A program made the position numbers and the translations under genes. From contig JAEUKX010000078.1 in NCBI GenBank assembly GCA_016794025.1, positions 1-64,000 on the forward strand: DNA of 64,000 nucleotides, read 5' to 3'. How positions within the stretch are numbered: the first letter of the stretch is position 1; each line of letters opens with the position of its first letter. A model generated the notes under the pieces. That model made no database searches. It saw nothing but the letters and a program-made list of their open reading frames with translations, and was not told where the DNA came from. This document shows, in pieces, positions 1 through 64,000 of the stretch. The stretch is from Rhodospirillales bacterium (GTDB lineage: Bacteria > Pseudomonadota > Alphaproteobacteria > CACIAM-22H2).

Positions 1-473
1 TCTTCGATCATGATCGATCGCATTTCCTGCGCGATCGTACGACCGTTGGGAGCGCCCCACTCGACGGGCCCGCGCCATTCGATCTGACATCGGATCAGGG
101 CGGCGCTCTTGCTCAGATGCGTGAGCGCCGGTGGACCGGACTGGAGCGTTCCTGCGGCGCGTCCCTGAAACGTCTCGTCAACGTAAAAATTGTAGCCGTA
201 AATCTCGTGGTGGCCGGGTGTCGTAGGGACGTACGCGTTTACATGGTCCGCGGCAATCCACACGGAATTGTGGTGCGGGTGATCGGCCGGACTTTCCGAT
301 GTCGCGGCGAATCCGTCTGGTGTGAACAGTGGATAGATACACGGCCGCCGGCGACCTTGTGTCAATCCAAGGACGGGCCGCCCGCCGTGGCGCAGATAGG
401 TACGTTCAGATCCGGCCACTGCTCCAGGTGGAAGCGCAAGCGCTTCGCTTTCCAGTGTGAACGAGGATTCCAC
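1..473 (-). CDS. DUF6807 (PmoA-like) family protein, C-terminus missing
   Basis: Partial gene that runs off the left edge; about 157 residues are visible. The readable part contains SPADHPHHNSVWIAADHVN followed by an aromatic and Gly-rich stretch, which is the hallmark of the DUF6807/PmoA-like family. Members are often linked to carbohydrate or sugar-acid uptake, but their reaction is not established. I chose a GTG start (protein begins MESSFTLESEALALP) because an in-frame stop lies about 15 codons upstream and no ATG fits; an AGG lies 6 bases upstream. It follows the TRAP permease gene by 7 bases, so it is probably the last gene of the dctP-dctQM transcript, and may act on the imported substrate. 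The function is unknown; the family call rests on motif recognition only. Confidence 0.6.
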   Translation of the reverse strand, partial: MESSFTLESEALALPPGAVAGSERTYLRHGGRPVLGLTQGRRRPCIYPLFTPDGFAATSESPADHPHHNSVWIAADHVNAYVPTTPGHHEIYGYNFYVDETFQGRAAGTLQSGPPALTHLSKSAALIRCQIEWRGPVEWGAPNGRTIAQEMRSIMIE

Positions 474-480
474 GACGGGC

Positions 481-2337
481 CTAGTTTCCCACGAGAGAGA
501 CCAGCCCCAGACTCAGGACAGGCACAAAAGAGATGAGCATGAGCCATGCGACAAGGCCGAACATGAACGGCCAGCACGCGCGGTACGCGAGATGAATTGG
601 CGTACCGGTGACCTGTGCCGCCGTGAAAACGAGAACAGCGAGCGGAGGCGTAAGGGCACCTATGCAAAGGTTTGCGACCATGATGACGCCGAAATGAACG
701 AGATCGACGCCGGCTGATTTGAGCAGGGGGATCAGCAATGGAATCAGGATGACCATCGAGGCAATCATCTCCATTGCCAGCCCGACGAAAAGAAGGAAAA
801 GATTGACCGCAAAGAGCAAAAGCGCCCAATTCGACGTAAGCGGACCCAACAGTGCCGTCATCTTCTGGGGAACTTGCTCGATTATCAGGGAATAGGCGAA
901 TGGCGCTGACGCGGCAATGACGGCAACGATCGTTGCCGTCTCGATCACGGATTCACGCAAGGCTGAAAGAAGTGAAGCGGCAGACGCAGAACGGTAAATC
1001 GCTAGGCCGCATACTGCGGCGTAGGCGACGGCGACGGCACCCGCTTCTGTCGCCGAAAAGACACCATAGCGAATTCCACCGACGATCAGTATCGGAAGCA
1101 CGAGCGCCGGAATGGCATTGCGCAAGGCCCGTTTGCGCTCGGTTGGCGAGGACGGTGCTTCACTTTCCCCGATGCCACGCCGGATACACTCGAAGTGCAC
1201 CACAAGCGAAAGAGTTGCAGCCATCAGCAGGCCCGGAATGATGGTTGCGGTAAAGAGCGCGCCGACCGAAACCGTCGCCATCGCGCCATAGACGATCATG
1301 CCGAGACTGGGCGGGATCATGTTCGCCAGAATCGATCCGGAACTCGTCAAGGCAACCCCGAAGGGTGCCGGGTAACCACGCCGTGCCATTGCAGGCACGA
1401 GGGTTTTCGCGAGAGCCGCGGCATCTGCCGTTGAGGATCCCGAGACACCCCCCATCAAAGTATTCGTCAGCACGTTGACGTGCGCGAGGCCACCGCGAAA
1501 GTGGCCGACGAGGGATGCGGCAAGCGCAACAAGCCGTTCCGTTATGCCGCTCGCATTCATCAGCCCGCCGGCGAGCATGAAGAACGGAATCGCAAGCAGC
1601 AGATAGTCCATCGAATTTGCGAGGCTCTGCGGCACGGGAAGCAGCGCCAGCGGGCCTTGAGGCATGAATGCGACGAATGTTCCGAAGATAAGGGAGTCGA
1701 AAATCGGTACACCGGCGAGCATGAGGCCGATCGCCACCGTGACAAGTGGTGCGACGACGCCAAATGATCCGACGAAGGAATGCCCGATTGTGGACTCGAG
1801 CAGGAAATAGAGTGCGGCTCCTGCGGCCGTTGCGAGAATGCTTGAACGCAAACTGTCAAAGCCCGGCACGGTCTCGATGGCGAGAAAGACGAGCGTGGCC
1901 GCGGCCGCGACCGGCACGGCGAGATAGAGATACTTGTACGACCACTGCAGTGCCGGCGATACATAACTTGCCTGAGATACGAGGTCGGCGCCGCAGGAGA
2001 TCAGGAACACTGCGCAGCATGCTGAGATCATCCGAGAAGTCGCCGCGTGCGTGCGCCGGCCGCGTTCAGAAAGTGCCCGCGGCAGCATTTCAATGCTTAT
2101 GTGCCGACCGCGTCGCGCGAGAAGCGGCGTGCTGATCAGGACGAACCAGACGAACGCGAAACGGCCAAACTCCTCCGGCCAACTTAGGGCGCTGTTCAGC
2201 ACGTATCGGCAGAAGACCTGCAGAAGGGCGACGGCAACGGTTGAAATGAGGGCTGTCGCCGCTACCGCCTCGATCACCGCATCGAGGGTCTTGCTGAACG
2301 CTTCGACTGACCTTTGGGCTGAGAATGTCGTCGACAT
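481..2337 (-). CDS. TRAP transporter fused small/large permease (DctQM)
   Basis: Inner-membrane component of a tripartite ATP-independent periplasmic transporter, about 618 residues. Residues 1 to about 165 form the four-helix DctQ part (VFCRYVLNSALSWPEEFGRFAFVWF is typical). The rest is the DctM/SiaT-type large permease with a dozen hydrophobic segments, including MDYLLLAIPFFMLAGGLMNASGIT and the Gly/Ser-rich GGVSGSSTADAAAL. It uses the ion gradient to import a small carboxylate delivered by DctP. The start is the ATG giving MSTTFSAQRS, where DctQ homology begins; longer in-frame extensions are rich in Arg/Pro and lie over the upstream terminator-like hairpin. The substrate cannot be read from sequence. 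The gene is downstream of dctP and upstream of a DUF6807 gene. Confidence 0.9.
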   Translation of the reverse strand: MSTTFSAQRSVEAFSKTLDAVIEAVAATALISTVAVALLQVFCRYVLNSALSWPEEFGRFAFVWFVLISTPLLARRGRHISIEMLPRALSERGRRTHAATSRMISACCAVFLISCGADLVSQASYVSPALQWSYKYLYLAVPVAAAATLVFLAIETVPGFDSLRSSILATAAGAALYFLLESTIGHSFVGSFGVVAPLVTVAIGLMLAGVPIFDSLIFGTFVAFMPQGPLALLPVPQSLANSMDYLLLAIPFFMLAGGLMNASGITERLVALAASLVGHFRGGLAHVNVLTNTLMGGVSGSSTADAAALAKTLVPAMARRGYPAPFGVALTSSGSILANMIPPSLGMIVYGAMATVSVGALFTATIIPGLLMAATLSLVVHFECIRRGIGESEAPSSPTERKRALRNAIPALVLPILIVGGIRYGVFSATEAGAVAVAYAAVCGLAIYRSASAASLLSALRESVIETATIVAVIAASAPFAYSLIIEQVPQKMTALLGPLTSNWALLLFAVNLFLLFVGLAMEMIASMVILIPLLIPLLKSAGVDLVHFGVIMVANLCIGALTPPLAVLVFTAAQVTGTPIHLAYRACWPFMFGLVAWLMLISFVPVLSLGLVSLVGN

Positions 2338-2374
2338 GATGGCCTGAGGCGGCCTCGCGCCGCGAGGAGGGATG

Positions 2375-2419
2375 AAAAAGCGGCAGGCCCGTCCGGCGCC
2401 GTTGGCCGAGCCTGCCGCT
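2375..2419 (-). terminator. Intercistronic terminator/attenuator between dctP and dctQM
   Basis: Read on the minus strand, a perfect 10-bp stem (AGCGGCAGGC at 2410-2419 pairing with GCCTGCCGCT at 2379-2388) with a 21-base loop is followed directly by TTTTT. It sits just after the dctP stop and before dctQM. Partial termination here would yield more binding protein than membrane permease, a common arrangement in binding-protein transporters. The hairpin and T-tract are seen directly; the attenuator role is inferred. Confidence 0.7.
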
Positions 2420-2426
2420 CTCGGTG

Positions 2427-3443
2427 TCAGGCCAGGGATCTGATCTTTTCGATCATGGCCATTGTCGCCGTGCTTTTCTTTCCAAATTCGGCGAACAGCG
2501 GCTCGGTGGCCTTGATCCAAGCATCGCGGTCACTCGCGGTACGGACGGAAATACCAGACGCCTTCAATTCCTCCAGTGTCTTGGCCGTGTTCGCTCGATT
2601 GACACGCCGTTGCTCGGCGAACACGGTCTTCGCCGTTTCACGCACCATGGCCTGCAGATCGGTGGGAAGCGAATCAAGCCAGCGCGCATTGACGCGCGTC
2701 GCCTTCGGAAGAAACCAGTGGTTCGTCAGGGTCATATTCTTAGCTTGCTCGCCCCATTTGAAGCCCTTGATCGAGAAGACGTCGGCCTCAAGTGCGTCAA
2801 TCAGTCCGGTCGACAGGGCGCTGTATTGTTCGGCGTAGGCGAGAGGCGTCGGGTTCGCGCCGAGGAGCTTCCAGAAGTCAACCCAGACCTTTAGTTCCGG
2901 CACCCTGATCTTCAGGCCCTTGAGGTCTCCAATGCTGCCGACAGGCCGCTTGGAGAGCACGTGACGGAAGCCGACTTCACCAAAGTCGACGAATTCGACC
3001 CCGGTCTTCGCGCGCGCGATACGCGAGACCTCGCGACCGATGTCCCCCTGGAGAACGCGGTCGACATGCGCCTCATCCCGGAAGATGAATCCGGGAGCGC
3101 CACCCGTCGCCGCGATTTCCGGAGCTACGGCTTCTTCGGTGTCTGGGCCGCCGGTCGTAATCTGAATTGTTCCGAGCCGGTTCTGCTCGATCAACTGTGT
3201 GTAGCTGCCGAGTTGGCTGGCGGGAAAATGCTGTGCGTCGATCCGACCGGCACTCTTCTCGCGAAGCATCTTTGCCCAGCTTTCGAATGCATCGGTAAGC
3301 GGTGAACCTATCGCCTCGGAGTGGCCGATCCGGCACGCAATCTTCTGCTGCGCCCTTACAGCCGGCGCACCGAGCGTAGAAAATCCTGCTCCGGCTGCCG
3401 CGACCGCCAGCAGCGCACGACGCGTGATCCTTTGGGTCCGCAT
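2427..3443 (-). CDS. dctP: TRAP transporter substrate-binding protein (DctP family)
   Basis: Periplasmic binding protein of the TRAP system, 338 residues, close to the usual length. The N-terminus MRTQRITRRALLAVAAAGAGFSTLGAPAVRAQQ is an export signal with a twin-arginine-like TRRALL and an AxA-type cleavage site. The mature part shows the DctP pattern IACRIGHSEAIGSPLTDAFESWAKMLREKSAGRIDAQHFPASQLG and the conserved central GLKIRVP segment. The ATG is preceded by GGAGGAACC. It heads a minus-strand operon with dctQM and the DUF6807 gene, and is transcribed away from a lacI-type regulator across an AT-rich region holding an operator-like palindrome. The ligand is not predictable; neighbours suggest a sugar acid or related carboxylate (inference). 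Confidence 0.92.
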   Translation of the reverse strand: MRTQRITRRALLAVAAAGAGFSTLGAPAVRAQQKIACRIGHSEAIGSPLTDAFESWAKMLREKSAGRIDAQHFPASQLGSYTQLIEQNRLGTIQITTGGPDTEEAVAPEIAATGGAPGFIFRDEAHVDRVLQGDIGREVSRIARAKTGVEFVDFGEVGFRHVLSKRPVGSIGDLKGLKIRVPELKVWVDFWKLLGANPTPLAYAEQYSALSTGLIDALEADVFSIKGFKWGEQAKNMTLTNHWFLPKATRVNARWLDSLPTDLQAMVRETAKTVFAEQRRVNRANTAKTLEELKASGISVRTASDRDAWIKATEPLFAEFGKKSTATMAMIEKIRSLA

Positions 3444-3544
3444 GGTTCCTCCCGTTTCTTGGATCCGTCCGACAGTCGGCGGAGTCCTTGTTGACGGAAC
3501 GATGATCGCGTCAGTGAATGTGGTCAAGTTTTTTGTCGGATAGA

Positions 3545-3588
3545 AAATATATAGAGTTAATATATATTTAAGTAGGGCAATCGATTGC
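3545..3588 (-). promoter_or_regulatory. AT-rich promoter region with LacI-type operator O1 for dctP operon
   Basis: GCAATCGATTGC at 3577-3588 is a perfect 12-bp palindrome with a central CG and matches the LacI-family consensus GxAAxCGxTTxC. On the minus strand it overlaps a possible -35 (TTGCCC) and is followed by a run of A/T including TATATA, which is unusual in this GC-rich DNA. It lies about 134 bp upstream of the dctP ATG. The divergent LacI protein at 3771 is the obvious candidate ligand (inference). Confidence 0.55.
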
Positions 3589-3728
3589 ATGTAAGTTAAT
3601 AAAAATGCCCCGCCAGCATCGGCCTGCGCTTGATGTGCATCGCACCGATATTCGAATTTCGCTTATATTTCTATGGGTGGGGGAAGCGTCAACGTCAAGA
3701 TGCGGCCTTGCCGAGGAATTCAAATTGT

Positions 3729-3740
3729 GCAAACGATTGC
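3729..3740 (+). promoter_or_regulatory. LacI-type operator O2 upstream of the regulator gene
   Basis: GCAAACGATTGC fits the same LacI-family pattern GxAAxCGxTTxC and differs at one base from O1. It ends 30 bp before the regulator ATG, a position suited to autorepression. The two sites are 152 bp apart, which would also permit looping between the divergent units. Confidence 0.5.
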
Positions 3741-3770
3741 CCTCCAAGTTTCGAATGCTGGACTTCGGTC

Positions 3771-4856
3771 ATGGCCCGACAAATGAAGATGAAAGACATT
3801 GCCAAGTCGCTTGGCCTGTCGGTTGCGACCGTGTCCCGAGCGCTTTCAGGTTCGACACGGATCAGCCAGAAGACCAGGGCGCGCGTTCGTGCGGTAGCCG
3901 AGCGGAACGGGTACGTTGTGGATCTCGCGGCGCGGACGATGCGCAGTGGCAGGAGTTCGATCGTCGGACTGCTGTTGCCGGACATCGAGAACGATTTCTA
4001 CTCCACTGCAGCAAAGGCGATCGCAGACTGTTGCCGCGAAAGAGGGGCACAGCTCGTATTGGCGATTACTGATGACGATGCTGAGCTTGAACTCCGGCAT
4101 TTGCGCAACCTGTGTTCGGCGCGCGCATTGGGCGTCGTAACGATCCCGACAGTCTCGCCTGCCGCGGAAACCCTTCGACTGATGCGTTCGGCGCCTCACG
4201 TCCAATTCGTGCGAAACGTATCGTCGGTCGGCTCGGACTGGTTCGGGATCGACGATTTGCAGGCGATCCGGTTGGCAACGCGGCATCTGATCGATCTTGG
4301 CCATACGCGCATCGCGTATATCGGGTCGACGCTTTCCATCTCGACCGGTCGTGCACGCCTGGAAGGGTTCCGCCGCACGCTCGCCGACGCCGGGATCGCC
4401 GTGGATGAAGCGCTTGTCCATGCCGACAGTTGCGATGCCGAGTTCGGATATGCGGCGATGGAAAGAATTCTGTCTGCTAAAGCCCGGCCAACCGGGGTCG
4501 TAACCGCAGGCGCGCGGATTTGCGTTGGCGCGTACGACTGCGTGCGTGATCGGGGTGTGGAGGTGCCTCGCGATTTGTCATTCGTCGGATTCAGCGACGG
4601 ACCAATGCTGAAATGGTGTGGCAAGGGCATTACGACGATCGCATTGCCGGTGCGTGATCTGGCGCTCGCGACGACTGAGCACCTGTTCAGGCGCGCTGGA
4701 TCTCCGCGACGAAAAGGCGAGACTGCATGTCGCGTCATGCTTTTGCCGACGCTCATCGAGCGAAATTCGACTTCCACGCCGGGACTTGGAAGGCTGCCGC
4801 GTTTGTTGAAACTGCAAGACCGCAAGGCCGCCGAAGAAGCCGCTCTCTCAAAATAG
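3771..4856 (+). CDS. LacI family transcriptional regulator
   Basis: DNA-binding repressor of 361 residues. The N-terminal LacI helix-turn-helix is clear (MKDIAKSLGLSVATVSRALSGSTRISQKTRARV, roughly residues 7-40), followed by a periplasmic-binding-protein-like effector domain beginning GRSSIVGLLLPDIENDFYSTAAKAI. I chose the ATG at 3771, just ahead of the HTH; ATGs a few codons later also fit and no strong ribosome site separates them. It is divergent from the dctP operon and has LacI-type palindromes on both sides of the intergenic region, so it most likely controls the TRAP genes and itself. The effector is probably the transported substrate or a derivative (inference). Confidence 0.93.
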   Translation: MARQMKMKDIAKSLGLSVATVSRALSGSTRISQKTRARVRAVAERNGYVVDLAARTMRSGRSSIVGLLLPDIENDFYSTAAKAIADCCRERGAQLVLAITDDDAELELRHLRNLCSARALGVVTIPTVSPAAETLRLMRSAPHVQFVRNVSSVGSDWFGIDDLQAIRLATRHLIDLGHTRIAYIGSTLSISTGRARLEGFRRTLADAGIAVDEALVHADSCDAEFGYAAMERILSAKARPTGVVTAGARICVGAYDCVRDRGVEVPRDLSFVGFSDGPMLKWCGKGITTIALPVRDLALATTEHLFRRAGSPRRKGETACRVMLLPTLIERNSTSTPGLGRLPRLLKLQDRKAAEEAALSK

Positions 4857-5069
4857 GCAGCCTCAGGGACGCGCAAAAATCGATCCCCATTGCGTGGCGG
4901 CGGGTGAAGGTTCGATGCCGATCAACCGCAGAGCCTGACGCAGGCCAATCATTGTCGCGTCGTGAAACGAGGGGGGCCGGTCTCTGCTTCTTTTTCAGGC
5001 GCGATGGAAGCGTTGCCAGAACAAAAAAGCTTCACGCGTCGGGCACCGTTCCCGAATTGCGCCGCATCG
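4857..5069. other. Intergenic stretch, possible gene remnant
   Basis: No intact gene is supported. On the minus strand a short open stretch (about 4861-4990) reads HDATMIGLRQALRLIGIEPSPAATQWG and then stops, which resembles the C-terminal end of an enzyme, but an in-frame stop precedes it and it has no start. It may be a decayed gene end; I cannot name the family. No terminator is evident. Confidence 0.2.
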
Positions 5070-6149
5070 TCAGTTCGCGGCGTCTGCGGGGATGATCCAT
5101 CCGCCGCGCACGACGACGCGCATGCGCGCACCTGCGTCGACCGTGGCGGGTTCCGGCACAGTGATTTCCAGCGAGGTCTCGGGCGAGAGGTCGGGATGGA
5201 AGTCCGCACGGAAATAGCCGCCCTGGTAGATTAGCCGTCGGACGGTTCCGGAAATTCCCGAAATGCCATCGTTGCTGAAAGCAAGCTCCTCGGCCCGCAA
5301 GCAGGCCTTCGCTCCCGCGCGTGCGCCGGTGCCGGGCTGGCAGCGCATCCGCGCTTCGAATCCGAAGATCCTTACCGGACAACTGCCGGCTCTGCATGTA
5401 TCCAGAATGTCGATTGGCAGCACCATGCCCTGTCCGACAAAGCCGGCAACCATTTCCGTCGCCGGCTCACGGTATAGGGTTGAGGCCGTCGCGACCTGAG
5501 CAAGCATGCCATGATCGAGGACGGCGATCCGGTCCGCGAGCGCCATTGCCTCTGCCTGATCGTGCGTGATGTAGACCATTGTCGTTCCGGTCCGCTCGTG
5601 GAAGCGGCGGAACTCTTCCTCCATGGAGGCACGCAAGTGGACGTCGAGGTTGGCAAGTGGTTCATCCAGCAGGATGAGCCCCGGTTCGGTGACAAGGCAG
5701 CGCGCGAGCGCGACGCGCTGGCGTTGGCCGCCGCTGAGACTTGAAGGAGGGCGATTGCCGTAGGTGCTGAGGCCGACCAGCTCAAGCGCTTCAGCCACGC
5801 GCCTGTCGCGGTGATCCCGGTCGATACCGGCGACCTCAAGTCCGTAAGCGACATTCTCCTCGACGGACATATGCGGCCAGAGCGCATAGGACTGGAAGAC
5901 GACTCCGATGCCGCGACTCTCCGCGGGGACGTGCCGACGGGAATCCGACACAAGGCGGTTGCCGAGCCAGATGGCTCCGTCGGTCACCTTGTCGAATCCG
6001 GCGATGAGCCGCAGCAACGTCGTCTTGCCACAGCCGGATGGTCCGAGTACGGCAAGGAACTCGCCGTCGGCAACATCAAGGGAGACTTCCTTGAGTGCCT
6101 TGAAATCCGCGAATTGCCGCGTGATGCGATCGATCTTCAATCCCGCCAC
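5070..6149 (-). CDS. ABC transporter ATP-binding protein (PotA/FbpC type)
   Basis: Cytoplasmic ATPase of an importer, 359 residues. Walker A GPSGCGKT at residues 36-43, signature SSLSGGQRQRVALARC, Walker B LILLDEPLANLD and the switch region ITHDQAEAMALADR are all intact. The C-terminal ~120 residues form a TOBE-like domain typical of ATPases for ferric iron, spermidine/putrescine and 2-aminoethylphosphonate importers. The start overlaps the end of the permease gene by 13 bp, so the two are translationally coupled. The substrate is not predictable; no periplasmic binding protein is encoded with it in this window. Confidence 0.9.
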   Translation of the reverse strand: MAGLKIDRITRQFADFKALKEVSLDVADGEFLAVLGPSGCGKTTLLRLIAGFDKVTDGAIWLGNRLVSDSRRHVPAESRGIGVVFQSYALWPHMSVEENVAYGLEVAGIDRDHRDRRVAEALELVGLSTYGNRPPSSLSGGQRQRVALARCLVTEPGLILLDEPLANLDVHLRASMEEEFRRFHERTGTTMVYITHDQAEAMALADRIAVLDHGMLAQVATASTLYREPATEMVAGFVGQGMVLPIDILDTCRAGSCPVRIFGFEARMRCQPGTGARAGAKACLRAEELAFSNDGISGISGTVRRLIYQGGYFRADFHPDLSPETSLEITVPEPATVDAGARMRVVVRGGWIIPADAAN

Positions 6150-7864
6150 GGCAGTACCCCTTTTGGAACCCGCCGGCCAAGGAGCAGGGTCGAGAGCATC
6201 AGGACGAGTGTCACGAGGATCGTCACGACGGCAATCGCCGAGGCGTGATTGACGCCGCCCGATTGCTGGAAGCTGAACATGACGGTCCCGAGCGTCTCGG
6301 CGCCGGAAGACCAGAGGAGTGCGGACAGCGTCAGTTCGCTGAACGACATCAGGAAGACAAGAAGGGCACCTGCAGCAGCCGATTGCGCGACCAGCGGGAA
6401 CATGATGGTTCGCATTCGCCGCAATACGCCGGCGCCGAGTGCGCTGGCGGCCTCTTCCATTGCGCGATCAAGCTGATGATAGGCACTGACGACCGGACGC
6501 AGGCTGAGGACCAGAAAGCGCCCCAGATACGCGATGAAGATTATCCAGACCGTGTTGTAAATGCCGATGCCAAGGACGGGGATTGGCCGAAGGAATACGA
6601 GAATCAGCGCAATCGCGAAGACGATACCCGGAAGTGCATAAGGGAGTTCCGCCGAAAGATTGAGCAGTTTGAGCGCACGCGATTCCCGCCAAGCGAGATA
6701 ATAGCCGAGCGGTGCACTGATCATGACGATCGCGATCGCGGCCGAGCCGGCAAGGAGCAGGCTGTTTCGGAACGCGCGGTGAGACACGCCATGCTCGACA
6801 AGGATGTAGACATAACTCTCGATCGAGGCGGTCTCCCACGTCAGCGGCACGCCAAAAATCGGGACCAGCGAAACTGCGACTAGGCTGGCGAAGGGGACGG
6901 CAAGGGTCGCAAGAAGATAAAACCAGAGCATGGTTTCGAGCGGCAGCCGCCAGCGGCCGAGACTGGATGGCCCAATGCTCTGGGAAGTTCCGGAGATCCG
7001 GAAGTCCCGCCGACGAAGCATGTAGTCCTGCACGAGAATTCCGCCGATTGCGATGGTCGCAATCAGGACCGAAAGCGCAGAGACCTCCGCGAGAGCGGCG
7101 GGACCGAGGCCGGAAAGGCGCTGATAGATGAGCGTCGGCAGCACGATATATCCGCCCGGAATTCCGAGAAAAGCGGGAATACCGAAGTTTCCAATGCAGG
7201 AAACGAAGGTGAGCGAAATGCCCGCGGCCAACGGCGGAGTCATGAGTGGCAGGACGATCGTACGCAGGACAAGCCACCTTCCGGCGCCGGCGGCGAGTGC
7301 GGCCTCAATCATCTCGCGCGGCAATGCCCTGAGACCGGCCCGCAGCGTCAGGAAGACGAGGGGCGCATATTCGATGCCGAGCAGCAGGATGATGCCTTCT
7401 CGTGAATAGAGCGGGTTTGGCGTACCGATAGGAGGGGCGAGGCCGATGGCTCGCAAGAGCGGACTCGACGGTCCTGCGACCTGAAGCCATGCAAGCGCCG
7501 TGACCTGAGGCGCGATCATTAGCGGCAGGACGAAGCAGAAGATGATCGCATTGCGGTGCCGGATGTCACAAAAGCTGACGGCAAGCGCCACGGAAACCCC
7601 GATGGCAGTCGCCAGAATCGTCCCGCCAAACGAGATTTCAAGACTGTGGACGGTCGCCCGCCATGTCGTCGGGTTCCTGAACACGTCCTCGAGTATCGAG
7701 ATGGTCGGATACCCTTGCGGCGCGAAAGCCTCAATCAGGAGCCGCGCAAGTGGCAATACCGCCAGAAATGCGACAAGCCCTGCCAGGCCTGCAAACACTC
7801 CCCAATCCTGAGCCTTAAGGCGAAGTTCTTTCGACATTCCAGAGCCGTCAGATCTCGATTCCAT
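6137..7864 (-). CDS. ABC transporter permease, duplicated FbpB-type
   Basis: Inner-membrane permease of 575 residues holding two complete permease modules in tandem, each with about six helices and an EAA-type loop (EMIEAALAAGAGRWLVLRTIVLPLM in the first half, LDRAMEEAASALGAGVLRRMRTIMFPLV in the second). This architecture is standard for ferric-iron and related importers. The start giving MESRSDGSGMSKELR is used; a second ATG nine codons later (7837) is equally possible. It pairs with the overlapping ATPase gene. No binding-protein gene lies upstream, so the system must borrow one or have it elsewhere. Confidence 0.9.
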   Translation of the reverse strand: MESRSDGSGMSKELRLKAQDWGVFAGLAGLVAFLAVLPLARLLIEAFAPQGYPTISILEDVFRNPTTWRATVHSLEISFGGTILATAIGVSVALAVSFCDIRHRNAIIFCFVLPLMIAPQVTALAWLQVAGPSSPLLRAIGLAPPIGTPNPLYSREGIILLLGIEYAPLVFLTLRAGLRALPREMIEAALAAGAGRWLVLRTIVLPLMTPPLAAGISLTFVSCIGNFGIPAFLGIPGGYIVLPTLIYQRLSGLGPAALAEVSALSVLIATIAIGGILVQDYMLRRRDFRISGTSQSIGPSSLGRWRLPLETMLWFYLLATLAVPFASLVAVSLVPIFGVPLTWETASIESYVYILVEHGVSHRAFRNSLLLAGSAAIAIVMISAPLGYYLAWRESRALKLLNLSAELPYALPGIVFAIALILVFLRPIPVLGIGIYNTVWIIFIAYLGRFLVLSLRPVVSAYHQLDRAMEEAASALGAGVLRRMRTIMFPLVAQSAAAGALLVFLMSFSELTLSALLWSSGAETLGTVMFSFQQSGGVNHASAIAVVTILVTLVLMLSTLLLGRRVPKGVLPWRD

Positions 7865-8238
7865 TGCGGTGATGACGCTGGATGCCGCCGGATGTCGTAT
7901 CGGATCTCATAGTTCTCATCGAGGTGTCGGTCGTGAATTTTCGGTGTCTTTTCGGAATAGGCGCAGACTGTCCCGAAAGGCAGGACCAGAATATCGTTCG
8001 TCAGGCATGCACATGGGCAGAAGTTGCGCTACGAGGCAACCGCAATTCGCGCCGCGTCCGCCTCGACGACTCATCCGATCATGCCGGCTGGCTTCCGCGA
8101 CTTGACGCAAGCAAGCGTTGCCGTTCAACTGATCGCGTAGTCGGGCCATAAGGCTGATGGCTCGTTTCCAGACTTTTAGTGGCGGAGTTCGAACTTGACC
8201 CTCGGTGCAGGCGGCATTTTCAGGTGGCCGGCGGCTGC
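7865..8238. other. Intergenic region before the formate dehydrogenase accessory genes
   Basis: About 370 bp between the divergent permease and DUF4444 genes. Open frames exist on both strands (for example 7916-8149 minus), but none shows a recognisable domain, a good ribosome site or coding-like character. The promoters for both units must lie here; I cannot place a convincing -35/-10 pair or operator. Confidence 0.3.
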
Positions 8239-8967
8239 ATGCTGCAAACCTCGATGAATCGCGGTCTGGCGGACGATTGGCCGAGTTTCCCGCCCGGATA
8301 CGAGGTGCGGGTTTGCCTGGACGATCCCTTCGGGACGGCGATCGCGGCTGCGAAGGATGGGGCCGAGGATGGTCTCCTGCTATGGCAGGATCGGTCGGAT
8401 TGTCTGAATGCAGCCATGGTACTCCGGCCGCTGGATCCGCTGCGCCGCGCGATGACCCTCAGCCAGGTCGGTCTCCTTGGCCTGCTCGACGGATTTGCGA
8501 CCCTTGCGCCGCCGGAGACCCCGGCGGGGCTCATGTGGCCGGACCGACTGCTCGTGAACGACGGTGTCGTTGGCGGGGTACGCGTGTCCCACGGACCTCT
8601 CGTCGGGAAGCTCGAATTCGACGACGTGCCCGATTGGCTGGTGCTCGGCTTTACGATTCGGATCCAGACGGACAGCGGCGGCCGTGAGCCCGGCGAGCAG
8701 GTGGAATACACATCTTTGTTCGAGGAAGGCTGCGGCGAAATCACGCCGAGACTGCTGATCGAAAGTTTCTCGCGACATTTTCTCGGATGGCTCGACCGCT
8801 GGCAGGAACAGGGATATGAGCCCGTCCGGCGGACCGCCGAGCGACATCAGGCCGAGAAGCGGCTCCGCCTCGAGCCGCACGGGGATGCAAGTCTCGACAA
8901 TATCCGCCAGGATCTCGTCGCCGCCCTTCGGCGGCCGAGCTGGTCCTTGCCGGAGTCGGGCGCATGA
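8239..8967 (+). CDS. DUF4444 / biotin-lipoate ligase-like protein
   Basis: About 242 residues. The sequence WPSFPPGYEVRVCLDDPFGTAIAAAKDGAEDGLLLWQDRSDCLNAAMVLRPLDPL and the later WPDRLLVNDGVVGGVRV resemble the divergent biotin/lipoate-protein-ligase fold followed by a C-terminal DUF4444 domain. This family recurs beside formate dehydrogenase genes in alphaproteobacteria; its role is unproven, presumably in enzyme maturation. I use the ATG at 8239; a GTG at 8179 would add 20 residues that do not look conserved. It starts a tight run of five accessory genes, and its stop overlaps the next start (ATGA). Confidence 0.7.
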   Translation: MLQTSMNRGLADDWPSFPPGYEVRVCLDDPFGTAIAAAKDGAEDGLLLWQDRSDCLNAAMVLRPLDPLRRAMTLSQVGLLGLLDGFATLAPPETPAGLMWPDRLLVNDGVVGGVRVSHGPLVGKLEFDDVPDWLVLGFTIRIQTDSGGREPGEQVEYTSLFEEGCGEITPRLLIESFSRHFLGWLDRWQEQGYEPVRRTAERHQAEKRLRLEPHGDASLDNIRQDLVAALRRPSWSLPESGA

Positions 8968-9443
8968 AAATGCCGCGCTGCGTCCGGTTCGATGAGTCCG
9001 ACGCGCGAGTGTTTCCGAAGGCTGCGGACCCGGGGGAGTGGGCTATTCCCGGCGGTTTTGTTTTTGCCGATGCAGATCCTGCCGCGCTCACGCAAAGTCA
9101 GCGGCAGGCCTTTGCCAACGGATTTCTGGGGTTGACGAGCTTCGGTTGGTCGACGCTTGCGAGCGTTGCGACGATCTCAGACGTTGAATTCGCGGTGCTC
9201 GCTACTTCGTTGGCGGAGCACCTGCGGGATGTGTATGGGGCTCCGGATATTGCAGTGGCGGAAGCCGCAGCACGCGAGGAACTGGCTTACGCCGCCAGTC
9301 TCTGTGAGCATCCGGTCAACACGCTGTTGAGCCTGAACAGGAAGATCGAAGGCGAGCACATGGTCGAGCAGTTCCGTGTTGTTCCGTCTCCGGGTGACCG
9401 GCAGCATGCCAGAATTTGGGAACTCCACTCCGATGAACAATGA
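8964..9443 (+). CDS. DUF6505 family protein
   Basis: 159-residue soluble protein without signal peptide or membrane segment, beginning MKMPRCVRFDESDARVFPKAADPGEWAIPGGFVF. It matches my recollection of DUF6505 proteins, which accompany formate dehydrogenase clusters in Rhizobiales. The ATG sits in an ATGA overlap with the preceding gene, so translation is coupled. No catalytic motif is visible. By context it belongs to the formate dehydrogenase maturation set. Confidence 0.65.
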   Translation: MKMPRCVRFDESDARVFPKAADPGEWAIPGGFVFADADPAALTQSQRQAFANGFLGLTSFGWSTLASVATISDVEFAVLATSLAEHLRDVYGAPDIAVAEAAAREELAYAASLCEHPVNTLLSLNRKIEGEHMVEQFRVVPSPGDRQHARIWELHSDEQ

Positions 9444-10464
9444 GTCGGCTGCCACAGATTTCTGGCTGTCCAGCGGCTACAATCTGCTCGACCGCAACGA
9501 GGACGGCCGTCTTGTCGTCACGGCCGACTTTATCCGGGCATACCTGAGCCGGCCGGAGATGATGCCCCCCGAGGAGGCATGCGATGCGGAGCGTGCGCTG
9601 CACGCGCGATTGCTTCGTGATCCGGAGCGGATTGTTGACGCGCGCGACCTAGTCGACCTGGCCGACGTGGATGCGCGAGAGAATTTCGCGGTCTTTCTGC
9701 GGTTTCGTGAGTTGCTGCTAAAAAGTGGCACCGTGGAAGCCGCGTACCTTGCCCTGTTCCGTCCGGACGCGCCGCAGATACCGGCTCTGTTCATCGACCA
9801 GCTTGTGGCCGTAATCCTGCGCGGAATGCTGGACGGATGTGCCGATGCCTTTCAGCTGCGTGCGGCCGAGTTGTTCTTTCGTATCCAGCGCGTATCGTTG
9901 CACGAAGGTTCGATCCTGCTGGCTGATGAAGAGATCGTGGAGGGTTTGGGCCGAACCGGCGGCTTGGGGGCATTGGGCGCGCTTGTCATGCAGGCCGGAG
10001 CGCCGCTGCGCCAAGTCGAGATGGACATCCTCACGCGCGAGAATTCGTCCCAATACTGGCTGCGCAGTGATCGGCACGATATGGTGCTGGACATCAGCTT
10101 TGCCAGATCGGGTCAGGATGCGTTCGCGCGTGTTGTCGAGGCTTGGGTCCGTCACCTTTCCGGCGCCGAGGTGCAGGTTCAACCGGTCCAGACGATACGT
10201 GACGAGCGTTGGGTTTGGCATATCGGCCTCGACGCGGAGGCCAACGCAATCATGAATGCGCTTTACGAAGGCCAGGACGTTTCGCCGGAACGACTGAAAA
10301 ACGTACTGGCGCTTTTCCGGCTCGAGTTTCGGGATGCCAGCCTGATGCTGCCGCGTGTCGCTGGTCGCCCCGTCTATTTGGCGCTTGGTCAGAGTTCGGA
10401 CGGCACGTTGCGTATGAAGCCACAGAACTTGGTGGTAAACTTGCCGCTCAACGCCGGAAATTGA
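9433..10464 (+). CDS. DUF6352 family protein
   Basis: 343-residue soluble protein starting MNNESAATDFWLSSGYNLLDRNEDGRLVVTADFIRAYLSRPEM, the characteristic opening of DUF6352 proteins found beside formate dehydrogenase genes. No catalytic or metal-binding motif is evident; it is mainly helical, with a later part resembling a beta-rich domain (MVLDISFARSGQDAFARVVEAWVRHLSG). The ATG overlaps the end of the previous gene by 11 bp. Its role is unknown and its place in the maturation set is inferred from the conserved neighbourhood. Confidence 0.65.
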   Translation: MNNESAATDFWLSSGYNLLDRNEDGRLVVTADFIRAYLSRPEMMPPEEACDAERALHARLLRDPERIVDARDLVDLADVDARENFAVFLRFRELLLKSGTVEAAYLALFRPDAPQIPALFIDQLVAVILRGMLDGCADAFQLRAAELFFRIQRVSLHEGSILLADEEIVEGLGRTGGLGALGALVMQAGAPLRQVEMDILTRENSSQYWLRSDRHDMVLDISFARSGQDAFARVVEAWVRHLSGAEVQVQPVQTIRDERWVWHIGLDAEANAIMNALYEGQDVSPERLKNVLALFRLEFRDASLMLPRVAGRPVYLALGQSSDGTLRMKPQNLVVNLPLNAGN

Positions 10465-10470
10465 GCCCCC

Positions 10471-11010
10471 ATGACCACTCCTCCCGGAACTGAGACCCGA
10501 CGGATCGGCGTGATTCTGGAGCGCCGAAAGGCGACCAGCCCGTGGATCGAACACGTGTGGCGCCCGGTGCAGGTCCTCGACGGGACGCCGCAATCCGAAC
10601 CCTGGACTGTTGTTGCCGAAGGTGACGGCTGGGTACATTTCTACGCCGGTGCCGCCGAAGTCTCGCTCTACCGCCACGAAAGCGAGACCTACGCGTACAA
10701 TCTCAACAGTCGCATGCCGGCCGTCTGGATCTTCCTTCGAAATAGCCCGGAACCGGGCAGAGTTGAGCTTTACGGCGCCTCGGTCGATCCGGGTGAAGCC
10801 CATGCGCATAATGACACCGGCGATGACATCGTCGATTTCGTGCCGATGCCTGACGGCATGCGCGAATGGATGCGGGGATATATCGAGCGAAATCCGCCGC
10901 GCACGGAGCGCTACAAGCGCAAGCGGGACAAGGCTGATCCCGAAGCGCTGGCGCGGCGTGCAGGTCTCTACGCCAGCGATCCGCTCCGCCAGACACCGGA
11001 GGACGAGTGA
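10471..11010 (+). CDS. DUF3305 domain-containing protein
   Basis: 179-residue cytoplasmic protein. The segment RRIGVILERRKATSPWIEHVWRPVQVLDG and the following beta-rich body with LYRHESETYAYNLNSRMPAVWIFLR are typical of DUF3305, a family tied almost exclusively to molybdenum/tungsten formate dehydrogenase clusters. It precedes the DUF3306 gene, its usual partner, with which it overlaps by one base. The function is unknown; presumably assembly or maturation of formate dehydrogenase. Confidence 0.75.
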   Translation: MTTPPGTETRRIGVILERRKATSPWIEHVWRPVQVLDGTPQSEPWTVVAEGDGWVHFYAGAAEVSLYRHESETYAYNLNSRMPAVWIFLRNSPEPGRVELYGASVDPGEAHAHNDTGDDIVDFVPMPDGMREWMRGYIERNPPRTERYKRKRDKADPEALARRAGLYASDPLRQTPEDE

Positions 11011-11639
11011 TGAGCGCTGGCGGCTTCCTGTCTCGCTGGTCGCGGCGCAAGGCGGAGGTCCGCGAGGCCGAGGCACGCGCGGCCGAAAAAAAGGCCGTGA
11101 CCGAGGCAGCAAAACCGCAAAAGCCGGATGCCGAGCCGGCAATCGATCTATCGGCTCTGCCGCCAGTCGAATCATTGACCGCGGAGAGCGACTACACCGT
11201 TTTTCTTGCCAAGGGTGTGCCGGAAGCCTTGCGGACTACGGCTCTGCGAAAACTTTGGCTGACGGATCCCAGCGTTCGAGACTATCGGCCATTAGTTGAG
11301 TACAACTGGGATTTCAATGCGCCAGGCTACGGCGAACTGCTGTCGAGCGACGACGTGCAGAAGTTCGTGACGCAAGTGATGTCCGGTCACCCGCGCGAAG
11401 AGAAGCGGCCAGTCGATCCAGTCAATGAGGACGACGCCAAGACGGCGGCATCGCAAGAACCGCAGCCAAGCCCCCCTGCGCCGGACTCGCTCTTGGCCGC
11501 CGTCGATTCGGAGCCGGAGCCGGACCAAGTTGCCGACGCTGTTGCTCCGGCAATCCCTGTTCGTATTGAAAAATCTGCCCTGGAACCTTCGCCTGAGCCC
11601 ATACCGCGGCGCCGCCACGGTGGCGCTATTCCGACTTGA
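11010..11639 (+). CDS. DUF3306 domain-containing protein
   Basis: 209-residue protein. It opens MSAGGFLSRWSRRKAEVREAEA, a charged helical stretch, followed by the DUF3306 core (DYTVFLAKGVPEALRTTALRKLWLTDPSVRDYRPLVEYNWDFNAPGYGEL) and a long Pro/Glu/Asp-rich disordered tail. I chose the ATG at 11010 over the GTG three bases earlier because GGAGG lies 7 bases upstream. The family pairs with DUF3305 in formate dehydrogenase clusters. The acidic tail suggests a flexible partner-binding arm (inference). Confidence 0.75.
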   Translation: MSAGGFLSRWSRRKAEVREAEARAAEKKAVTEAAKPQKPDAEPAIDLSALPPVESLTAESDYTVFLAKGVPEALRTTALRKLWLTDPSVRDYRPLVEYNWDFNAPGYGELLSSDDVQKFVTQVMSGHPREEKRPVDPVNEDDAKTAASQEPQPSPPAPDSLLAAVDSEPEPDQVADAVAPAIPVRIEKSALEPSPEPIPRRRHGGAIPT

Positions 11640-11730
11640 CGCAATGATCGATGCGGCGAGACGGCGAGAGCCAGGTCGAGCTTGCGTGGTTCGTTGTTGA
11701 AATGACCCGGACAATTTGGTTTGCACAATA

Positions 11731-11753
11731 TATTGCGAGTCATTCTCAATAAT
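11731..11753. promoter_or_regulatory. Fur-box-like element upstream of the HTH-TorD/fdh genes
   Basis: ATTGCGAGTCATTCTCAAT (within 11731-11750) is a near-palindrome and resembles Fur sites of the GCGAATnATTCTCA type known from proteobacteria. It lies about 120 bp upstream of the HTH-TorD start, just after a possible -35 (TTGCAC at 11721). Formate dehydrogenase is rich in Fe-S clusters and heme, so iron control would make sense, but this is a single resemblance and unproven. Confidence 0.3.
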
Positions 11754-11798
11754 TTCAGCGCCGATTTTCGCACCTGCGAAGTGGATTGCTCATAATTT

Positions 11799-11844
11799 CA
11801 ATCGGTTCGTGGCGTTTGATCTTTGCAACACGACAAACCGATTG
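11799..11844. promoter_or_regulatory. Inverted repeat upstream of HTH-TorD, candidate autoregulatory operator
   Basis: Two inverted copies of the 12-mer AC(A/G)AACCGATTG, identical at 11 of 12 positions, lie at about 11799-11810 (inverted) and 11833-11844. The spacing is roughly three to four helical turns, and the site ends 24 bp before the ATG of a gene that encodes its own helix-turn-helix. This is the obvious place for that protein to bind; binding itself is inferred. Confidence 0.4.
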
Positions 11845-11868
11845 GTAGGCTACCTGTAGGGAGGAATC

Positions 11869-12690
11869 ATGCGCGAAGCGCTGTCCAAGGCAGTGGAACT
11901 CGTAGGCGGGCAGACGCAGCTCGCCCGTCTTCTTGGCGTCAAGCAGTCGCATGTTTGGCACTGGCTTAACCGTGCAGAGCGTCTTCCGGCCGAATTCGTG
12001 TTGCCAATCGAAAATGCGACGGGCGGGCAGGTGAATCGTCACATGCTGCGTCCAGACCTTTTCCCGGACAGTTCGGCGCCTCACGCACGGATCGCCGTTG
12101 CGGATGAAGATATGTGGCGCGCGCAGATGTACACGCTGTTTGCCCGCTGTCTCTCGCGCCGGCCGGACGTTGGTCTTCTGACGGCCCTCGGCCAGTTGAC
12201 CGGCGATGGATCTGCGTTGGGCCAGGCGATCACCGAACTTTCGCGTGTTGCGCGGTCCACGTCGATCGAACGCGCGCAGGAAGAGTGGGATGCACTTTTC
12301 GTGGGTCTGGCGCGCGGCGAATTGCTGCCCTACGCGTCTTACTACCGCACGGGGTTCCTTTACGAGCAGCCGCTTGCCAAGCTGCGTGGCGACATGAAGG
12401 AACTTGGCTTCGTCGTCGCTGACGGCGTTTCGGAGCCGGAAGACCACATCGGCGCCCTTTGCGAGATGATGGCCCTGTTGATTGCGGGGGGCGACATCGG
12501 CGGGAAGCCCGCGGCGCCAGCTAGCATCGCGCAACAAGAGCAGTTCTTCCGCACCCATCTTGCACCTTGGGCGGAAAAGTTCTTCGCCGATCTCGAGAAG
12601 GCCGCCAGTGCTTCATTGCTGAAGCCGCTGGGGCGTATCGGGCGGCAGTTCATTGGCATCGAAACACAGGGCTTCGCCCTCGCGGCCTAG
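11869..12690 (+). CDS. Cro/YdaS-type HTH fused to TorD-family chaperone
   Basis: 273-residue two-domain protein. Residues 1-66 are a complete Cro/YdaS-like DNA-binding domain (LVGGQTQLARLLGVKQSHVWHWLN, ending in NRHMLRPDLFPD as stand-alone YdaS proteins do). Residues about 80-270 are a TorD/DmsD-type chaperone, with EEWDALFVGLARGELLPYASYY (139-159) and EPEDHIGALCEMMALL (189-204). TorD proteins bind Tat signal peptides of molybdoenzymes and hold them back until cofactor is inserted; the client here should be FdhA, two genes downstream. The ATG is preceded by GGGAGGA at ideal distance, so the fusion is not a start-site artefact. It may couple enzyme maturation to transcription (inference). Confidence 0.88.
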   Translation: MREALSKAVELVGGQTQLARLLGVKQSHVWHWLNRAERLPAEFVLPIENATGGQVNRHMLRPDLFPDSSAPHARIAVADEDMWRAQMYTLFARCLSRRPDVGLLTALGQLTGDGSALGQAITELSRVARSTSIERAQEEWDALFVGLARGELLPYASYYRTGFLYEQPLAKLRGDMKELGFVVADGVSEPEDHIGALCEMMALLIAGGDIGGKPAAPASIAQQEQFFRTHLAPWAEKFFADLEKAASASLLKPLGRIGRQFIGIETQGFALAA

Positions 12691-12724
12691 GCTGCCGAGA
12701 GCGGAAAATTACGGAGGACCGATC

Positions 12725-12928
12725 ATGAGCAAGCAGGACACGAAGGAAAAACTTGGTCGCCGCGCATTTTTGCGCGGCGCCGGTGTGGGAACTGCGGCCG
12801 CAACCGTTGCCGTCGTGACCGTGGGCTCGACGAAGGTCGAGGCGGCGGAGAACGCTCAGGAGCGCAAGAAGCAGCGCTACAAGGAAACCGACCACGTGAA
12901 GACCTACTACGCCCAGAACCGGCTCTGA
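12725..12928 (+). CDS. Formate dehydrogenase region Tat-targeted small protein
   Basis: 67-residue protein with a twin-arginine signal (LGRRAFLRGAGVGTAAATVAVV) and a short charged mature end, ERKKQRYKETDHVKTYYAQNRL. This matches the small 'formate dehydrogenase region TAT target' family that sits next to fdhA in many proteobacteria. The exact role is unknown; it may be a small subunit or escort in export. The ATG has GGAGG seven bases upstream. It lies 34 bp after the TorD fusion and 47 bp before fdhA, within one transcription unit. Confidence 0.85.
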   Translation: MSKQDTKEKLGRRAFLRGAGVGTAAATVAVVTVGSTKVEAAENAQERKKQRYKETDHVKTYYAQNRL

Positions 12929-12975
12929 GCCGCAGCCACTCACGCGAGCCGCAGGAATTCGGGAGGCCTCACGCC

Positions 12976-15870
12976 ATGTTGATCAAGAAAAGCTCCAGCA
13001 CCAAGAACGCCGCCACGCCGAACCGTCTGGCCGGCGTGCTCGCCGGTTCAGCCCTGGAAACCGTGGATCGCCGCGGTTTCCTGCGCGCCTCGGGCCTTGC
13101 CGCCGGGGGTTTCGCCGCGGTCGGCTCGCTCGGCGGCGGAATGGTCAAGCGCGCTGAGGCTGCCCCGTCGACCGGATCTGCGATCGTGCGAAAGAAGAAC
13201 ATCTGCACGCACTGCTCGGTCGGCTGCACGGTGACGGCGGAAGTCGAAAACGGAGTCTGGGTCGGGCAGGAGCCGACCTGGGAGAGCCCGATCAACCTCG
13301 GCACACACTGTGCGAAGGGCGCTTCGATCCGCGAACTGACGCATGGCGATCGGCGGCTGAAATATCCGATGAAGATGCAGGACGGGAAGTGGGTCCGCAT
13401 CAGCTGGGACCAGGCGATCAACGAAATCGGCGACAAGCTCACCGCTATCCGCCAGAAGTCGGGTCCTGAATCTGTGTACTGGCTCGGGTCGGCAAAGTTC
13501 TCGAACGAGGGCGGCTATCTTTTCCGCAAGTTCGCAGCATTCTGGGGCACGAACAACATCGACCATCAGGCGCGCATCTGCCATTCCACGACCGTCGCGG
13601 GCGTCGCGAACACGTGGGGCTACGGCGCGATGACCAACAGCTACAACGACATCCACAATTCGAAATCTATAATCATCATGGGCGGTAACCCCGCCGAGGC
13701 GCACCCGGTGTCGCTGCAGCATGTTTTGCGCGGCAAAGAGAAGAACAAGGCGCCACTGATCGTGATCGATCCGCGGTTCACCCGCACGGCGGCGCATGCC
13801 ACGGAGTACATGCGCATCCGGCCGGGAACGGACATTCCGACCATCTACGGTCTGCTGTGGCACATTTTCGAGAATGGCTGGGAAGACAAGGATTATATCC
13901 GTCGGCGGGTCTACGGCATGGATGACATCCGCGCCGAAGTCGCCAAGTGGACGCCGGCCGAGGTCGAGCGCGTCACCGGCGTTCCCGGCGAACAGATGAA
14001 GCGTGTTGCCGAGACGTTCGCGAAGAACCGCCCCGGCACGTTGATCTGGTGCATGGGCGTCACCCAGCACACCGTTGGCACGGCCAACGTGCGTGCGCTG
14101 TCGATCCTTCAACTGGCGCTCGGCAATATCGGCGTCGAGGGCGGTGGCGCCAACATCTTCCGCGGCCACTGCAACGTTCAGGGCTGTACGGATCTGGGTC
14201 TCGATGTGACGTCGCTGCCGGCCTATTACGGCTTGGTTGAGGGCGCGTGGCGGCATTGGTGCCGCGTCTGGGGCGTCGACTACAGCTATATGCTCTCGCG
14301 CTTCCAGAGCAAGGCCTTCATGGAAATGAAGGGAATTCCGTCGACCCGCTGGTTTGATGCCGTGCTCGCGGAGAAGAAGGATCTCGAGCAGCCCGACAAC
14401 GTGAAGGCCATGTTCTTTTGGGGCCATGGCGGCAATACCGTGCCGCGCATGCCGGAGATGCGCACCGGCATGGAGAAGGTCGAGCTTATGGTCGTGGTCG
14501 ACCCGCATCCGACGACGGCGGCGGCGTTGCCCGAGCGCAAGAACGGCACCTACCTGCTGCCGGCATGCACCCAGCTCGAAACGCGCGGCTCACGCACGGC
14601 GTCGAACCGGTCGCTCCAGTGGGGCGAGCAGATCGTGAAGCCGATCTTCGAATCGAAGCCCGATCACTGGATCCTCTATAAGCTCGCGCAGAAGCTTGGC
14701 TTCGATAAGGAGATGTTCAAAAACATCAAGATCGATGCGGGCGACGAGCCGAACGTCGAGGACGTGCTTCGCGAAATCAATGCCGGCACGATATCGATCG
14801 GCTACTCCGGCCAGTCGCCAGAGCGCCTGAAGGACCACATGGCCCATCAGGGAGATTTTGATGTCGTGTCGCTGCGCGCCACGAAGGGGCCGCTGAAGGG
14901 CGAGTTCTACGGCCTCCCCTGGCCCTGCTGGGGAACGCCGGCAATGAAGCATCCTGGCACGCACGTCCTCTACAACACGAACCTGCCCGTCAAGGACGGC
15001 GGCGGCGCCTTCCGCGCCCGCTTCGGTGTGGAGCGCAATGGCGTATCGCTTCTGGCGGACGGCTCGTACCCGGTTGGCTCGGAGATCCAGGACGGGCATC
15101 CCGAGTTCACCTACGGCCTGCTCAAGAAGATGGGCTGGGACAAGGAGTTGACCGACGCCGAACGTGCGACGATCGAGCGTATCGGTGGCAATAACCCGGA
15201 CGCTGTCGGCTGGGCGATCGATCTCAGCTGCGGCATCATCCGCGTGTGCATGGCGCACGGCGTGCAGGCGATGGGCAATGCCAAGGCGCGCGCCAATGCA
15301 TTCGGTCTGCCCGATCCGATCCCGGTGCACCGTGAGCCGATCTATACCTCGCGGCGCGATCTGGTGGAGAAGTATCCGGCGATGGCCGATCGCCGCGACT
15401 ACCGCCTGCCGCATCTCGGCAAGAGCATCCAGGACAAGGATGCGAGCAAGGAATTCCCGATGATCCTTACCTCCGGCCGACTGGTCGAGTACGAGGGTGG
15501 CGGCGAAGAAACCCGCTCGAACAAGTGGCTGGCCGAGCTGCAGCAGAACATGTTCGTGGAGATCAATCCAGAAGATGCGGCGCGCCTGAAGATCAAGGAC
15601 GGCCAGGATGTCTGGGTCTACGGTCCGGAAGCGAAGGCCAAAGCCAAGGTCAAGGCGATGGTCACGCAGCGAGTTGGCAAGGGGGTTGCCTTCATGCCGT
15701 TCCACTTCTCGGGCTTCTGGCAGGGCGTGGACCAGCGGAAGAACTACCCGGAAGGAACCGATCCGATCGTTCTGGGCGAATCGGTGAACGGGGTGACGAC
15801 CTATGGGTACGACCCGGTCACGCACATGCACGAGAACAAGGCCACCTTGTGCCGCATCGAGGCGGCCTGA
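12976..15870 (+). CDS. fdhA: Formate dehydrogenase catalytic (alpha) subunit
   Basis: 964-residue periplasmic molybdo- or tungstoenzyme oxidising formate to CO2. Order of features: Tat signal (DRRGFLRASGLAAGGFAAVG, about residues 31-50), a [4Fe-4S] motif with Cys77, Cys80, Cys84 and Cys112, then bis-MGD-binding domains to the C-terminus. The metal ligand and catalytic pair are Cys202-His203 in QARICHSTTVAG, so this is a cysteine (not selenocysteine) enzyme; the codon at 13579 is TGC. GGGAGG precedes the ATG. It is followed by fdhB and fdhC in the order seen in the FdhABC systems of Shewanella and Campylobacter. Confidence 0.96.
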   Translation: MLIKKSSSTKNAATPNRLAGVLAGSALETVDRRGFLRASGLAAGGFAAVGSLGGGMVKRAEAAPSTGSAIVRKKNICTHCSVGCTVTAEVENGVWVGQEPTWESPINLGTHCAKGASIRELTHGDRRLKYPMKMQDGKWVRISWDQAINEIGDKLTAIRQKSGPESVYWLGSAKFSNEGGYLFRKFAAFWGTNNIDHQARICHSTTVAGVANTWGYGAMTNSYNDIHNSKSIIIMGGNPAEAHPVSLQHVLRGKEKNKAPLIVIDPRFTRTAAHATEYMRIRPGTDIPTIYGLLWHIFENGWEDKDYIRRRVYGMDDIRAEVAKWTPAEVERVTGVPGEQMKRVAETFAKNRPGTLIWCMGVTQHTVGTANVRALSILQLALGNIGVEGGGANIFRGHCNVQGCTDLGLDVTSLPAYYGLVEGAWRHWCRVWGVDYSYMLSRFQSKAFMEMKGIPSTRWFDAVLAEKKDLEQPDNVKAMFFWGHGGNTVPRMPEMRTGMEKVELMVVVDPHPTTAAALPERKNGTYLLPACTQLETRGSRTASNRSLQWGEQIVKPIFESKPDHWILYKLAQKLGFDKEMFKNIKIDAGDEPNVEDVLREINAGTISIGYSGQSPERLKDHMAHQGDFDVVSLRATKGPLKGEFYGLPWPCWGTPAMKHPGTHVLYNTNLPVKDGGGAFRARFGVERNGVSLLADGSYPVGSEIQDGHPEFTYGLLKKMGWDKELTDAERATIERIGGNNPDAVGWAIDLSCGIIRVCMAHGVQAMGNAKARANAFGLPDPIPVHREPIYTSRRDLVEKYPAMADRRDYRLPHLGKSIQDKDASKEFPMILTSGRLVEYEGGGEETRSNKWLAELQQNMFVEINPEDAARLKIKDGQDVWVYGPEAKAKAKVKAMVTQRVGKGVAFMPFHFSGFWQGVDQRKNYPEGTDPIVLGESVNGVTTYGYDPVTHMHENKATLCRIEAA

Positions 15871-15893
15871 GCGCCGGATAGGGAGAAAAGATC

Positions 15894-16490
15894 ATGGCTC
15901 GCATGAAATTCCTCTGCGACTCCGAGCGTTGCATCGAGTGCAACGCGTGCGTTACGGCCTGCAAGAACGAGCATGAGGTGCCGTGGGGTATCAATCGCCG
16001 CCGCGTCGTCACGCTGAACGACGGCCAGAAAGGCGAGCGGTCGATTTCCATGGCCTGCATGCATTGCGAGGATGCGCCGTGCATGGCTGTCTGCCCGGTC
16101 GACTGCTTCTACAAGACCGAGGAAGGCGTGGTGCTGCACTCCAAGGACTTGTGCATCGGTTGTGGCTATTGCTTCTATGCCTGCCCGTTCGGAGCGCCGC
16201 AGTATCCGAAGGTCGGCAACTTCGGCAGTCGCGGCAAGATGGACAAGTGCACGTTCTGCGCCGGCGGACCGGAAGCGGACAACAGCAAGGAAGAGTACGC
16301 GAAGTACGGCGCCAACCGCCTTGCCGAAGGCAAGCTGCCGCTTTGCGCCGAGATGTGCTCGACCAAGGCACTTCTCGCGGGCGATGGCGACGTGATCGCG
16401 TCGATCTACAAGGAGCGTGTCAGCCGCCGCGGCTATGGTTCGGGCGCATGGGGTTGGTCGACCGCCTACAAGGGCGGCTTGGGCGCCTGA
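15894..16490 (+). CDS. fdhB: Formate dehydrogenase iron-sulfur (beta) subunit
   Basis: 198-residue electron-transfer subunit with four Cys clusters for four [4Fe-4S] centres: CIECNACVTACKNE, CMHCEDAPCMAVCPVD, CIGCGYCFYACPFG and a split CTFC...C...C set. It passes electrons from FdhA to the cytochrome b subunit. It is short and lacks the C-terminal transmembrane anchor of E. coli FdnH/FdoH, as in the FdhABC type. It has no export signal, so it probably travels with FdhA through Tat. GGGAG lies ahead of the ATG, 23 bp after fdhA. Confidence 0.94.
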   Translation: MARMKFLCDSERCIECNACVTACKNEHEVPWGINRRRVVTLNDGQKGERSISMACMHCEDAPCMAVCPVDCFYKTEEGVVLHSKDLCIGCGYCFYACPFGAPQYPKVGNFGSRGKMDKCTFCAGGPEADNSKEEYAKYGANRLAEGKLPLCAEMCSTKALLAGDGDVIASIYKERVSRRGYGSGAWGWSTAYKGGLGA

Positions 16491-16508
16491 TCAGGGAGGA
16501 TGAAACGC

Positions 16509-17468
16509 ATGACAAATTTCAAGCGAGGCTTCCTGGCCATCTTGGCCCTGATCGCGGTGGCGGCGATTTCGCCGGTATCCGCGCAGCAGCAGCCGCCTGC
16601 CAACAACGACGCGGTCCTGCTCGAGCAGCTCAAGGCGCCCGTGCAGGGTCGCGTGTCCATCCCGGACGCAAAGTCGGGCACGCTGATCCAGCCGCAGGGC
16701 CGCGAGTGGCGCGAGATGCGCGAAGGGCCGCTCAAGTCCGTCGGCGGCTGGCTGCTCGTGCTTGTCGTGCTGGCGCTGGCCGCGTTCATGGCTCTGCGCG
16801 GCCGCATCAAGGTCGATCACGGCATGTCCGGCCGTACGATCGAGCGCTTCAACGGCGTCGAGCGGTTCGCGCACTGGCTGGTCGCGTCCTGCTTCATCGT
16901 GCTGGGATTGAGCGGGCTGAACCTGACGTTCGGACTCTCGATCGTCCGCCCGATCGTCGGACCGGAGGCGTTTGCAAGCCTCACTCAGGCCGGTAAGATC
17001 GCGCACAACTATCTCAGCTTCCCGTTCTGCCTCGGCGTCCTGCTGATGGCGGCGATGTGGATCCGCCACAACATCTTCAATGCGGTCGACGCCGAATGGT
17101 TCGCGCAGGGTGGCGGCCTCCTGAAGAAGGACGTGCATCCGCCGGCCGGAAAGTTCAACGGTGGCCAGAAGGTCCTGTTCTGGCTCGTCGTGCTCGGATC
17201 GGTGGCTCTGGCGGTCAGCGGCTATATGCTGATGTTCCCGTTCTACTTCACCGACATCGCCGGCATGCAGCTGTCGCAGCTGGTGCATGCGATTGCCGGC
17301 ATACTGCTTGTTGCCGTCATCCTGGCGCACATCTATATCGGGTCGATCGGCATGGAAGGCGCCTTCGATGCGATGGGCTCGGGGCAGGTTGATGTCAATT
17401 GGGCCAAGGAGCACCACAGCCTCTGGGTCAAGGAGCAGCTCGGCGGCAAGGCGGCAGCCGACGACTGA
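16509..17468 (+). CDS. fdhC: Formate dehydrogenase cytochrome b (gamma) subunit
   Basis: 319-residue membrane subunit that anchors the complex and feeds electrons to the quinone pool. It has an N-terminal signal (MTNFKRGFLAILALIAVAAISPVSAQQ), then a periplasmic stretch and five hydrophobic segments, with His residues expected for heme b in RFNGVERFAHWLVASCF, IAHNYLSFPFCLG, MWIRHNIFN and LVHAIAGILLVAVILAHIYIG. I prefer the ATG at 16509, which has AGGGAGG nine bases upstream; the in-frame ATG at 16500 abuts that site. The gene closes the fdh operon and is followed by a strong terminator. Confidence 0.93.
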   Translation: MTNFKRGFLAILALIAVAAISPVSAQQQPPANNDAVLLEQLKAPVQGRVSIPDAKSGTLIQPQGREWREMREGPLKSVGGWLLVLVVLALAAFMALRGRIKVDHGMSGRTIERFNGVERFAHWLVASCFIVLGLSGLNLTFGLSIVRPIVGPEAFASLTQAGKIAHNYLSFPFCLGVLLMAAMWIRHNIFNAVDAEWFAQGGGLLKKDVHPPAGKFNGGQKVLFWLVVLGSVALAVSGYMLMFPFYFTDIAGMQLSQLVHAIAGILLVAVILAHIYIGSIGMEGAFDAMGSGQVDVNWAKEHHSLWVKEQLGGKAAADD

Positions 17469-17491
17469 TCAAGCCTCATAGTGACAGCAGG

Positions 17492-17521
17492 AAAGCGGCG
17501 GCTTCTGGCTGCCGCTTTTTT
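17492..17521 (+). terminator. Rho-independent terminator after fdhC
   Basis: AAAGCGGC (17492-17499) pairs with GCCGCTTT (17511-17518) around an 11-base loop and runs into TTTTTT. It begins 24 bp after the fdhC stop and separates the fdh operon from the WD40 gene. Confidence 0.85.
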
Positions 17522-17613
17522 GTTTGCGAGGCCGACACATCTGGAGATCGGCCGAGGCCCATCCCGGCCAATTCCCGGCTCAGGAGCGCGTCGATCGAGG
17601 ATCGGAGTAGCGA

Positions 17614-18576
17614 ATGTGGAAATGCAACGTCACGGCGGTGCTGGCTCTTTCCATCGCCTTGGCGCCGTCACCGGTTCAGTCCGACCTGCTTGGGCACGGG
17701 GCAATGGTCAACAGCGTGGCAGTGTCGCCGGACGGAACCAGGCTCGTCTCGGCGAGCTGGGACTATACGGTGCGGCTGTGGGACCTTAAGGCCCAGTCTG
17801 AGCTGCGGGTGCTTGACGGCCATACGGCGTCCGTGAACGCCGTCCTGTTTCTTCCAGACGGTGAAAGCGCGATTTCCGGCAGCTGGGATCATAAGATAAT
17901 CCGCTGGGATCTTCGGACCGGCAAGGAAACCGCCCGTCTCGAGGGGCACGTCAACAATGTTGCCGGCATCGCGCTCAGCCGGGATGGGAAGCTGCTTGCG
18001 TCCGCGAGCTGGGACCACACGGTGAAGCTGTGGGATCTCGATCGCAACGCGCTTGTCCGTACCTTCGAAGGACACCAAGCCAACGTCATGCAGGTCGCGT
18101 TTGCGATGAACGACCGGGAACTGGTCTCGGTCAGCTACGACCTCACCGTGAAGATCTGGGAAATCGAGTCAGGGAAGGAAGTCGCCAGTCTTACAGGTCA
18201 CGAGACAAGCGTGAATGCCGTCGCGGTGACACCGGATGGACGAACCGCACTTACCGGAAGCACCGATGGCGCAATCCTGCGCTGGGATATTGCCGAGCGT
18301 CGACTTTCCGGTAGCTTGCCCGGTCACGCGGCATTCGTCACGGGTCTTGCGATTTCAGCCGACGGAAAGCGCGCGCTGTCCGGCGGGGGCGACAGGCTGA
18401 TGCGCTATTGGGATATCGCGGGGGCTAAGCAACTCCGGCAGTTTGCCGGTCACGAGAAGCCGGTTTGGGCGGTCGCGTTCTCGGCCGATGGCAAGCGCGG
18501 AATCTCAGGCGGATACGACACCTTGATTAAGGTCTGGTCGCTAGATACGGGTGAGCCGGTTGAACCCGGTAAGTGA
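17614..18576 (+). CDS. Exported WD40-repeat beta-propeller protein
   Basis: 320 residues, with an N-terminal signal peptide (MWKCNVTAVLALSIALAPSPVQS) followed by seven WD40 repeats, each ending in variants of LWDL, RWDL or YWDI (for example SASWDYTVRLWDL, SGSWDHKIIRWDL, SASWDHTVKLWDL). The fold is thus a seven-bladed propeller predicted to sit in the periplasm. It has no catalytic motif or heme site. Elsewhere such exported propellers are sometimes linked or fused to cytochromes c; here a cytochrome c gene is next door on the opposite strand. A scaffold role for the formate electron chain is plausible but unproven. Confidence 0.9.
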   Translation: MWKCNVTAVLALSIALAPSPVQSDLLGHGAMVNSVAVSPDGTRLVSASWDYTVRLWDLKAQSELRVLDGHTASVNAVLFLPDGESAISGSWDHKIIRWDLRTGKETARLEGHVNNVAGIALSRDGKLLASASWDHTVKLWDLDRNALVRTFEGHQANVMQVAFAMNDRELVSVSYDLTVKIWEIESGKEVASLTGHETSVNAVAVTPDGRTALTGSTDGAILRWDIAERRLSGSLPGHAAFVTGLAISADGKRALSGGGDRLMRYWDIAGAKQLRQFAGHEKPVWAVAFSADGKRGISGGYDTLIKVWSLDTGEPVEPGK

Positions 18577-18623
18577 CGGCGAACAAGGCCATAACGTCTT
18601 CAAAGGGGACGAGCGAGCGCCTC

Positions 18624-18655
18624 AAAAAAACAATGCCCGCGCCTTGGCGCGGGCA
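18624..18655 (-). terminator. Rho-independent terminator for the cytochrome c / small protein unit
   Basis: Read on the minus strand, TGCCCGCGCC and GGCGCGGGCA form a very stable GC hairpin followed by TTTTTTT (18624-18630). It lies 29 bp after the 43-residue gene and between two converging units. On the plus strand the hairpin has no T-tract. Confidence 0.85.
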
Positions 18656-18683
18656 ATGCCAGATCGATTAGGTCCGATCTGCT

Positions 18684-18815
18684 TCAGTTGTGCGAGACGC
18701 GCGCGCTCGACGTGCTGAAGGCCATGTCCACCGGCTTGTTTACTTCTCCCAAGACCGTGGCGGCCACGACTGCGAGGACCAACGCGACGGCAGCACTCGC
18801 TAAAAAGGCATTCAT
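18684..18815 (-). CDS. Small single-pass membrane protein (43 aa)
   Basis: A 43-residue gene: one N-terminal membrane helix (MNAFLASAAVALVLAVVAATVLG) followed by a short tail, EVNKPVDMAFSTSSARVSHN. GGGAGGGGCGA immediately precedes the ATG, and a strong terminator follows, so it is very likely translated. It lies 73 bp downstream of the cytochrome c gene on the same strand. The tail resembles small anonymous proteins I associate with cytochrome genes in Rhizobiales. It could be a membrane anchor or small subunit for the neighbouring cytochrome, in the manner of CydX-type peptides (inference). The function is unknown. Confidence 0.7.
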   Translation of the reverse strand: MNAFLASAAVALVLAVVAATVLGEVNKPVDMAFSTSSARVSHN

Positions 18816-18888
18816 TCGCCCCTCCCGATCTGTTTCGAGGAAATATAGCGATAATCTGCAAAAAATCAATAAATCCTTTTCTGCTAAG

Positions 18889-19287
18889 TCACTTAACGCC
18901 CATCTTGTGCTTGAGCCAGAACAGCAGGTCGACCCGGTCCTGACCAATCGCGAGACCGCCATACATCTTGTTTCCTGGCATGAAGTCTTGGGTCGCCGCC
19001 AGATAGGCATCAAGATTGGCGTCGCTCCAGATCACGCCGGAATTTTTCATCGCCTCGGAATAGCGATAGTCGGCCTGACTGCCTGCCGGTCGGCCGAATA
19101 TCCCGAATAGCCTTGGGCCGACGAGGTTGCGCCCATTGGGCTCCAAGGTATGGCAGTTCCTGCATTTGCCCCACAGTTCCTCACCGCGCTCGAGACTCGG
19201 TGGCTCAAGCGCTTGTGCGCGCACTGCCGACGCGACCACGGCGGCAATCAGGATGGCGAGCAGGTGGGGGGAGGTCAATTGCGGCAC
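18889..19287 (-). CDS. Class I cytochrome c, monoheme, periplasmic
   Basis: 132-residue exported electron carrier. It has a signal peptide (HLLAILIAAVVASAVRAQA), heme-binding CRNCH at residues 42-46 and a Met ligand region in DFMPGNKMYG, with the class I pattern NLVGPRLFGIFGRPAG. The start is a GTG; the ribosome site is weak. It is followed by the 43-residue membrane protein and a terminator, and is divergent from the Fe-S protein gene at 19399. It could accept electrons from formate or thiosulfate oxidation (inference). Confidence 0.9.
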   Translation of the reverse strand: MPQLTSPHLLAILIAAVVASAVRAQALEPPSLERGEELWGKCRNCHTLEPNGRNLVGPRLFGIFGRPAGSQADYRYSEAMKNSGVIWSDANLDAYLAATQDFMPGNKMYGGLAIGQDRVDLLFWLKHKMGVK

Positions 19288-19398
19288 GTCTCGGGCGGCT
19301 GGTCTTTTGTCATCGAAACTCTATAATTTGTTGAAGAAAAAACCAAATCCCGATTGTCCTGCAGTGGGCGGATCGGGTTTCAAGGGCAAAGACGACCC

Positions 19399-21456
19399 AT
19401 GAGTCTGAACGGTAAGCGCCTGCTGATCTGCAATTGCGAAGGCACGATGCCGATCGACGGGAAGGCGTTGGCACGAGCCTGCACCGTCGGCGCTGACGGC
19501 AGGGCATCGCGCGAGGGTGATCTGGAAGTATTCACCCAGCTCTGCCGGTCGCAACTCGACCGTTTCCGCAAGGTGCTCGGAAACGCTGATCCGCTCGTCG
19601 TCGCCTGCACGCAGGAGGCGCCGCTCTTCGAAGAGGTCCGCGCGGAGGGCAACGCGGCGCAGGCCATTTCGTACGTGAATATCCGCGAGACCGCCGGCTG
19701 GTCTGATGAGGCGTCGGCTGCGACCCCGAAGATAGCGGCTCTTCTTGCTGCTGCCGGCGTGAATCCGCCACCTGTTTCGACCGTTCCCTTCAAGTCATCG
19801 GGGGTCACCCTCGTTTACGGAAGCAATGAAGACGCCCTTTCGGCTGCCCGTCAGCTTGCGAGCCGTCTGAACATCACGGTGATGCTCGATAGGCCTGCGG
19901 ATATACCTGGCCAGCCGAAAATGGACATTCCTGTTGTCCAGGGTCGCGTGCGCAACGCGCGCGGGCATCTTGGCGCCTTTGAATTGATCGTCGACGACTA
20001 CGCAATACCGGCCCCTTCTTCGCGCGGTGTCCTTAAATTCGGTCCGCCGCGGCAGGGCGCCAGTTCCCGATGCGATATCATTATCGACCTGACCGGCGGG
20101 GCACCGCTTTTCCCAGCACACGAGAAGCGCGATGGCTATCTCCGCCCGGATCCGAAGGATCCTGCAGCGGTGCAACGCGCGTTGCTCGAAGCGACCGATC
20201 TTGTCGGCGAGTTCGACAAGACGATCTACGTGCAATATCACGCGGATTTGTGCGCCCATTCCCGATCCCGGAAGACCGGCTGCAATCGCTGCCTCGATGT
20301 CTGCCCGACGGGCGCAATTGTGCCGGCAGGCGACAAGGTCGCCTTCGATCCCCATGTCTGTGCGGGCTGCGGCGCTTGCGGCGCGGTCTGTCCAACCGGG
20401 GCGGCCGATTTCCGTCTTCCGCCCGCCGCCACGCTTTCCGAAAAACTGCGCACCTTGCTGCTTACGTTTCACGCCGCTGGCGGTCATGAAGCGGTCCTGC
20501 TGGTCCACGACGGTGGGCACGGTGCGCCATTGATCGATGCGTTGGCCCGACTGGGCAATGGCCTGCCTGCCCGGGTGCTTCCCGTCGAGGTTCACTCCAT
20601 CGTCGAGCTTGGAATCGACTTCTTCGCTTCAGCTTTCGCCTATGGCGCCGCAGCGGTTCGTGTGCTCTCGGCGCCTCGGCGCGGCGATCTTCTTCCCCTG
20701 GCCCAGTCTGTCGGGCTTGCCGAGGCGATCCTCGGCGGTCTCGGCTTTGGCAGCGGCCGCATCGGGCTGATCGACACGGAAGATCCGGACGAGCTCGGCG
20801 GCGCGCTGAGAGCACTCACCGTCGCCAATGCGCCAGCCGCTTCGCGCCATCTGGCGATAGGGAACAAACGCGAGCTCGCAAAGCTGGGATTGCGGCATTT
20901 GCACAAGGCCGCTCCAGCGCCTGCCGAGCGGGTCGGATTGCCGCCTGGGGCGCCATTCGGAAATGTCGTCGTTGATACAGGAGGGTGCACGCTGTGCCTG
21001 TCCTGCGTGTCCGCTTGCCCGACGGGTGCGCTGATCGACGATCCCGACCGGCCGCGTCTGAGATTCATCGAGGATGCCTGTGTGCAATGCGGTCTATGCA
21101 AGGCCACCTGCCCGGAGAAGGTGATCTCGCTCGAGCCACGTTTCAATTTCCTCGCGGAGGCCGCTTCGCCGCGCCTTCTCAAGGAGGAGGAGCCGTATCA
21201 CTGCATTCGCTGCTCCAAGCCTTTCGGCATCAAGTCGTCCGTCGAGCGGATCGCCGAGAAGCTTGGCGGGAAGCATTGGATGTTTTCCGAAAGCAAGATG
21301 CTGGACCGCATTCGTATGTGCGCGGATTGTCGTGTGGTCACCCAGACGGAAGACGCAATCGATCCATATGCGGGCGCCCCGCGACCGGCGGTTCGCACCA
21401 CTGACGACTATCTGGCCGAGCGCGAGAAAGGCCGGGAGAAAAAGGAACCGTCCTGA
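19399..21456 (+). CDS. Multi-[4Fe-4S] ferredoxin-like protein of the formate dehydrogenase region
   Basis: 685-residue cytoplasmic protein. It has four ferredoxin-type motifs in two pairs: CNRCLDVCP from Cys295 with CAGCGACGAVCP from Cys321, and CTLCLSCVSACP from Cys530 with CVQCGLCKATCP from Cys561. Further paired cysteines occur at the start (LLICNCEGTM) and the C-terminus (CIRCSKP, CADCRVV). This large Fe-S protein is a regular member of alphaproteobacterial formate dehydrogenase clusters; its role is unproven, probably electron delivery or cofactor sulfuration during maturation. The ATG giving MSLNGKRLLICNC is chosen. No membrane segment or signal peptide. Confidence 0.85.
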   Translation: MSLNGKRLLICNCEGTMPIDGKALARACTVGADGRASREGDLEVFTQLCRSQLDRFRKVLGNADPLVVACTQEAPLFEEVRAEGNAAQAISYVNIRETAGWSDEASAATPKIAALLAAAGVNPPPVSTVPFKSSGVTLVYGSNEDALSAARQLASRLNITVMLDRPADIPGQPKMDIPVVQGRVRNARGHLGAFELIVDDYAIPAPSSRGVLKFGPPRQGASSRCDIIIDLTGGAPLFPAHEKRDGYLRPDPKDPAAVQRALLEATDLVGEFDKTIYVQYHADLCAHSRSRKTGCNRCLDVCPTGAIVPAGDKVAFDPHVCAGCGACGAVCPTGAADFRLPPAATLSEKLRTLLLTFHAAGGHEAVLLVHDGGHGAPLIDALARLGNGLPARVLPVEVHSIVELGIDFFASAFAYGAAAVRVLSAPRRGDLLPLAQSVGLAEAILGGLGFGSGRIGLIDTEDPDELGGALRALTVANAPAASRHLAIGNKRELAKLGLRHLHKAAPAPAERVGLPPGAPFGNVVVDTGGCTLCLSCVSACPTGALIDDPDRPRLRFIEDACVQCGLCKATCPEKVISLEPRFNFLAEAASPRLLKEEEPYHCIRCSKPFGIKSSVERIAEKLGGKHWMFSESKMLDRIRMCADCRVVTQTEDAIDPYAGAPRPAVRTTDDYLAEREKGREKKEPS

Positions 21457-21561
21457 GCGGAACGTGATTGGTGCACCCATTCGATTGCAGACGGCTTCGG
21501 GACCGCATCGCGCCTGACGGATGAGCGCTGGCCAAGCCGTTTCGTCGGTGGGACGGTCCGC

Positions 21562-22950
21562 TCAGTCGATTGCGCCGATCAGGTCGAGCTTTGCATCGGC
21601 GAGGTAGCCGTACCTGTTGATCCATACGCGACCGTCAGCGGCGTCAAATGCGGCCCGCAGTCTTTCTCCGAAGTCCGAAACGGGTCCATAGCCGTGCGCC
21701 AGCGAATATATCGGCGTTTTCCCCGCCGCTTGCCGGGCTGCTGCGATCTTGCGCATCTGGGCCGCGCGATCGACGGGGTGTGGTGAATCGCTCTCCGGAT
21801 ATTGAGCGATGGCCGCTCCATAGTGTGTCGGATCGTCGCACAGGTCGAACAGTGCGGCCACCAGCGGGGCGATGTCCTCGAGAGTGCCAAGATTCGGATT
21901 GTCCTTCAGAAGGCGCCTTGTCCATGAACCGACCATCATTGGCCAATGCATGGTGAAGAGCTTGACGGAAATGGCATCCACGCCGGCGGCCGCGAAGTCG
22001 AATCCGGAAATTGCCGTCCAAGGCGGCGGGAAGCTGCGCAACAAAACGCCCTTGCCCGGCACTGCGTCGCGAACGGCTGCGATGAGGTTGCTGACAAGCC
22101 GCCGACGCATGCGTATTGCGTCCATCACGCCCGGATAGCGCGCAAGAACTTCTGCGAGCGCGGGTTGCACGTCCTCGGCACTTGCGAGGCCAGAAAGCTC
22201 AGCGCGTGTCATTTCACGCGTCAGCCAATCGTAAAATCGGCCCGTATCCAGACGCATGCGGTCGAAGTCGAATCCGAAAGCCTTGGCTGAATCGCGCGCA
22301 TGAGCCGAGAAATCGAAGAACGCGCTGTCCAGCGTGTAGGGTGGATACTCAGGCCAGTCGATATGGAACCCGTCGATTTCCGGATATGCCGCAGCAAGAT
22401 CTTTCAGCAGCGCACATGTATAGGCGACGATATGCGGGCTCGCCAGCGAGCCATTCTTGTCGAGCCGGTCACCCGCACGTTGACCATCGAATTTTGTCGG
22501 TTCGTCGTCGGCGACCGGTCCGCCGAACTGCACGCGATAGCCAGGTGGAATTGCGGCCTGCACCTGCATATGAACTTTAAGTCCGCGTTTGTGGGCGTTA
22601 TCTACCGCGGCGGCGACAAGCGCCCCTTCGCGCGCCGTATGCTCGTCCGGCTTCGGCGGTTGATAGCGAAGCCCATCGTAGAAACGTGTATCTGGTTCAT
22701 ACGCCACCGATGTCTGTACAAAAAGTTCCCGCCGCCCCCAGAGTGGCCGATCGAGAAGCCGTACGGTCCCGAGGCCGCCGTCGATCGGCGGTTCACGACC
22801 GCCATGTGCCTGGTCGGACGGTCGCATCACATACGGTGATGTTGCAATTGCGGCCGGATTGGCACGACGCTGGATGTTGTCGAGGGCTCCGTCGACCCCT
22901 TCAGTCTGGAAGAACTCGGGGAAGACGATGATGCCGATGTCGCGTTTCAT
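21562..22950 (-). CDS. Putative glycoside-hydrolase-like TIM-barrel protein
   Basis: 462-residue soluble protein I cannot assign to a named family with certainty. The pattern GALVAAAVDNAHKRGLKVHMQVQAAIPPG, then EIDGFHIDWPEYPPYTLDSAFFDFS and later GVDAISVKLFTMHWPMMVGSW resembles TIM-barrel glycosidase-like proteins of the 'putative glycosyl hydrolase' class, with the IDWPEYP Asp/Glu as possible catalytic or substrate-binding residues. There is no signal peptide. It is the third gene of a minus-strand unit with a sulfatase and an SDR dehydrogenase, suggesting work on a sulfated or otherwise modified sugar inside the cell (inference). Confidence 0.55.
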   Translation of the reverse strand: MKRDIGIIVFPEFFQTEGVDGALDNIQRRANPAAIATSPYVMRPSDQAHGGREPPIDGGLGTVRLLDRPLWGRRELFVQTSVAYEPDTRFYDGLRYQPPKPDEHTAREGALVAAAVDNAHKRGLKVHMQVQAAIPPGYRVQFGGPVADDEPTKFDGQRAGDRLDKNGSLASPHIVAYTCALLKDLAAAYPEIDGFHIDWPEYPPYTLDSAFFDFSAHARDSAKAFGFDFDRMRLDTGRFYDWLTREMTRAELSGLASAEDVQPALAEVLARYPGVMDAIRMRRRLVSNLIAAVRDAVPGKGVLLRSFPPPWTAISGFDFAAAGVDAISVKLFTMHWPMMVGSWTRRLLKDNPNLGTLEDIAPLVAALFDLCDDPTHYGAAIAQYPESDSPHPVDRAAQMRKIAAARQAAGKTPIYSLAHGYGPVSDFGERLRAAFDAADGRVWINRYGYLADAKLDLIGAID

Positions 22951-22976
22951 GAAGATTTCCGATCCGATTGAAGGCC

Positions 22977-23738
22977 CTACGTTAACCCGGCATCGACGAC
23001 GTAGCTGTGTGCCGTGCAGCCACGCGCGTTGTCCGAAGCGAGGAACAGGACCATCTGCGCCACGTCCCAGCCGTCGAGGCGCTGCCGGATGGCCTGTGTT
23101 TCAAGAATCTGGGGAATGCGATCGGGGGTCTGCCAGAGCCGGCGCTGCCGTTCGGTATCGATGGCGCCAGGCACAACACCGACCACGCGAATACCGGACG
23201 GCCCAAGCTCGCGTGCCAGGCCGCGGACCATGGCTTCGATTCCCCCTTTTGCAACGAGATAGCCTGCCATTGCGGGCCATCCGCGTCGTGCCGTGACAGA
23301 GCCAAGCATGACAATGACACCGCCGCCGCGCGCAGTCATGGATCGGGCGGCGGCCTGCGCGCAGAAGAACTGGTGGTCAAGATTGATCGCCAGCGTTTTC
23401 TGCCAGGACTCCGGCGTAACGCTGGACCATGAATGCCGCATGTCGTTCGCCGCGTTTGTCACCATGATGTCGATCGGGCCGGCATCAACGATCTCGCGCA
23501 TTACAGAAGCGCGCGCGTTCACGTCGGCCAGATCGGCAATTCGGACGGTCAGCCGCCGTCCGGAATTTGCAGCGCGGAGCAGCTCCGCAGCGGCGCCATC
23601 GTAGTCGATCGCCTCTACAATCGCATCCTGATCGAGAAGGGCTTCCACGATGCACTGGCCAATGCCCGAGGCGCCGCCGGTGACCACTGCGCGTCGCCCT
23701 GCGAGGCTTGGAAGATGCATGACCGCCTTTCCGGTCAT
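22977..23738 (-). CDS. Short-chain dehydrogenase/reductase (SDR)
   Basis: 253-residue classical SDR. NAD(P)-binding TGGASGIG at residues 20-27, NAAN motif at 95-98 and catalytic Asn119, Ser147, Tyr160 and Lys164 (GYLVAK) are all present. Asp in AIDYDG (about 45-47) after beta-2 favours NAD over NADP. Its ATG overlaps the sulfatase stop (ATGA), so the two are coupled. It probably oxidises the alcohol or sugar released or handled by this operon; the substrate is unknown. Confidence 0.9.
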   Translation of the reverse strand: MTGKAVMHLPSLAGRRAVVTGGASGIGQCIVEALLDQDAIVEAIDYDGAAAELLRAANSGRRLTVRIADLADVNARASVMREIVDAGPIDIMVTNAANDMRHSWSSVTPESWQKTLAINLDHQFFCAQAAARSMTARGGGVIVMLGSVTARRGWPAMAGYLVAKGGIEAMVRGLARELGPSGIRVVGVVPGAIDTERQRRLWQTPDRIPQILETQAIRQRLDGWDVAQMVLFLASDNARGCTAHSYVVDAGLT

Positions 23739-25228
23739 CCTGCCCCCACGACCTTTGTCGGATCAGTCGGCGCAAGCGGCGGGAAATGGACGCCACGCTG
23801 GCCCGACAGGCCGCGGTTCGCGGCCGCATCGTCCGGAAAATCCGGCATTCCGACCAGCCTTCCTTCCTGAACCCAGCCAAGATCTTCGCCGTAGAGTTCG
23901 GCAATCAGCCGCTCTGTCAGGCGAGCGCGGGTTGGGGTGGACGAAGCGTCGGCAGCAAGATCATGCTGTTCCAGCGGATCGGCGGCGATATCAAAAAGCT
24001 GGAGGACGTTGCCTGCCGGATACCAGATCAGCTTGTGGCGGCCGTCGTGTATCATCCGGGTTGCCTTCTTGCCCGCCAGTGACTCGCAATAGAGCGTCTC
24101 GCGCCGCGTGCCGGTCACCATCGAGCGTCCCTCGCAGGTCTCCGGCACAGGGATATCGCAAAGCTCGAGCAGCGTCGGCATGACGTCCTGAAGGCCAACA
24201 AGGCGGTCGTCAGTCCTGCCGACAAGCCGGGAAGCGCCGGCAGTGCCAACCAGAATCATCGGGATTCCTACCGATCCTTCGTACATCAGACGCTTTGCAT
24301 AGAAGCCGTTCGCGCCAAGCATGTCTCCATGATCGCCTGTCACGAGGATGATCGTGTCGTCGAGGATCTCCTCCTCCCGCAAGGTGCCGATGACGAGCCG
24401 GAGCTGGTGATCGATGTGCGTGCACTGCGCGTAGAAAGCACGCAGCATGTCGGCCTGCTCGGCTGGCCTCAGTTCTGGCCAAAAATTCCGCACAGCACGC
24501 GCCGCGTAGGGCAGGGTGCTAGCTTGGCGTGCCCACGTCGCCATTGGCGGCAAGGTGATCTCGCGGTTCCGGTATCGTTCGAAATAACTCGCGAGCGGCA
24601 CGATCGGAGGATGCGGATGGGTATATGAAACATGCCAGAGGGCCGGGCGGGTGGGATCACGGCGCTTTATGATGCGCGCGGCCATGGCAGTGGTCCATGC
24701 CGTGACATGAAGATCCTCTGGCAAGTGCCAGGTGCGCCAGCCATATTCGTTGTTGCTCATGCCATGGAGAAACTGGGCACCGGCATGCCCCTTGTCGGCG
24801 AGGAATATCTCATAGTCGTCGACGGACCCAAGATGGCTGCGCCCTTCCTCGGCGATTAGCGCGTCGTCAAAGCCGATCCGGTCGCGCTGGGGATAGACAT
24901 GAAGCTTGCCGACGGCGAAGGTTTGATAGCCCGCGTTTCCGAAGGTCCGTGCGAGCGTGGGAAGATTGCGTGGCATCGGCAGTGCAGTCTGGAATTCCCG
25001 GTCGCCGTGGCCGCGCGGACTCGTTCCGGTCATCATCGACCGGCGTGCCGGGATGCAGATCGGGCACTCTGAATAAGCTCGCGTGAAGCGGGTTCCGATC
25101 GATGCCAGCCGATCAAGGGTCGGCGTCTCGACTGCTGGGTGGCCAGCGATCCCCATCATGGATCCAGGCCACTGGTCAACGGACACGAACAGAACATTGG
25201 GGCGTTTGCCCGACGGTTCTCGACTCAC
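23735..25228 (-). CDS. Sulfatase (type I, cysteine-type FGly)
   Basis: 497-residue arylsulfatase-superfamily hydrolase. The N-terminal metal-binding RPNVLFVSVDQWPGS, the formylglycine motif C58-I-P-A-R62 followed by SMMTG, and the second metal site ILVTGDHGDMLGANGFYAK are intact, so it should hydrolyse a sulfate (or phosphonate) ester after Cys58 is converted to formylglycine. No signal peptide is seen, suggesting a cytoplasmic enzyme. I chose the GTG at 25228, preceded by GGGGGAG, over a TTG nine codons upstream. It heads an operon with the SDR and the TIM-barrel protein; a LysR gene is divergent. Confidence 0.88.
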   Translation of the reverse strand: MSREPSGKRPNVLFVSVDQWPGSMMGIAGHPAVETPTLDRLASIGTRFTRAYSECPICIPARRSMMTGTSPRGHGDREFQTALPMPRNLPTLARTFGNAGYQTFAVGKLHVYPQRDRIGFDDALIAEEGRSHLGSVDDYEIFLADKGHAGAQFLHGMSNNEYGWRTWHLPEDLHVTAWTTAMAARIIKRRDPTRPALWHVSYTHPHPPIVPLASYFERYRNREITLPPMATWARQASTLPYAARAVRNFWPELRPAEQADMLRAFYAQCTHIDHQLRLVIGTLREEEILDDTIILVTGDHGDMLGANGFYAKRLMYEGSVGIPMILVGTAGASRLVGRTDDRLVGLQDVMPTLLELCDIPVPETCEGRSMVTGTRRETLYCESLAGKKATRMIHDGRHKLIWYPAGNVLQLFDIAADPLEQHDLAADASSTPTRARLTERLIAELYGEDLGWVQEGRLVGMPDFPDDAAANRGLSGQRGVHFPPLAPTDPTKVVGAG

Positions 25229-25314
25229 GGCGCTCCCCCACGGATGTTTGACCAATCGTCATCTAATTGTTATCTATGTTAAAATAAATAATTTTTATCA
25301 TATGGAGTTTGAGT
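25229..25314. promoter_or_regulatory. Divergent promoter region, sulfatase operon / LysR
   Basis: This 86-bp gap contains a run of more than 40 bases that is almost pure A/T (about 25262-25303), in contrast with the GC-rich surroundings, and is the only place for the promoters of both divergent units. LysR regulators commonly act from such a shared region; I cannot define a single T-N11-A site. Confidence 0.4.
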
Positions 25315-26199
25315 TTGGAGCGTCGGCAACTCGCCTCGTTCGTGACCCTTTCGGAGGATCTGCATTTCTCCCGGGCCGCAAAGCGACTTCGGATTACGCA
25401 GCCGGCTCTGAGCCAGCAGATTGCACGGCTTGAATCAGATCTGGGTGTTCGTCTCTTCTCGCGAGGTCCAAAGCATGTTGCGCTGACGGACGCCGGGCGC
25501 GTGTTTTTCGAAGATGCGACCGAGACGCTGCGCCGCATGGACATGGCTGTGGAGCGTGTGAGGCGCGCGGCAGCCGGCCAGATCGGACGACTGACGATCT
25601 CTTTCGTCGAGGCGGCCCCAGTTCTGCCCGCACTCGTCGCCGAGTACTCCGCGGCGGTTCCTGAAGTCACGATCGAATTCCGCGAGATGGTGACGATCGA
25701 GCAGATCGAGGCGATCGCCGAGGGGCGCGTCGATATTGGCATCCTGCGCCCTTACTCTCTGGGGCGGAATCTCGAGCATTTCGTCGTGCATCGCGAGCCC
25801 TACCTCGTGGCACTTCCACGTCGTCACCGACTGCAGGTTCTCCGGCAGGTGCGACTCCGGGACCTAGATGGCGAGAAGCTCATCACACGGCCACCGAAGA
25901 AGCGGCGCTACATTGAAAGTCGCTTCCGGGCGCGCCTAGACAAGCTCGGTGTTTCCCTTCCGATCGCGCACGAAGTGGACCAAATCCATACGATGCTCGG
26001 GCTCGTCGGAGCGGGGCTTGGCATCGCGGTTCTGCCGACATCGATGGCCATTCTGCGTATGGAGGGTGTCGTCTATCGGCCCTTTTCTCCTGCGGATTCG
26101 CTGACGGCCGAGCTTGCCGTCGCCTGGCGAACCGGGAACCGCTCCCGAACGCTTGATCGCTTTCTCGTAATCGCGCGGCGGATCTCCGCGGCGTCGTAA
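25315..26199 (+). CDS. LysR family transcriptional regulator
   Basis: 294-residue regulator. The N-terminal winged HTH is typical (LASFVTLSEDLHFSRAAKRLRITQPALSQQIARLESDLGVRLFSR), followed by a type-2 periplasmic-binding effector domain. The start is a TTG: GGAG lies 7 bases before the TTG at 25315, whereas the TTG at 25309 is too close to it, and no ATG is in frame. It is divergent from the sulfatase operon and co-directional with tarD, 107 bp downstream, and could control either or both. Confidence 0.9.
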   Translation: MERRQLASFVTLSEDLHFSRAAKRLRITQPALSQQIARLESDLGVRLFSRGPKHVALTDAGRVFFEDATETLRRMDMAVERVRRAAAGQIGRLTISFVEAAPVLPALVAEYSAAVPEVTIEFREMVTIEQIEAIAEGRVDIGILRPYSLGRNLEHFVVHREPYLVALPRRHRLQVLRQVRLRDLDGEKLITRPPKKRRYIESRFRARLDKLGVSLPIAHEVDQIHTMLGLVGAGLGIAVLPTSMAILRMEGVVYRPFSPADSLTAELAVAWRTGNRSRTLDRFLVIARRISAAS

Positions 26200-26306
26200 C
26201 GGATGCGGTCCGCCAACTGCTGGCGTGCATGCATGGCAATGCTATAAACGACGATGCCGAGCCTACGTCGCGATCGGCAGTGCATCCGTTTTTCCCTGGG
26301 AACCCG

Positions 26307-27476
26307 ATGACCGTACGTATCGTCGACATCCGAGAGATCACGAAACCGATCTCGTCGCCAATCCGAAATGCCTATATCGATTTCACGAAGATGACGTCCA
26401 GCCTGGTTGCCGTCGTCACCAACGTCGAGCGGCATGGCCGGCTGGTTGTCGGCTACGGATTCAATTCGAACGGGAGATATGGGCAGGGCGGCCTCATCCG
26501 GGAGCGTTTCCGGGCACGCCTGCTGGAGGCGGATCCGCGGTCGCTGGTCGACGCATTCGGCGGGAACATCGACCCCGATCGGGCGTGGGCGGCGATGATG
26601 GCGAACGAGAAGCCGGGCGGCCATGGTGAAAGATCGGTCGCTGTCGGGACGCTCGATATGGCGATCTGGGACGCCGTTGCGAAGATCGAGGATAAGCCGC
26701 TTTTCCGTCTTTTGGCCGAGCGGCACGGCCGAACTGCCGATCCGAAGGTTTTTGTCTATGCGGCAGGCGGTTATTACTACCCCGGAAAGGATATCGCGGC
26801 ACTTCGGCGCGAGATGCGCGGATACGTCGACCGGGGATATACCGTCGTGAAGATGAAAATCGGCGGCGCCTCGATCGGCGAGGATCGCGAGCGGATCGAG
26901 GCGGTTCTCGACGAGATCGGGCCGACAAATCGCCTTGCGGTTGACGCAAATGGACGCTTCGACCTCGAAACTGCAATTGCGTATGCCGCGATGCTGCGGG
27001 CCTATCCTCTCTTCTGGTACGAGGAGGCCGGCGACCCGCTCGATTTCAAGCTGCAGGCGACGCTCGGCGATTTCTATCCGGGCCCGATGGCGACCGGCGA
27101 GAACCTGTTCAGCCATCAGGACGCCAGAAATCTTCTGCGGTATGGCGGCATGCGGCCCGATCGCGACTGGCTCCAGTTCGATTGTGCGCTTTCCTACGGG
27201 CTCTGCGAGTACCAGCGCACGCTGGGAGTGATCGAGGCGGCTGGCTGGTCCCGGCGCCGGTGCGTCCCTCACGGTGGTCACCAGATGTCGCTCAATATTG
27301 CCGCCGGGCTTGGGTTAGGCGGCAATGAGAGCTATCCGGACCTGTTCCAGCCTTACGGCGGCTTCCCGGACGGCGTCGCCGTTCGTGATGGCCATATCGT
27401 AATGCCCGAGATTCCGGGTATCGGCTTTGAGGAGAAATCCGATCTTTATGCCGAAATGCGTGCGCTGACTGCGTAG
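26307..27476 (+). CDS. tarD: D(-)-tartrate dehydratase (enolase superfamily)
   Basis: 389 residues, the same length as I recall for the Bradyrhizobium enzyme. It dehydrates D-tartrate to oxaloacetate. The active-site set can be read at the same positions recalled for that protein: KMK (Lys182, Lys184), metal ligands Asp213, Glu239 and Glu265, and the Asp292-His322 dyad (WLQFDCALS; VPHGGHQMS). The segment NESYPDLFQPYGGFPDGV is also characteristic. The ATG giving MTVRIVDIREITKPI is used. It is followed after 27 bp by a DapA-family lyase, probably in one operon. Confidence 0.88.
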   Translation: MTVRIVDIREITKPISSPIRNAYIDFTKMTSSLVAVVTNVERHGRLVVGYGFNSNGRYGQGGLIRERFRARLLEADPRSLVDAFGGNIDPDRAWAAMMANEKPGGHGERSVAVGTLDMAIWDAVAKIEDKPLFRLLAERHGRTADPKVFVYAAGGYYYPGKDIAALRREMRGYVDRGYTVVKMKIGGASIGEDRERIEAVLDEIGPTNRLAVDANGRFDLETAIAYAAMLRAYPLFWYEEAGDPLDFKLQATLGDFYPGPMATGENLFSHQDARNLLRYGGMRPDRDWLQFDCALSYGLCEYQRTLGVIEAAGWSRRRCVPHGGHQMSLNIAAGLGLGGNESYPDLFQPYGGFPDGVAVRDGHIVMPEIPGIGFEEKSDLYAEMRALTA

Positions 27477-27503
27477 AGGCGAATAATTCCGGAGGAACTT
27501 CGA

Positions 27504-28427
27504 ATGGCTCAGAAGAGACCCCATCGTGGCGTGTACCCGGTCGTGCCGACGATATTCCATGACGATGGCAGTCTGGATCTTGAAGGCCAGCGCCGATGCG
27601 TCGACTTCATGATCGACGCGGGCTCGAATGGGTTGTGCATTCTGGCCAATTTCTCCGAGCAGTTCGTCCTGACCGACGGAGAGCGCGACGTCGTCATGGA
27701 CGCGGTGCTCAAGCACGTGGCTGGGCGCGTGCCGGTGATTGTGACGACGACACATTTCGCAAGCCGGATCTGCGCCGAGCGGTCCCGTCGCGCGCAGGAT
27801 CTTGGCGCGGCAATGGTGATGATCATGCCCCCGTATCATGGGGCCACTTTCCGTGTCGGCGAAGCCGCAATCGAGGCGTTTTTCCGGACCGTTTCGGACG
27901 CGATCAGTATCCCGATAATGATCCAGGATGCGCCGGTTGCGGGGACGCCGCTTTCGCCTGCATTTCTTGCAAAAATGGCGCGCGAGATCGCAAATGTCGC
28001 CTATTTCAAGATCGAGGTTGCGCAGGCTGCTGCAAAGATCCGCACGCTTATTGAACTGGGTGGGGGCGCGGTCGAGGGACCATGGGACGGCGAAGAGGCA
28101 ATCACGCTCTTGGCTGATCTGGATGCCGGTGCCACCGGTGCGATGACGGGCGGGGGCTATCCCGATGGTATCCGGCAGATCGTCGACCCCTATTTCGCCG
28201 GGGACAGGGCTGCGGCGAGGCGCGCCTACGCGCTCTGGCTGCCGCTCATCAATCATGAGAATCGTCAGACAGGCCTTTCTGCGGCGAAACTCCTGATGAA
28301 GGTCGGGGGGATCATCGGATCTGCTGCGGTTCGGCACCCGCTCGCTCTGCCGCCCAAGGCCGCGCAGGATGGTCTTTTGGAACTGGCGCGTGAACTCGAC
28401 GTTATGGCATTGCGCTGGGCGCGATAG
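27504..28427 (+). CDS. DapA-family aldolase/lyase
   Basis: 307-residue (beta/alpha)8 protein of the dihydrodipicolinate synthase/N-acetylneuraminate lyase family. The Schiff-base lysine is Lys169 in VAYFKIEVAQ. The usual catalytic Tyr (in YNVP of DapA) is replaced: the equivalent segment reads IMIQDAP (Gln141-Asp142). That makes lysine biosynthesis unlikely and points to a specialised catabolic lyase or hydrolase. A strong GGAGGAAC site precedes the ATG. Co-transcription with tarD suggests sugar-acid metabolism; the reaction is not predictable. Confidence 0.85.
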   Translation: MAQKRPHRGVYPVVPTIFHDDGSLDLEGQRRCVDFMIDAGSNGLCILANFSEQFVLTDGERDVVMDAVLKHVAGRVPVIVTTTHFASRICAERSRRAQDLGAAMVMIMPPYHGATFRVGEAAIEAFFRTVSDAISIPIMIQDAPVAGTPLSPAFLAKMAREIANVAYFKIEVAQAAAKIRTLIELGGGAVEGPWDGEEAITLLADLDAGATGAMTGGGYPDGIRQIVDPYFAGDRAAARRAYALWLPLINHENRQTGLSAAKLLMKVGGIIGSAAVRHPLALPPKAAQDGLLELARELDVMALRWAR

Positions 28428-28435
28428 TCCGTACG

Positions 28436-31389
<2,954 letters not shown>

Positions 31390-31406
<17 letters not shown>

Positions 31407-32934
31407 CGATGGGTCTTTCCCGAAGGAATACATTGATGGCGCGCTCGAGTGCGTCGGCATCGGCGTTTGCGATGTCCTGACCGGACCCAATCGCGGCAGC
31501 CAAACTCGGACACGCTTGATCGGCAATCGAAAGCGACGCCGTGCGCAGAGCATCGACCGCCGGGAGCGGAAAGGGATCGAGGAGGCCGCGTGTGACGGCG
31601 AACAACAGGACGAACTGTGCAACCGGTCCCAATGGCTGGTTCGGCGGTTGGGCCAGTACGCGGCGAATTCGGGCGCCGTGCAGCAGGCGAGTGGCCGCAT
31701 TTGCATCGGCGAGTCCGCCGAATCTGCTGAAGTCTTCGAGTTCGAGGAACTGCGCATATTCGAGTTTCAGGCGCGCGGACAGGCTCCGCAGCGCCGGCGG
31801 CTGCGCGCGGCCGCCGACACGCGAGACACTCCGCGAGACGTCGACAGCCGGCCGCTGCCCGAGGCTCCAGAGTTTGCTGTCGCAGACGATCTGGCCATCC
31901 ACGATGGAGATGAGGTTTGTCGGGATATAGCCAGCTATGTCGCCGCCCTGGGTTTCACCGATCGCGAGGATCGCCAACGACCCGCCACCGCAGGCAGGGG
32001 ACAGCTGGGCCGCTCGTTCAAGCAGGCGTGCGTGCAGATAGAAGGTGTCGCCCGGGAACGCCTCGCGCCCCGGCGGATTGCGCAGCAGGAGCCCTATCTG
32101 CCTGTGGATCGACGCATGCTTCGTAAGGTCGTCTATGACGAGCAGCACGTCGCGGCCGGCATCCCGGAAGTGCTCGGCGATCGAACAGGCCGAGAATGGT
32201 GCAAGCCAAAGCTGACCGGCGGGGGCATCGGCTGGTGCAACAACAAATGTGCAGTTCTCAAATTTCCCCGCCGCTCGGGCGATCTGAATCGCCTGCAGCG
32301 TCGCGGCCGATCGCTGGCCTATGGATGCGTAAACGCAAATCACGTCACCGACACTCTGGGCGAGGACGGCGTCCAACCCCAGCGTCGTCTTTCCCGTCCG
32401 CCGGTCACCGACGATGAGCTCTCGTTGGCCTCGGCCGAGCGGCATGAGAGCGTCGATCACGAGGGATCCCGTATGCAACGGTCTCGTGACAAGATCGCGG
32501 TCGAGGATGGCCGGTGGCGAACGCTCGGCAGGAAGACGCAGCTCTGTCTCTGCCGGCGATAGCCCATCGAGCGGGCGGCCGAGCGGATCGACGATGCGTC
32601 CGAGCATTTCCGGTCCGACCGGAACCTCGACGGCACCACCGCAGGACTTTACCTTGGAACCGACTGAAATGCCCGCCGCCTCATCCAGCAGGATGCACGC
32701 GGCACCATGGCTCCCGATCGCGCCGACGAGTGCAGGTATGAGCGGCCCACCGTCGCTCGGCGCGCAGTCGACCCGCTCGCCGATCCGAAGATCGTCCAGG
32801 CCCTGCACGATGGCGATGCCGTCATTGACATGAACGATCGCACCCGCCGGCGTAATCCGAGGCTCGAACGTCGAAGCCGCCTGTCCGACCTGGCTGGCCC
32901 ATCCGGTCAGGGAATCAGATATCTCATCAGGCAT
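31390..32934 (-). CDS. atpA: N-ATPase F1 alpha subunit
   Basis: 514-residue non-catalytic nucleotide-binding subunit. Walker A GDRRTGKT at residues 176-183, LLVIDDLTKHA and the GDIAGYIPTNLISIVDGQ segment are characteristic. It is typical of the N-type F-ATPase rather than the housekeeping enzyme, judged from the operon order. The ATG overlaps atpF by 8 bp and the 3' end overlaps atpG. Confidence 0.94.
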
Positions 32935-33661
32935 TCTTCGCGGCCCTACGGATGTCCTCGGCGGCCGAGCGCAGTGAAAAACGGAGGTTTCCCCCCGGCA
33001 GATCAAGTTCGACGCCTCCACCCACAGCCGGCCGGGTTTCGAATGCAACTTCCGCTGCCGATGCAGCCTGGCGCCGCACGATATCGATCCACGCCTGTCG
33101 GTTCCTCTCGTCCAGACGGGACGCGGTATACACGCGAACTTGGCCGCCGGCGGCAAAAAGCGCGCGCCGCCGGGCCGCGTCGAGGCCCGAGAGCCACTCG
33201 TCGACAGCCTGCGCGAAGCCGCCATCCAGGACGGCGGAAGGAAGCGCAGCGAGCATTCGGGCCGCCAGATCCACACCGATTTCCACCGCTTCTGCCTGAA
33301 CGGCCGCGGATGCGGCCTGCCGCTCGGTGGCGATGCGCGCCTGGGCGGCCTCGATGCGTGCCTGCGCATCGCCGCGTGCGGCCTCGATGATCCGGTTCCT
33401 CTCCGCGACCGCTTCCGCTTTGGCCGAGGCCAGATCGCCTTCCCGGCGAGCCTCGATTTCCCGTCGCGCACGCTCGGCGTTCGCTAGCGCGTCCTGCGCT
33501 TCGGTCTTCGCCTGTGCCACGGCATTGCGTTCGCTCTGCAATGCCTCACGACGGGCGTCGACTGCGGCAAGGAATGGCTGATAGAGCCAACGTTTCAGAA
33601 TCCAGACGAGGACGAGGAAGTTCGCGATCTGGAACGCAAAGGCGAGTGGCGAGAACGTCAT
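32927..33661 (-). CDS. atpF: N-ATPase subunit b (long form, delta-like C-terminus)
   Basis: 244-residue peripheral stalk. One N-terminal membrane helix ([22 protein letters not shown]) is followed by a long Ala/Glu/Arg-rich coiled coil to about residue 120 and a globular C-terminal part. N-type ATPases have no separate delta gene, and their b subunit is extended in just this way; no delta gene is present here. The gene overlaps its neighbours by 4 and 8 bp. Confidence 0.9.
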
Positions 33662-33903
33662 TTTCCGACGAAGGGGTTCGCGAACAGGAGAAGAAGCGCA
33701 ATCACGAGGCAGTAGATGGCCATCGTTTCGATCATGGCCAGCCCGACGAAAAGCGTGCGAGAGATCGGCCCGGCGGACTCCGGCTGGCGCGCGATGCCTT
33801 CAAGTGCCGCCGACAAGGCCCGGCCTTCCGCGATGGCGGGCGCCACGGCGCCGACACAGACGGCGACGACCGCGCCGATGATGCTCCACATTTCAATGCT
33901 CAT
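33658..33903 (-). CDS. atpE: N-ATPase subunit c (rotor ring)
   Basis: 81-residue hairpin of two membrane helices joined by a polar loop with RQPE. Two carboxylates line the ion site: Glu26 in the first helix (APAIAEGRA) and Glu59 in the second ([11 protein letters not shown]). The Na+ signature of the Ilyobacter type (Q in helix 1, then E-S-T...Y) is only partly kept: Glu for Gln, Thr60 for Ser, Met61 for Thr, with Tyr64 present. Two carboxylates are known from N-type and fusobacterial rings. The ion used cannot be fixed from sequence. Confidence 0.92.
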
Positions 33904-34553
33904 TGGCTTCTCCTTTGTGGCTCGGCAACCGCCGCCGCGATGTAGACGGCGGCGAGGACGGTGAAGATGTAGGCTTGGACTGCGCCGATCAGCAGTCCGA
34001 GAGCCAGAAATGGGACCGGTACGAGAAGCCCCGCGATCGAGGCGACGACCGCGAGAACCAGCCCATGACTCATCATATTTCCGAAGAGCCGAACGGCGAG
34101 GGACAGCGTTCGGGTGAATTCCGCCGCGATATGGAATGGCAGGAGGATCGGGCTCGGTTGGGCAAAGTGCCGGAGATAGCCGACAAAGCCGCGGGTTCGC
34201 ACGCCGTACCATTGGACGGCACCGAAGACGATGGCTGCTAGCGCAGCGGCCGTCTCGGGAAACTCGGTTGGCGGTCTCACGCCCGGGATCACGGCACTGA
34301 TGTTGGCGAACAGGATGAAAAGGAAGAGTGTTGCCAGAAGCGGCAGGAACGGGCGCGGGTCGCGATCGAAGATGGTAGCAAGCTCGCGCTCGATGATCAG
34401 AAGGAGCGTCTCTGCTGCAATGATAGTACGCGAGCTTTCCTTTGCCCGTCGCCCGAGCGCGAGGGCGAAGGCTGCGATCGCCATGGAGAGCGCGATCGTC
34501 GCAAGGACTGCCGGATTGAGCCATGTACCGGCGGCTGCGTCGATGCCGGTCAT
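33900..34553 (-). CDS. atpB: N-ATPase subunit a
   Basis: 217-residue membrane subunit forming the ion channels against the c ring. The essential arginine is Arg155 in [15 protein letters not shown]. Segments such as [24 protein letters not shown] and [23 protein letters not shown] match AtpB. The ATG giving [11 protein letters not shown] is chosen because the 12 residues upstream are Arg-rich and overlap atpR. Four-base overlaps on both sides show tight coupling. Confidence 0.92.
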
Positions 34554-34810
34554 TGTGCACGCCCTCCGGACGAGACGGACCTCATGCACCCGAACAGCCT
34601 GCCGGCCGTCAGCGCGGCCGTTCCGACGGCCAGCGTCTGCCAGCCCTCGAGTGCGGCGACATAGCCGGCGGCGGCTACTACCGCGATTGAACTGACCGCG
34701 AGCAGGAACGCCGTGAAGGTCCGCCCTGCCAGTAGCGCATCAATCCGCCTTGAAAGCGCCATCTGCAGGATCGTCGCCAGCATCAGGCCGCCGAATATTG
34801 CGGCAGTCAT
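34550..34810 (-). CDS. atpR: N-ATPase membrane protein AtpR
   Basis: 86-residue hydrophobic protein with about three membrane helices ([40 protein letters not shown]). AtpR is specific to N-type ATPase operons, where it is thought to assist assembly of the c ring with AtpQ. Identification rests on size, hydrophobicity and its place between atpQ and atpB; it overlaps both by 4 bp. Confidence 0.8.
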
Positions 34811-35081
34811 CGTGACAGCTCCTTCCACATGGCACGGAATCCGACGATGGCCGCGACGAGGATCGCCGCAGCTGCTATCTGGATGCCGGTACCGAAATGA
34901 ACATCGAGCGCATGGCCACCCCACGCGGCCAAGACGAGCGGGAGCGCCACCGTCCAGCCAAGCCGTCCGGCAAGGAGAAGCAATCGGCCAATGACCGGAA
35001 CGCCGGATAGGGTCGGATCCGTCGTGCGCGCGGCTGCCTTCGTCGCTTCGGCAAGCAGTCTTGCCTTGTCCGGATCGCCAC

Positions 35082-35085
<4 letters not shown>
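34807..35085 (-). CDS. atpQ: N-ATPase AtpQ (AtpI-like)
   Basis: 92-residue protein with a charged N-terminus and two membrane helices (LGWTVALPLVLAAWGGHALDVHFGTGIQIAAAAILVAAIVGF), the AtpI-like pattern that defines AtpQ of N-type ATPases. It begins with a TTG in a TTGA overlap with the atpC stop. The expected role is assembly of the rotor ring or ion entry (family knowledge). Confidence 0.82.
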
Positions 35086-38003
<2,918 letters not shown>

Positions 38004-38019
<16 letters not shown>

Positions 38020-38852
38020 GACAGTACGACCCGGCGGCCTTGGCCGGCATCAGCGTTATTATGGATCTTTAGGGAAATGACCTTGCTGGCCAGACCGAGG
38101 TCTGTCAGCACACGCGCGACAGCACCGGCCTGGGCCGCACCGGACGCCCAGCTGGAAGTGGTCGCTTCGATCGAAATCGCTCCCAGTGACGAAAGGAGTG
38201 GATAGAGGCGGGCCAGAATGCGCCGGCCGTCGTCGCTGACTTCGCTTGTCCCGTTTCCCTCGAAGAGTGCGCGCGTTGCGACCGCAAGGCGGACAGCGGT
38301 CCCGTCATGATCAATCGCCGCGAGGTCTTCAAGGCCGATGCTGGCCAGATATTTGCGCGATACTTCGGCGTTGCTACCGGGCGTACGAAATGCGGCAAGT
38401 CCATCCGGATCTTCGGCAGAGACGGCACGCGGGCTGCCGGCCGGCCCCGTAGCGCCGGTCGGTTTAGGGAACGAGGATGCGACACGCGGCGCGATGAATC
38501 CGGCCGTTTCGGATTCGCCCAGAAAGATCGGCGTGTCGAGCGGCTTAAGGTCCAGCGGTTGAGCCTGCTGTGGCGGTGCACCCGCGATATTGGGCCCGGA
38601 AGCGTCCCTCGGCGACAGGCCGACGATCGATACCACGATGACGAAAACCGCAAAGAGCAGCGTCATCATGTCGGCATAGCTGATAAGCCAGAGATCGCCT
38701 TCACCTTCGTCGCCATGGCCGGAAGTACTGGTCACGAATGCAAGGCGGGCAGGGCCGCGGGTTGCCGTACGGAAGAGCGTCCGCGCTTCGGCGGCTCCGG
38801 CGGCTTCCGGCGTCGGCGGAGCTTCGGCGAGGGATGGGGGATCAGTCGGCAT
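38004..38852 (-). CDS. MotB-like stator protein with divergent OmpA-type end
   Basis: 282 residues. After a cytoplasmic N-terminus, the MotB-type helix reads LWLISYADMMTLLFAVFVIVVSIVGL with the ion-carrying Asp61. A Pro/Ala-rich linker leads to a C-terminal domain (about 160-282) resembling OmpA/MotB (LFEGNGTSEVSDDGRRILARLYPLLSSL), but the peptidoglycan-binding TDxxG and NxxLSxxRA residues are not recognisable. It overlaps motA by 11 bp and the EAL-like gene by 16 bp. No flagellar genes are near, so it may serve a non-flagellar motor or ion channel. Confidence 0.8.
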
Positions 38853-39660
38853 TTCCGACCTCGTCGCGCACCTCGCGCAGCATTGCGTCGAGCGAATCCT
38901 GGATCATCGTCGGCGATTTTCCGACGCGAAGAAGCACGATGCCGGCGAGCATCACGTTGAGCATCTGGATGCGTCGCTGGGTACGCGTCTCGAGCTTGAT
39001 GGCGATCGGTTTGAAGATGAGGTTCGCGAGGATCAGGCCGTAGAAGGTCGCAAGCAGCGCGATCGCCATGCTGGCACCGACGGCGCGGACGTCTGCGGTG
39101 CCGAGCTTTGCCATCATCCCGATCAGTCCGGTCAGCGTCGCCAGCAGCCCGAACGCGGGCGCGAATCCCGCAAGCGTCCGGTAGAAGCGGGCGGGGAGCC
39201 CTTCCTGCTCGGCGAACTTCTGGACGCGCCAGTTCATCACGTTGAGGATATCGTCCGTCGATGCGCCGTCGAGGCACATCTGAAGACCGATCTTCAGAAA
39301 CGGGCTGCGCATGGCGCGCAATCGCGCTTCGGCGTCGGCAATGCTGTGCCGACTTGTGGCGCGTGCAAATGCGACGAGATCCGCGAGGTCGCGATCAAGG
39401 ACGTGGTCTTCACGAAACATCGTCGCGGCGGCGGAGAGCGCATCCTTGATCTCGGACAGTCTGAAAGCCAGGAATCCGGCGACCACTGTTCCGCCGAAGA
39501 CGATGACGATGCCCGTGGGGTCCACGAAGCTGCTGTCGCTCCCTTCGTGGAGAATGACGAACGAAAGCAAGGCGACGGCCCCGATGAGACCAATCGACGT
39601 CGACATCGTCTGTCCGGTGCGGCCAACAGGTCGCCTTGCAGTCTGGGTTTGCGTTGCCAA
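38842..39660 (-). CDS. MotA-like stator protein
   Basis: 272-residue membrane protein with four helices. FAPAFGLLATLTGLIGMMAKLGTAD and ASMAIALLATFYGLILANLIFKPIAIKLETR are the conserved MotA/PomA helices 3 and 4, including the functional proline (APAFG); the cytoplasmic loop between helices 2 and 3 is charged, as expected. The start is a TTG with GGAG five bases upstream; the internal ATG at 39606 has a poorer site. It is the first gene of the overlapping set reaching to atpG. With the MotB-like protein it should form an ion-driven complex. Confidence 0.88.
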   Translation of the reverse strand: MATQTQTARRPVGRTGQTMSTSIGLIGAVALLSFVILHEGSDSSFVDPTGIVIVFGGTVVAGFLAFRLSEIKDALSAAATMFREDHVLDRDLADLVAFARATSRHSIADAEARLRAMRSPFLKIGLQMCLDGASTDDILNVMNWRVQKFAEQEGLPARFYRTLAGFAPAFGLLATLTGLIGMMAKLGTADVRAVGASMAIALLATFYGLILANLIFKPIAIKLETRTQRRIQMLNVMLAGIVLLRVGKSPTMIQDSLDAMLREVRDEVGNAD

Positions 39661-39726
39661 GGGGGCTCCGATCGAAACAGTCGGAGGATATCGGCAGTTC
39701 CAGCCGATTTCGTTGAGTTAGGTCAA

Positions 39727-39763
39727 ATTGTACGAATTCGAATTCCCTATTTAACGCTGTCAA
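39727..39763 (-). promoter_or_regulatory. Candidate promoter/operator of the motA-N-ATPase operon
   Basis: On the minus strand a perfect -35 (TTGACA, 39763-39758) is followed by AT-rich DNA, and TACAAT occurs at 39732-39727, although 25 bp away. Between them GAATTCGAATTC (39734-39745) is a perfect 12-bp palindrome, a possible operator. The gap lies between quiC and motA on the same strand; no terminator separates them clearly, so read-through from quiC is possible. Confidence 0.35.
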
Positions 39764-39815
39764 TTCATAATCTTGCGTCTGGCCGGTCCCGAGTGAAACA
39801 ATTCAAGCCGACCGG

Positions 39816-41711
39816 TCAGGCATCTGGCAATTCAGCGCGTTCGGCGAGATTGGCCTGCACGGAAAGGCGCACGCCGGCGTTCGCGGCGCCATAGCCCGAA
39901 TAGCCTTGGCGCTGAACGATTTCGAAAAAGAAGCCGCCGTCCATCGAGGTCGTGTAGGCATGCAGGAACGTTCCTGCGGGATCCCGATCGAAAAGGATGT
40001 TCAGTTCCTTCAGTGCCGCAAGTTCGACTTGGGGGAGGTCGGTCCGGACCTCGAGATCGTCGTAGTAGTTCTCCGGGACCGGCAGCATCCGGACGCCGTT
40101 GGCCAGCAGCTTCCCGACGGTCGCCTTGATGTCGTCAGTCCGCAGGGCAATATGCTGGACGCCAGATCCAAAGAAATCCGTTACGAATCGGGCCGAAAGC
40201 GTGCGATGGCTCTGGGAGCCGTTGAGCACGAGCCGGAAGCCTGCGTGCCCGCCACCAAGGCCGCTCTCGACGACCTGGCTCTGCACGATGCCGCCCGGAT
40301 CCAGAACGGCCTGACTCGGCGTCTTCGAAGCGTCGAAGAGGGACGTATAGAACAGCAGCCAACTCAGCATCTCCTCGTACTGCATCGTCTGCGAGACGTG
40401 ATCGACCTCGCCCAGGCCAGCGTCCGGCTTCGGTACGCCGACGGGAAGGAAATCGACCTCGGACCATTTGCCGAGATCCGTCGTATCGTCCACGAAGTAG
40501 AGGAGGCTGCCGCCAAGTCCGCGCACGGCCGGAATGTCGAGTTCGCCGGGACTGACCGCGCCCTTGTGCGGCGTGTCGAGAAGTGCGCGTGCGCGGTCGA
40601 GCGTCCGGCGCGCGTCAGGCACCTTGAGGGCCAGCGCGCATACCGACGTTCCATGCGTGATCTGATAGGAGTGCGCGAAGCCCTCCTTGTCGCTGTTGAG
40701 GACGATGCGGATATTGCCTTGCCGCCAGAGCGAAACGTCCTTCGATCGATGCTGCCCCGTTCGCGCGAACCCCATGGCGGCAAGAAAGGCCTCGAACTGA
40801 CCGCGATCGGCCTCGTCGATGGCAAACTCGATGAATTCGACATTCTCGACGGCGCCGGGCGGCGGCATCCTGGCGGCGCCGGCCAGCGGAGCGCCGGACT
40901 TGCGTCCGGTCTCGTCCATCAGCGCGATCAGCGAGCGACGCCCGTCGAGCGCGACCGAACGTGCCGAGCCTGCCCGGAAGCGGTCGTTGAAAATTTCAAG
41001 CGACAGGTAGCCGTCGTACCCCGTCGTCGCCAGCGCATCCATGAAGGCGACGAGATCGAACTCTCCCTGGCCGGGCAGGCAGCGCCAGTGGCGGCCCCAT
41101 GAGAGATAGTCCATCTGCATGCGCGGCGCGTCAGCGATCTGCACGAGGAAGATCCGGTCGCCCGGTATCGCGCGTATCGGATTCAGGTCGAGCGAGCGCG
41201 AAAAGATGTGGAAGGTATCGAGCACCGTCCCGACTGCCGGATGATCCGCTCGACGCACGACCTCCCAAGAGTCGCGGTAGTCATTGATGTGCCGCCCCCA
41301 GGCAAGCGCCTCATAGCCGACGCGAAGTCCGCGCCGTGCGGCGCGCTCGCCGAGTTCGCGGAAGTCGGCGGCAAGGCGATCGATGCCGCCTTGTGCGTCC
41401 GGTGCCACGCTCGAGCACACGAACAGCATGTCGGTGCCGAGTTCCTGGAGCAGGTCGAACTTGCGCTCTGCGCGATCAAACGTGCGCTGGCGCTTGTCCG
41501 CGGGCATGCCTTCGAAATCGCGGAACGGTTGGCAGGTGACGATCGCAAGATCCAGATCAGCGCAAAGGCGCCTTACTTCGGCGGGCGAACCGGGGAACGC
41601 GATGAGATCGTTCTCGAAGAGCTCGACCGCCCGGAACCCGGCGGCGGCGATCGCCTCGAGCTTCTCCCGGAGATTCCCCGAGACGCAGACTGTCGCGATC
41701 GATGTTCTCAT
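39816..41711 (-). CDS. quiC: 3-dehydroshikimate dehydratase, fused to HPPD-like domain
   Basis: 631 residues, the size of the two-domain QuiC1 type. Residues 1 to about 280 form a xylose-isomerase-like TIM barrel (MRTSIATVCVSGNLREKLEAIAAAGFRAVELFENDLIAF...GYEALAWGRHINDY...VGTVLDTFHIFSR...FLVQIAD...LSLEIFND), whose Glu/Asp/His metal ligands dehydrate 3-dehydroshikimate to protocatechuate. Residues about 290-631 are a 4-hydroxyphenylpyruvate-dioxygenase-like VOC pair with metal ligands in VDHVSQ, HIALR and FFEIVQR. The ATG precedes the barrel; upstream in-frame sequence shadows the galA gene. It is the last gene of the gal minus-strand unit. Confidence 0.9.
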   Translation of the reverse strand: MRTSIATVCVSGNLREKLEAIAAAGFRAVELFENDLIAFPGSPAEVRRLCADLDLAIVTCQPFRDFEGMPADKRQRTFDRAERKFDLLQELGTDMLFVCSSVAPDAQGGIDRLAADFRELGERAARRGLRVGYEALAWGRHINDYRDSWEVVRRADHPAVGTVLDTFHIFSRSLDLNPIRAIPGDRIFLVQIADAPRMQMDYLSWGRHWRCLPGQGEFDLVAFMDALATTGYDGYLSLEIFNDRFRAGSARSVALDGRRSLIALMDETGRKSGAPLAGAARMPPPGAVENVEFIEFAIDEADRGQFEAFLAAMGFARTGQHRSKDVSLWRQGNIRIVLNSDKEGFAHSYQITHGTSVCALALKVPDARRTLDRARALLDTPHKGAVSPGELDIPAVRGLGGSLLYFVDDTTDLGKWSEVDFLPVGVPKPDAGLGEVDHVSQTMQYEEMLSWLLFYTSLFDASKTPSQAVLDPGGIVQSQVVESGLGGGHAGFRLVLNGSQSHRTLSARFVTDFFGSGVQHIALRTDDIKATVGKLLANGVRMLPVPENYYDDLEVRTDLPQVELAALKELNILFDRDPAGTFLHAYTTSMDGGFFFEIVQRQGYSGYGAANAGVRLSVQANLAERAELPDA

Positions 41712-41767
41712 CCCATGCTCCGGCGCAGGTATGGACGGTTCCGATCTACCGTCCCGGCGCACCGGGA

Positions 41768-43066
41768 TTATGCACCGGCTGTCTTGGGAGACCAGTCCGT
41801 TTTTCCCTTGTCGGTTCCGGCGACCGAGTAGAGGGCCGTGGGGGCATTGCGCGTCTTCTGGAACTCCTCGAGCGTCTGGCCCCGCATCGCCGCATAGATG
41901 TGGAGGTTCGACACGCCGACGACGGCACCGAGCTTCTCGAGCATGAAGAAGATCGCACCATAGTGGATCAGGCCGCGCCAATCGCGCCGCCGGACGAGGT
42001 CGCGCTCCTCGCCGCTCAGCCCTGCGTCCTCGAATGCGCGTTCGGGGTCGTCGAGAAAGCGTGCGCGGACTGCCGGATCGATCAGCGCATGCAGGAACTT
42101 GTTGATACGGTAACCCTTGACGCTCCGTTCGAGGGTGAAGGGATAGGTACCGGCGAGCTTCTCGACCCCGGCGAGCTGCCTGCCGATATGCGCGCGCTGT
42201 GTCTCGACTTCCGCCGTACAAGGCACTTGCGCCGCGTTTTCGTAGATTGCGGTCGCGATGCCTGCCATCGAGGGGAGGTAGTAGGTCTGATGGATCTTCT
42301 CCACATGGGCAGAAAGGGCGCCGCGCATGATCAGCCACATGATGACCTCGGCGCCCTCGAGGCCGCCGAGCGTCGCATACTCGGCATGGGTCATTTGCGC
42401 CAAGACCTCGGGATCCTTCTCAAGAAGATCGAGGAACCGCATGTCCCATGGCGTGTTGTTGAAGCCGGCGCGCTCGCCGTGGACCTGGTGCGAGAGCCCG
42501 CCGGTTGCAACGACGGCAACCGAGATATCCTCGGGAAAGCTCTCGATCGCCCGACGAAGCGCCTTACCGAGGCGGAAGCAGCGGCCGGCCGACGGTAATG
42601 GGAACTGGAGCACGCCGACCTGGAGCGGAACGATCGGGACGGGCCAGTTCGGCCGGTTCGGCATCAGCATGCACAGCGGTGAGAAGCATCCATGATCGAG
42701 CGGCTTGTCCTGGAAGAAGGACATGTCGAACTCGTCCGCCACAAGCGAGGCGCCTATGTGCCGAGCCAGGCGGGAGTGACCGTCGACCGGCGGCAGGTCG
42801 CGCGGTCCGCCGCCTTCGTCAGCGACCGGGTATTGTTCGCCGATCCCAAGCGCAAAGGCCGAGTAGTGATCGAAGAAGAAGGACGTGACGTGATCGTTGA
42901 AGATGAAGACCAGTGCATCGGGCTTCTTCGCTTCGATCCAGGACCGGATCGGACCGAATGCCTCGAAGATCGGCGCCCATGCGGGGTCGTTGCGCTTGTC
43001 CTTGTCGAACGCAAAGCCGATCGTCGGCGTATGCGAGGCGGCGATGCCGCCGATGATGCGTGCCAT
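41768..43066 (-). CDS. galA: Gallate dioxygenase / LigBA-fused extradiol dioxygenase
   Basis: 432-residue fusion of a LigB-type catalytic domain (MARIIGGIAASHTPTIGFAFDKDKRNDPAW, FIFNDHVTSFFFDHYSAFALG, VVATGGLSHQVHGERAGFNNTPWD with the metal and catalytic His/Glu) and a C-terminal LigA-like domain (about 310-420, HALIDPAVRARFLDDPERAFEDAGLSGEERDLVRRRDWRGLIHYGAIFFMLEK). The fused form is that of gallate dioxygenase (GalA/DesB). It opens the ring to 4-oxalomesaconate; protocatechuate 4,5-cleavage is an alternative. It is followed by quiC and preceded by galC. Confidence 0.88.
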   Translation of the reverse strand: MARIIGGIAASHTPTIGFAFDKDKRNDPAWAPIFEAFGPIRSWIEAKKPDALVFIFNDHVTSFFFDHYSAFALGIGEQYPVADEGGGPRDLPPVDGHSRLARHIGASLVADEFDMSFFQDKPLDHGCFSPLCMLMPNRPNWPVPIVPLQVGVLQFPLPSAGRCFRLGKALRRAIESFPEDISVAVVATGGLSHQVHGERAGFNNTPWDMRFLDLLEKDPEVLAQMTHAEYATLGGLEGAEVIMWLIMRGALSAHVEKIHQTYYLPSMAGIATAIYENAAQVPCTAEVETQRAHIGRQLAGVEKLAGTYPFTLERSVKGYRINKFLHALIDPAVRARFLDDPERAFEDAGLSGEERDLVRRRDWRGLIHYGAIFFMLEKLGAVVGVSNLHIYAAMRGQTLEEFQKTRNAPTALYSVAGTDKGKTDWSPKTAGA

Positions 43067-43078
43067 CCCGCCAGTCTC

Positions 43079-43789
43079 CTACTTCTTCGCGATGCGGCCT
43101 GCCTCTTCGAGCGTGTCGACATAGACAAGCCCGGCCTTCGCCAGCGCCTCGCGCATTCCGTACAGGTCGAGCCCCAGCGTGCCGGCCGCAAGCTGCGCCC
43201 GCTTGGCATCCTCCGCGTCGACGCGCGTCCGGGCCATTTCCGCAACGTCGGCGGCGTCCAGCCGCGGGACAACAACGACGCCGTCATCGTCTGCGATCAC
43301 TGCATCGCCGGGATTGACGATTGCGCCCGCGCATACGATCGGGATGTTGACGCTGCCTGGTGTCGCCTTGACGGTCCCCTTGGCCGAAATCGCACGCGAC
43401 CAGACCGGAAAGCCCATGTCTTCCAGCGTCGCCACGTCGCGCACACCGGCATCGATGACAAGGCCGACGCCGCCGCGCGCGCGCAGCGACGTCGCTAGAA
43501 GATCGCCGAACATCCCATCCTCGTTATCGGCCGTGACGCCGACCACGAGCAGGTCGCCCGGCCTGCATTGTTCGATGGCGACGTGGATCATCCAGTTGTC
43601 GCCGGGATGGGCAAGAACGGTTACGGCAGTGCCGGCTGCGTGCGCGCGCCTCCAGACCGGGCGCATGTAGGGTTTCATCAAACCGAGACGGCCATGAGCC
43701 TCATGGACGGTCGATACCCCGCATGCACCCAGCGAGCGGACTGTCTCGGCGTCCGTACGTTCGATATTGCGGACGACAACAGGTTTCAC
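43079..43789 (-). CDS. galC: 4-carboxy-4-hydroxy-2-oxoadipate aldolase / oxaloacetate decarboxylase
   Basis: 236-residue RraA-like class II aldolase that splits 4-carboxy-4-hydroxy-2-oxoadipate to pyruvate and oxaloacetate and can decarboxylate oxaloacetate. [45 protein letters not shown] contains the metal- and substrate-binding GD...R-x-x-D pattern of the family. The start is a GTG in a GTGA overlap with galB; upstream in-frame residues have no family similarity. Confidence 0.92.
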
Positions 43790-44511
43790 GACAGTTCCTC
43801 CACGACAGCCGGGAAGACCCGCTGGTAGGCCTCCCCATAAGTCATCGCACGGCCGGAGTTCCGGCCGCCCTGCATGCCGCGGTTCAGGGCAACGCGCGTA
43901 TAGTATTCCCAGAGATGCTTCTGGGCGGCCAGTATCTCGAATGTCCGGCGCTTCGTTTCCCAAGCCTGGTCGATGTTGAGGATCACGTTTGGCCTGAAAT
44001 TGCACTGCTCGGGCTGGTGCGGCTCGAACAGGAAGACCGGCGGGGCGCTGTAGCTGCGCTCCGGATCAGGCTTGTGCCCTGCGGCCTGTGCGATGACGCG
44101 CGCTTCCTGTGCGAAACGGGAGGCTTCGGGATGGTCCCCGTTGTATGGGTCCTCAATCGCGTGCGTCAGAACGAAGGATGGCCTCACCTCGCGGTAGATG
44201 TCCACCATCCGGTCGAGCATCGTCTGGGTGAGCCGGAGCGGGTAGTCACCAGCGTCAAAAAACTCGATTTCGGCTCCGAGCATCGAAGCGGCTTTTTCCG
44301 CCTCTTCCTTCCGCTGTGCCTTGACCTCGTCCATCGAAACGCCGGCCTTTTTCCAGGCCCACTGGCTCTCGCCTCGTTCGCCAAAGGCAAGGCAGACAAT
44401 CTTCACACGGTATCCGCGCATCACATGGAGCGCGATGGCGCCGCCGGCGCGCCAGACGAAGTCGCCCGGATGAGCGGAGACGACGAGTGCGGACTTTGCT
44501 GGTGCGCCCAT
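43786..44511 (-). CDS. galB: 4-oxalomesaconate hydratase (PIG-L type)
   Basis: 241-residue zinc-dependent protein of the PIG-L/LmbE deacetylase fold. The motif [13 protein letters not shown] near the N-terminus and [21 protein letters not shown] supply the metal ligands. In gallate degradation GalB hydrates 4-oxalomesaconate to 4-carboxy-4-hydroxy-2-oxoadipate, the substrate of the next gene. It starts 9 bp after galD and overlaps galC by 4 bp. Confidence 0.9.
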
Positions 44512-44520
44512 ATCAGGTCC

Positions 44521-45627
44521 TCATGCTGCGTTCAGGCGCGTGGCGCCTGCTGCGCCGCGCTCCTGGAAGAAGGCATATCCGTCGAATAGTGCACGTGCCG
44601 TGCGCAGAAGGCCCGCTTTCTCGACGACAGGAGCTTCCTGTGTTCCGCCGACTTCGAGGCGAACCGCGAATTCGCCGGTCGGGTGCTCGACGGCGACATC
44701 CTGGACTCTGCCTTTCGGAATACGCGAGACGCGCGCGGCAGGGGTGCCCGGCAACACGCAGGCGGTTGCGACGGAGACCGCCGCGAATACGCCGATCGAG
44801 GCATGACACACGTGCGGTATGAAACTGCGCGTGCAGATGCTGCCGCCCGCCACGGGCGGCGCAACGAGCGCCATCTTCGGAATCACCTTCTCCGTGACAT
44901 CGCCAAGTCCCATCAGGTGACCGGCGGCAAGGCGGATTTCCTCAAGGCGCGCCTTGAGGCTGGCGTCCGCGTCGAGTTCTTCGCGGCTCTCGTATCCGGT
45001 CCGGCCAAGCGCGTCGGCGGCAAGAACAACGACCGGCATGCCATTGTCGATCAATGTGGCTTCGACCCCGCAGACCAGATCGACGGCGTTGCCCGTGGGC
45101 AGGAGACTGCCGCACACGGATCCGGCCGCATCGATGAAGTTGACGGCGATCGGCGCTGCGGTTCCCGGCACGCCGTCGATGCGGGCGTCGCCTGCATAAT
45201 TGACGGTTCCGCCGGGTGTTTCGACAACCAGTTCCGCGAGCGTGCCCGTATTGACCGTTCGCACGCGTACGCGCGTGACAGGATCGGCTGCGGGGATAAG
45301 CCCGCGCTCGATGGCAAACGGCGCAACGCCGGCAAGGATATTCCCACAGTTCGGTGTGGTATCGACCATCGCGCGATCGACGGAGACTTGGCAGAACAGG
45401 AAGTCGATGTCGCAGCCGGCATCGGCGGAGCGCGAAACGATTGCGACCTTGCTGGTCAGCGGATGTGCGCCGCCGATGCCGTCGACCTGCCTTGGGTCGG
45501 GTGATCCCAGAATCGCAAGGAGGGCTGCGTCCCGCGCGGCCGGATCGGCCGGAAGGTCTTCGGCAAGAAAGTAGGCACCCTTCGATGTCCCGCCGCGCAT
45601 CAACATGCATCGCACGCGGTGCTGCAT
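44521..45627 (-). CDS. galD: 4-oxalomesaconate tautomerase (PrpF family)
   Basis: 368-residue PrpF/diaminopimelate-epimerase-fold isomerase. MLMRGGTSKGAYFLAEDLP and TPNCGNILAGVAPFAIERG are signature segments (Cys in NCGN acts in proton transfer in the fold). GalD converts the keto form of 4-oxalomesaconate to the enol form used by GalB. GGAGGGAAC stands before the chosen ATG. It is the first gene of the gal-quiC unit; two TCGTGAAT repeats lie just upstream. Confidence 0.9.
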   Translation of the reverse strand: MQHRVRCMLMRGGTSKGAYFLAEDLPADPAARDAALLAILGSPDPRQVDGIGGAHPLTSKVAIVSRSADAGCDIDFLFCQVSVDRAMVDTTPNCGNILAGVAPFAIERGLIPAADPVTRVRVRTVNTGTLAELVVETPGGTVNYAGDARIDGVPGTAAPIAVNFIDAAGSVCGSLLPTGNAVDLVCGVEATLIDNGMPVVVLAADALGRTGYESREELDADASLKARLEEIRLAAGHLMGLGDVTEKVIPKMALVAPPVAGGSICTRSFIPHVCHASIGVFAAVSVATACVLPGTPAARVSRIPKGRVQDVAVEHPTGEFAVRLEVGGTQEAPVVEKAGLLRTARALFDGYAFFQERGAAGATRLNAA

Positions 45628-45689
45628 GGTTCGTTCCCTCCAGATCGATTTCTCATCCACGATCCGAGGGAAGGATCGGGGAACGCAAA

Positions 45690-45727
45690 TCGTGAATCAA
45701 ATGATTGCTCTTACTTCATTCGTGAAT
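45690..45727. promoter_or_regulatory. Two TCGTGAAT repeats upstream of galD
   Basis: TCGTGAAT occurs at 45690-45697 and again at 45720-45727, exactly 30 bp apart (about three helical turns). The same 8-mer, inverted, recurs at 47561 between the LysR gene and the Liv transporter. The second copy overlaps the end of the dehydrogenase gene. This looks like a regulator site controlling galD; the LysR protein at 46619 is the likely ligand (inference). Confidence 0.4.
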
Positions 45728-46565
45728 TGGCTGCACCACCATGAGTGCGTGCGTGGCGCTCATGGCTGTCGGCGATCGAACGGCAGAGATCCGGGTTCCG
45801 CCCGATATCGGCGATCATCTCGGCCGCCTCGCGCATCTCGGCTGCGCGGCGCACGCCGTGCTTGGCGACACGCGCGGACATCGTCTCGGCAAGTTTCGGC
45901 CAGTCGACCGACGGGAACGTGTCGGAAAGGCTCGAATAGACCTCCTTTTCGACACCCCAAGACCGGGCGGCGTGCGCGCAGTCGATGATCAGCGCTTCGA
46001 TGCCCTTGATCATGATGCTACGGCACAACTTCATGGCCGATGCGCGACCGGGCTCACTAGTCACGGGGGTCACGTTCATGCCAAGCGCGTTGAGGAGCGC
46101 TGCGGTTCGCTCGGCGGCGGGACCGCCGGCGAGGATCGGAACGCGAAGACCAACCGGAAGGACCGGCGACATGACTGCGCCCTCGACATAGTGGGCGCCG
46201 GTCGGCCCGATCAATTCGGCGGCTGTCCGCTTGGTGACAGGCGAAGCCGAATTGATGTCGACAAAGATCTGGCCGGGTTGCAGGTAGCCTGCGGCCGCTT
46301 CTGCGACGGCAAGCGTCCTGTCCGCGGTGACGGCCGAAAAGACGAGGTCGGCACCGGCAGCAGCGGCGGCGGCGCTTGTGCCGGAGTTGACGCCATCTTC
46401 GCGCGCCTCGGCAATGCGCCGCGGTCCGTCAGCGGGGTCATCGAACAGGATGTCGTAGGCGCTGACGCGGACATGCGGAAGCATCAGGAGCGCCTTGGAA
46501 AATATGCGGCCGACTTCCCCGTATCCGATGACGGCGACGGATACCGTATTTGCCGTCATTGTCAT
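45711..46565 (-). CDS. NAD(P)-dependent dehydrogenase, DUF1932 domain
   Basis: 284 residues. The N-terminal Rossmann domain of the 6-phosphogluconate/beta-hydroxyacid dehydrogenase type begins VSVAVIGYGEVGRIFSKAL and includes VDINSASPVTKRTAAELI and MSPVLPVGLRVPILAGG. The C-terminal helical domain is of the DUF1932 type (EPGRASAMKLCRSIMIKGIEALIIDCAHAARSWGV), with the catalytic-type Lys. The start is one of several close codons (TTG 46571, ATG 46565, ATG 46559). It lies between the LysR gene and galD, so it should act in this aromatic pathway; the substrate is unknown. Confidence 0.8.
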   Translation of the reverse strand: MTMTANTVSVAVIGYGEVGRIFSKALLMLPHVRVSAYDILFDDPADGPRRIAEAREDGVNSGTSAAAAAAGADLVFSAVTADRTLAVAEAAAGYLQPGQIFVDINSASPVTKRTAAELIGPTGAHYVEGAVMSPVLPVGLRVPILAGGPAAERTAALLNALGMNVTPVTSEPGRASAMKLCRSIMIKGIEALIIDCAHAARSWGVEKEVYSSLSDTFPSVDWPKLAETMSARVAKHGVRRAAEMREAAEMIADIGRNPDLCRSIADSHERHARTHGGAANSRMK

Positions 46566-46618
46566 GTTCAAGCTCGCTTTCTTTTCCCGGAAGGTGCCGT
46601 TCGCCGCGGAAGTCCGGC

Positions 46619-47515
46619 TTATCTCTCGGCCTTCAGATGTGCCGATATCAGGCCGACCAACGCCTCCGCCGCAGGCGAAAGGGATGCCCCGCGCCGCGTA
46701 AGGATGCCGAGTGTACGCACGATGCCGGGATTACGCAGGGCCGAGGCGGAGATCCCCGGTGTGCCGGCAATGTCGATCGCCAGTCTCGGGACGATGGTGA
46801 GACCGAGGCCAGCGATCACCATGCTGACCGCAGTTGCGACGTGTTGCACCTCGTACCGCCAAGACAGGGCATCGCGACGGCTGCCGAGTGCGTCGTCGAT
46901 CAGGGCGCGGTTGCCGGCCTGCGGGCTGATCCGGACAAGCGGGATCCCTGCGAGTTCCGACCAGTTCACTGCCTTCTGGCGCGCAAATGGATGGTCGGAC
47001 GGTGATACGAGGACGAACGGCTCCTTGAGCAGCGGCTTTATGTCGAGATCGATCCGGTTGGCCGACACGATCGTGATGCCGAACTCGGCGCCGCCACCCT
47101 GCACGAGTTCCGCAATCTCGGCAGCAGAGTTGTCGTGGATCTTCACCGAGATGTCGGGGAAGCGGCTGCCGAACTCTCGAAGCACGCGCGGCAGGTGATG
47201 ATGCGCAATGGTGGGCAGGCAGCCGATCGCCACGCGCTCCTGCCTGTGCCGGCCAGTCTGGCGCAGCGCTTCGATCGAGCTCTCGATCTCCTCGATGATC
47301 CGGCGCGCCTTCGGCAGGAGTTCGAGACCGGCAGGGGAAAGTGTCACCTGGCGCGTCGTCCGCGTGAGCAGCTTGACGCCAAGATCGGCCTCGAACTTCC
47401 GCATTCGGTGGCTAAGCGCCGTCTGCGACAGGTTGAGATGGGCGGCCGCGCGTTGGAAGCTGCCGCGCTCGGCAATGCTGAGAAATGTCTGGAGGCCGAG
47501 GAAGTCGATGCGCAC
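46619..47515 (-). CDS. LysR family transcriptional regulator
   Basis: 298-residue regulator. HTH at residues about 3-62 (FLGLQTFLSIAERGSFQRAAAHLNLSQTALSHRMRKFEADLGVKLLTR) and effector domain beginning RVAIGCLPTIAHHHLPRVLREF. It stands between the minus-strand gal unit and the divergent Liv transporter and is well placed to control both. Repeats of TCGTGAAT in the two flanking intergenic regions are candidate binding sites. A gallate-cluster LysR (GalR-like) is a reasonable parallel, but the effector is unknown. Confidence 0.9.
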   Translation of the reverse strand: MRIDFLGLQTFLSIAERGSFQRAAAHLNLSQTALSHRMRKFEADLGVKLLTRTTRQVTLSPAGLELLPKARRIIEEIESSIEALRQTGRHRQERVAIGCLPTIAHHHLPRVLREFGSRFPDISVKIHDNSAAEIAELVQGGGAEFGITIVSANRIDLDIKPLLKEPFVLVSPSDHPFARQKAVNWSELAGIPLVRISPQAGNRALIDDALGSRRDALSWRYEVQHVATAVSMVIAGLGLTIVPRLAIDIAGTPGISASALRNPGIVRTLGILTRRGASLSPAAEALVGLISAHLKAER

Positions 47516-47723
47516 CGGACTGGCTCCGGAAAAGTGGCGACAGGCAAATTAATGCACTGAATTCACGAAATCACGCAAACAAAGAATTTGATTCAAGTGT
47601 GCAATGCGTGGGAGCCATCGGTGCAAGCGGCGGGATTGCAATCGCGCGGTCGTTGGGCCAAATCTTGTGCCACAAAATGAACAACTCGATCCGGAATTCC
47701 GGACAAATGGGGAGAGAAAGCGC
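47516..47723. promoter_or_regulatory. Divergent control region, LysR gene / Liv transporter
   Basis: 208 bp between divergent starts. It contains ATTCACGA at 47561-47568, the inverse of the two TCGTGAAT copies near galD, followed by ATCACGCAA. TTTGATTCA (near 47590) also recurs in the galD upstream region. These shared words in two regions flanking one LysR gene point to a common regulator. No clear -10/-35 is asserted. Confidence 0.4.
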
Positions 47724-48863
47724 ATGAAATACCTCGTCAAGCCGCTGTTTGCGGCGGCCATCGCGCTATCGCCGATTTCGGCGGTGGCCCAATCGACCGT
47801 CTACATTCCCAATCTCGCCGAGCTGTCCGGCGCCGGGGCCGTTTCGGGCACGAACTGGCGCGATGGCATCATCCTCGCCGTCGAAGAGATCAATGCGAAG
47901 GGCGGTATCCTCGGACGAAAGCTTGACGTGCCGCATGTCGACACGCAGAGCGAGGCGAGCATCGCGCGCGCGCAGATCCAGAAGATGATCGACAACAAGC
48001 CCTACGTCATTCTCGGACCCGTGTTCTCGGGCTCGGTGCTGCCGAGCATGGAGCTCAGCAAGGCGGCCGAGATCCCGCAGATCATGGGCGGCGAGGCCGC
48101 CGCGATCACGCAGCGCGGCAATCCCTACATCTTCCGCACGGCGTTCGGCCAACAGGTCAGCATGCCGAAGATCGCCAACTACATGCGCGACGGCGTCAAG
48201 GCCAAGTCGGTGGCGGTCGTGTGGGTCAACAACGACTTCGGCAAGGGCGGCCGCGACGCGTTCGTGGCGGAGATGACCAAGCGGAACATCAAGGTCGTCG
48301 CCGACGTGTCGACCGAATCCGGCCAGGTCGACTTCGCATCCGACGTCGTGAAGGTGAAGAACTCGCCGGCCGAGGCGATCTTCGTCTACACGAACGAGGA
48401 AGAGAGCGCCCGGTTCCTGCGCGAGGCGCGCAAGCAGGGCATCAAGGTGCCGCTGATCGGCGAGACGACGCTGCTTGGCCAGAAGGTGATCGAACTTGCC
48501 GGCGAGGCGGCAAACGGGGTGAAAGGCCATGTCGGCCTCACCGCGGATGCGCCGGTGCCGGCGCTCCAGGCGTTCGGGGAAAAGTTCAAGAAGCGGTTCG
48601 GCTATGCCAACGACCACAACGGCATCAAGGGTTACACGGCCGTCTACGTCATCAAGCACGTGACCGAAAAGATCGGCAAGTTCGACAGCAAGGCCTTCGC
48701 GGCGGCGTTGCATGGCATGACGATCACGCCGGCGCAGGAACCGGGGATCCTGATGGAGGCGACCTGGGACAAGAACGGCGATATCGACCGCCAGAGCTTC
48801 CTCGGCGAGGTCGTTGGCGGCAAGCAGAAGATCGTCGAGATCCTGCCCAAGGCTGGCCTGTAG
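47724..48863 (+). CDS. ABC transporter substrate-binding protein (Liv/aromatic type)
   Basis: 379 residues with a Sec signal (MKYLVKPLFAAAIALSPISAVAQS). The mature part is a type I periplasmic-binding fold of the branched-chain-amino-acid family (GTNWRDGIILAVEEINAKGGILGRKLDV, ILGPVFSGSVLPSMELSKAAEIPQIMGGEA). GGGGAG precedes the ATG. Its location with shikimate/gallate genes argues for a hydroaromatic or aromatic acid ligand rather than leucine (inference). It heads the seven-gene plus-strand unit ending with the shikimate dehydrogenase. Confidence 0.9.
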   Translation: MKYLVKPLFAAAIALSPISAVAQSTVYIPNLAELSGAGAVSGTNWRDGIILAVEEINAKGGILGRKLDVPHVDTQSEASIARAQIQKMIDNKPYVILGPVFSGSVLPSMELSKAAEIPQIMGGEAAAITQRGNPYIFRTAFGQQVSMPKIANYMRDGVKAKSVAVVWVNNDFGKGGRDAFVAEMTKRNIKVVADVSTESGQVDFASDVVKVKNSPAEAIFVYTNEEESARFLREARKQGIKVPLIGETTLLGQKVIELAGEAANGVKGHVGLTADAPVPALQAFGEKFKKRFGYANDHNGIKGYTAVYVIKHVTEKIGKFDSKAFAAALHGMTITPAQEPGILMEATWDKNGDIDRQSFLGEVVGGKQKIVEILPKAGL

Positions 48864-48894
48864 GGCGATTACAGCGCACCCGCGGCAGAAAGCC

Positions 48895-49773
48895 ATGTCG
48901 GCTTTCATCCAGCTCGTCGTATCGGGGTTGGCGACCGGCGCAATCTATGCGCTGGTCGCCGTGGGCTTTGCGCTGCTCTGGCAGACGTCGCAGACGATCA
49001 ATTTCGCGCAGGGCGAGTTCGTTATGGTCCCGGCGTTCTTCGTCCTTGTCGCGATCAAGTATTGGGGATTTGGCTACTGGCCGGCGATCGCCGTGGGTTT
49101 TGCCATCTCTGCACTTCTTCTCGGTGCGGCGTTCAAAGGGCTCGTTGTGGAGCCGATGCTGCGCCACGGTGTCCTGCCGCTGGTCATCTCGACCGTGGCG
49201 CTCGCGATATTGATGAAGGAGGCCGTGAAGGATTTCTACAGCTCGCAGGCCCAGCAGTTTCCGGCGATCGTCGAAGGGACGGACCTCGATTTCCTCGGTG
49301 CCGTCGTTTCCACGCAGAGCATCGCGGTGATCGTCGTCGCGATCGGCGCAGTAGCGCTGCTCAACTGGTTCCTTTCCTCGACGCTCACGGGCCGTGCGAT
49401 GCAGGCGACGGCGCAGAACCGCAACGTTGCGCGTATCCTCGGCATCGATGTCGAACGAATGATCCTCTACACGTTCCTCATCAACGGCCTGCTTACGGCG
49501 CTGGCCTCTTTCCTCATCTCGCCGATCTACCTTGCAAAGTTCACGAATGGCGAGACGCTCGGACTGGCTGCGTTCGTCGCCGCCATCGTTGGCGGCTTCA
49601 ATCAAGTGCGGGGCGCCGTGCTCGGCGGACTGATTCTCGGAATTCTCGACAACCTCGCGGCCGCCTATGTCTCCGCACAGTATCGAGCGGCTGTCCCGCT
49701 TGTGGTCCTCGTCGCAGTCATCCTGTGGCGGCCGCAAGGAATCCTGGGGCGGGTCGAGGAGCGGTCCGTCTGA
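48895..49773 (+). CDS. ABC transporter permease, LivH type
   Basis: 292-residue inner-membrane permease with eight or so helices. ATGAIYALVAVGFALLWQTSQTINFAQGEFVMVPAF is the standard LivH opening, and the cytoplasmic coupling segment GRAMQATAQNRNVARILGIDVERM contacts the ATPases. The ATG lies 31 bp after the binding-protein gene; its stop overlaps the LivM start. Confidence 0.92.
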   Translation: MSAFIQLVVSGLATGAIYALVAVGFALLWQTSQTINFAQGEFVMVPAFFVLVAIKYWGFGYWPAIAVGFAISALLLGAAFKGLVVEPMLRHGVLPLVISTVALAILMKEAVKDFYSSQAQQFPAIVEGTDLDFLGAVVSTQSIAVIVVAIGAVALLNWFLSSTLTGRAMQATAQNRNVARILGIDVERMILYTFLINGLLTALASFLISPIYLAKFTNGETLGLAAFVAAIVGGFNQVRGAVLGGLILGILDNLAAAYVSAQYRAAVPLVVLVAVILWRPQGILGRVEERSV

Positions 49774-50738
49774 TGGCAAGTGCCGGGCTCGTGCGCGGCA
49801 CTCTTGCCGCCGTCACCGTTGTTGTTCTGGCCGCAGGGCCGGAGTTCCTGCGTCCGTCGCAGCTCTATCTTGTCAGTCTTTGGGCGGTGACCGCGATCGC
49901 CGCGATGGGGCTCAATCTCACCCTTGGCTACGCCGGGCAGATTTCGATGGCGCAGGGTGCCTTCGTCGGCATCGGCGCATATACCGTTGCACTCCTCATG
50001 CAGGCCGGGCTGGGCTTCTTTCCCGCCTTCCTGGCTGCCGGAGTGCTTTGCTTTGCCGTCGGCTGGCTTCTCGGCTATCCGGCGCTGCGCGTGCAGCATC
50101 ACTATCTCGCGTTCGTCACGCTTGCGTTCACGACGCTCGTCTATCTCCTGCTGCGAAACGAACAGTGGCTGACGAATGGTGTCTACGGGATTTCGGGGAT
50201 CCAGCGGCCGACGGCCTTGGGGTTCGCGTTCGGAACCGCCGCGCGGTTCTACTATTTCTGTCTCGGGATCATGGCGCTGTTCCTGGGCGCGATGTGGTGG
50301 ATGATCCGCTCGCCGTGGGGCAGGGCGTTCATGGTCCTGCGCGAGAACCCGGTTCGGGCCCTTTCGCTGGGGGTCGACACGCGGCGCTATACGCTGCTGG
50401 CATTCGCGATCGGATCGGCTGTCGGGGGCTTTGCCGGCGGCCTATTCGCGCCGCTCGTCCAGTTCCTCGAGCCGAATTCCTTCTCGCTCGGCTATTCACT
50501 GAGCCTGCTTCTCATGGTCATTGTCGGCGGTGCAGGCTATCTCTTCGGACCGCTTGTCGGTGCCGCGGTCGCGATCCTGCTGCCCGACTTCCTCCGCTTT
50601 ACGGAAGGCTACTACCTGCTGCTCTATGCGGCTGCGGTCATGGTGTTGATGGCGTTCTGCCCGCAGGGCCTCATCGGTCTTTCCGAACGCTGGCAGGCGA
50701 ACCGCCGCGCGCGCCTCGCCGCAGGGGGGGAGCGCTGA
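49773..50738 (+). CDS. ABC transporter permease, LivM type
   Basis: 321-residue permease partner of LivH. LWAVTAIAAMGLNLTLGYAGQISMAQGAFVGIGAYTVALL and GRAFMVLRENPVRALSLGVDTRRYTLLAFAIGSAVGGFAGGL are the conserved LivM segments. It starts in a TGATG overlap with livH and ends in one with livG, so the four genes are strictly coupled. Confidence 0.92.
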   Translation: MASAGLVRGTLAAVTVVVLAAGPEFLRPSQLYLVSLWAVTAIAAMGLNLTLGYAGQISMAQGAFVGIGAYTVALLMQAGLGFFPAFLAAGVLCFAVGWLLGYPALRVQHHYLAFVTLAFTTLVYLLLRNEQWLTNGVYGISGIQRPTALGFAFGTAARFYYFCLGIMALFLGAMWWMIRSPWGRAFMVLRENPVRALSLGVDTRRYTLLAFAIGSAVGGFAGGLFAPLVQFLEPNSFSLGYSLSLLLMVIVGGAGYLFGPLVGAAVAILLPDFLRFTEGYYLLLYAAAVMVLMAFCPQGLIGLSERWQANRRARLAAGGER

Positions 50739-51481
50739 TGGCCTCCGTCCTCGAGATCGCCGATCTGCACAAGTCGTTCGGGGGAATCGCGGCCGTGAAC
50801 GGCGTGTCGTTCACGGTCGAGGAAGGGGAGATTGTCGGGATCATCGGGCCGAACGGTTCAGGCAAGTCGACGCTGTTCAACTGCGTCCTCGGCCAGCTCC
50901 AGCCGACGTCGGGCGAGGTCCGGATCGACGGCCGTGTGACGACTGGCATGCGGCCGTGCGACCTGAATGCACTGGGTGTCAGCCGCACCTTCCAGCTCCT
51001 GCAGGTATTTCCGGAGCTGACGGTGCGCGACAACCTGATCGCGGCCGGGCAGGAGCATTGCGGCACGATGTTTTCGCGGCTGTTCGGACCGCGGGATGCC
51101 GGACTTGGCCCCGTCGCGGACCGGATGATCGAGTTCTTCCGCCTCTCGCATGTCGCGGGCGAACGCGCCGGCCGCCTGAGCTATGGGCAGCAGAAGCTTC
51201 TCGATGCCGCGATGGCTTTCATGGGGGGCCCTCGACTGGTTCTGCTCGACGAGCCGGCCGGCGGGGTCAATCTAACGATGCTGGGTGATCTGCGCGAACG
51301 CCTGCGAGCGATCAATCGCGAGCGCCGCTCGACCTTCGTCGTGATCGAGCACAACATGGATTTTGTCATGTCGTTGTGCACACGCGTGCTCGTGCTGGCC
51401 GAAGGACGGATCATCGCCCAGGGATCGCCGGACGCCGTGCGCAACGACCCGAAAGTGATCGAGGCCTATCTTGGCCCCTGA
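50738..51481 (+). CDS. ABC transporter ATP-binding protein, LivG type
   Basis: 247-residue ATPase. Walker A GPNGSGKST, signature LSYGQQKLLDAAMAF, Walker B RLVLLDEPAGGVN and VIEHNMDFVMSLCTRVLVL (switch His) are intact, with the LivG-specific SRTFQLLQVFPELTVRDNL Q-loop. It pairs with the LivF-type ATPase next to it. Start in a TGATG overlap with the LivM gene. Confidence 0.92.
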   Translation: MASVLEIADLHKSFGGIAAVNGVSFTVEEGEIVGIIGPNGSGKSTLFNCVLGQLQPTSGEVRIDGRVTTGMRPCDLNALGVSRTFQLLQVFPELTVRDNLIAAGQEHCGTMFSRLFGPRDAGLGPVADRMIEFFRLSHVAGERAGRLSYGQQKLLDAAMAFMGGPRLVLLDEPAGGVNLTMLGDLRERLRAINRERRSTFVVIEHNMDFVMSLCTRVLVLAEGRIIAQGSPDAVRNDPKVIEAYLGP

Positions 51482-52232
51482 TCGTTCAGCAATTGTCCTG
51501 ACGCTCGAAGGGGTCGTCGCCGGTTACGGCCCGATGACGATCCTGCATGGCACGACGTTCGCCGTCGAACGGGCGAAGATCACCACTGTCATAGGGCCGA
51601 ACGGCGCCGGAAAATCGACGGTTTTCAAGGCCGTGTTCGGCCTCATCAAGGTCCGCACCGGCCGTATCGCTTTCGGCGGCGAGGACGTGACGAACCTGGC
51701 CCCGCGGCAGCTCCTCGCCAAGGGCATAAGCTACGTTCCGCAGGGGCGGAACATCTTCCCGGAGCTGACAGTGCTCCACAATCTCGAGCTTGGCGGAATA
51801 GCGGCCCCGCCCGAGATCGACCTGCCGGCGCGCATCGAGGCGGCGCTCGATCGGTTTCCGATCCTTCGCAGCAAGGCGAAGGCGCAGGCATCGACGCTCT
51901 CGGGCGGACAGCAGAAGATGCTCGAGATCGCGCGCAGCATGCTTCTCGATCCCAGGCTGCTGCTTATCGACGAGCCCTCGATCGGCCTCTCCCCCATGAT
52001 GGTGCGCGAGACGTTCGACATCCTGAAGGACTTGCGCGATCGCGGAACGACGATACTTCTGATCGAGCAGAACGCGCGAAGTGCATTGCAGATGTCGGAT
52101 CGCGGCCTCGTGCTCGAGCAGGGGCAGACCAGGCTTGCGGACACGGCCAAGGCCTTGCTCAATGACCCGCGGGTGGGCGAACTTTTCCTGGGCGGTGGCA
52201 GCCGCCCGGAGCACGGGGCGGAAGAGAAATGA
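51471..52232 (+). CDS. ABC transporter ATP-binding protein, LivF type
   Basis: 253-residue ATPase completing the Liv-type importer. Walker A GPNGAGKST, Q-loop region SYVPQGRNIFPELTVLHNLELGG, signature TLSGGQQKMLEIARSM and Walker B LLLIDEPSIGLSP are all present. It starts with a TTG 11 bp inside livG. The C-terminus extends slightly beyond the usual end (RPEHGAEEK) and overlaps the next start by 4 bp. Confidence 0.92.
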   Translation: MAPDRSAIVLTLEGVVAGYGPMTILHGTTFAVERAKITTVIGPNGAGKSTVFKAVFGLIKVRTGRIAFGGEDVTNLAPRQLLAKGISYVPQGRNIFPELTVLHNLELGGIAAPPEIDLPARIEAALDRFPILRSKAKAQASTLSGGQQKMLEIARSMLLDPRLLLIDEPSIGLSPMMVRETFDILKDLRDRGTTILLIEQNARSALQMSDRGLVLEQGQTRLADTAKALLNDPRVGELFLGGGSRPEHGAEEK

Positions 52233-52660
52233 GAAGCGAAGCGACACTTGACCATCTCGATGCAAAGGCGGCAATCGACGCGATCTGCGCGGAACTGGAC
52301 CGGCGCGGAAAGGCGGCGGTCGCCGCTGTCGTCGACGCGCATGGAGAGACACTGGCCGTCATCCGCTATTCGGGTACGATGCTGAGTTCCATCGCTGTGG
52401 CGACGAACAAGGCGTATACGGCGGCACGGCTGCGGCGTCCCAGTGTCATGGTTGGCAAGCGGATCCGCGACCCGGAGCATGGCTTCGACATTGCCTATTA
52501 CGGCGACGCCCGATATGTCGGCTGGGGCGGCGGCATTCCCGTCGAGATCGATGGACAATTTGTCGGCGCGGTCGGCGTCAGTGGGTTGCCGGAAGCAGAG
52601 GACATCGAGCTTGCCGAGATCGGCGTGCGTGCGATCGGTGCGCGCGCAAAGGCCAGCTGA
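52229..52660 (+). CDS. GlcG/HbpS family protein
   Basis: 143-residue cytoplasmic protein of the GlcG/HbpS (heme-degrading-like) fold: ALDRRGKAAVAAVVDAHGETLAVIRYSGTMLSSIAVATNKAYTAARLRRPS, then WGGGIPVEIDGQFVGAVGVSGLPEAEDIELAEIG. The biochemical role is uncertain; members occur in catabolic operons as auxiliary or small-molecule-binding proteins. Coupled to livF by a 4-bp overlap and upstream of the shikimate dehydrogenase gene. A second, exported member is encoded at 57153. Confidence 0.85.
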   Translation: MRSEATLDHLDAKAAIDAICAELDRRGKAAVAAVVDAHGETLAVIRYSGTMLSSIAVATNKAYTAARLRRPSVMVGKRIRDPEHGFDIAYYGDARYVGWGGGIPVEIDGQFVGAVGVSGLPEAEDIELAEIGVRAIGARAKAS

Positions 52661-52690
52661 CGGAATAGGTTTCAAGGAAGGAAGACTGAT

Positions 52691-53533
52691 ATGGCGCATC
52701 CGGACCGTTTCCTGATGGCTGGGGTGATGGGCTGGCCCGTGATGCATTCGCGCTCGCCCAAGCTCCATAACTACTGGCTCCAGAAGCACGGGCTGGCCGG
52801 CGTCTATGTGCCGCTTGCGGTGCGCATCGAAGGCCTGCAGGCGGCGCTCCGGGCGCTCCCGGCCCTTGGCTTCTCCGGATGCAACCTGACGATTCCTCAC
52901 AAGGTCGAGGCGTTGAAGATCATCGACAGGATCGATCCGCTCGCCCGGCGCATTGGTGCCGCCAATTGCATCGTCGTCGAACAGGATGGCTCGCTGACCG
53001 GCTACAACAATGACGGCTGGGGCTACGTCGAGAATGTCTTGGACCGGGCGCCGAACTGGAAGGCGGATGCCGGTCCCATCGTGGTCGTGGGCGCTGGCGG
53101 CGGCGCGCGCGCGATCGTGGTCAGCCTGCTGGATCGTGGCGCTCGCGAAATCCGCCTCGTGAACCGGACCGCTGCGCGGGCGGAAGAACTCGCGAAGCAT
53201 GCCGGGGGCCCCGTGAGCGTCGTGCCATGGGATGACCGCGCGAAGGCGCTGGATGGTGCCGCCATGCTGATCAACACGACAAGCCAGGGCATGGTCGGGC
53301 AGCCGGCGCTGGACCTGCCGCTCGACCGCCTGACGCCCAAGGCGCTCGTCTCCGACATCGTCTACACGCCGCTGGAAACACCGCTGCTGGCGGCTGCGCG
53401 CCTGCGCGGCAATCCGACGGTCGATGGTCTCGGCATGCTTCTCCATCAGGCGCGACCGGCTTTCAGGGCCTGGTTCGGCGTCCTGCCGGACGTCACGCCC
53501 GATCTCCGCGCGATGATCGAAGCTACGCTCTAG
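52691..53533 (+). CDS. aroE: Shikimate dehydrogenase family protein (catabolic context)
   Basis: 280-residue NAD(P)-dependent dehydrogenase. MGWPVMHSRSPKLHNYWLQKHGL binds substrate, LTIPHK carries the catalytic Lys, NCIVVEQDGSLTGYNNDGWG contains the catalytic Asp, and VVGAGGGARAIV is the dinucleotide loop; VNRTAARAEEL follows beta-2 with N-R-T, the NADP-type pattern. Biosynthetic AroE runs toward shikimate, but its position in an uptake operon opposite quiC suggests catabolic oxidation of shikimate to 3-dehydroshikimate. GGAAGGAAG precedes the ATG. Confidence 0.9.
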   Translation: MAHPDRFLMAGVMGWPVMHSRSPKLHNYWLQKHGLAGVYVPLAVRIEGLQAALRALPALGFSGCNLTIPHKVEALKIIDRIDPLARRIGAANCIVVEQDGSLTGYNNDGWGYVENVLDRAPNWKADAGPIVVVGAGGGARAIVVSLLDRGAREIRLVNRTAARAEELAKHAGGPVSVVPWDDRAKALDGAAMLINTTSQGMVGQPALDLPLDRLTPKALVSDIVYTPLETPLLAAARLRGNPTVDGLGMLLHQARPAFRAWFGVLPDVTPDLRAMIEATL

Positions 53534-53627
53534 CCGCGCGTTTCGCAGAAGTATTTGCGGATTGCAAACGGGGCGGTGGCGGTGCCCCCGAATTCGCGAA
53601 GGTCTGCCTTGCGGCAGCAAATTCTTA

Positions 53628-53684
53628 ATACTCGAGCGTTATCCGATGTGCCCCGCGGCCATTGGCCAAACCACAATCGAGTAT
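53628..53684. repeat. 8-bp inverted repeat upstream of the PAS gene
   Basis: ATACTCGA (53628-53635) and TCGAGTAT (53677-53684) form a perfect inverted repeat with 41 bp between arms, ending 7 bp before the PAS gene start. Just upstream a small hairpin (CTGCC-TTGC-GGCAG) occurs but has no T-tract. The role is unknown; possibly an operator. Confidence 0.3.
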
Positions 53685-53691
53685 CGAGTAG

Positions 53692-54291
53692 ATGAACGAC
53701 CAATCAGATTTGCGCAGACTTCGTCGCGATGCATGGGTTGACGATGCGCTCGCAGGCGTACCGGACCGGATAGGGGCTGCATTCGCGGAAGAGGGCGGCG
53801 CGATGCCCACGATGATCTGGGGCCCGCGGCCCGAGGATGCGCGCACGCGCCAGATCGCATTTCTTGCGCGCATGTTCTCGGGCGGCGAACGCGGATGCCT
53901 TGTCGACCCGGTTCTGCTCCGTCCGGCACTGGGCTACATCAATCTTCTCGAGCCCGTCGATGGCGGCCAAAATTTCCGCTTCCGACTCTACGGCTCCTGC
54001 CTTGCCGAAGTGACCGACGAGGATCTTACCGGCCGCCTCCTGACGGATCTGCGCGCAAGTGCACACGTCATCGATTTTGCGGTTGCCTGCTATCGGGCGA
54101 CAGCGATCCGCGACGTTCCCTTGATGACGGTCAGACATCCTGCTGGCGCCAAACACGTCATTTACTGGGAACGCATCGTGGTGCCCTATCGCTGCATGCG
54201 GTCGGGGGAGGCGCGACTGCTCGTCGGCAATGTGCCAGTCGAGGTGGCAGGCAGCAGGACCTCCCAGTTCGTCACGCTGCCCGGCACCTGA
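53692..54291 (+). CDS. PAS-fold single-domain protein
   Basis: 199 residues, soluble. The central region (about 70-185: LGYINLLEPVDGGQNFRFRLYGSCLAEVTDEDLTGRLLTDL ... YWERIVVPYRCMRSGEARLLVGNVPVEV) matches the PAS_5/DUF1488-like sensor proteins common in alphaproteobacteria, which lack an output domain. A conserved F-x-R-F-R-x-Y-G motif is visible. It lies between the shikimate unit and the sox locus; its partner and signal are unknown. It converges with the DsrE-like gene, 6 bp away. Confidence 0.7.
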   Translation: MNDQSDLRRLRRDAWVDDALAGVPDRIGAAFAEEGGAMPTMIWGPRPEDARTRQIAFLARMFSGGERGCLVDPVLLRPALGYINLLEPVDGGQNFRFRLYGSCLAEVTDEDLTGRLLTDLRASAHVIDFAVACYRATAIRDVPLMTVRHPAGAKHVIYWERIVVPYRCMRSGEARLLVGNVPVEVAGSRTSQFVTLPGT

Positions 54292-54297
54292 CCGCCG

Positions 54298-54810
54298 TCA
54301 GCCGCACTTCAGGTAGGCGTAGCCCTTTCCCTGAAGAGCGGCCACGGTCGCCACGCCCGACGGGACAATCTTGATGTACGGCGCATCCTTCGCGAGCGCG
54401 ATGTCGATCTTGTTGCGCTCGAACGTCAGCCGGCAAAGCAGGACGTCGACACCGAGCTGGCCGAGTGCCGCGGTCCGCTTGTCGAAGTCGGGGTCGATCT
54501 TGGAGCCGGCCCACGTCGTGCCTTCGAGCGTCTTCAGGTGGTACTTGATGCCCGCCGCGTGCGCGACAATGACGATCTTCAGCGCGAACGGGTCGGAATC
54601 ATAGACCGACAGGTGATTGTTGATGTTCCGGAGCATCGCGTCGTAGCGGACATCGTCGCCGTAGTCGCAATGATAGAGGCAGGCTGTGTCGGCCTCCTTT
54701 TTCAGGTCCGAAAGCTTCAGCGTCGGCGGGGCTGCCGAGGCCGCACCGGCGGCAAGCACTGTTCCGCCGGCGATGGCACCAAAGGCGCCGCGCCTAGTCA
54801 GGTTGGGCAT
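54298..54810 (-). CDS. Exported DsrE-family protein
   Basis: 170 residues with a twin-arginine signal (MPNLTRRGAFGAIAGGTVLAAGAASAAPP). The mature part has the DsrE/DsrF-like fold pattern (KIVIVAHAAGIKYHL...FDKRTAALGQLGVDVLLCRLTFERNKIDI...YIKIVPSGVATVAALQGKGYAYLKCG), with Cys in VLLCRLT and a C-terminal Cys that could carry persulfide. Such proteins accompany sox genes, presumably handling periplasmic sulfane sulfur (inference). AGGAGGA lies before the ATG. It follows the YeeE-type transporter gene by 31 bp. Confidence 0.82.
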   Translation of the reverse strand: MPNLTRRGAFGAIAGGTVLAAGAASAAPPTLKLSDLKKEADTACLYHCDYGDDVRYDAMLRNINNHLSVYDSDPFALKIVIVAHAAGIKYHLKTLEGTTWAGSKIDPDFDKRTAALGQLGVDVLLCRLTFERNKIDIALAKDAPYIKIVPSGVATVAALQGKGYAYLKCG

Positions 54811-54841
54811 GGGGAGTCCTCCTCGAAGAGTTGGTTCTTTT

Positions 54842-55933
54842 TCAATTCGCACGACCGGCGGCGAGACCGCCGGCACTTCCAGCGCGCCGTGCCGGCTGGT
54901 CCACGAACCAGTCCGTGAGCACCGCGCCGATCCACATCGACCACAAGACGATCCAGGCCGTAAACGCGAAGATGGATGCGCCGGAAACGCCGGCGCCCAC
55001 GGCGCAGCCGCCGGCGAGCGTTCCGCCGAACCCCATGAGACATCCGCCGGCGATGTAGCGGCGCATGGCGGCCCCGCCTTCGAAGCCCTCGAGCCGCATT
55101 TCCCGTCCGACCAGCCCGCCGAGTGCGGCACCCGCGACAACCCCCGGCAGAAGGCCGAGGTCGAACGTGAGCGCTCCCTCCGGACGCGCGACGACAAACA
55201 TGAGCATGTCGGCCGACGGGCCGGTGAAACTGAGCGAATGCACGCTTACGGGATCGAAGGAGATCGCGGCATGGCCGAACGTGAACCACCAGGCGGTCGC
55301 AACGCACAGGCCGACGCCAGCGGCGCCGGCCGCGGTCGCCGGTCGCACACGGTTGCGCACGGCAAGCCCGATCCCGAGGATGAGCCAGAGAGATCCGAAT
55401 GCCATTGCGCCAGCGTGCCCAGCCCCCGTGAAGGCAAGCATGTCGCGCGCTTCGGGCGAGATCGTCCAGATGTCACCAAGTGCGGCGCGCAATGGTTCGA
55501 GGATGCCGGTCCGCGAGCTCTGGGCGACGACGGCAAAGACGAGGCCGGAGAGGAGGGCGCGAAGGTTGCCGGTCGCGGACAGGACCAGCATCCGGCTGGC
55601 GCATGCGCGCGTCAGGACCATGCCGGACCCGAAAAGCAGCCCGCCGATGATCGCACCGGATAGGCTGCCGCGGTTGTTGAGCTGGCGTACCGCACCCGTG
55701 TCGAACAGGCCGATCTGGAGAAGGGCTTGCGTTGCGATCAGTGCGGTGGAGAAAGTCAACAGCCAGACGGCAAGCCTTTCGCCAAGCGTGCCATGAGCAA
55801 CCTCAAGTGTCGCCGCGCGCAGGCAGAAAGCCGAGCGCTGGGCGAGGAAGCCGAATGCCACGCCGATCGCCAGGCCACCCAATGGGCCGAGCCATTGCTC
55901 GCCGAAAAGGTCCGCAATGGATTCGAAACTCAT
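54842..55933 (-). CDS. YeeE/YedE (TsuA/SoxT-like) thiosulfate-type transporter
   Basis: 363-residue membrane protein with about ten helices. The conserved cysteine motifs of thiosulfate transporters are present: QRSAFCLRAA, TRACASRML and GGCAVGAGVSGAS. The family moves thiosulfate or related sulfur species across the inner membrane through cysteine relay sites. Next to sox genes such proteins are often called SoxT. It is transcribed away from the soxS/soxV pair and with the DsrE-like gene. Confidence 0.88.
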   Translation of the reverse strand: MSFESIADLFGEQWLGPLGGLAIGVAFGFLAQRSAFCLRAATLEVAHGTLGERLAVWLLTFSTALIATQALLQIGLFDTGAVRQLNNRGSLSGAIIGGLLFGSGMVLTRACASRMLVLSATGNLRALLSGLVFAVVAQSSRTGILEPLRAALGDIWTISPEARDMLAFTGAGHAGAMAFGSLWLILGIGLAVRNRVRPATAAGAAGVGLCVATAWWFTFGHAAISFDPVSVHSLSFTGPSADMLMFVVARPEGALTFDLGLLPGVVAGAALGGLVGREMRLEGFEGGAAMRRYIAGGCLMGFGGTLAGGCAVGAGVSGASIFAFTAWIVLWSMWIGAVLTDWFVDQPARRAGSAGGLAAGRAN

Positions 55934-56032
55934 GGCCGGCCTGCCTTTCGGTCGACAGCGGGCGTAACCATTTTTGCCGTTGTCTCGAAAATTAGGATGC
56001 TTGAATATGAGGCGCGAGGAAAGGACTGTCGC

Positions 56033-56419
56033 ATGCTCACCCGCCGAATTCTTCTTGGATCGCTTGCCGCCCTGCCATTTATGCGTCCGGCGCTTGCGGC
56101 GCCGGCCCGTCCGTTTGTGATCGGCGAGTTCAAGGCGGCGCAGGCTGCGGACAAGGCGATTCTCGTCGATATTACCGCATCGTGGTGCCCGGTCTGCCGC
56201 AGGCAGAAGCCGATCCTCAGCCGGCTGCTGGCCGAGCCGCGGTTCAGGGATATGGCGGCTTTCGAGGTGGATTTCGATGCCCAGAAAGACATCGTCGGCA
56301 TGATGAACACCCGCATGCAGAGCACGCTGATCGTGTTCCGCGGCGACGACGAGATGGGCCGGACGGTCGGCGACACGAACCCGACGTCGATCGAAGCGCT
56401 GCTGGCGATGGCGCTCTAA
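56033..56419 (+). CDS. soxS: Periplasmic thioredoxin-like protein (SoxS type)
   Basis: 128 residues: an export signal with an RR pair (MLTRRILLGSLAALPFMRPALAAP) and a thioredoxin fold with CPVC in ITASWCPVCRRQKPILSRLL. SoxS of sox clusters reduces SoxY to keep its sulfur-carrying cysteine active, drawing electrons from the SoxV membrane protein, encoded 9 bp downstream here. The C-x-x-C and pairing with a CcdA-type gene support this; the exact sox letter is inferred. Confidence 0.8.
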   Translation: MLTRRILLGSLAALPFMRPALAAPARPFVIGEFKAAQAADKAILVDITASWCPVCRRQKPILSRLLAEPRFRDMAAFEVDFDAQKDIVGMMNTRMQSTLIVFRGDDEMGRTVGDTNPTSIEALLAMAL

Positions 56420-56428
56420 GCGGCCGGT

Positions 56429-57148
56429 ATGGCCACGACACTTCTATTCGCGACGCTGGCGGGCCTGCTGTCGCTGCTGTCGCCCTGCGTGCTGCCGATC
56501 CTTCCCCTCGTGCTTGCCGGGGCGCTGGGTGAGTCGCGTTTCGGGCCATTGTCGCTCGCTGCCGGCATGGCGCTTTCCTTCGCGGTTGCGGGAACTGTGC
56601 TGGCAGGGGCCGGTTTTGCCGCGGGGATCGATCCCGCCGCGATCCGAAGCGTCGCGGCGATCGCAATGATCGTCTTCGGCGTGGTTCTTGTCGTTCCGAG
56701 GCTGCAGGAGATGGTCAGCGCAGGGCTCGGGCGGATTGGCGAGGGCGGGGGTAGCCTCGTCGCCGGACGGCGCTTTGCCGGCGCTGGCGGGCAGTTCGCA
56801 CTCGGCGCGGCCCTTGGCCTCGTCTGGAGCCCGTGCGTCGGACCGACGCTGGGTGCTGCAAGCGTTATGGCGTCGCGCGGCGAAAATCTGCTGCAGGTCG
56901 TCGTCACAATGGTCGCGTTCGGCGTTGGCGCTGCGGCACCTCTCGTCGCGCTGGGGGCGTTGCCGCGCGAGCGCATCGTGGCGCTTCGCGCGCGGCTGGG
57001 CGTGGCGGGGCGCACCGGCCGCCAGATTCTCGGCGCGCTGATGCTCGCCGCCGGTCTGTTCGTCGCCACCGGCATCGACAAGCGGGTGGAAACCCTGCTT
57101 GTCGACGCGATGCCCGAGTGGCTTGTCGATCTGACGACGCGGTACTGA
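56429..57148 (+). CDS. soxV: CcdA/DsbD-type thiol electron transporter (SoxV type)
   Basis: 239-residue membrane protein with six to seven helices. It carries the paired cysteines of CcdA in SPCVLPILPLVLAGALGES and SPCVGPTLGAASVMA. It moves reducing equivalents from cytoplasmic thioredoxin to the periplasmic SoxS-like protein. It is co-transcribed with the upstream thioredoxin gene and converges with the exported GlcG-like gene. Confidence 0.88.
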   Translation: MATTLLFATLAGLLSLLSPCVLPILPLVLAGALGESRFGPLSLAAGMALSFAVAGTVLAGAGFAAGIDPAAIRSVAAIAMIVFGVVLVVPRLQEMVSAGLGRIGEGGGSLVAGRRFAGAGGQFALGAALGLVWSPCVGPTLGAASVMASRGENLLQVVVTMVAFGVGAAAPLVALGALPRERIVALRARLGVAGRTGRQILGALMLAAGLFVATGIDKRVETLLVDAMPEWLVDLTTRY

Positions 57149-57152
57149 TCCG

Positions 57153-57659
57153 CTAGAACGTGATGTCGTCGATGATGGCGTCGATGCCGGCCTGTGCGCA
57201 TTTTGCGTCGGCCTCGCCGCCGGGCGCGCCGGAGACGCCGATCCCGCCGAGAATGGCGCCGCCCCCCTCGATCGTGATGCCGCCGCCGACGGCAACGATC
57301 CGCTGGAAATGTCGCAGGCCCGACATCTCGCCGCTCTCCGAAAGGCGGGCAAGCCCCAGCGTGTCCTGCCGCAGTGTCACGGCGGTCCATGCCTTGTCGG
57401 TCGCAACGGCGACCGAATGCGGCCCGGCAAAGCGGTCGCGCACGAAAGCCTGCAGGATGCCCGAACGGTCGACGACCGCGGCGGAGACCTGGTAGCCCTG
57501 CGCACGGCAGGTCGCGAGTGCGGCCTGCACGGCTTTCGACGCCGTCTCGGGCGTGAGGAAGCGAAGGGTGAATGTGCCATCCTGCGCGGACGCACTGGAG
57601 GTGATCAATGCCATTGCGATTCCGGCGGCGCAGGCAGCCGATTTGAGAGCTGTTTTCAT
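57153..57659 (-). CDS. Exported GlcG/HbpS family protein
   Basis: 168 residues: signal peptide (MKTALKSAACAAGIAMALITSSASAQDG), then the GlcG/HbpS fold (AVQAALATCRAQGYQVSAAVVDRSGILQAFVRDRFAGPHSVAVATDKAWTAVTLRQDT ... GGGITIEGGGAILGGIGVSGAPGGEADAKCAQAGIDAI). Such periplasmic proteins are recurrent beside sox and cytochrome genes; heme binding is documented for HbpS, but the role here is unknown. It is divergent from soxC across the sox promoter region. Confidence 0.85.
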   Translation of the reverse strand: MKTALKSAACAAGIAMALITSSASAQDGTFTLRFLTPETASKAVQAALATCRAQGYQVSAAVVDRSGILQAFVRDRFAGPHSVAVATDKAWTAVTLRQDTLGLARLSESGEMSGLRHFQRIVAVGGGITIEGGGAILGGIGVSGAPGGEADAKCAQAGIDAIIDDITF

Positions 57660-57720
57660 TGTGTCGGCACTCCTTCCCGGACCATTCATTTGCATGAGTT
57701 TGCAGAGAAAAAAAGCGGCA

Positions 57721-57768
57721 TTGAGAAAAATTTGAACGTCCCTATATAATTTATTGATTGCTAATTTA
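57721..57768 (+). promoter_or_regulatory. Candidate promoter and repeats upstream of soxC
   Basis: TTGAGA (57721-57726) and TATAAT (57745-57750) are spaced by 18 bp, a good sigma-70-like promoter for soxC. Downstream, TAATTTA occurs twice (57747-57753 and 57762-57768) as a direct repeat with a 15-bp period, overlapping the -10, where an ArsR-type SoxR repressor site would be expected. No soxR gene is in the window. Confidence 0.5.
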
Positions 57769-57804
57769 GCGTCCCCTATTGTCCGGCCAAAGGGAGAGAC
57801 GCCG

Positions 57805-59169
57805 ATGGACGATTCGAAAATTCCGAGCGCGCTGCTGGGCGGCCGAATTCGCCGCGCGCCCGAGAATTTCCTCGATGGTGCCGCAATCGGAGAGGTATCG
57901 AAGGGGCGTCGCGACGTGCTGCGCGCAAGTTTCGCGGCGGCGATCGCGGGGATCGCAGCTGCGACGCGGCCGGCGGCGGCCGCCTCGGATGGCGATCCCG
58001 ACATCCTGGAACTTCCGCCATGGAGCACGTCGCTCGGGCTTCCTGTCGCGGCCGTGCCGTACGGGATGCCGTCCAAGTACGAGCGCAATCTCATCCGCCG
58101 GCAGAGCCCCGGCCTGACGCAGGTCGCGGGATCGAGCGTCGCGTTTGCGCCCCTGCAGGGCAGTTTCGGGATCATCACGCCATCCGGGCTGCATTTTGAG
58201 CGTCACCATCAAGGCTGGCAGGACATCGACCCGAAGCGGCACCGATTCATGATCAACGGATCGGCGCCCGGCATGGTCAAGACGCCGCTTGTCTTCACGA
58301 TGGATGACCTGATGCGGCTTCCGTCGGTCTCGCGTATGTATTTCATCGAGTGCGGCGCCAATACCGGCATGGAATGGGGCAATGTCGCCGTTCCGACGGT
58401 TCAGTACACGCATGGCATGCTGTCCTGCAGCGAGTTCACGGGTGTGCCCCTGCGGCTGCTGCTGGAGATGGCGGGGGCCGATCTCAAGCGCGGCAAGTTC
58501 GTGCTGGCCGAAGGTGCCGACGGCTCGTCGATGACGCGCACGATACCGATTGACCTCGTGATGTCGGGCGAGGTGCTTGTCGCGTACGGTCAGAACGGCG
58601 AGATGCTGCGGCCGGAGAACGGCTATCCGTTGCGGCTGGTCGTGCCGGGTGTCCAGGGCGTTTCGTGGGTCAAGTGGCTTCGCCGGGTCGAGCTTGGCGA
58701 CAAGCCCTATGCGGCGAAGGATGAGGCGGTCCACTATGTCGACCTCATGCCCGACGGGACGCACAGGCAATATACGTCGATCCAGGAATGCAAGTCCGTC
58801 ATCACGACACCGTCCGGTGGGCAGACACTCGTCGACAAGGGATTCTTCAATGTCAGCGGACTTGCTTGGTCGGGGCGGGGCAAGATCCGCAAGGTCGACG
58901 TCTCGTTTGACGGCGGCAAGAGCTGGCAGGAGGCCAAACTTCAGGCCCCCGTCCAGTCGAAATGCCTGACGCGATTCACGCTCAACTGGAACTGGAACGG
59001 CGAGCGGGCGATCCTGCAGTCACGCGCCACGGACGAAACGGGCTTTGTCCAGCCGAACTACCGCCAGCTACGGGCGGTGCGCGGCACACGGTCGATCTAT
59101 CATAACAACGCCATTCAGTCCTGGCTGGTCGAGCCGAGCGGGGAGATCAGCAATGTCCAGGTGGCGTGA
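57805..59169 (+). CDS. soxC: Sulfite/sulfane dehydrogenase molybdenum subunit
   Basis: 454-residue periplasmic molybdoenzyme of the sulfite oxidase family. With SoxD it removes six electrons from the sulfane sulfur bound to SoxY. The N-terminus has a Tat-like signal (KGRRDVLRASFAAAIAGIAAATRPAAAA, about 33-60). The molybdenum-binding Cys183 lies in RMYFIECGANTGMEW, and the dimerisation domain follows. GGGAGAG precedes the ATG. It opens the soxCDYZAXB operon and overlaps soxD by 17 bp with the start chosen there. Confidence 0.95.
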   Translation: MDDSKIPSALLGGRIRRAPENFLDGAAIGEVSKGRRDVLRASFAAAIAGIAAATRPAAAASDGDPDILELPPWSTSLGLPVAAVPYGMPSKYERNLIRRQSPGLTQVAGSSVAFAPLQGSFGIITPSGLHFERHHQGWQDIDPKRHRFMINGSAPGMVKTPLVFTMDDLMRLPSVSRMYFIECGANTGMEWGNVAVPTVQYTHGMLSCSEFTGVPLRLLLEMAGADLKRGKFVLAEGADGSSMTRTIPIDLVMSGEVLVAYGQNGEMLRPENGYPLRLVVPGVQGVSWVKWLRRVELGDKPYAAKDEAVHYVDLMPDGTHRQYTSIQECKSVITTPSGGQTLVDKGFFNVSGLAWSGRGKIRKVDVSFDGGKSWQEAKLQAPVQSKCLTRFTLNWNWNGERAILQSRATDETGFVQPNYRQLRAVRGTRSIYHNNAIQSWLVEPSGEISNVQVA

Positions 59170-60220
59170 GATGTCGTTCGGTTTCGTCCGTCGCGCGGCT
59201 CTCGTTGCGGTCTTCGCGGCGGCGGTCGCGTCCGGCGCGTCGGCTGCGGACAAGTATCCGGGCGTCGGCCGTGCGGCGACGCCGGCAGAGGTGGAGGCCT
59301 GGGACATCGACGTGCGCCCCGACTTCCAGGGGCTGCCCAAGGGGTCGGGCACCGTCGAGAAGGGCCAGGAGATCTGGGAGGCCAAGTGCGCCTCGTGCCA
59401 CGGCACCTTCGGCGAGAGCAACAAGGTCTTCACGCCGCTGATCGGGGGCACGACGAAGGAAGATGTCGAGAAGGGGCGTGTCGCCAGCCTGTTGCGGCCG
59501 GACTACCCACAGCGCACGACGTTCATGAAGGTCCCGACCATCTCGACCCTGTTCGACTACATCCGGCGCGCGATGCCGTGGAACGAGCCCAAATCGCTGA
59601 CCCCGGACGAGGTCTACTCGGTTCTCGATTTCATGCTGAATCTTGCCGAGATCGTCCCGGACGACTTCGTTCTCGATGATCAGTCGATTCGCGAAGTCCA
59701 GAAGCGCATGCCCAACCGCAATGGCATGTCGACGAACCACGCGCTTTGGCCGGGGGCCGGGTTCGGAACTGAGAAGAAGAAGGCGGATACGGCGAACACG
59801 GCCTGCATGAAGGATTGCGGCGGACCGGTCCAGATCACCTCGACACTCCCCGACCATGCATGGACGGCTCATGGAAATCTTGCGTCGCAGAACCGGCGTA
59901 TCGGGCCGGTCCGCGGCCGGGTGACCGGCAATGACGATCCCGACGCCATCGACGAGCCTGGCCCGGCCGGTTTCAAGCTTGCGCAGAGTGCCGGTTGCAT
60001 GGGATGTCATGGATTGAATAACAAAATCGTCGGACCGAGCTACGTCGACGTCGCCGCAAAGTACAAGGACAAGGACATGCTCGACACGCTTGTGGGCAGG
60101 GTCGTGAAGGGCGGCGAGGGGGTCTGGGGCGAGGCAGCGATGCCGCCCCAGGAAGGTGCGAGCGAAGGCGAGATCAAGACGATCGTGGAATGGATCCTCG
60201 CCGGCGCGCCTGGTCGCTGA
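59153..60220 (+). CDS. soxD: SoxD diheme cytochrome c subunit of sulfane dehydrogenase
   Basis: 355-residue exported cytochrome with two heme sites: CASCH in the N-terminal domain and CMGCH in the C-terminal domain. It accepts electrons from SoxC. The signal peptide is FVRRAALVAVFAAAVASGASAA. The ATG at 59153 has GGGGAG seven bases upstream and overlaps soxC; an ATG at 59171, also with a fair site, would remove six residues. Confidence 0.93.
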   Translation: MSRWREMSFGFVRRAALVAVFAAAVASGASAADKYPGVGRAATPAEVEAWDIDVRPDFQGLPKGSGTVEKGQEIWEAKCASCHGTFGESNKVFTPLIGGTTKEDVEKGRVASLLRPDYPQRTTFMKVPTISTLFDYIRRAMPWNEPKSLTPDEVYSVLDFMLNLAEIVPDDFVLDDQSIREVQKRMPNRNGMSTNHALWPGAGFGTEKKKADTANTACMKDCGGPVQITSTLPDHAWTAHGNLASQNRRIGPVRGRVTGNDDPDAIDEPGPAGFKLAQSAGCMGCHGLNNKIVGPSYVDVAAKYKDKDMLDTLVGRVVKGGEGVWGEAAMPPQEGASEGEIKTIVEWILAGAPGR

Positions 60221-60262
60221 CGGGTTCAATCGGAACTGTTCGGAATCGAAAGGGGAACGTTC

Positions 60263-60739
60263 ATGAAGAAAATTTCGAGGGGTCGCCGCAGCGTGCTTCG
60301 TGCTGGCAGCGGTGCGGGTGTCGTTGCGGCACTTGCGGCCGCCGGGTTCTTCGCGCCGGGCGAGGCGCTGGCCGCGTGGGCCAAGGACGCATTCGAAGGC
60401 AAGAGCGTGGCCGATGCGATGAAGGCTATGGGGGCGACGGCCAGCGGCGCCAGCGGCGACGTGCAGATCGTCGCTTCCGACATCGCCGAGAACGGCGCCG
60501 TGGTGCCGATCCAGGCGATCAGCAAGGCGGCCAACACGCAGCAGATCGCCATCATGGTCGAGAAGAACCCGAACGTGCTGGCCGCGATCTTCGACGTTGG
60601 TCCCGACGTGCTGCCGGACTTCACCACCCGCATCAAGATGGGCGAGACATCGAACGTCACCGTCCTCGTGAAGGCAGACGGCAAGTTCCTCACCGCGACC
60701 AAGGAAATCAAGGTGACGCTGGGCGGCTGCGGCGGTTGA
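60263..60739 (+). CDS. soxY: SoxY sulfur-carrier subunit
   Basis: 158 residues. A Tat signal (RGRRSVLRAGSGAGVVAALAAAGFFAPGEALA) precedes an immunoglobulin-like domain that ends in the GGCGG swinging arm (residues 154-158), whose Cys156 carries the sulfur intermediates of thiosulfate oxidation. The arm is intact. SoxZ, its partner, is encoded 43 bp downstream and exported with it. Confidence 0.96.
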   Translation: MKKISRGRRSVLRAGSGAGVVAALAAAGFFAPGEALAAWAKDAFEGKSVADAMKAMGATASGASGDVQIVASDIAENGAVVPIQAISKAANTQQIAIMVEKNPNVLAAIFDVGPDVLPDFTTRIKMGETSNVTVLVKADGKFLTATKEIKVTLGGCGG

Positions 60740-60782
60740 TCGCGCAGTCCCGGCAACATCGAGAAGAGATCAGGAGAACATC

Positions 60783-61094
60783 ATGCCCAGCCCGATGCGA
60801 ATCCGTGCCGCCAGCAAGGACGGCATCACCGAAGTCCGCATCCTCATGAACCACGAGATGGAGACCGGCCAGCGCAAGGACTCCGCCGGCAAGGTCATTC
60901 CCGCCTGGTTCATCCAAGAAGTGAAGGCGAGCCTCAACGGCAAGGAAGTGCTGCAGGCCCAGTGGGGACCGTCGATCTCCAAGAACCCGTACTTCGCCTT
61001 CAAGATCAAGGGCGGCAAGGCGGGCGACGCCGTCTCGGTCACTTGGCTCGACAACCGCGGCGAGACCCGTACGGACGAGGCGAAGGTCACCTGA
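60783..61094 (+). CDS. soxZ: SoxZ sulfur-carrier partner
   Basis: 103-residue immunoglobulin-like protein (MRIRAASKDGITEVRILMNHEMETGQRKDSAGKVIPAWFIQEVKASLNGKEVLQAQWGPSISKNPYFAFKIKG is typical) that forms the SoxYZ heterodimer. It has no signal and leaves the cell with SoxY by Tat. AGGAGAAC precedes the ATG. Confidence 0.96.
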   Translation: MPSPMRIRAASKDGITEVRILMNHEMETGQRKDSAGKVIPAWFIQEVKASLNGKEVLQAQWGPSISKNPYFAFKIKGGKAGDAVSVTWLDNRGETRTDEAKVT

Positions 61095-61160
61095 GGGTGG
61101 CCTTCTTCTCCGCCGGACTTTCGGAAACAATCACGAAACAGTCGTAAAGGGAGGAAATCC

Positions 61161-61976
61161 ATGGGCGCCAGAATCCCCTCGGCGCTGGTCGTCGCGGCCT
61201 TGTGTTCGGTCGCGTCGTTCGGCGTTGTCGCTCAGGAGAAGGATGATGCCGCAAAGGGCATCGAGGCCTACCGCGAAGCGCTGAAGGACGGCAATCCGGC
61301 CGAGCTGTTCGAGATGTCCGGCGAGGAACTTTGGCGCAAGCCGGCCGGGCCGAAGAACGTCTCGCTCGAGAAATGCGATCTCGGGCTCGGCGCGGGCAAG
61401 GTCGAAGGCGCTTACGCGCAGCTTCCGCGTTACTTCAAGGACACGAACAAGGTCCAGGACCTGGAATCCCGCCTGCTCACCTGCATGTCGACGCTTCAGG
61501 GCGTCGACACGGCGGAGTACGTGAAGGCGCGTTTCAACACCGCGAAAAAGAACGACCTCGTCGCGCTGACGGCCTATATCTCCGGGGCGTCCAACGGCAA
61601 GAAGGTCAAGGTCTCGACCAAGCACCCGATGGAGAAGCAGGCCTTCGAGCTCGGCAAGCGGATGTTCTTCTACCAGGCCGGCCCACACGACTTTTCGTGC
61701 GCGACCTGCCACGGCGAGGACGGCCGGCGCATCCGACTGCAGGATCTGCCGAACATCACCAAGCACGAGGGCGCGCTGGCAGGCTGGACGACATGGCCGG
61801 CCTACCGGGTTTCCTCGGGCCAGATGTGGTCGATGCAGTGGCGCATCAACGACTGTTTCCGTCAGCAGCGCTTTCCCGAGCCGGTCTATGCATCGGACCT
61901 GACGGTGGCGCTGTCGATGTTCATGGCCGCCAATGCGAACGGCGCGACCATCCAGACCCCCGGCATCAAGCGATAG
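61161..61976 (+). CDS. soxA: SoxA cytochrome c (L-cysteine S-thiosulfotransferase subunit)
   Basis: 271 residues with a signal peptide (MGARIPSALVVAALCSVASFGVVAQ). One heme site, CATCHGED, is present, with the active-site cysteine in WRINDCFRQQRFPEP. The N-terminal domain has two lone cysteines (SLEKCDLG, LLTCMSTL) where diheme SoxA has its first CxxCH, so this is the monoheme form with a disulfide instead. With SoxX it links thiosulfate to SoxY. GGGAGGAAA precedes the ATG. Confidence 0.94.
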   Translation: MGARIPSALVVAALCSVASFGVVAQEKDDAAKGIEAYREALKDGNPAELFEMSGEELWRKPAGPKNVSLEKCDLGLGAGKVEGAYAQLPRYFKDTNKVQDLESRLLTCMSTLQGVDTAEYVKARFNTAKKNDLVALTAYISGASNGKKVKVSTKHPMEKQAFELGKRMFFYQAGPHDFSCATCHGEDGRRIRLQDLPNITKHEGALAGWTTWPAYRVSSGQMWSMQWRINDCFRQQRFPEPVYASDLTVALSMFMAANANGATIQTPGIKR

Positions 61977-61980
61977 GCGA

Positions 61981-62637
61981 ATGGCCATGACCCAGACAAT
62001 CCGAAAGATCGTCCCGGCAGCCGCCATCGCGGCGGCACTCCTCTCGGCGGCCCCCGCGGCGAATGCGCAGTCCTCATGGGGCAAGCAGGCCGACGACAAG
62101 TCGTTTGCGGCCATGCTTCAGTCGGGATTCCAGAACGCCGGCACGGTCACGACCGACCGGTTGAAGCAGGACGAGACGCAGGCCTTCTGCTCGAACCCCG
62201 CGAAGGCCAACTCGAAGGCGGGTGCCAAGAAGGCGGCCGAGGTCGAGAAGGCGAGCCTTGCCACGGTCAAATATCCGGCCGACGGCAAGTTCCTCGGCGA
62301 CTGGAAGAACGGCGAGAAGGTCGCGCAGAGCGGTCGTGGCCTTACCTGGACGGACAGCGCCACCCAGGCCAACGGCGGCAACTGCTATAACTGCCACCAG
62401 ATCGACACGAAGGAGATTTCCTACGGAACGATCGGGCCGAGCCTGCACAATTACGGCAAGCTCAAGGGCAATACCGAGCAGACACAGCGCGAGACCTGGG
62501 CCAAGATCTTCAACTCCAAGTCCAACAACGCATGCTCGAACATGCCGCGCTTCGGCCACATGGGGATCCTCAAGGAGCAGGACATGAAGGACATCATGGC
62601 CCTGCTGCTCGACCCCAACTCGCCCGTGAACAAGTAG
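61981..62637 (+). CDS. soxX: SoxX monoheme cytochrome c
   Basis: 218 residues: signal peptide (IRKIVPAAAIAAALLSAAPAANAQS), then a class I cytochrome with CYNCH and a Met ligand in NMPRFGHMGIL. The region between signal and heme (about 30-120) is the extended, Lys/Ala-rich N-terminal part seen in larger SoxX proteins. It forms SoxAX. Two ATGs (61981 and 61987) are possible; the first is used. Confidence 0.93.
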   Translation: MAMTQTIRKIVPAAAIAAALLSAAPAANAQSSWGKQADDKSFAAMLQSGFQNAGTVTTDRLKQDETQAFCSNPAKANSKAGAKKAAEVEKASLATVKYPADGKFLGDWKNGEKVAQSGRGLTWTDSATQANGGNCYNCHQIDTKEISYGTIGPSLHNYGKLKGNTEQTQRETWAKIFNSKSNNACSNMPRFGHMGILKEQDMKDIMALLLDPNSPVNK

Positions 62638-62659
62638 GCGCGGCAGGGAAGGAAGGAAC

Positions 62660-64000
62660 ATGGATCGGCGGGAATTCCTCGGCGTCATTGCCGCCGGGGC
62701 AGCGGCAGGTTTTACCTTTCCGGGGCGCGAAGCGAGCGCCCAGGCCGAAGCCGCAGCACTCTATGACGCGCCGAAGTTCGGCAACGTCTCGGTGCTGCAC
62801 TTCACGGACTGCCATGCCCAGCTCCTGCCGATCCACTTCCGCGAGCCGAACGTCAATCTCGGCATCGGTTCGATGGCCGGGCGTGCGCCGCACCTCGTCG
62901 GCACGGCGCTGCTCAAGCAGTTCGGCCTGAAGGCGGGCAGCCGGCATTCCTTCGCGTTCACGCATCTCGACTTCGTGAAGCTGGCACGGCAGTACGGCCG
63001 CGTCGGCGGCTTCGCGCATCTCGCCGCGCTGGTCAAGCGCGTGCGGGCCACGCGTCCGGGTGCACTGCTGCTGGATGGCGGCGACACATGGCAGGGGTCG
63101 GGCACGTCCATGTGGACGAACGCCCAGGACATGGTCGATGCGGCCAAGCTGCTCGGCGTCGACGTGATGACGCTGCATTGGGAATGCACGTACGGCCAGG
63201 AGCGCGTGGAGCAGGTCGCGAAAAACGACTTCGCCGGCAAGATCGAGATCGTCGCGCAGAACATCAAGACCGCGGATTTCGGCGATCCCGTGTTCGAAGC
63301 CTACACGATGCGCGAAATCAATGGCGTGCCGGTCGCCATCGTGGGCCAGGCCTTCCCGTATACGCCTATCGCCAATCCGCGCTACATGGTTGCCGACTGG
63401 ACCTTCGGCATCCAGGAAGAGAACATGCAGGCCACCGTCGATGCCGCGCGCGCGGCGGGGGCGAAGGCCGTCATCCTGCTGTCGCACAACGGCATGGACG
63501 TGGACCTGAAGCTCGCCTCGCGGGTGCGGGGGATCGACGCCATTCTCGGCGGCCACACGCACGACGGCGTACCATCGCCCACGATCGTGCAGAACCCCGG
63601 TGGCAAGACGCTGGTGACCAACGCCGGCTCGAACGGCAAGTTCCTTGGCGTGCTCGATCTCGACGTGCGCGACGGGAAGGTGAGCGACTTCCGCTACCGA
63701 CTGCTTCCGGTCTTCGCCGACCTGCTTGCGCCGGATGCGGAGATGAAGGCGCTGATCGACAAGATCCGTGCGCCGCACCTTGCAAAGTTGCAGGAAAAGC
63801 TCGCCGTCAGCGAGGGGCTCCTCTATCGCCGCGGCAACTTCAACGGAACGTTCGACCAACTCATCCTCGACGCGCTGATGGCCGAGAAGAACGCCGAGAT
63901 CGCGTTCTCGCCGGGATTCCGCTGGGGCACGTCGGTGCTTCCGGGCGAGGCGATCACCATGGAGAACGTCCTCGACCAGACCGCAATCACCTATCCCTAC
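62660..64000 (+). CDS. soxB: SoxB thiosulfohydrolase, C-terminus missing
   Basis: Partial; 447 residues visible before the right edge (complete SoxB is about 560). A Tat signal (MDRREFLGVIAAGAAAGFTFPG) is followed by the metallophosphoesterase-like domain with dimanganese ligands in LHFTDCHAQ, LDGGDTWQGSG, LSHNGMD and GGHTHDG. SoxB hydrolyses the sulfate group from SoxY-bound thiosulfate. GGAAGGAA precedes the ATG. It continues the soxCDYZAX operon. Confidence 0.95.
   Translation, partial: MDRREFLGVIAAGAAAGFTFPGREASAQAEAAALYDAPKFGNVSVLHFTDCHAQLLPIHFREPNVNLGIGSMAGRAPHLVGTALLKQFGLKAGSRHSFAFTHLDFVKLARQYGRVGGFAHLAALVKRVRATRPGALLLDGGDTWQGSGTSMWTNAQDMVDAAKLLGVDVMTLHWECTYGQERVEQVAKNDFAGKIEIVAQNIKTADFGDPVFEAYTMREINGVPVAIVGQAFPYTPIANPRYMVADWTFGIQEENMQATVDAARAAGAKAVILLSHNGMDVDLKLASRVRGIDAILGGHTHDGVPSPTIVQNPGGKTLVTNAGSNGKFLGVLDLDVRDGKVSDFRYRLLPVFADLLAPDAEMKALIDKIRAPHLAKLQEKLAVSEGLLYRRGNFNGTFDQLILDALMAEKNAEIAFSPGFRWGTSVLPGEAITMENVLDQTAITYPY

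Follow-up and report, generated by a model that had tools for sequence, protein, structure and literature searches.

BirA and PutA are bifunctional autorepressor enzymes, in which a catalytic or assembly protein carries an N-terminal DNA-binding domain and represses related genes. In chaperone-coupled export regulation, exemplified by FliT and FlhDC, free chaperone lowers the transcription of client genes, and both BirA and FliT serve as precedents for a logic in which the free and occupied forms of a protein regulate differently. The YdaS_toxin family comprises Cro-type HTH proteins, and its name implies no toxicity for the protein described below. Among the molybdoenzyme chaperones known as REMPs, the text of a survey mentions no HTH, fusion, or role in transcription (Bay et al., 2015; PMC4464133). 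Likewise, the NarJ and TorD papers searched describe no HTH fusion, and nothing relevant emerged from the open literature on TorD in combination with YdaS, an HTH, or regulation. In the initial annotation of the locus, no regulator of the HTH-TorD kind was known to have been described, and none was found in that open literature.

The window, which is the whole stretch of 64,000 nucleotides analyzed here from a Rhodospirillales bacterium, encodes such a fusion (Table 1). The gene adjoins fdhA, encoding a Tat-exported molybdoenzyme, in an arrangement kept in relatives, and a conserved set of DUF6505, DUF6352, DUF3305, and DUF3306 genes lies upstream. Together with a BPL/LplA-like gene, these occupy 8179-11639 of the window and accompany fdh operons across Alphaproteobacteria. 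In a comparison with two other loci (L178 and L063), the fdh region of the window (8179-17468) was far closer to that of Ferrovibrio (FdhA 91%, FdhB 97%), and its FdhA reached only 66% against the genome’s own genus. Horizontal transfer, a mis-binned contig, or a misplaced assembly could each account for this.

Table 1. Features of the HTH-TorD gene, its promoter region, and the fdh operon in the window.
Feature	Position	Strand	Basis
Inverted repeat proposed in the initial annotation, 14-base arms, 2 mismatches	11799..11844	+	
Inferred sigma-70-like promoter: TTGCAA (11823-11828), 17-base spacer, TAGGCT (11846-11851)	11823..11851	+	
Predicted operator ACAAACCGATTGGT (consensus ACAAA-N4-TTTGT)	11833..11846	+	Comparative dyad search
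Ribosome-binding site AGGGAGG before ATG start	11858..11864	+	
HTH-TorD fusion gene, 273 aa, first gene of fdhABC operon	11869..12690	+	ORF and Pfam
Cro/YdaS-type HTH domain, aa 1-66; recognition-helix region KQSHVWHWLN	11869..12066	+	PF15943, 3bd1 match, kept in relatives
TorD/NarJ-family chaperone domain, about aa 79-273	12103..12687	+	PF02613, YcdY/DmsD fold match, invariant columns
Small Tat-target protein of fdh regions	12725..12928	+	TIGR02811
fdhA, formate dehydrogenase alpha, N-terminal Tat motif RRGFLRASG; presumed client of the chaperone	12976..15870	+	
fdhB, Fe-S subunit, FDH3 beta type	15894..16490	+	Type by synteny with annotated relative
fdhC, gamma cytochrome b subunit	16500..17468	+	TIGR01583

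Both halves of the protein are well defined. Pfam places YdaS_toxin (PF15943) at aa 5-66 (E 4.7e-23; 81 bits against a cut-off of 30) and Nitrate_red_del/TorD (PF02613) at aa 115-239 (E 1.9e-31; 109 bits against a cut-off of 22.2). An AlphaFold model (mean pLDDT 92) divides cleanly into two domains; aa 2-67 align in structure with the Xfaso 1 prophage Cro 3bd1 (Z 12.4, rmsd 1.2, 65 residues), and aa 76-273 form the all-helical REMP fold (YcdY 9m26, Z 20.0; DmsD, Z 18.4). A complete HTH joined in frame to a full TorD domain, behind a good ribosome site at the ATG, had been read from the DNA at the outset, and Pfam, the model, and relatives agree on it. The fusion is real, as the same in-frame joining recurs in dozens of genomes and is no isolated gene-fusion artefact. 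The TorD domain carries the conserved motifs E-P-E-D-H and PYASYYxTGF. Because the TorD signature residues are invariant in fused and unfused members alike, and because the protein is the sole TorD-family match in its own genome (assembly 87% complete), it is very likely still a chaperone.

A survey of relatives, the class, orders, and the phylum, with matches clustered by distinct sequence, found the HTH and TorD pair in other fdh clusters, where the initial annotation had suggested looking for it: Alphaproteobacteria yielded 49 distinct fusions in which the HTH is conserved, along with many TorD-only orthologues. All aligned members matched the TorD family (78/78), and 43 of the 78 also matched YdaS. 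Conservation of the HTH extends across many genera (HMM E 1e-28 to 1e-35); orthologues either retain a good HTH or are without the domain, and the uniform loss of HTH residues that would have spoken against a regulator is not seen. The fused gene of Bradyrhizobium sp. 131 lies beside fdh3B under a record name of just “molecular chaperone TorD family protein.” When 385 alphaproteobacterial genomes were screened separately for the family, strong YdaS matches occurred at 20 places, consisting of 10 TorD fusions, one Nnr fusion, one MurA fusion, and eight short open frames. About eight changes of HTH state are needed on the TorD tree, of which supported branches force only two. A separate HTH gene next to TorD-only operons was considered and rejected, with no HTH match in the TorD-only flanks examined, and GRWEASL, which begins three of the TorD-only frames near the N-terminus, most likely reflects translation of a Shine-Dalgarno sequence rather than a domain.

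Strong comparative evidence for a regulatory role comes from the DNA in front of the fused genes. An unbiased dyad search (16,384 patterns with five-base half-sites and spacers of 0-15, over the 150 bases preceding each non-redundant fused gene) returned ACAAA-N4-TTTGT as the best pattern for the HTH type of the window (11/11) and CATAG-N7-CTATG for a second type (21/24), against a best count of four for any dyad pattern in 15 dinucleotide shuffles. When every locus was scanned allowing up to one mismatch, the two palindromes were found at 15/15 and 31/34 genes of the matching HTH type, respectively; crosswise, sites of the other type were found at 0/15 and 2/34. Neither palindrome was present upstream of TorD-only controls at the same threshold (0/54). 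The recognition-helix regions differ by type, with KQxxVWHWLNxA in the window type and AQPSVSxW, four residues shorter, in the other. Recognition-helix types thus differ as the predicted operators do, and operator type follows HTH type.

In the tree set, a site was present at 46 of 49 fused versus one of 66 unfused loci, raw figures that kinship among the sequences inflates, the independent pairs on supported branches being too few for a phylogeny-corrected sign test. The lone unfused locus with a site is one mismatch off and looks like chance, and three fused loci have no site within one mismatch. Nevertheless, chance is implausible despite relatedness because of the divergent groups, the switch in operator, and the TorD-only controls. 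Operator near-matches elsewhere in eight genomes were not commoner than a reversed control pattern, which gives no sign of a larger regulon, no second recurrent target emerged in the genomes scanned, and near-matches across the window were at chance level in number.

The proposed promoter of the window is a weak consensus match that a stricter scan missed, and its position is kept in close relatives; the operator sits inside its 17-base spacer. The operator center fell within a TTG-N16..18-TANNNT spacer at 21 of 46 loci, compared with about three expected for random positions. In the Telmatospirillum group, sites lie near -26 and -250 relative to the start, with no evident spacer. The inverted repeat singled out in the initial annotation exists, and it shares its right-hand part with the conserved operator, but its left arm is not conserved. 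As an operator, the full 46-base repeat was rejected in favor of the 11833-11846 site that it overlaps, which is a palindrome in its own right and the only part conserved. Further upstream, TGCGAGTCATTCTCA (11734-11748) comes near the Fur-box-type dyad TGAGAAT-N-ATTCTCA, and degenerate Fur-box-like forms occur at -118 to -135 in Ferrovibrio-type relatives, hinting at possible iron control of the same fdh promoter.

We consider it probable (roughly 0.83) that the HTH-TorD protein is both a chaperone for the formate dehydrogenase of its own operon and a repressor of that operon. DNA binding and fdh autorepression are the most economical reading because of the operator data. Control of its own promoter by a DNA-binding chaperone, as first suggested, gains support from the kept HTH, the type-matched operators, and their absence where the HTH is lacking, all of which are comparisons of sequence. 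The Cro-like N-terminal domain would bind ACAAACCGATTGGT between the -35 and -10 of the fdh promoter, presumably as a dimer, and the bound protein would block RNA polymerase. Build-up of the chaperone would then reduce further synthesis of both chaperone and enzyme.

Other HTH fusions were also encountered. A 586-aa frame (L025; G038:C86) joins a YdaS HTH to Nnr, an NAD(P)H-hydrate epimerase/dehydratase; GTAAG-N5-CTTAC follows closely after TTGACA, inside the -35/-10 region of its own promoter. The longest dyad there (11-base arms) is distinct from this palindrome and was set aside as an operator since it looks like a terminator. In L137 (1005-2492, minus strand), a YdaS HTH is fused to MurA (EPSP_synthase), and TTACTAA-TTTT-TTAGTAA lies between its own -35 and -10. 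L040 (G247:C87) carries an XRE-type HTH (Pfam HTH_31, HTH_3) on the same TorD chaperone, and the palindrome TGCATCG-CGCC-CGATGCA follows TTGACG there; L034, from another member of that genus, combines a YdaS-type HTH with a CATAG site. The TorD domain of L040 groups with TorD-only proteins, and so L040 probably represents a separate fusion. With arms of 7 bases, a length reached in 29/500 shuffles for each, the palindromes of L040 and L137 are weak taken alone, and that of L040 is not significant. The addition of a phage Cro domain to a cellular protein, capping the level of that protein, would explain all cases, HTH-TorD included, and client occupancy could have been added to it.

In an extra step added to autorepression, proposed in the initial annotation, the TorD domain could report free FdhA precursor by changing DNA binding. 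Precursor held on TorD might weaken binding, leaving repression to the free chaperone and lifting it once the chaperone is occupied, or the occupied chaperone might instead be a co-repressor. This extension is attractive but tentative, and we lean somewhat against it. The TorD domain is intact with invariant signature residues, the client gene shares an operon with the chaperone at every cluster inspected, and at least one independent XRE-type HTH fusion to TorD (L040) suggests that coupling has been repeatedly favored. However, Nnr and MurA carry the same HTH and lack a client of this kind. Plain autoregulation suffices for the data, since those two fusions have palindromes at their own promoters as well.

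The closest standalone relatives of the HTH include phage or prophage Cro/YdaS proteins, as would be expected of a captured prophage cro that survives as a relic and no longer binds DNA, yet the conservation of the HTH over many genera and the HTH-specific operators of the tree set largely refute this idea, which we regard as highly improbable. The palindromes could alternatively be sites of another fdh regulator, with the HTH acting elsewhere, and their function is indeed deduced from position and conservation alone; this is unlikely, as site type tracks HTH type and sites are absent where the HTH is missing, even when the fdh promoters compared come from the same families. Activation of the fdh operon by the HTH-TorD protein would suit some sites of the second group, which are placed at roughly -90 to -120 relative to the start codon with no evident promoter. 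Wherever a promoter can be proposed, however, the site falls between -35 and -10, a placement typical of steric repression, and we doubt that the protein is an activator.

FDH3-type formate dehydrogenase operons of Alphaproteobacteria now have a clear predicted operator and a candidate regulator, and a metalloenzyme chaperone is very probably a transcription factor too. One protein and a 14-base site are enough for a direct test of feedback from maturation state to transcription. If such feedback exists, which is far from assured, the fusion would be a one-protein maturation sensor in which repression depends on whether apo-FdhA or its Tat signal peptide occupies the chaperone, and transcription of chaperone and client would be tuned to the assembly and export state of the molybdoenzyme. 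The parallel Nnr and MurA fusions suggest that grafting of a phage Cro domain is a recurrent route to autorepressors.

Compared with described systems, the window protein has the same chaperone domain, fold, and signature residues as the TorD/DmsD/NarJ/YcdY REMPs, and members of the TorD-fdh branch are found in the same fdh operon with DUF3305/DUF3306 and the small Tat protein. Described REMPs are without a DNA-binding domain, whereas the window protein has one. Its HTH corresponds in sequence and fold to the Cro/YdaS phage repressors (Xfaso1 Cro 3bd1, YdaS of CP-933P, HK639 Cro), which use a palindromic operator at their own promoter, as predicted for HTH-TorD. The phage proteins are standalone, while the HTH of the window forms one protein with a chaperone and is encoded in a metabolic operon of the chromosome. 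BirA and PutA are comparable in architecture, but their domains are unrelated and HTH-TorD is a molybdoenzyme chaperone, whose sequence carries no signal of control by a ligand. With FliT/FlhDC, HTH-TorD may share the logic by which free chaperone leads to less client transcription; however, FliT acts on a separate activator protein, whereas the HTH-TorD chaperone carries the HTH itself.
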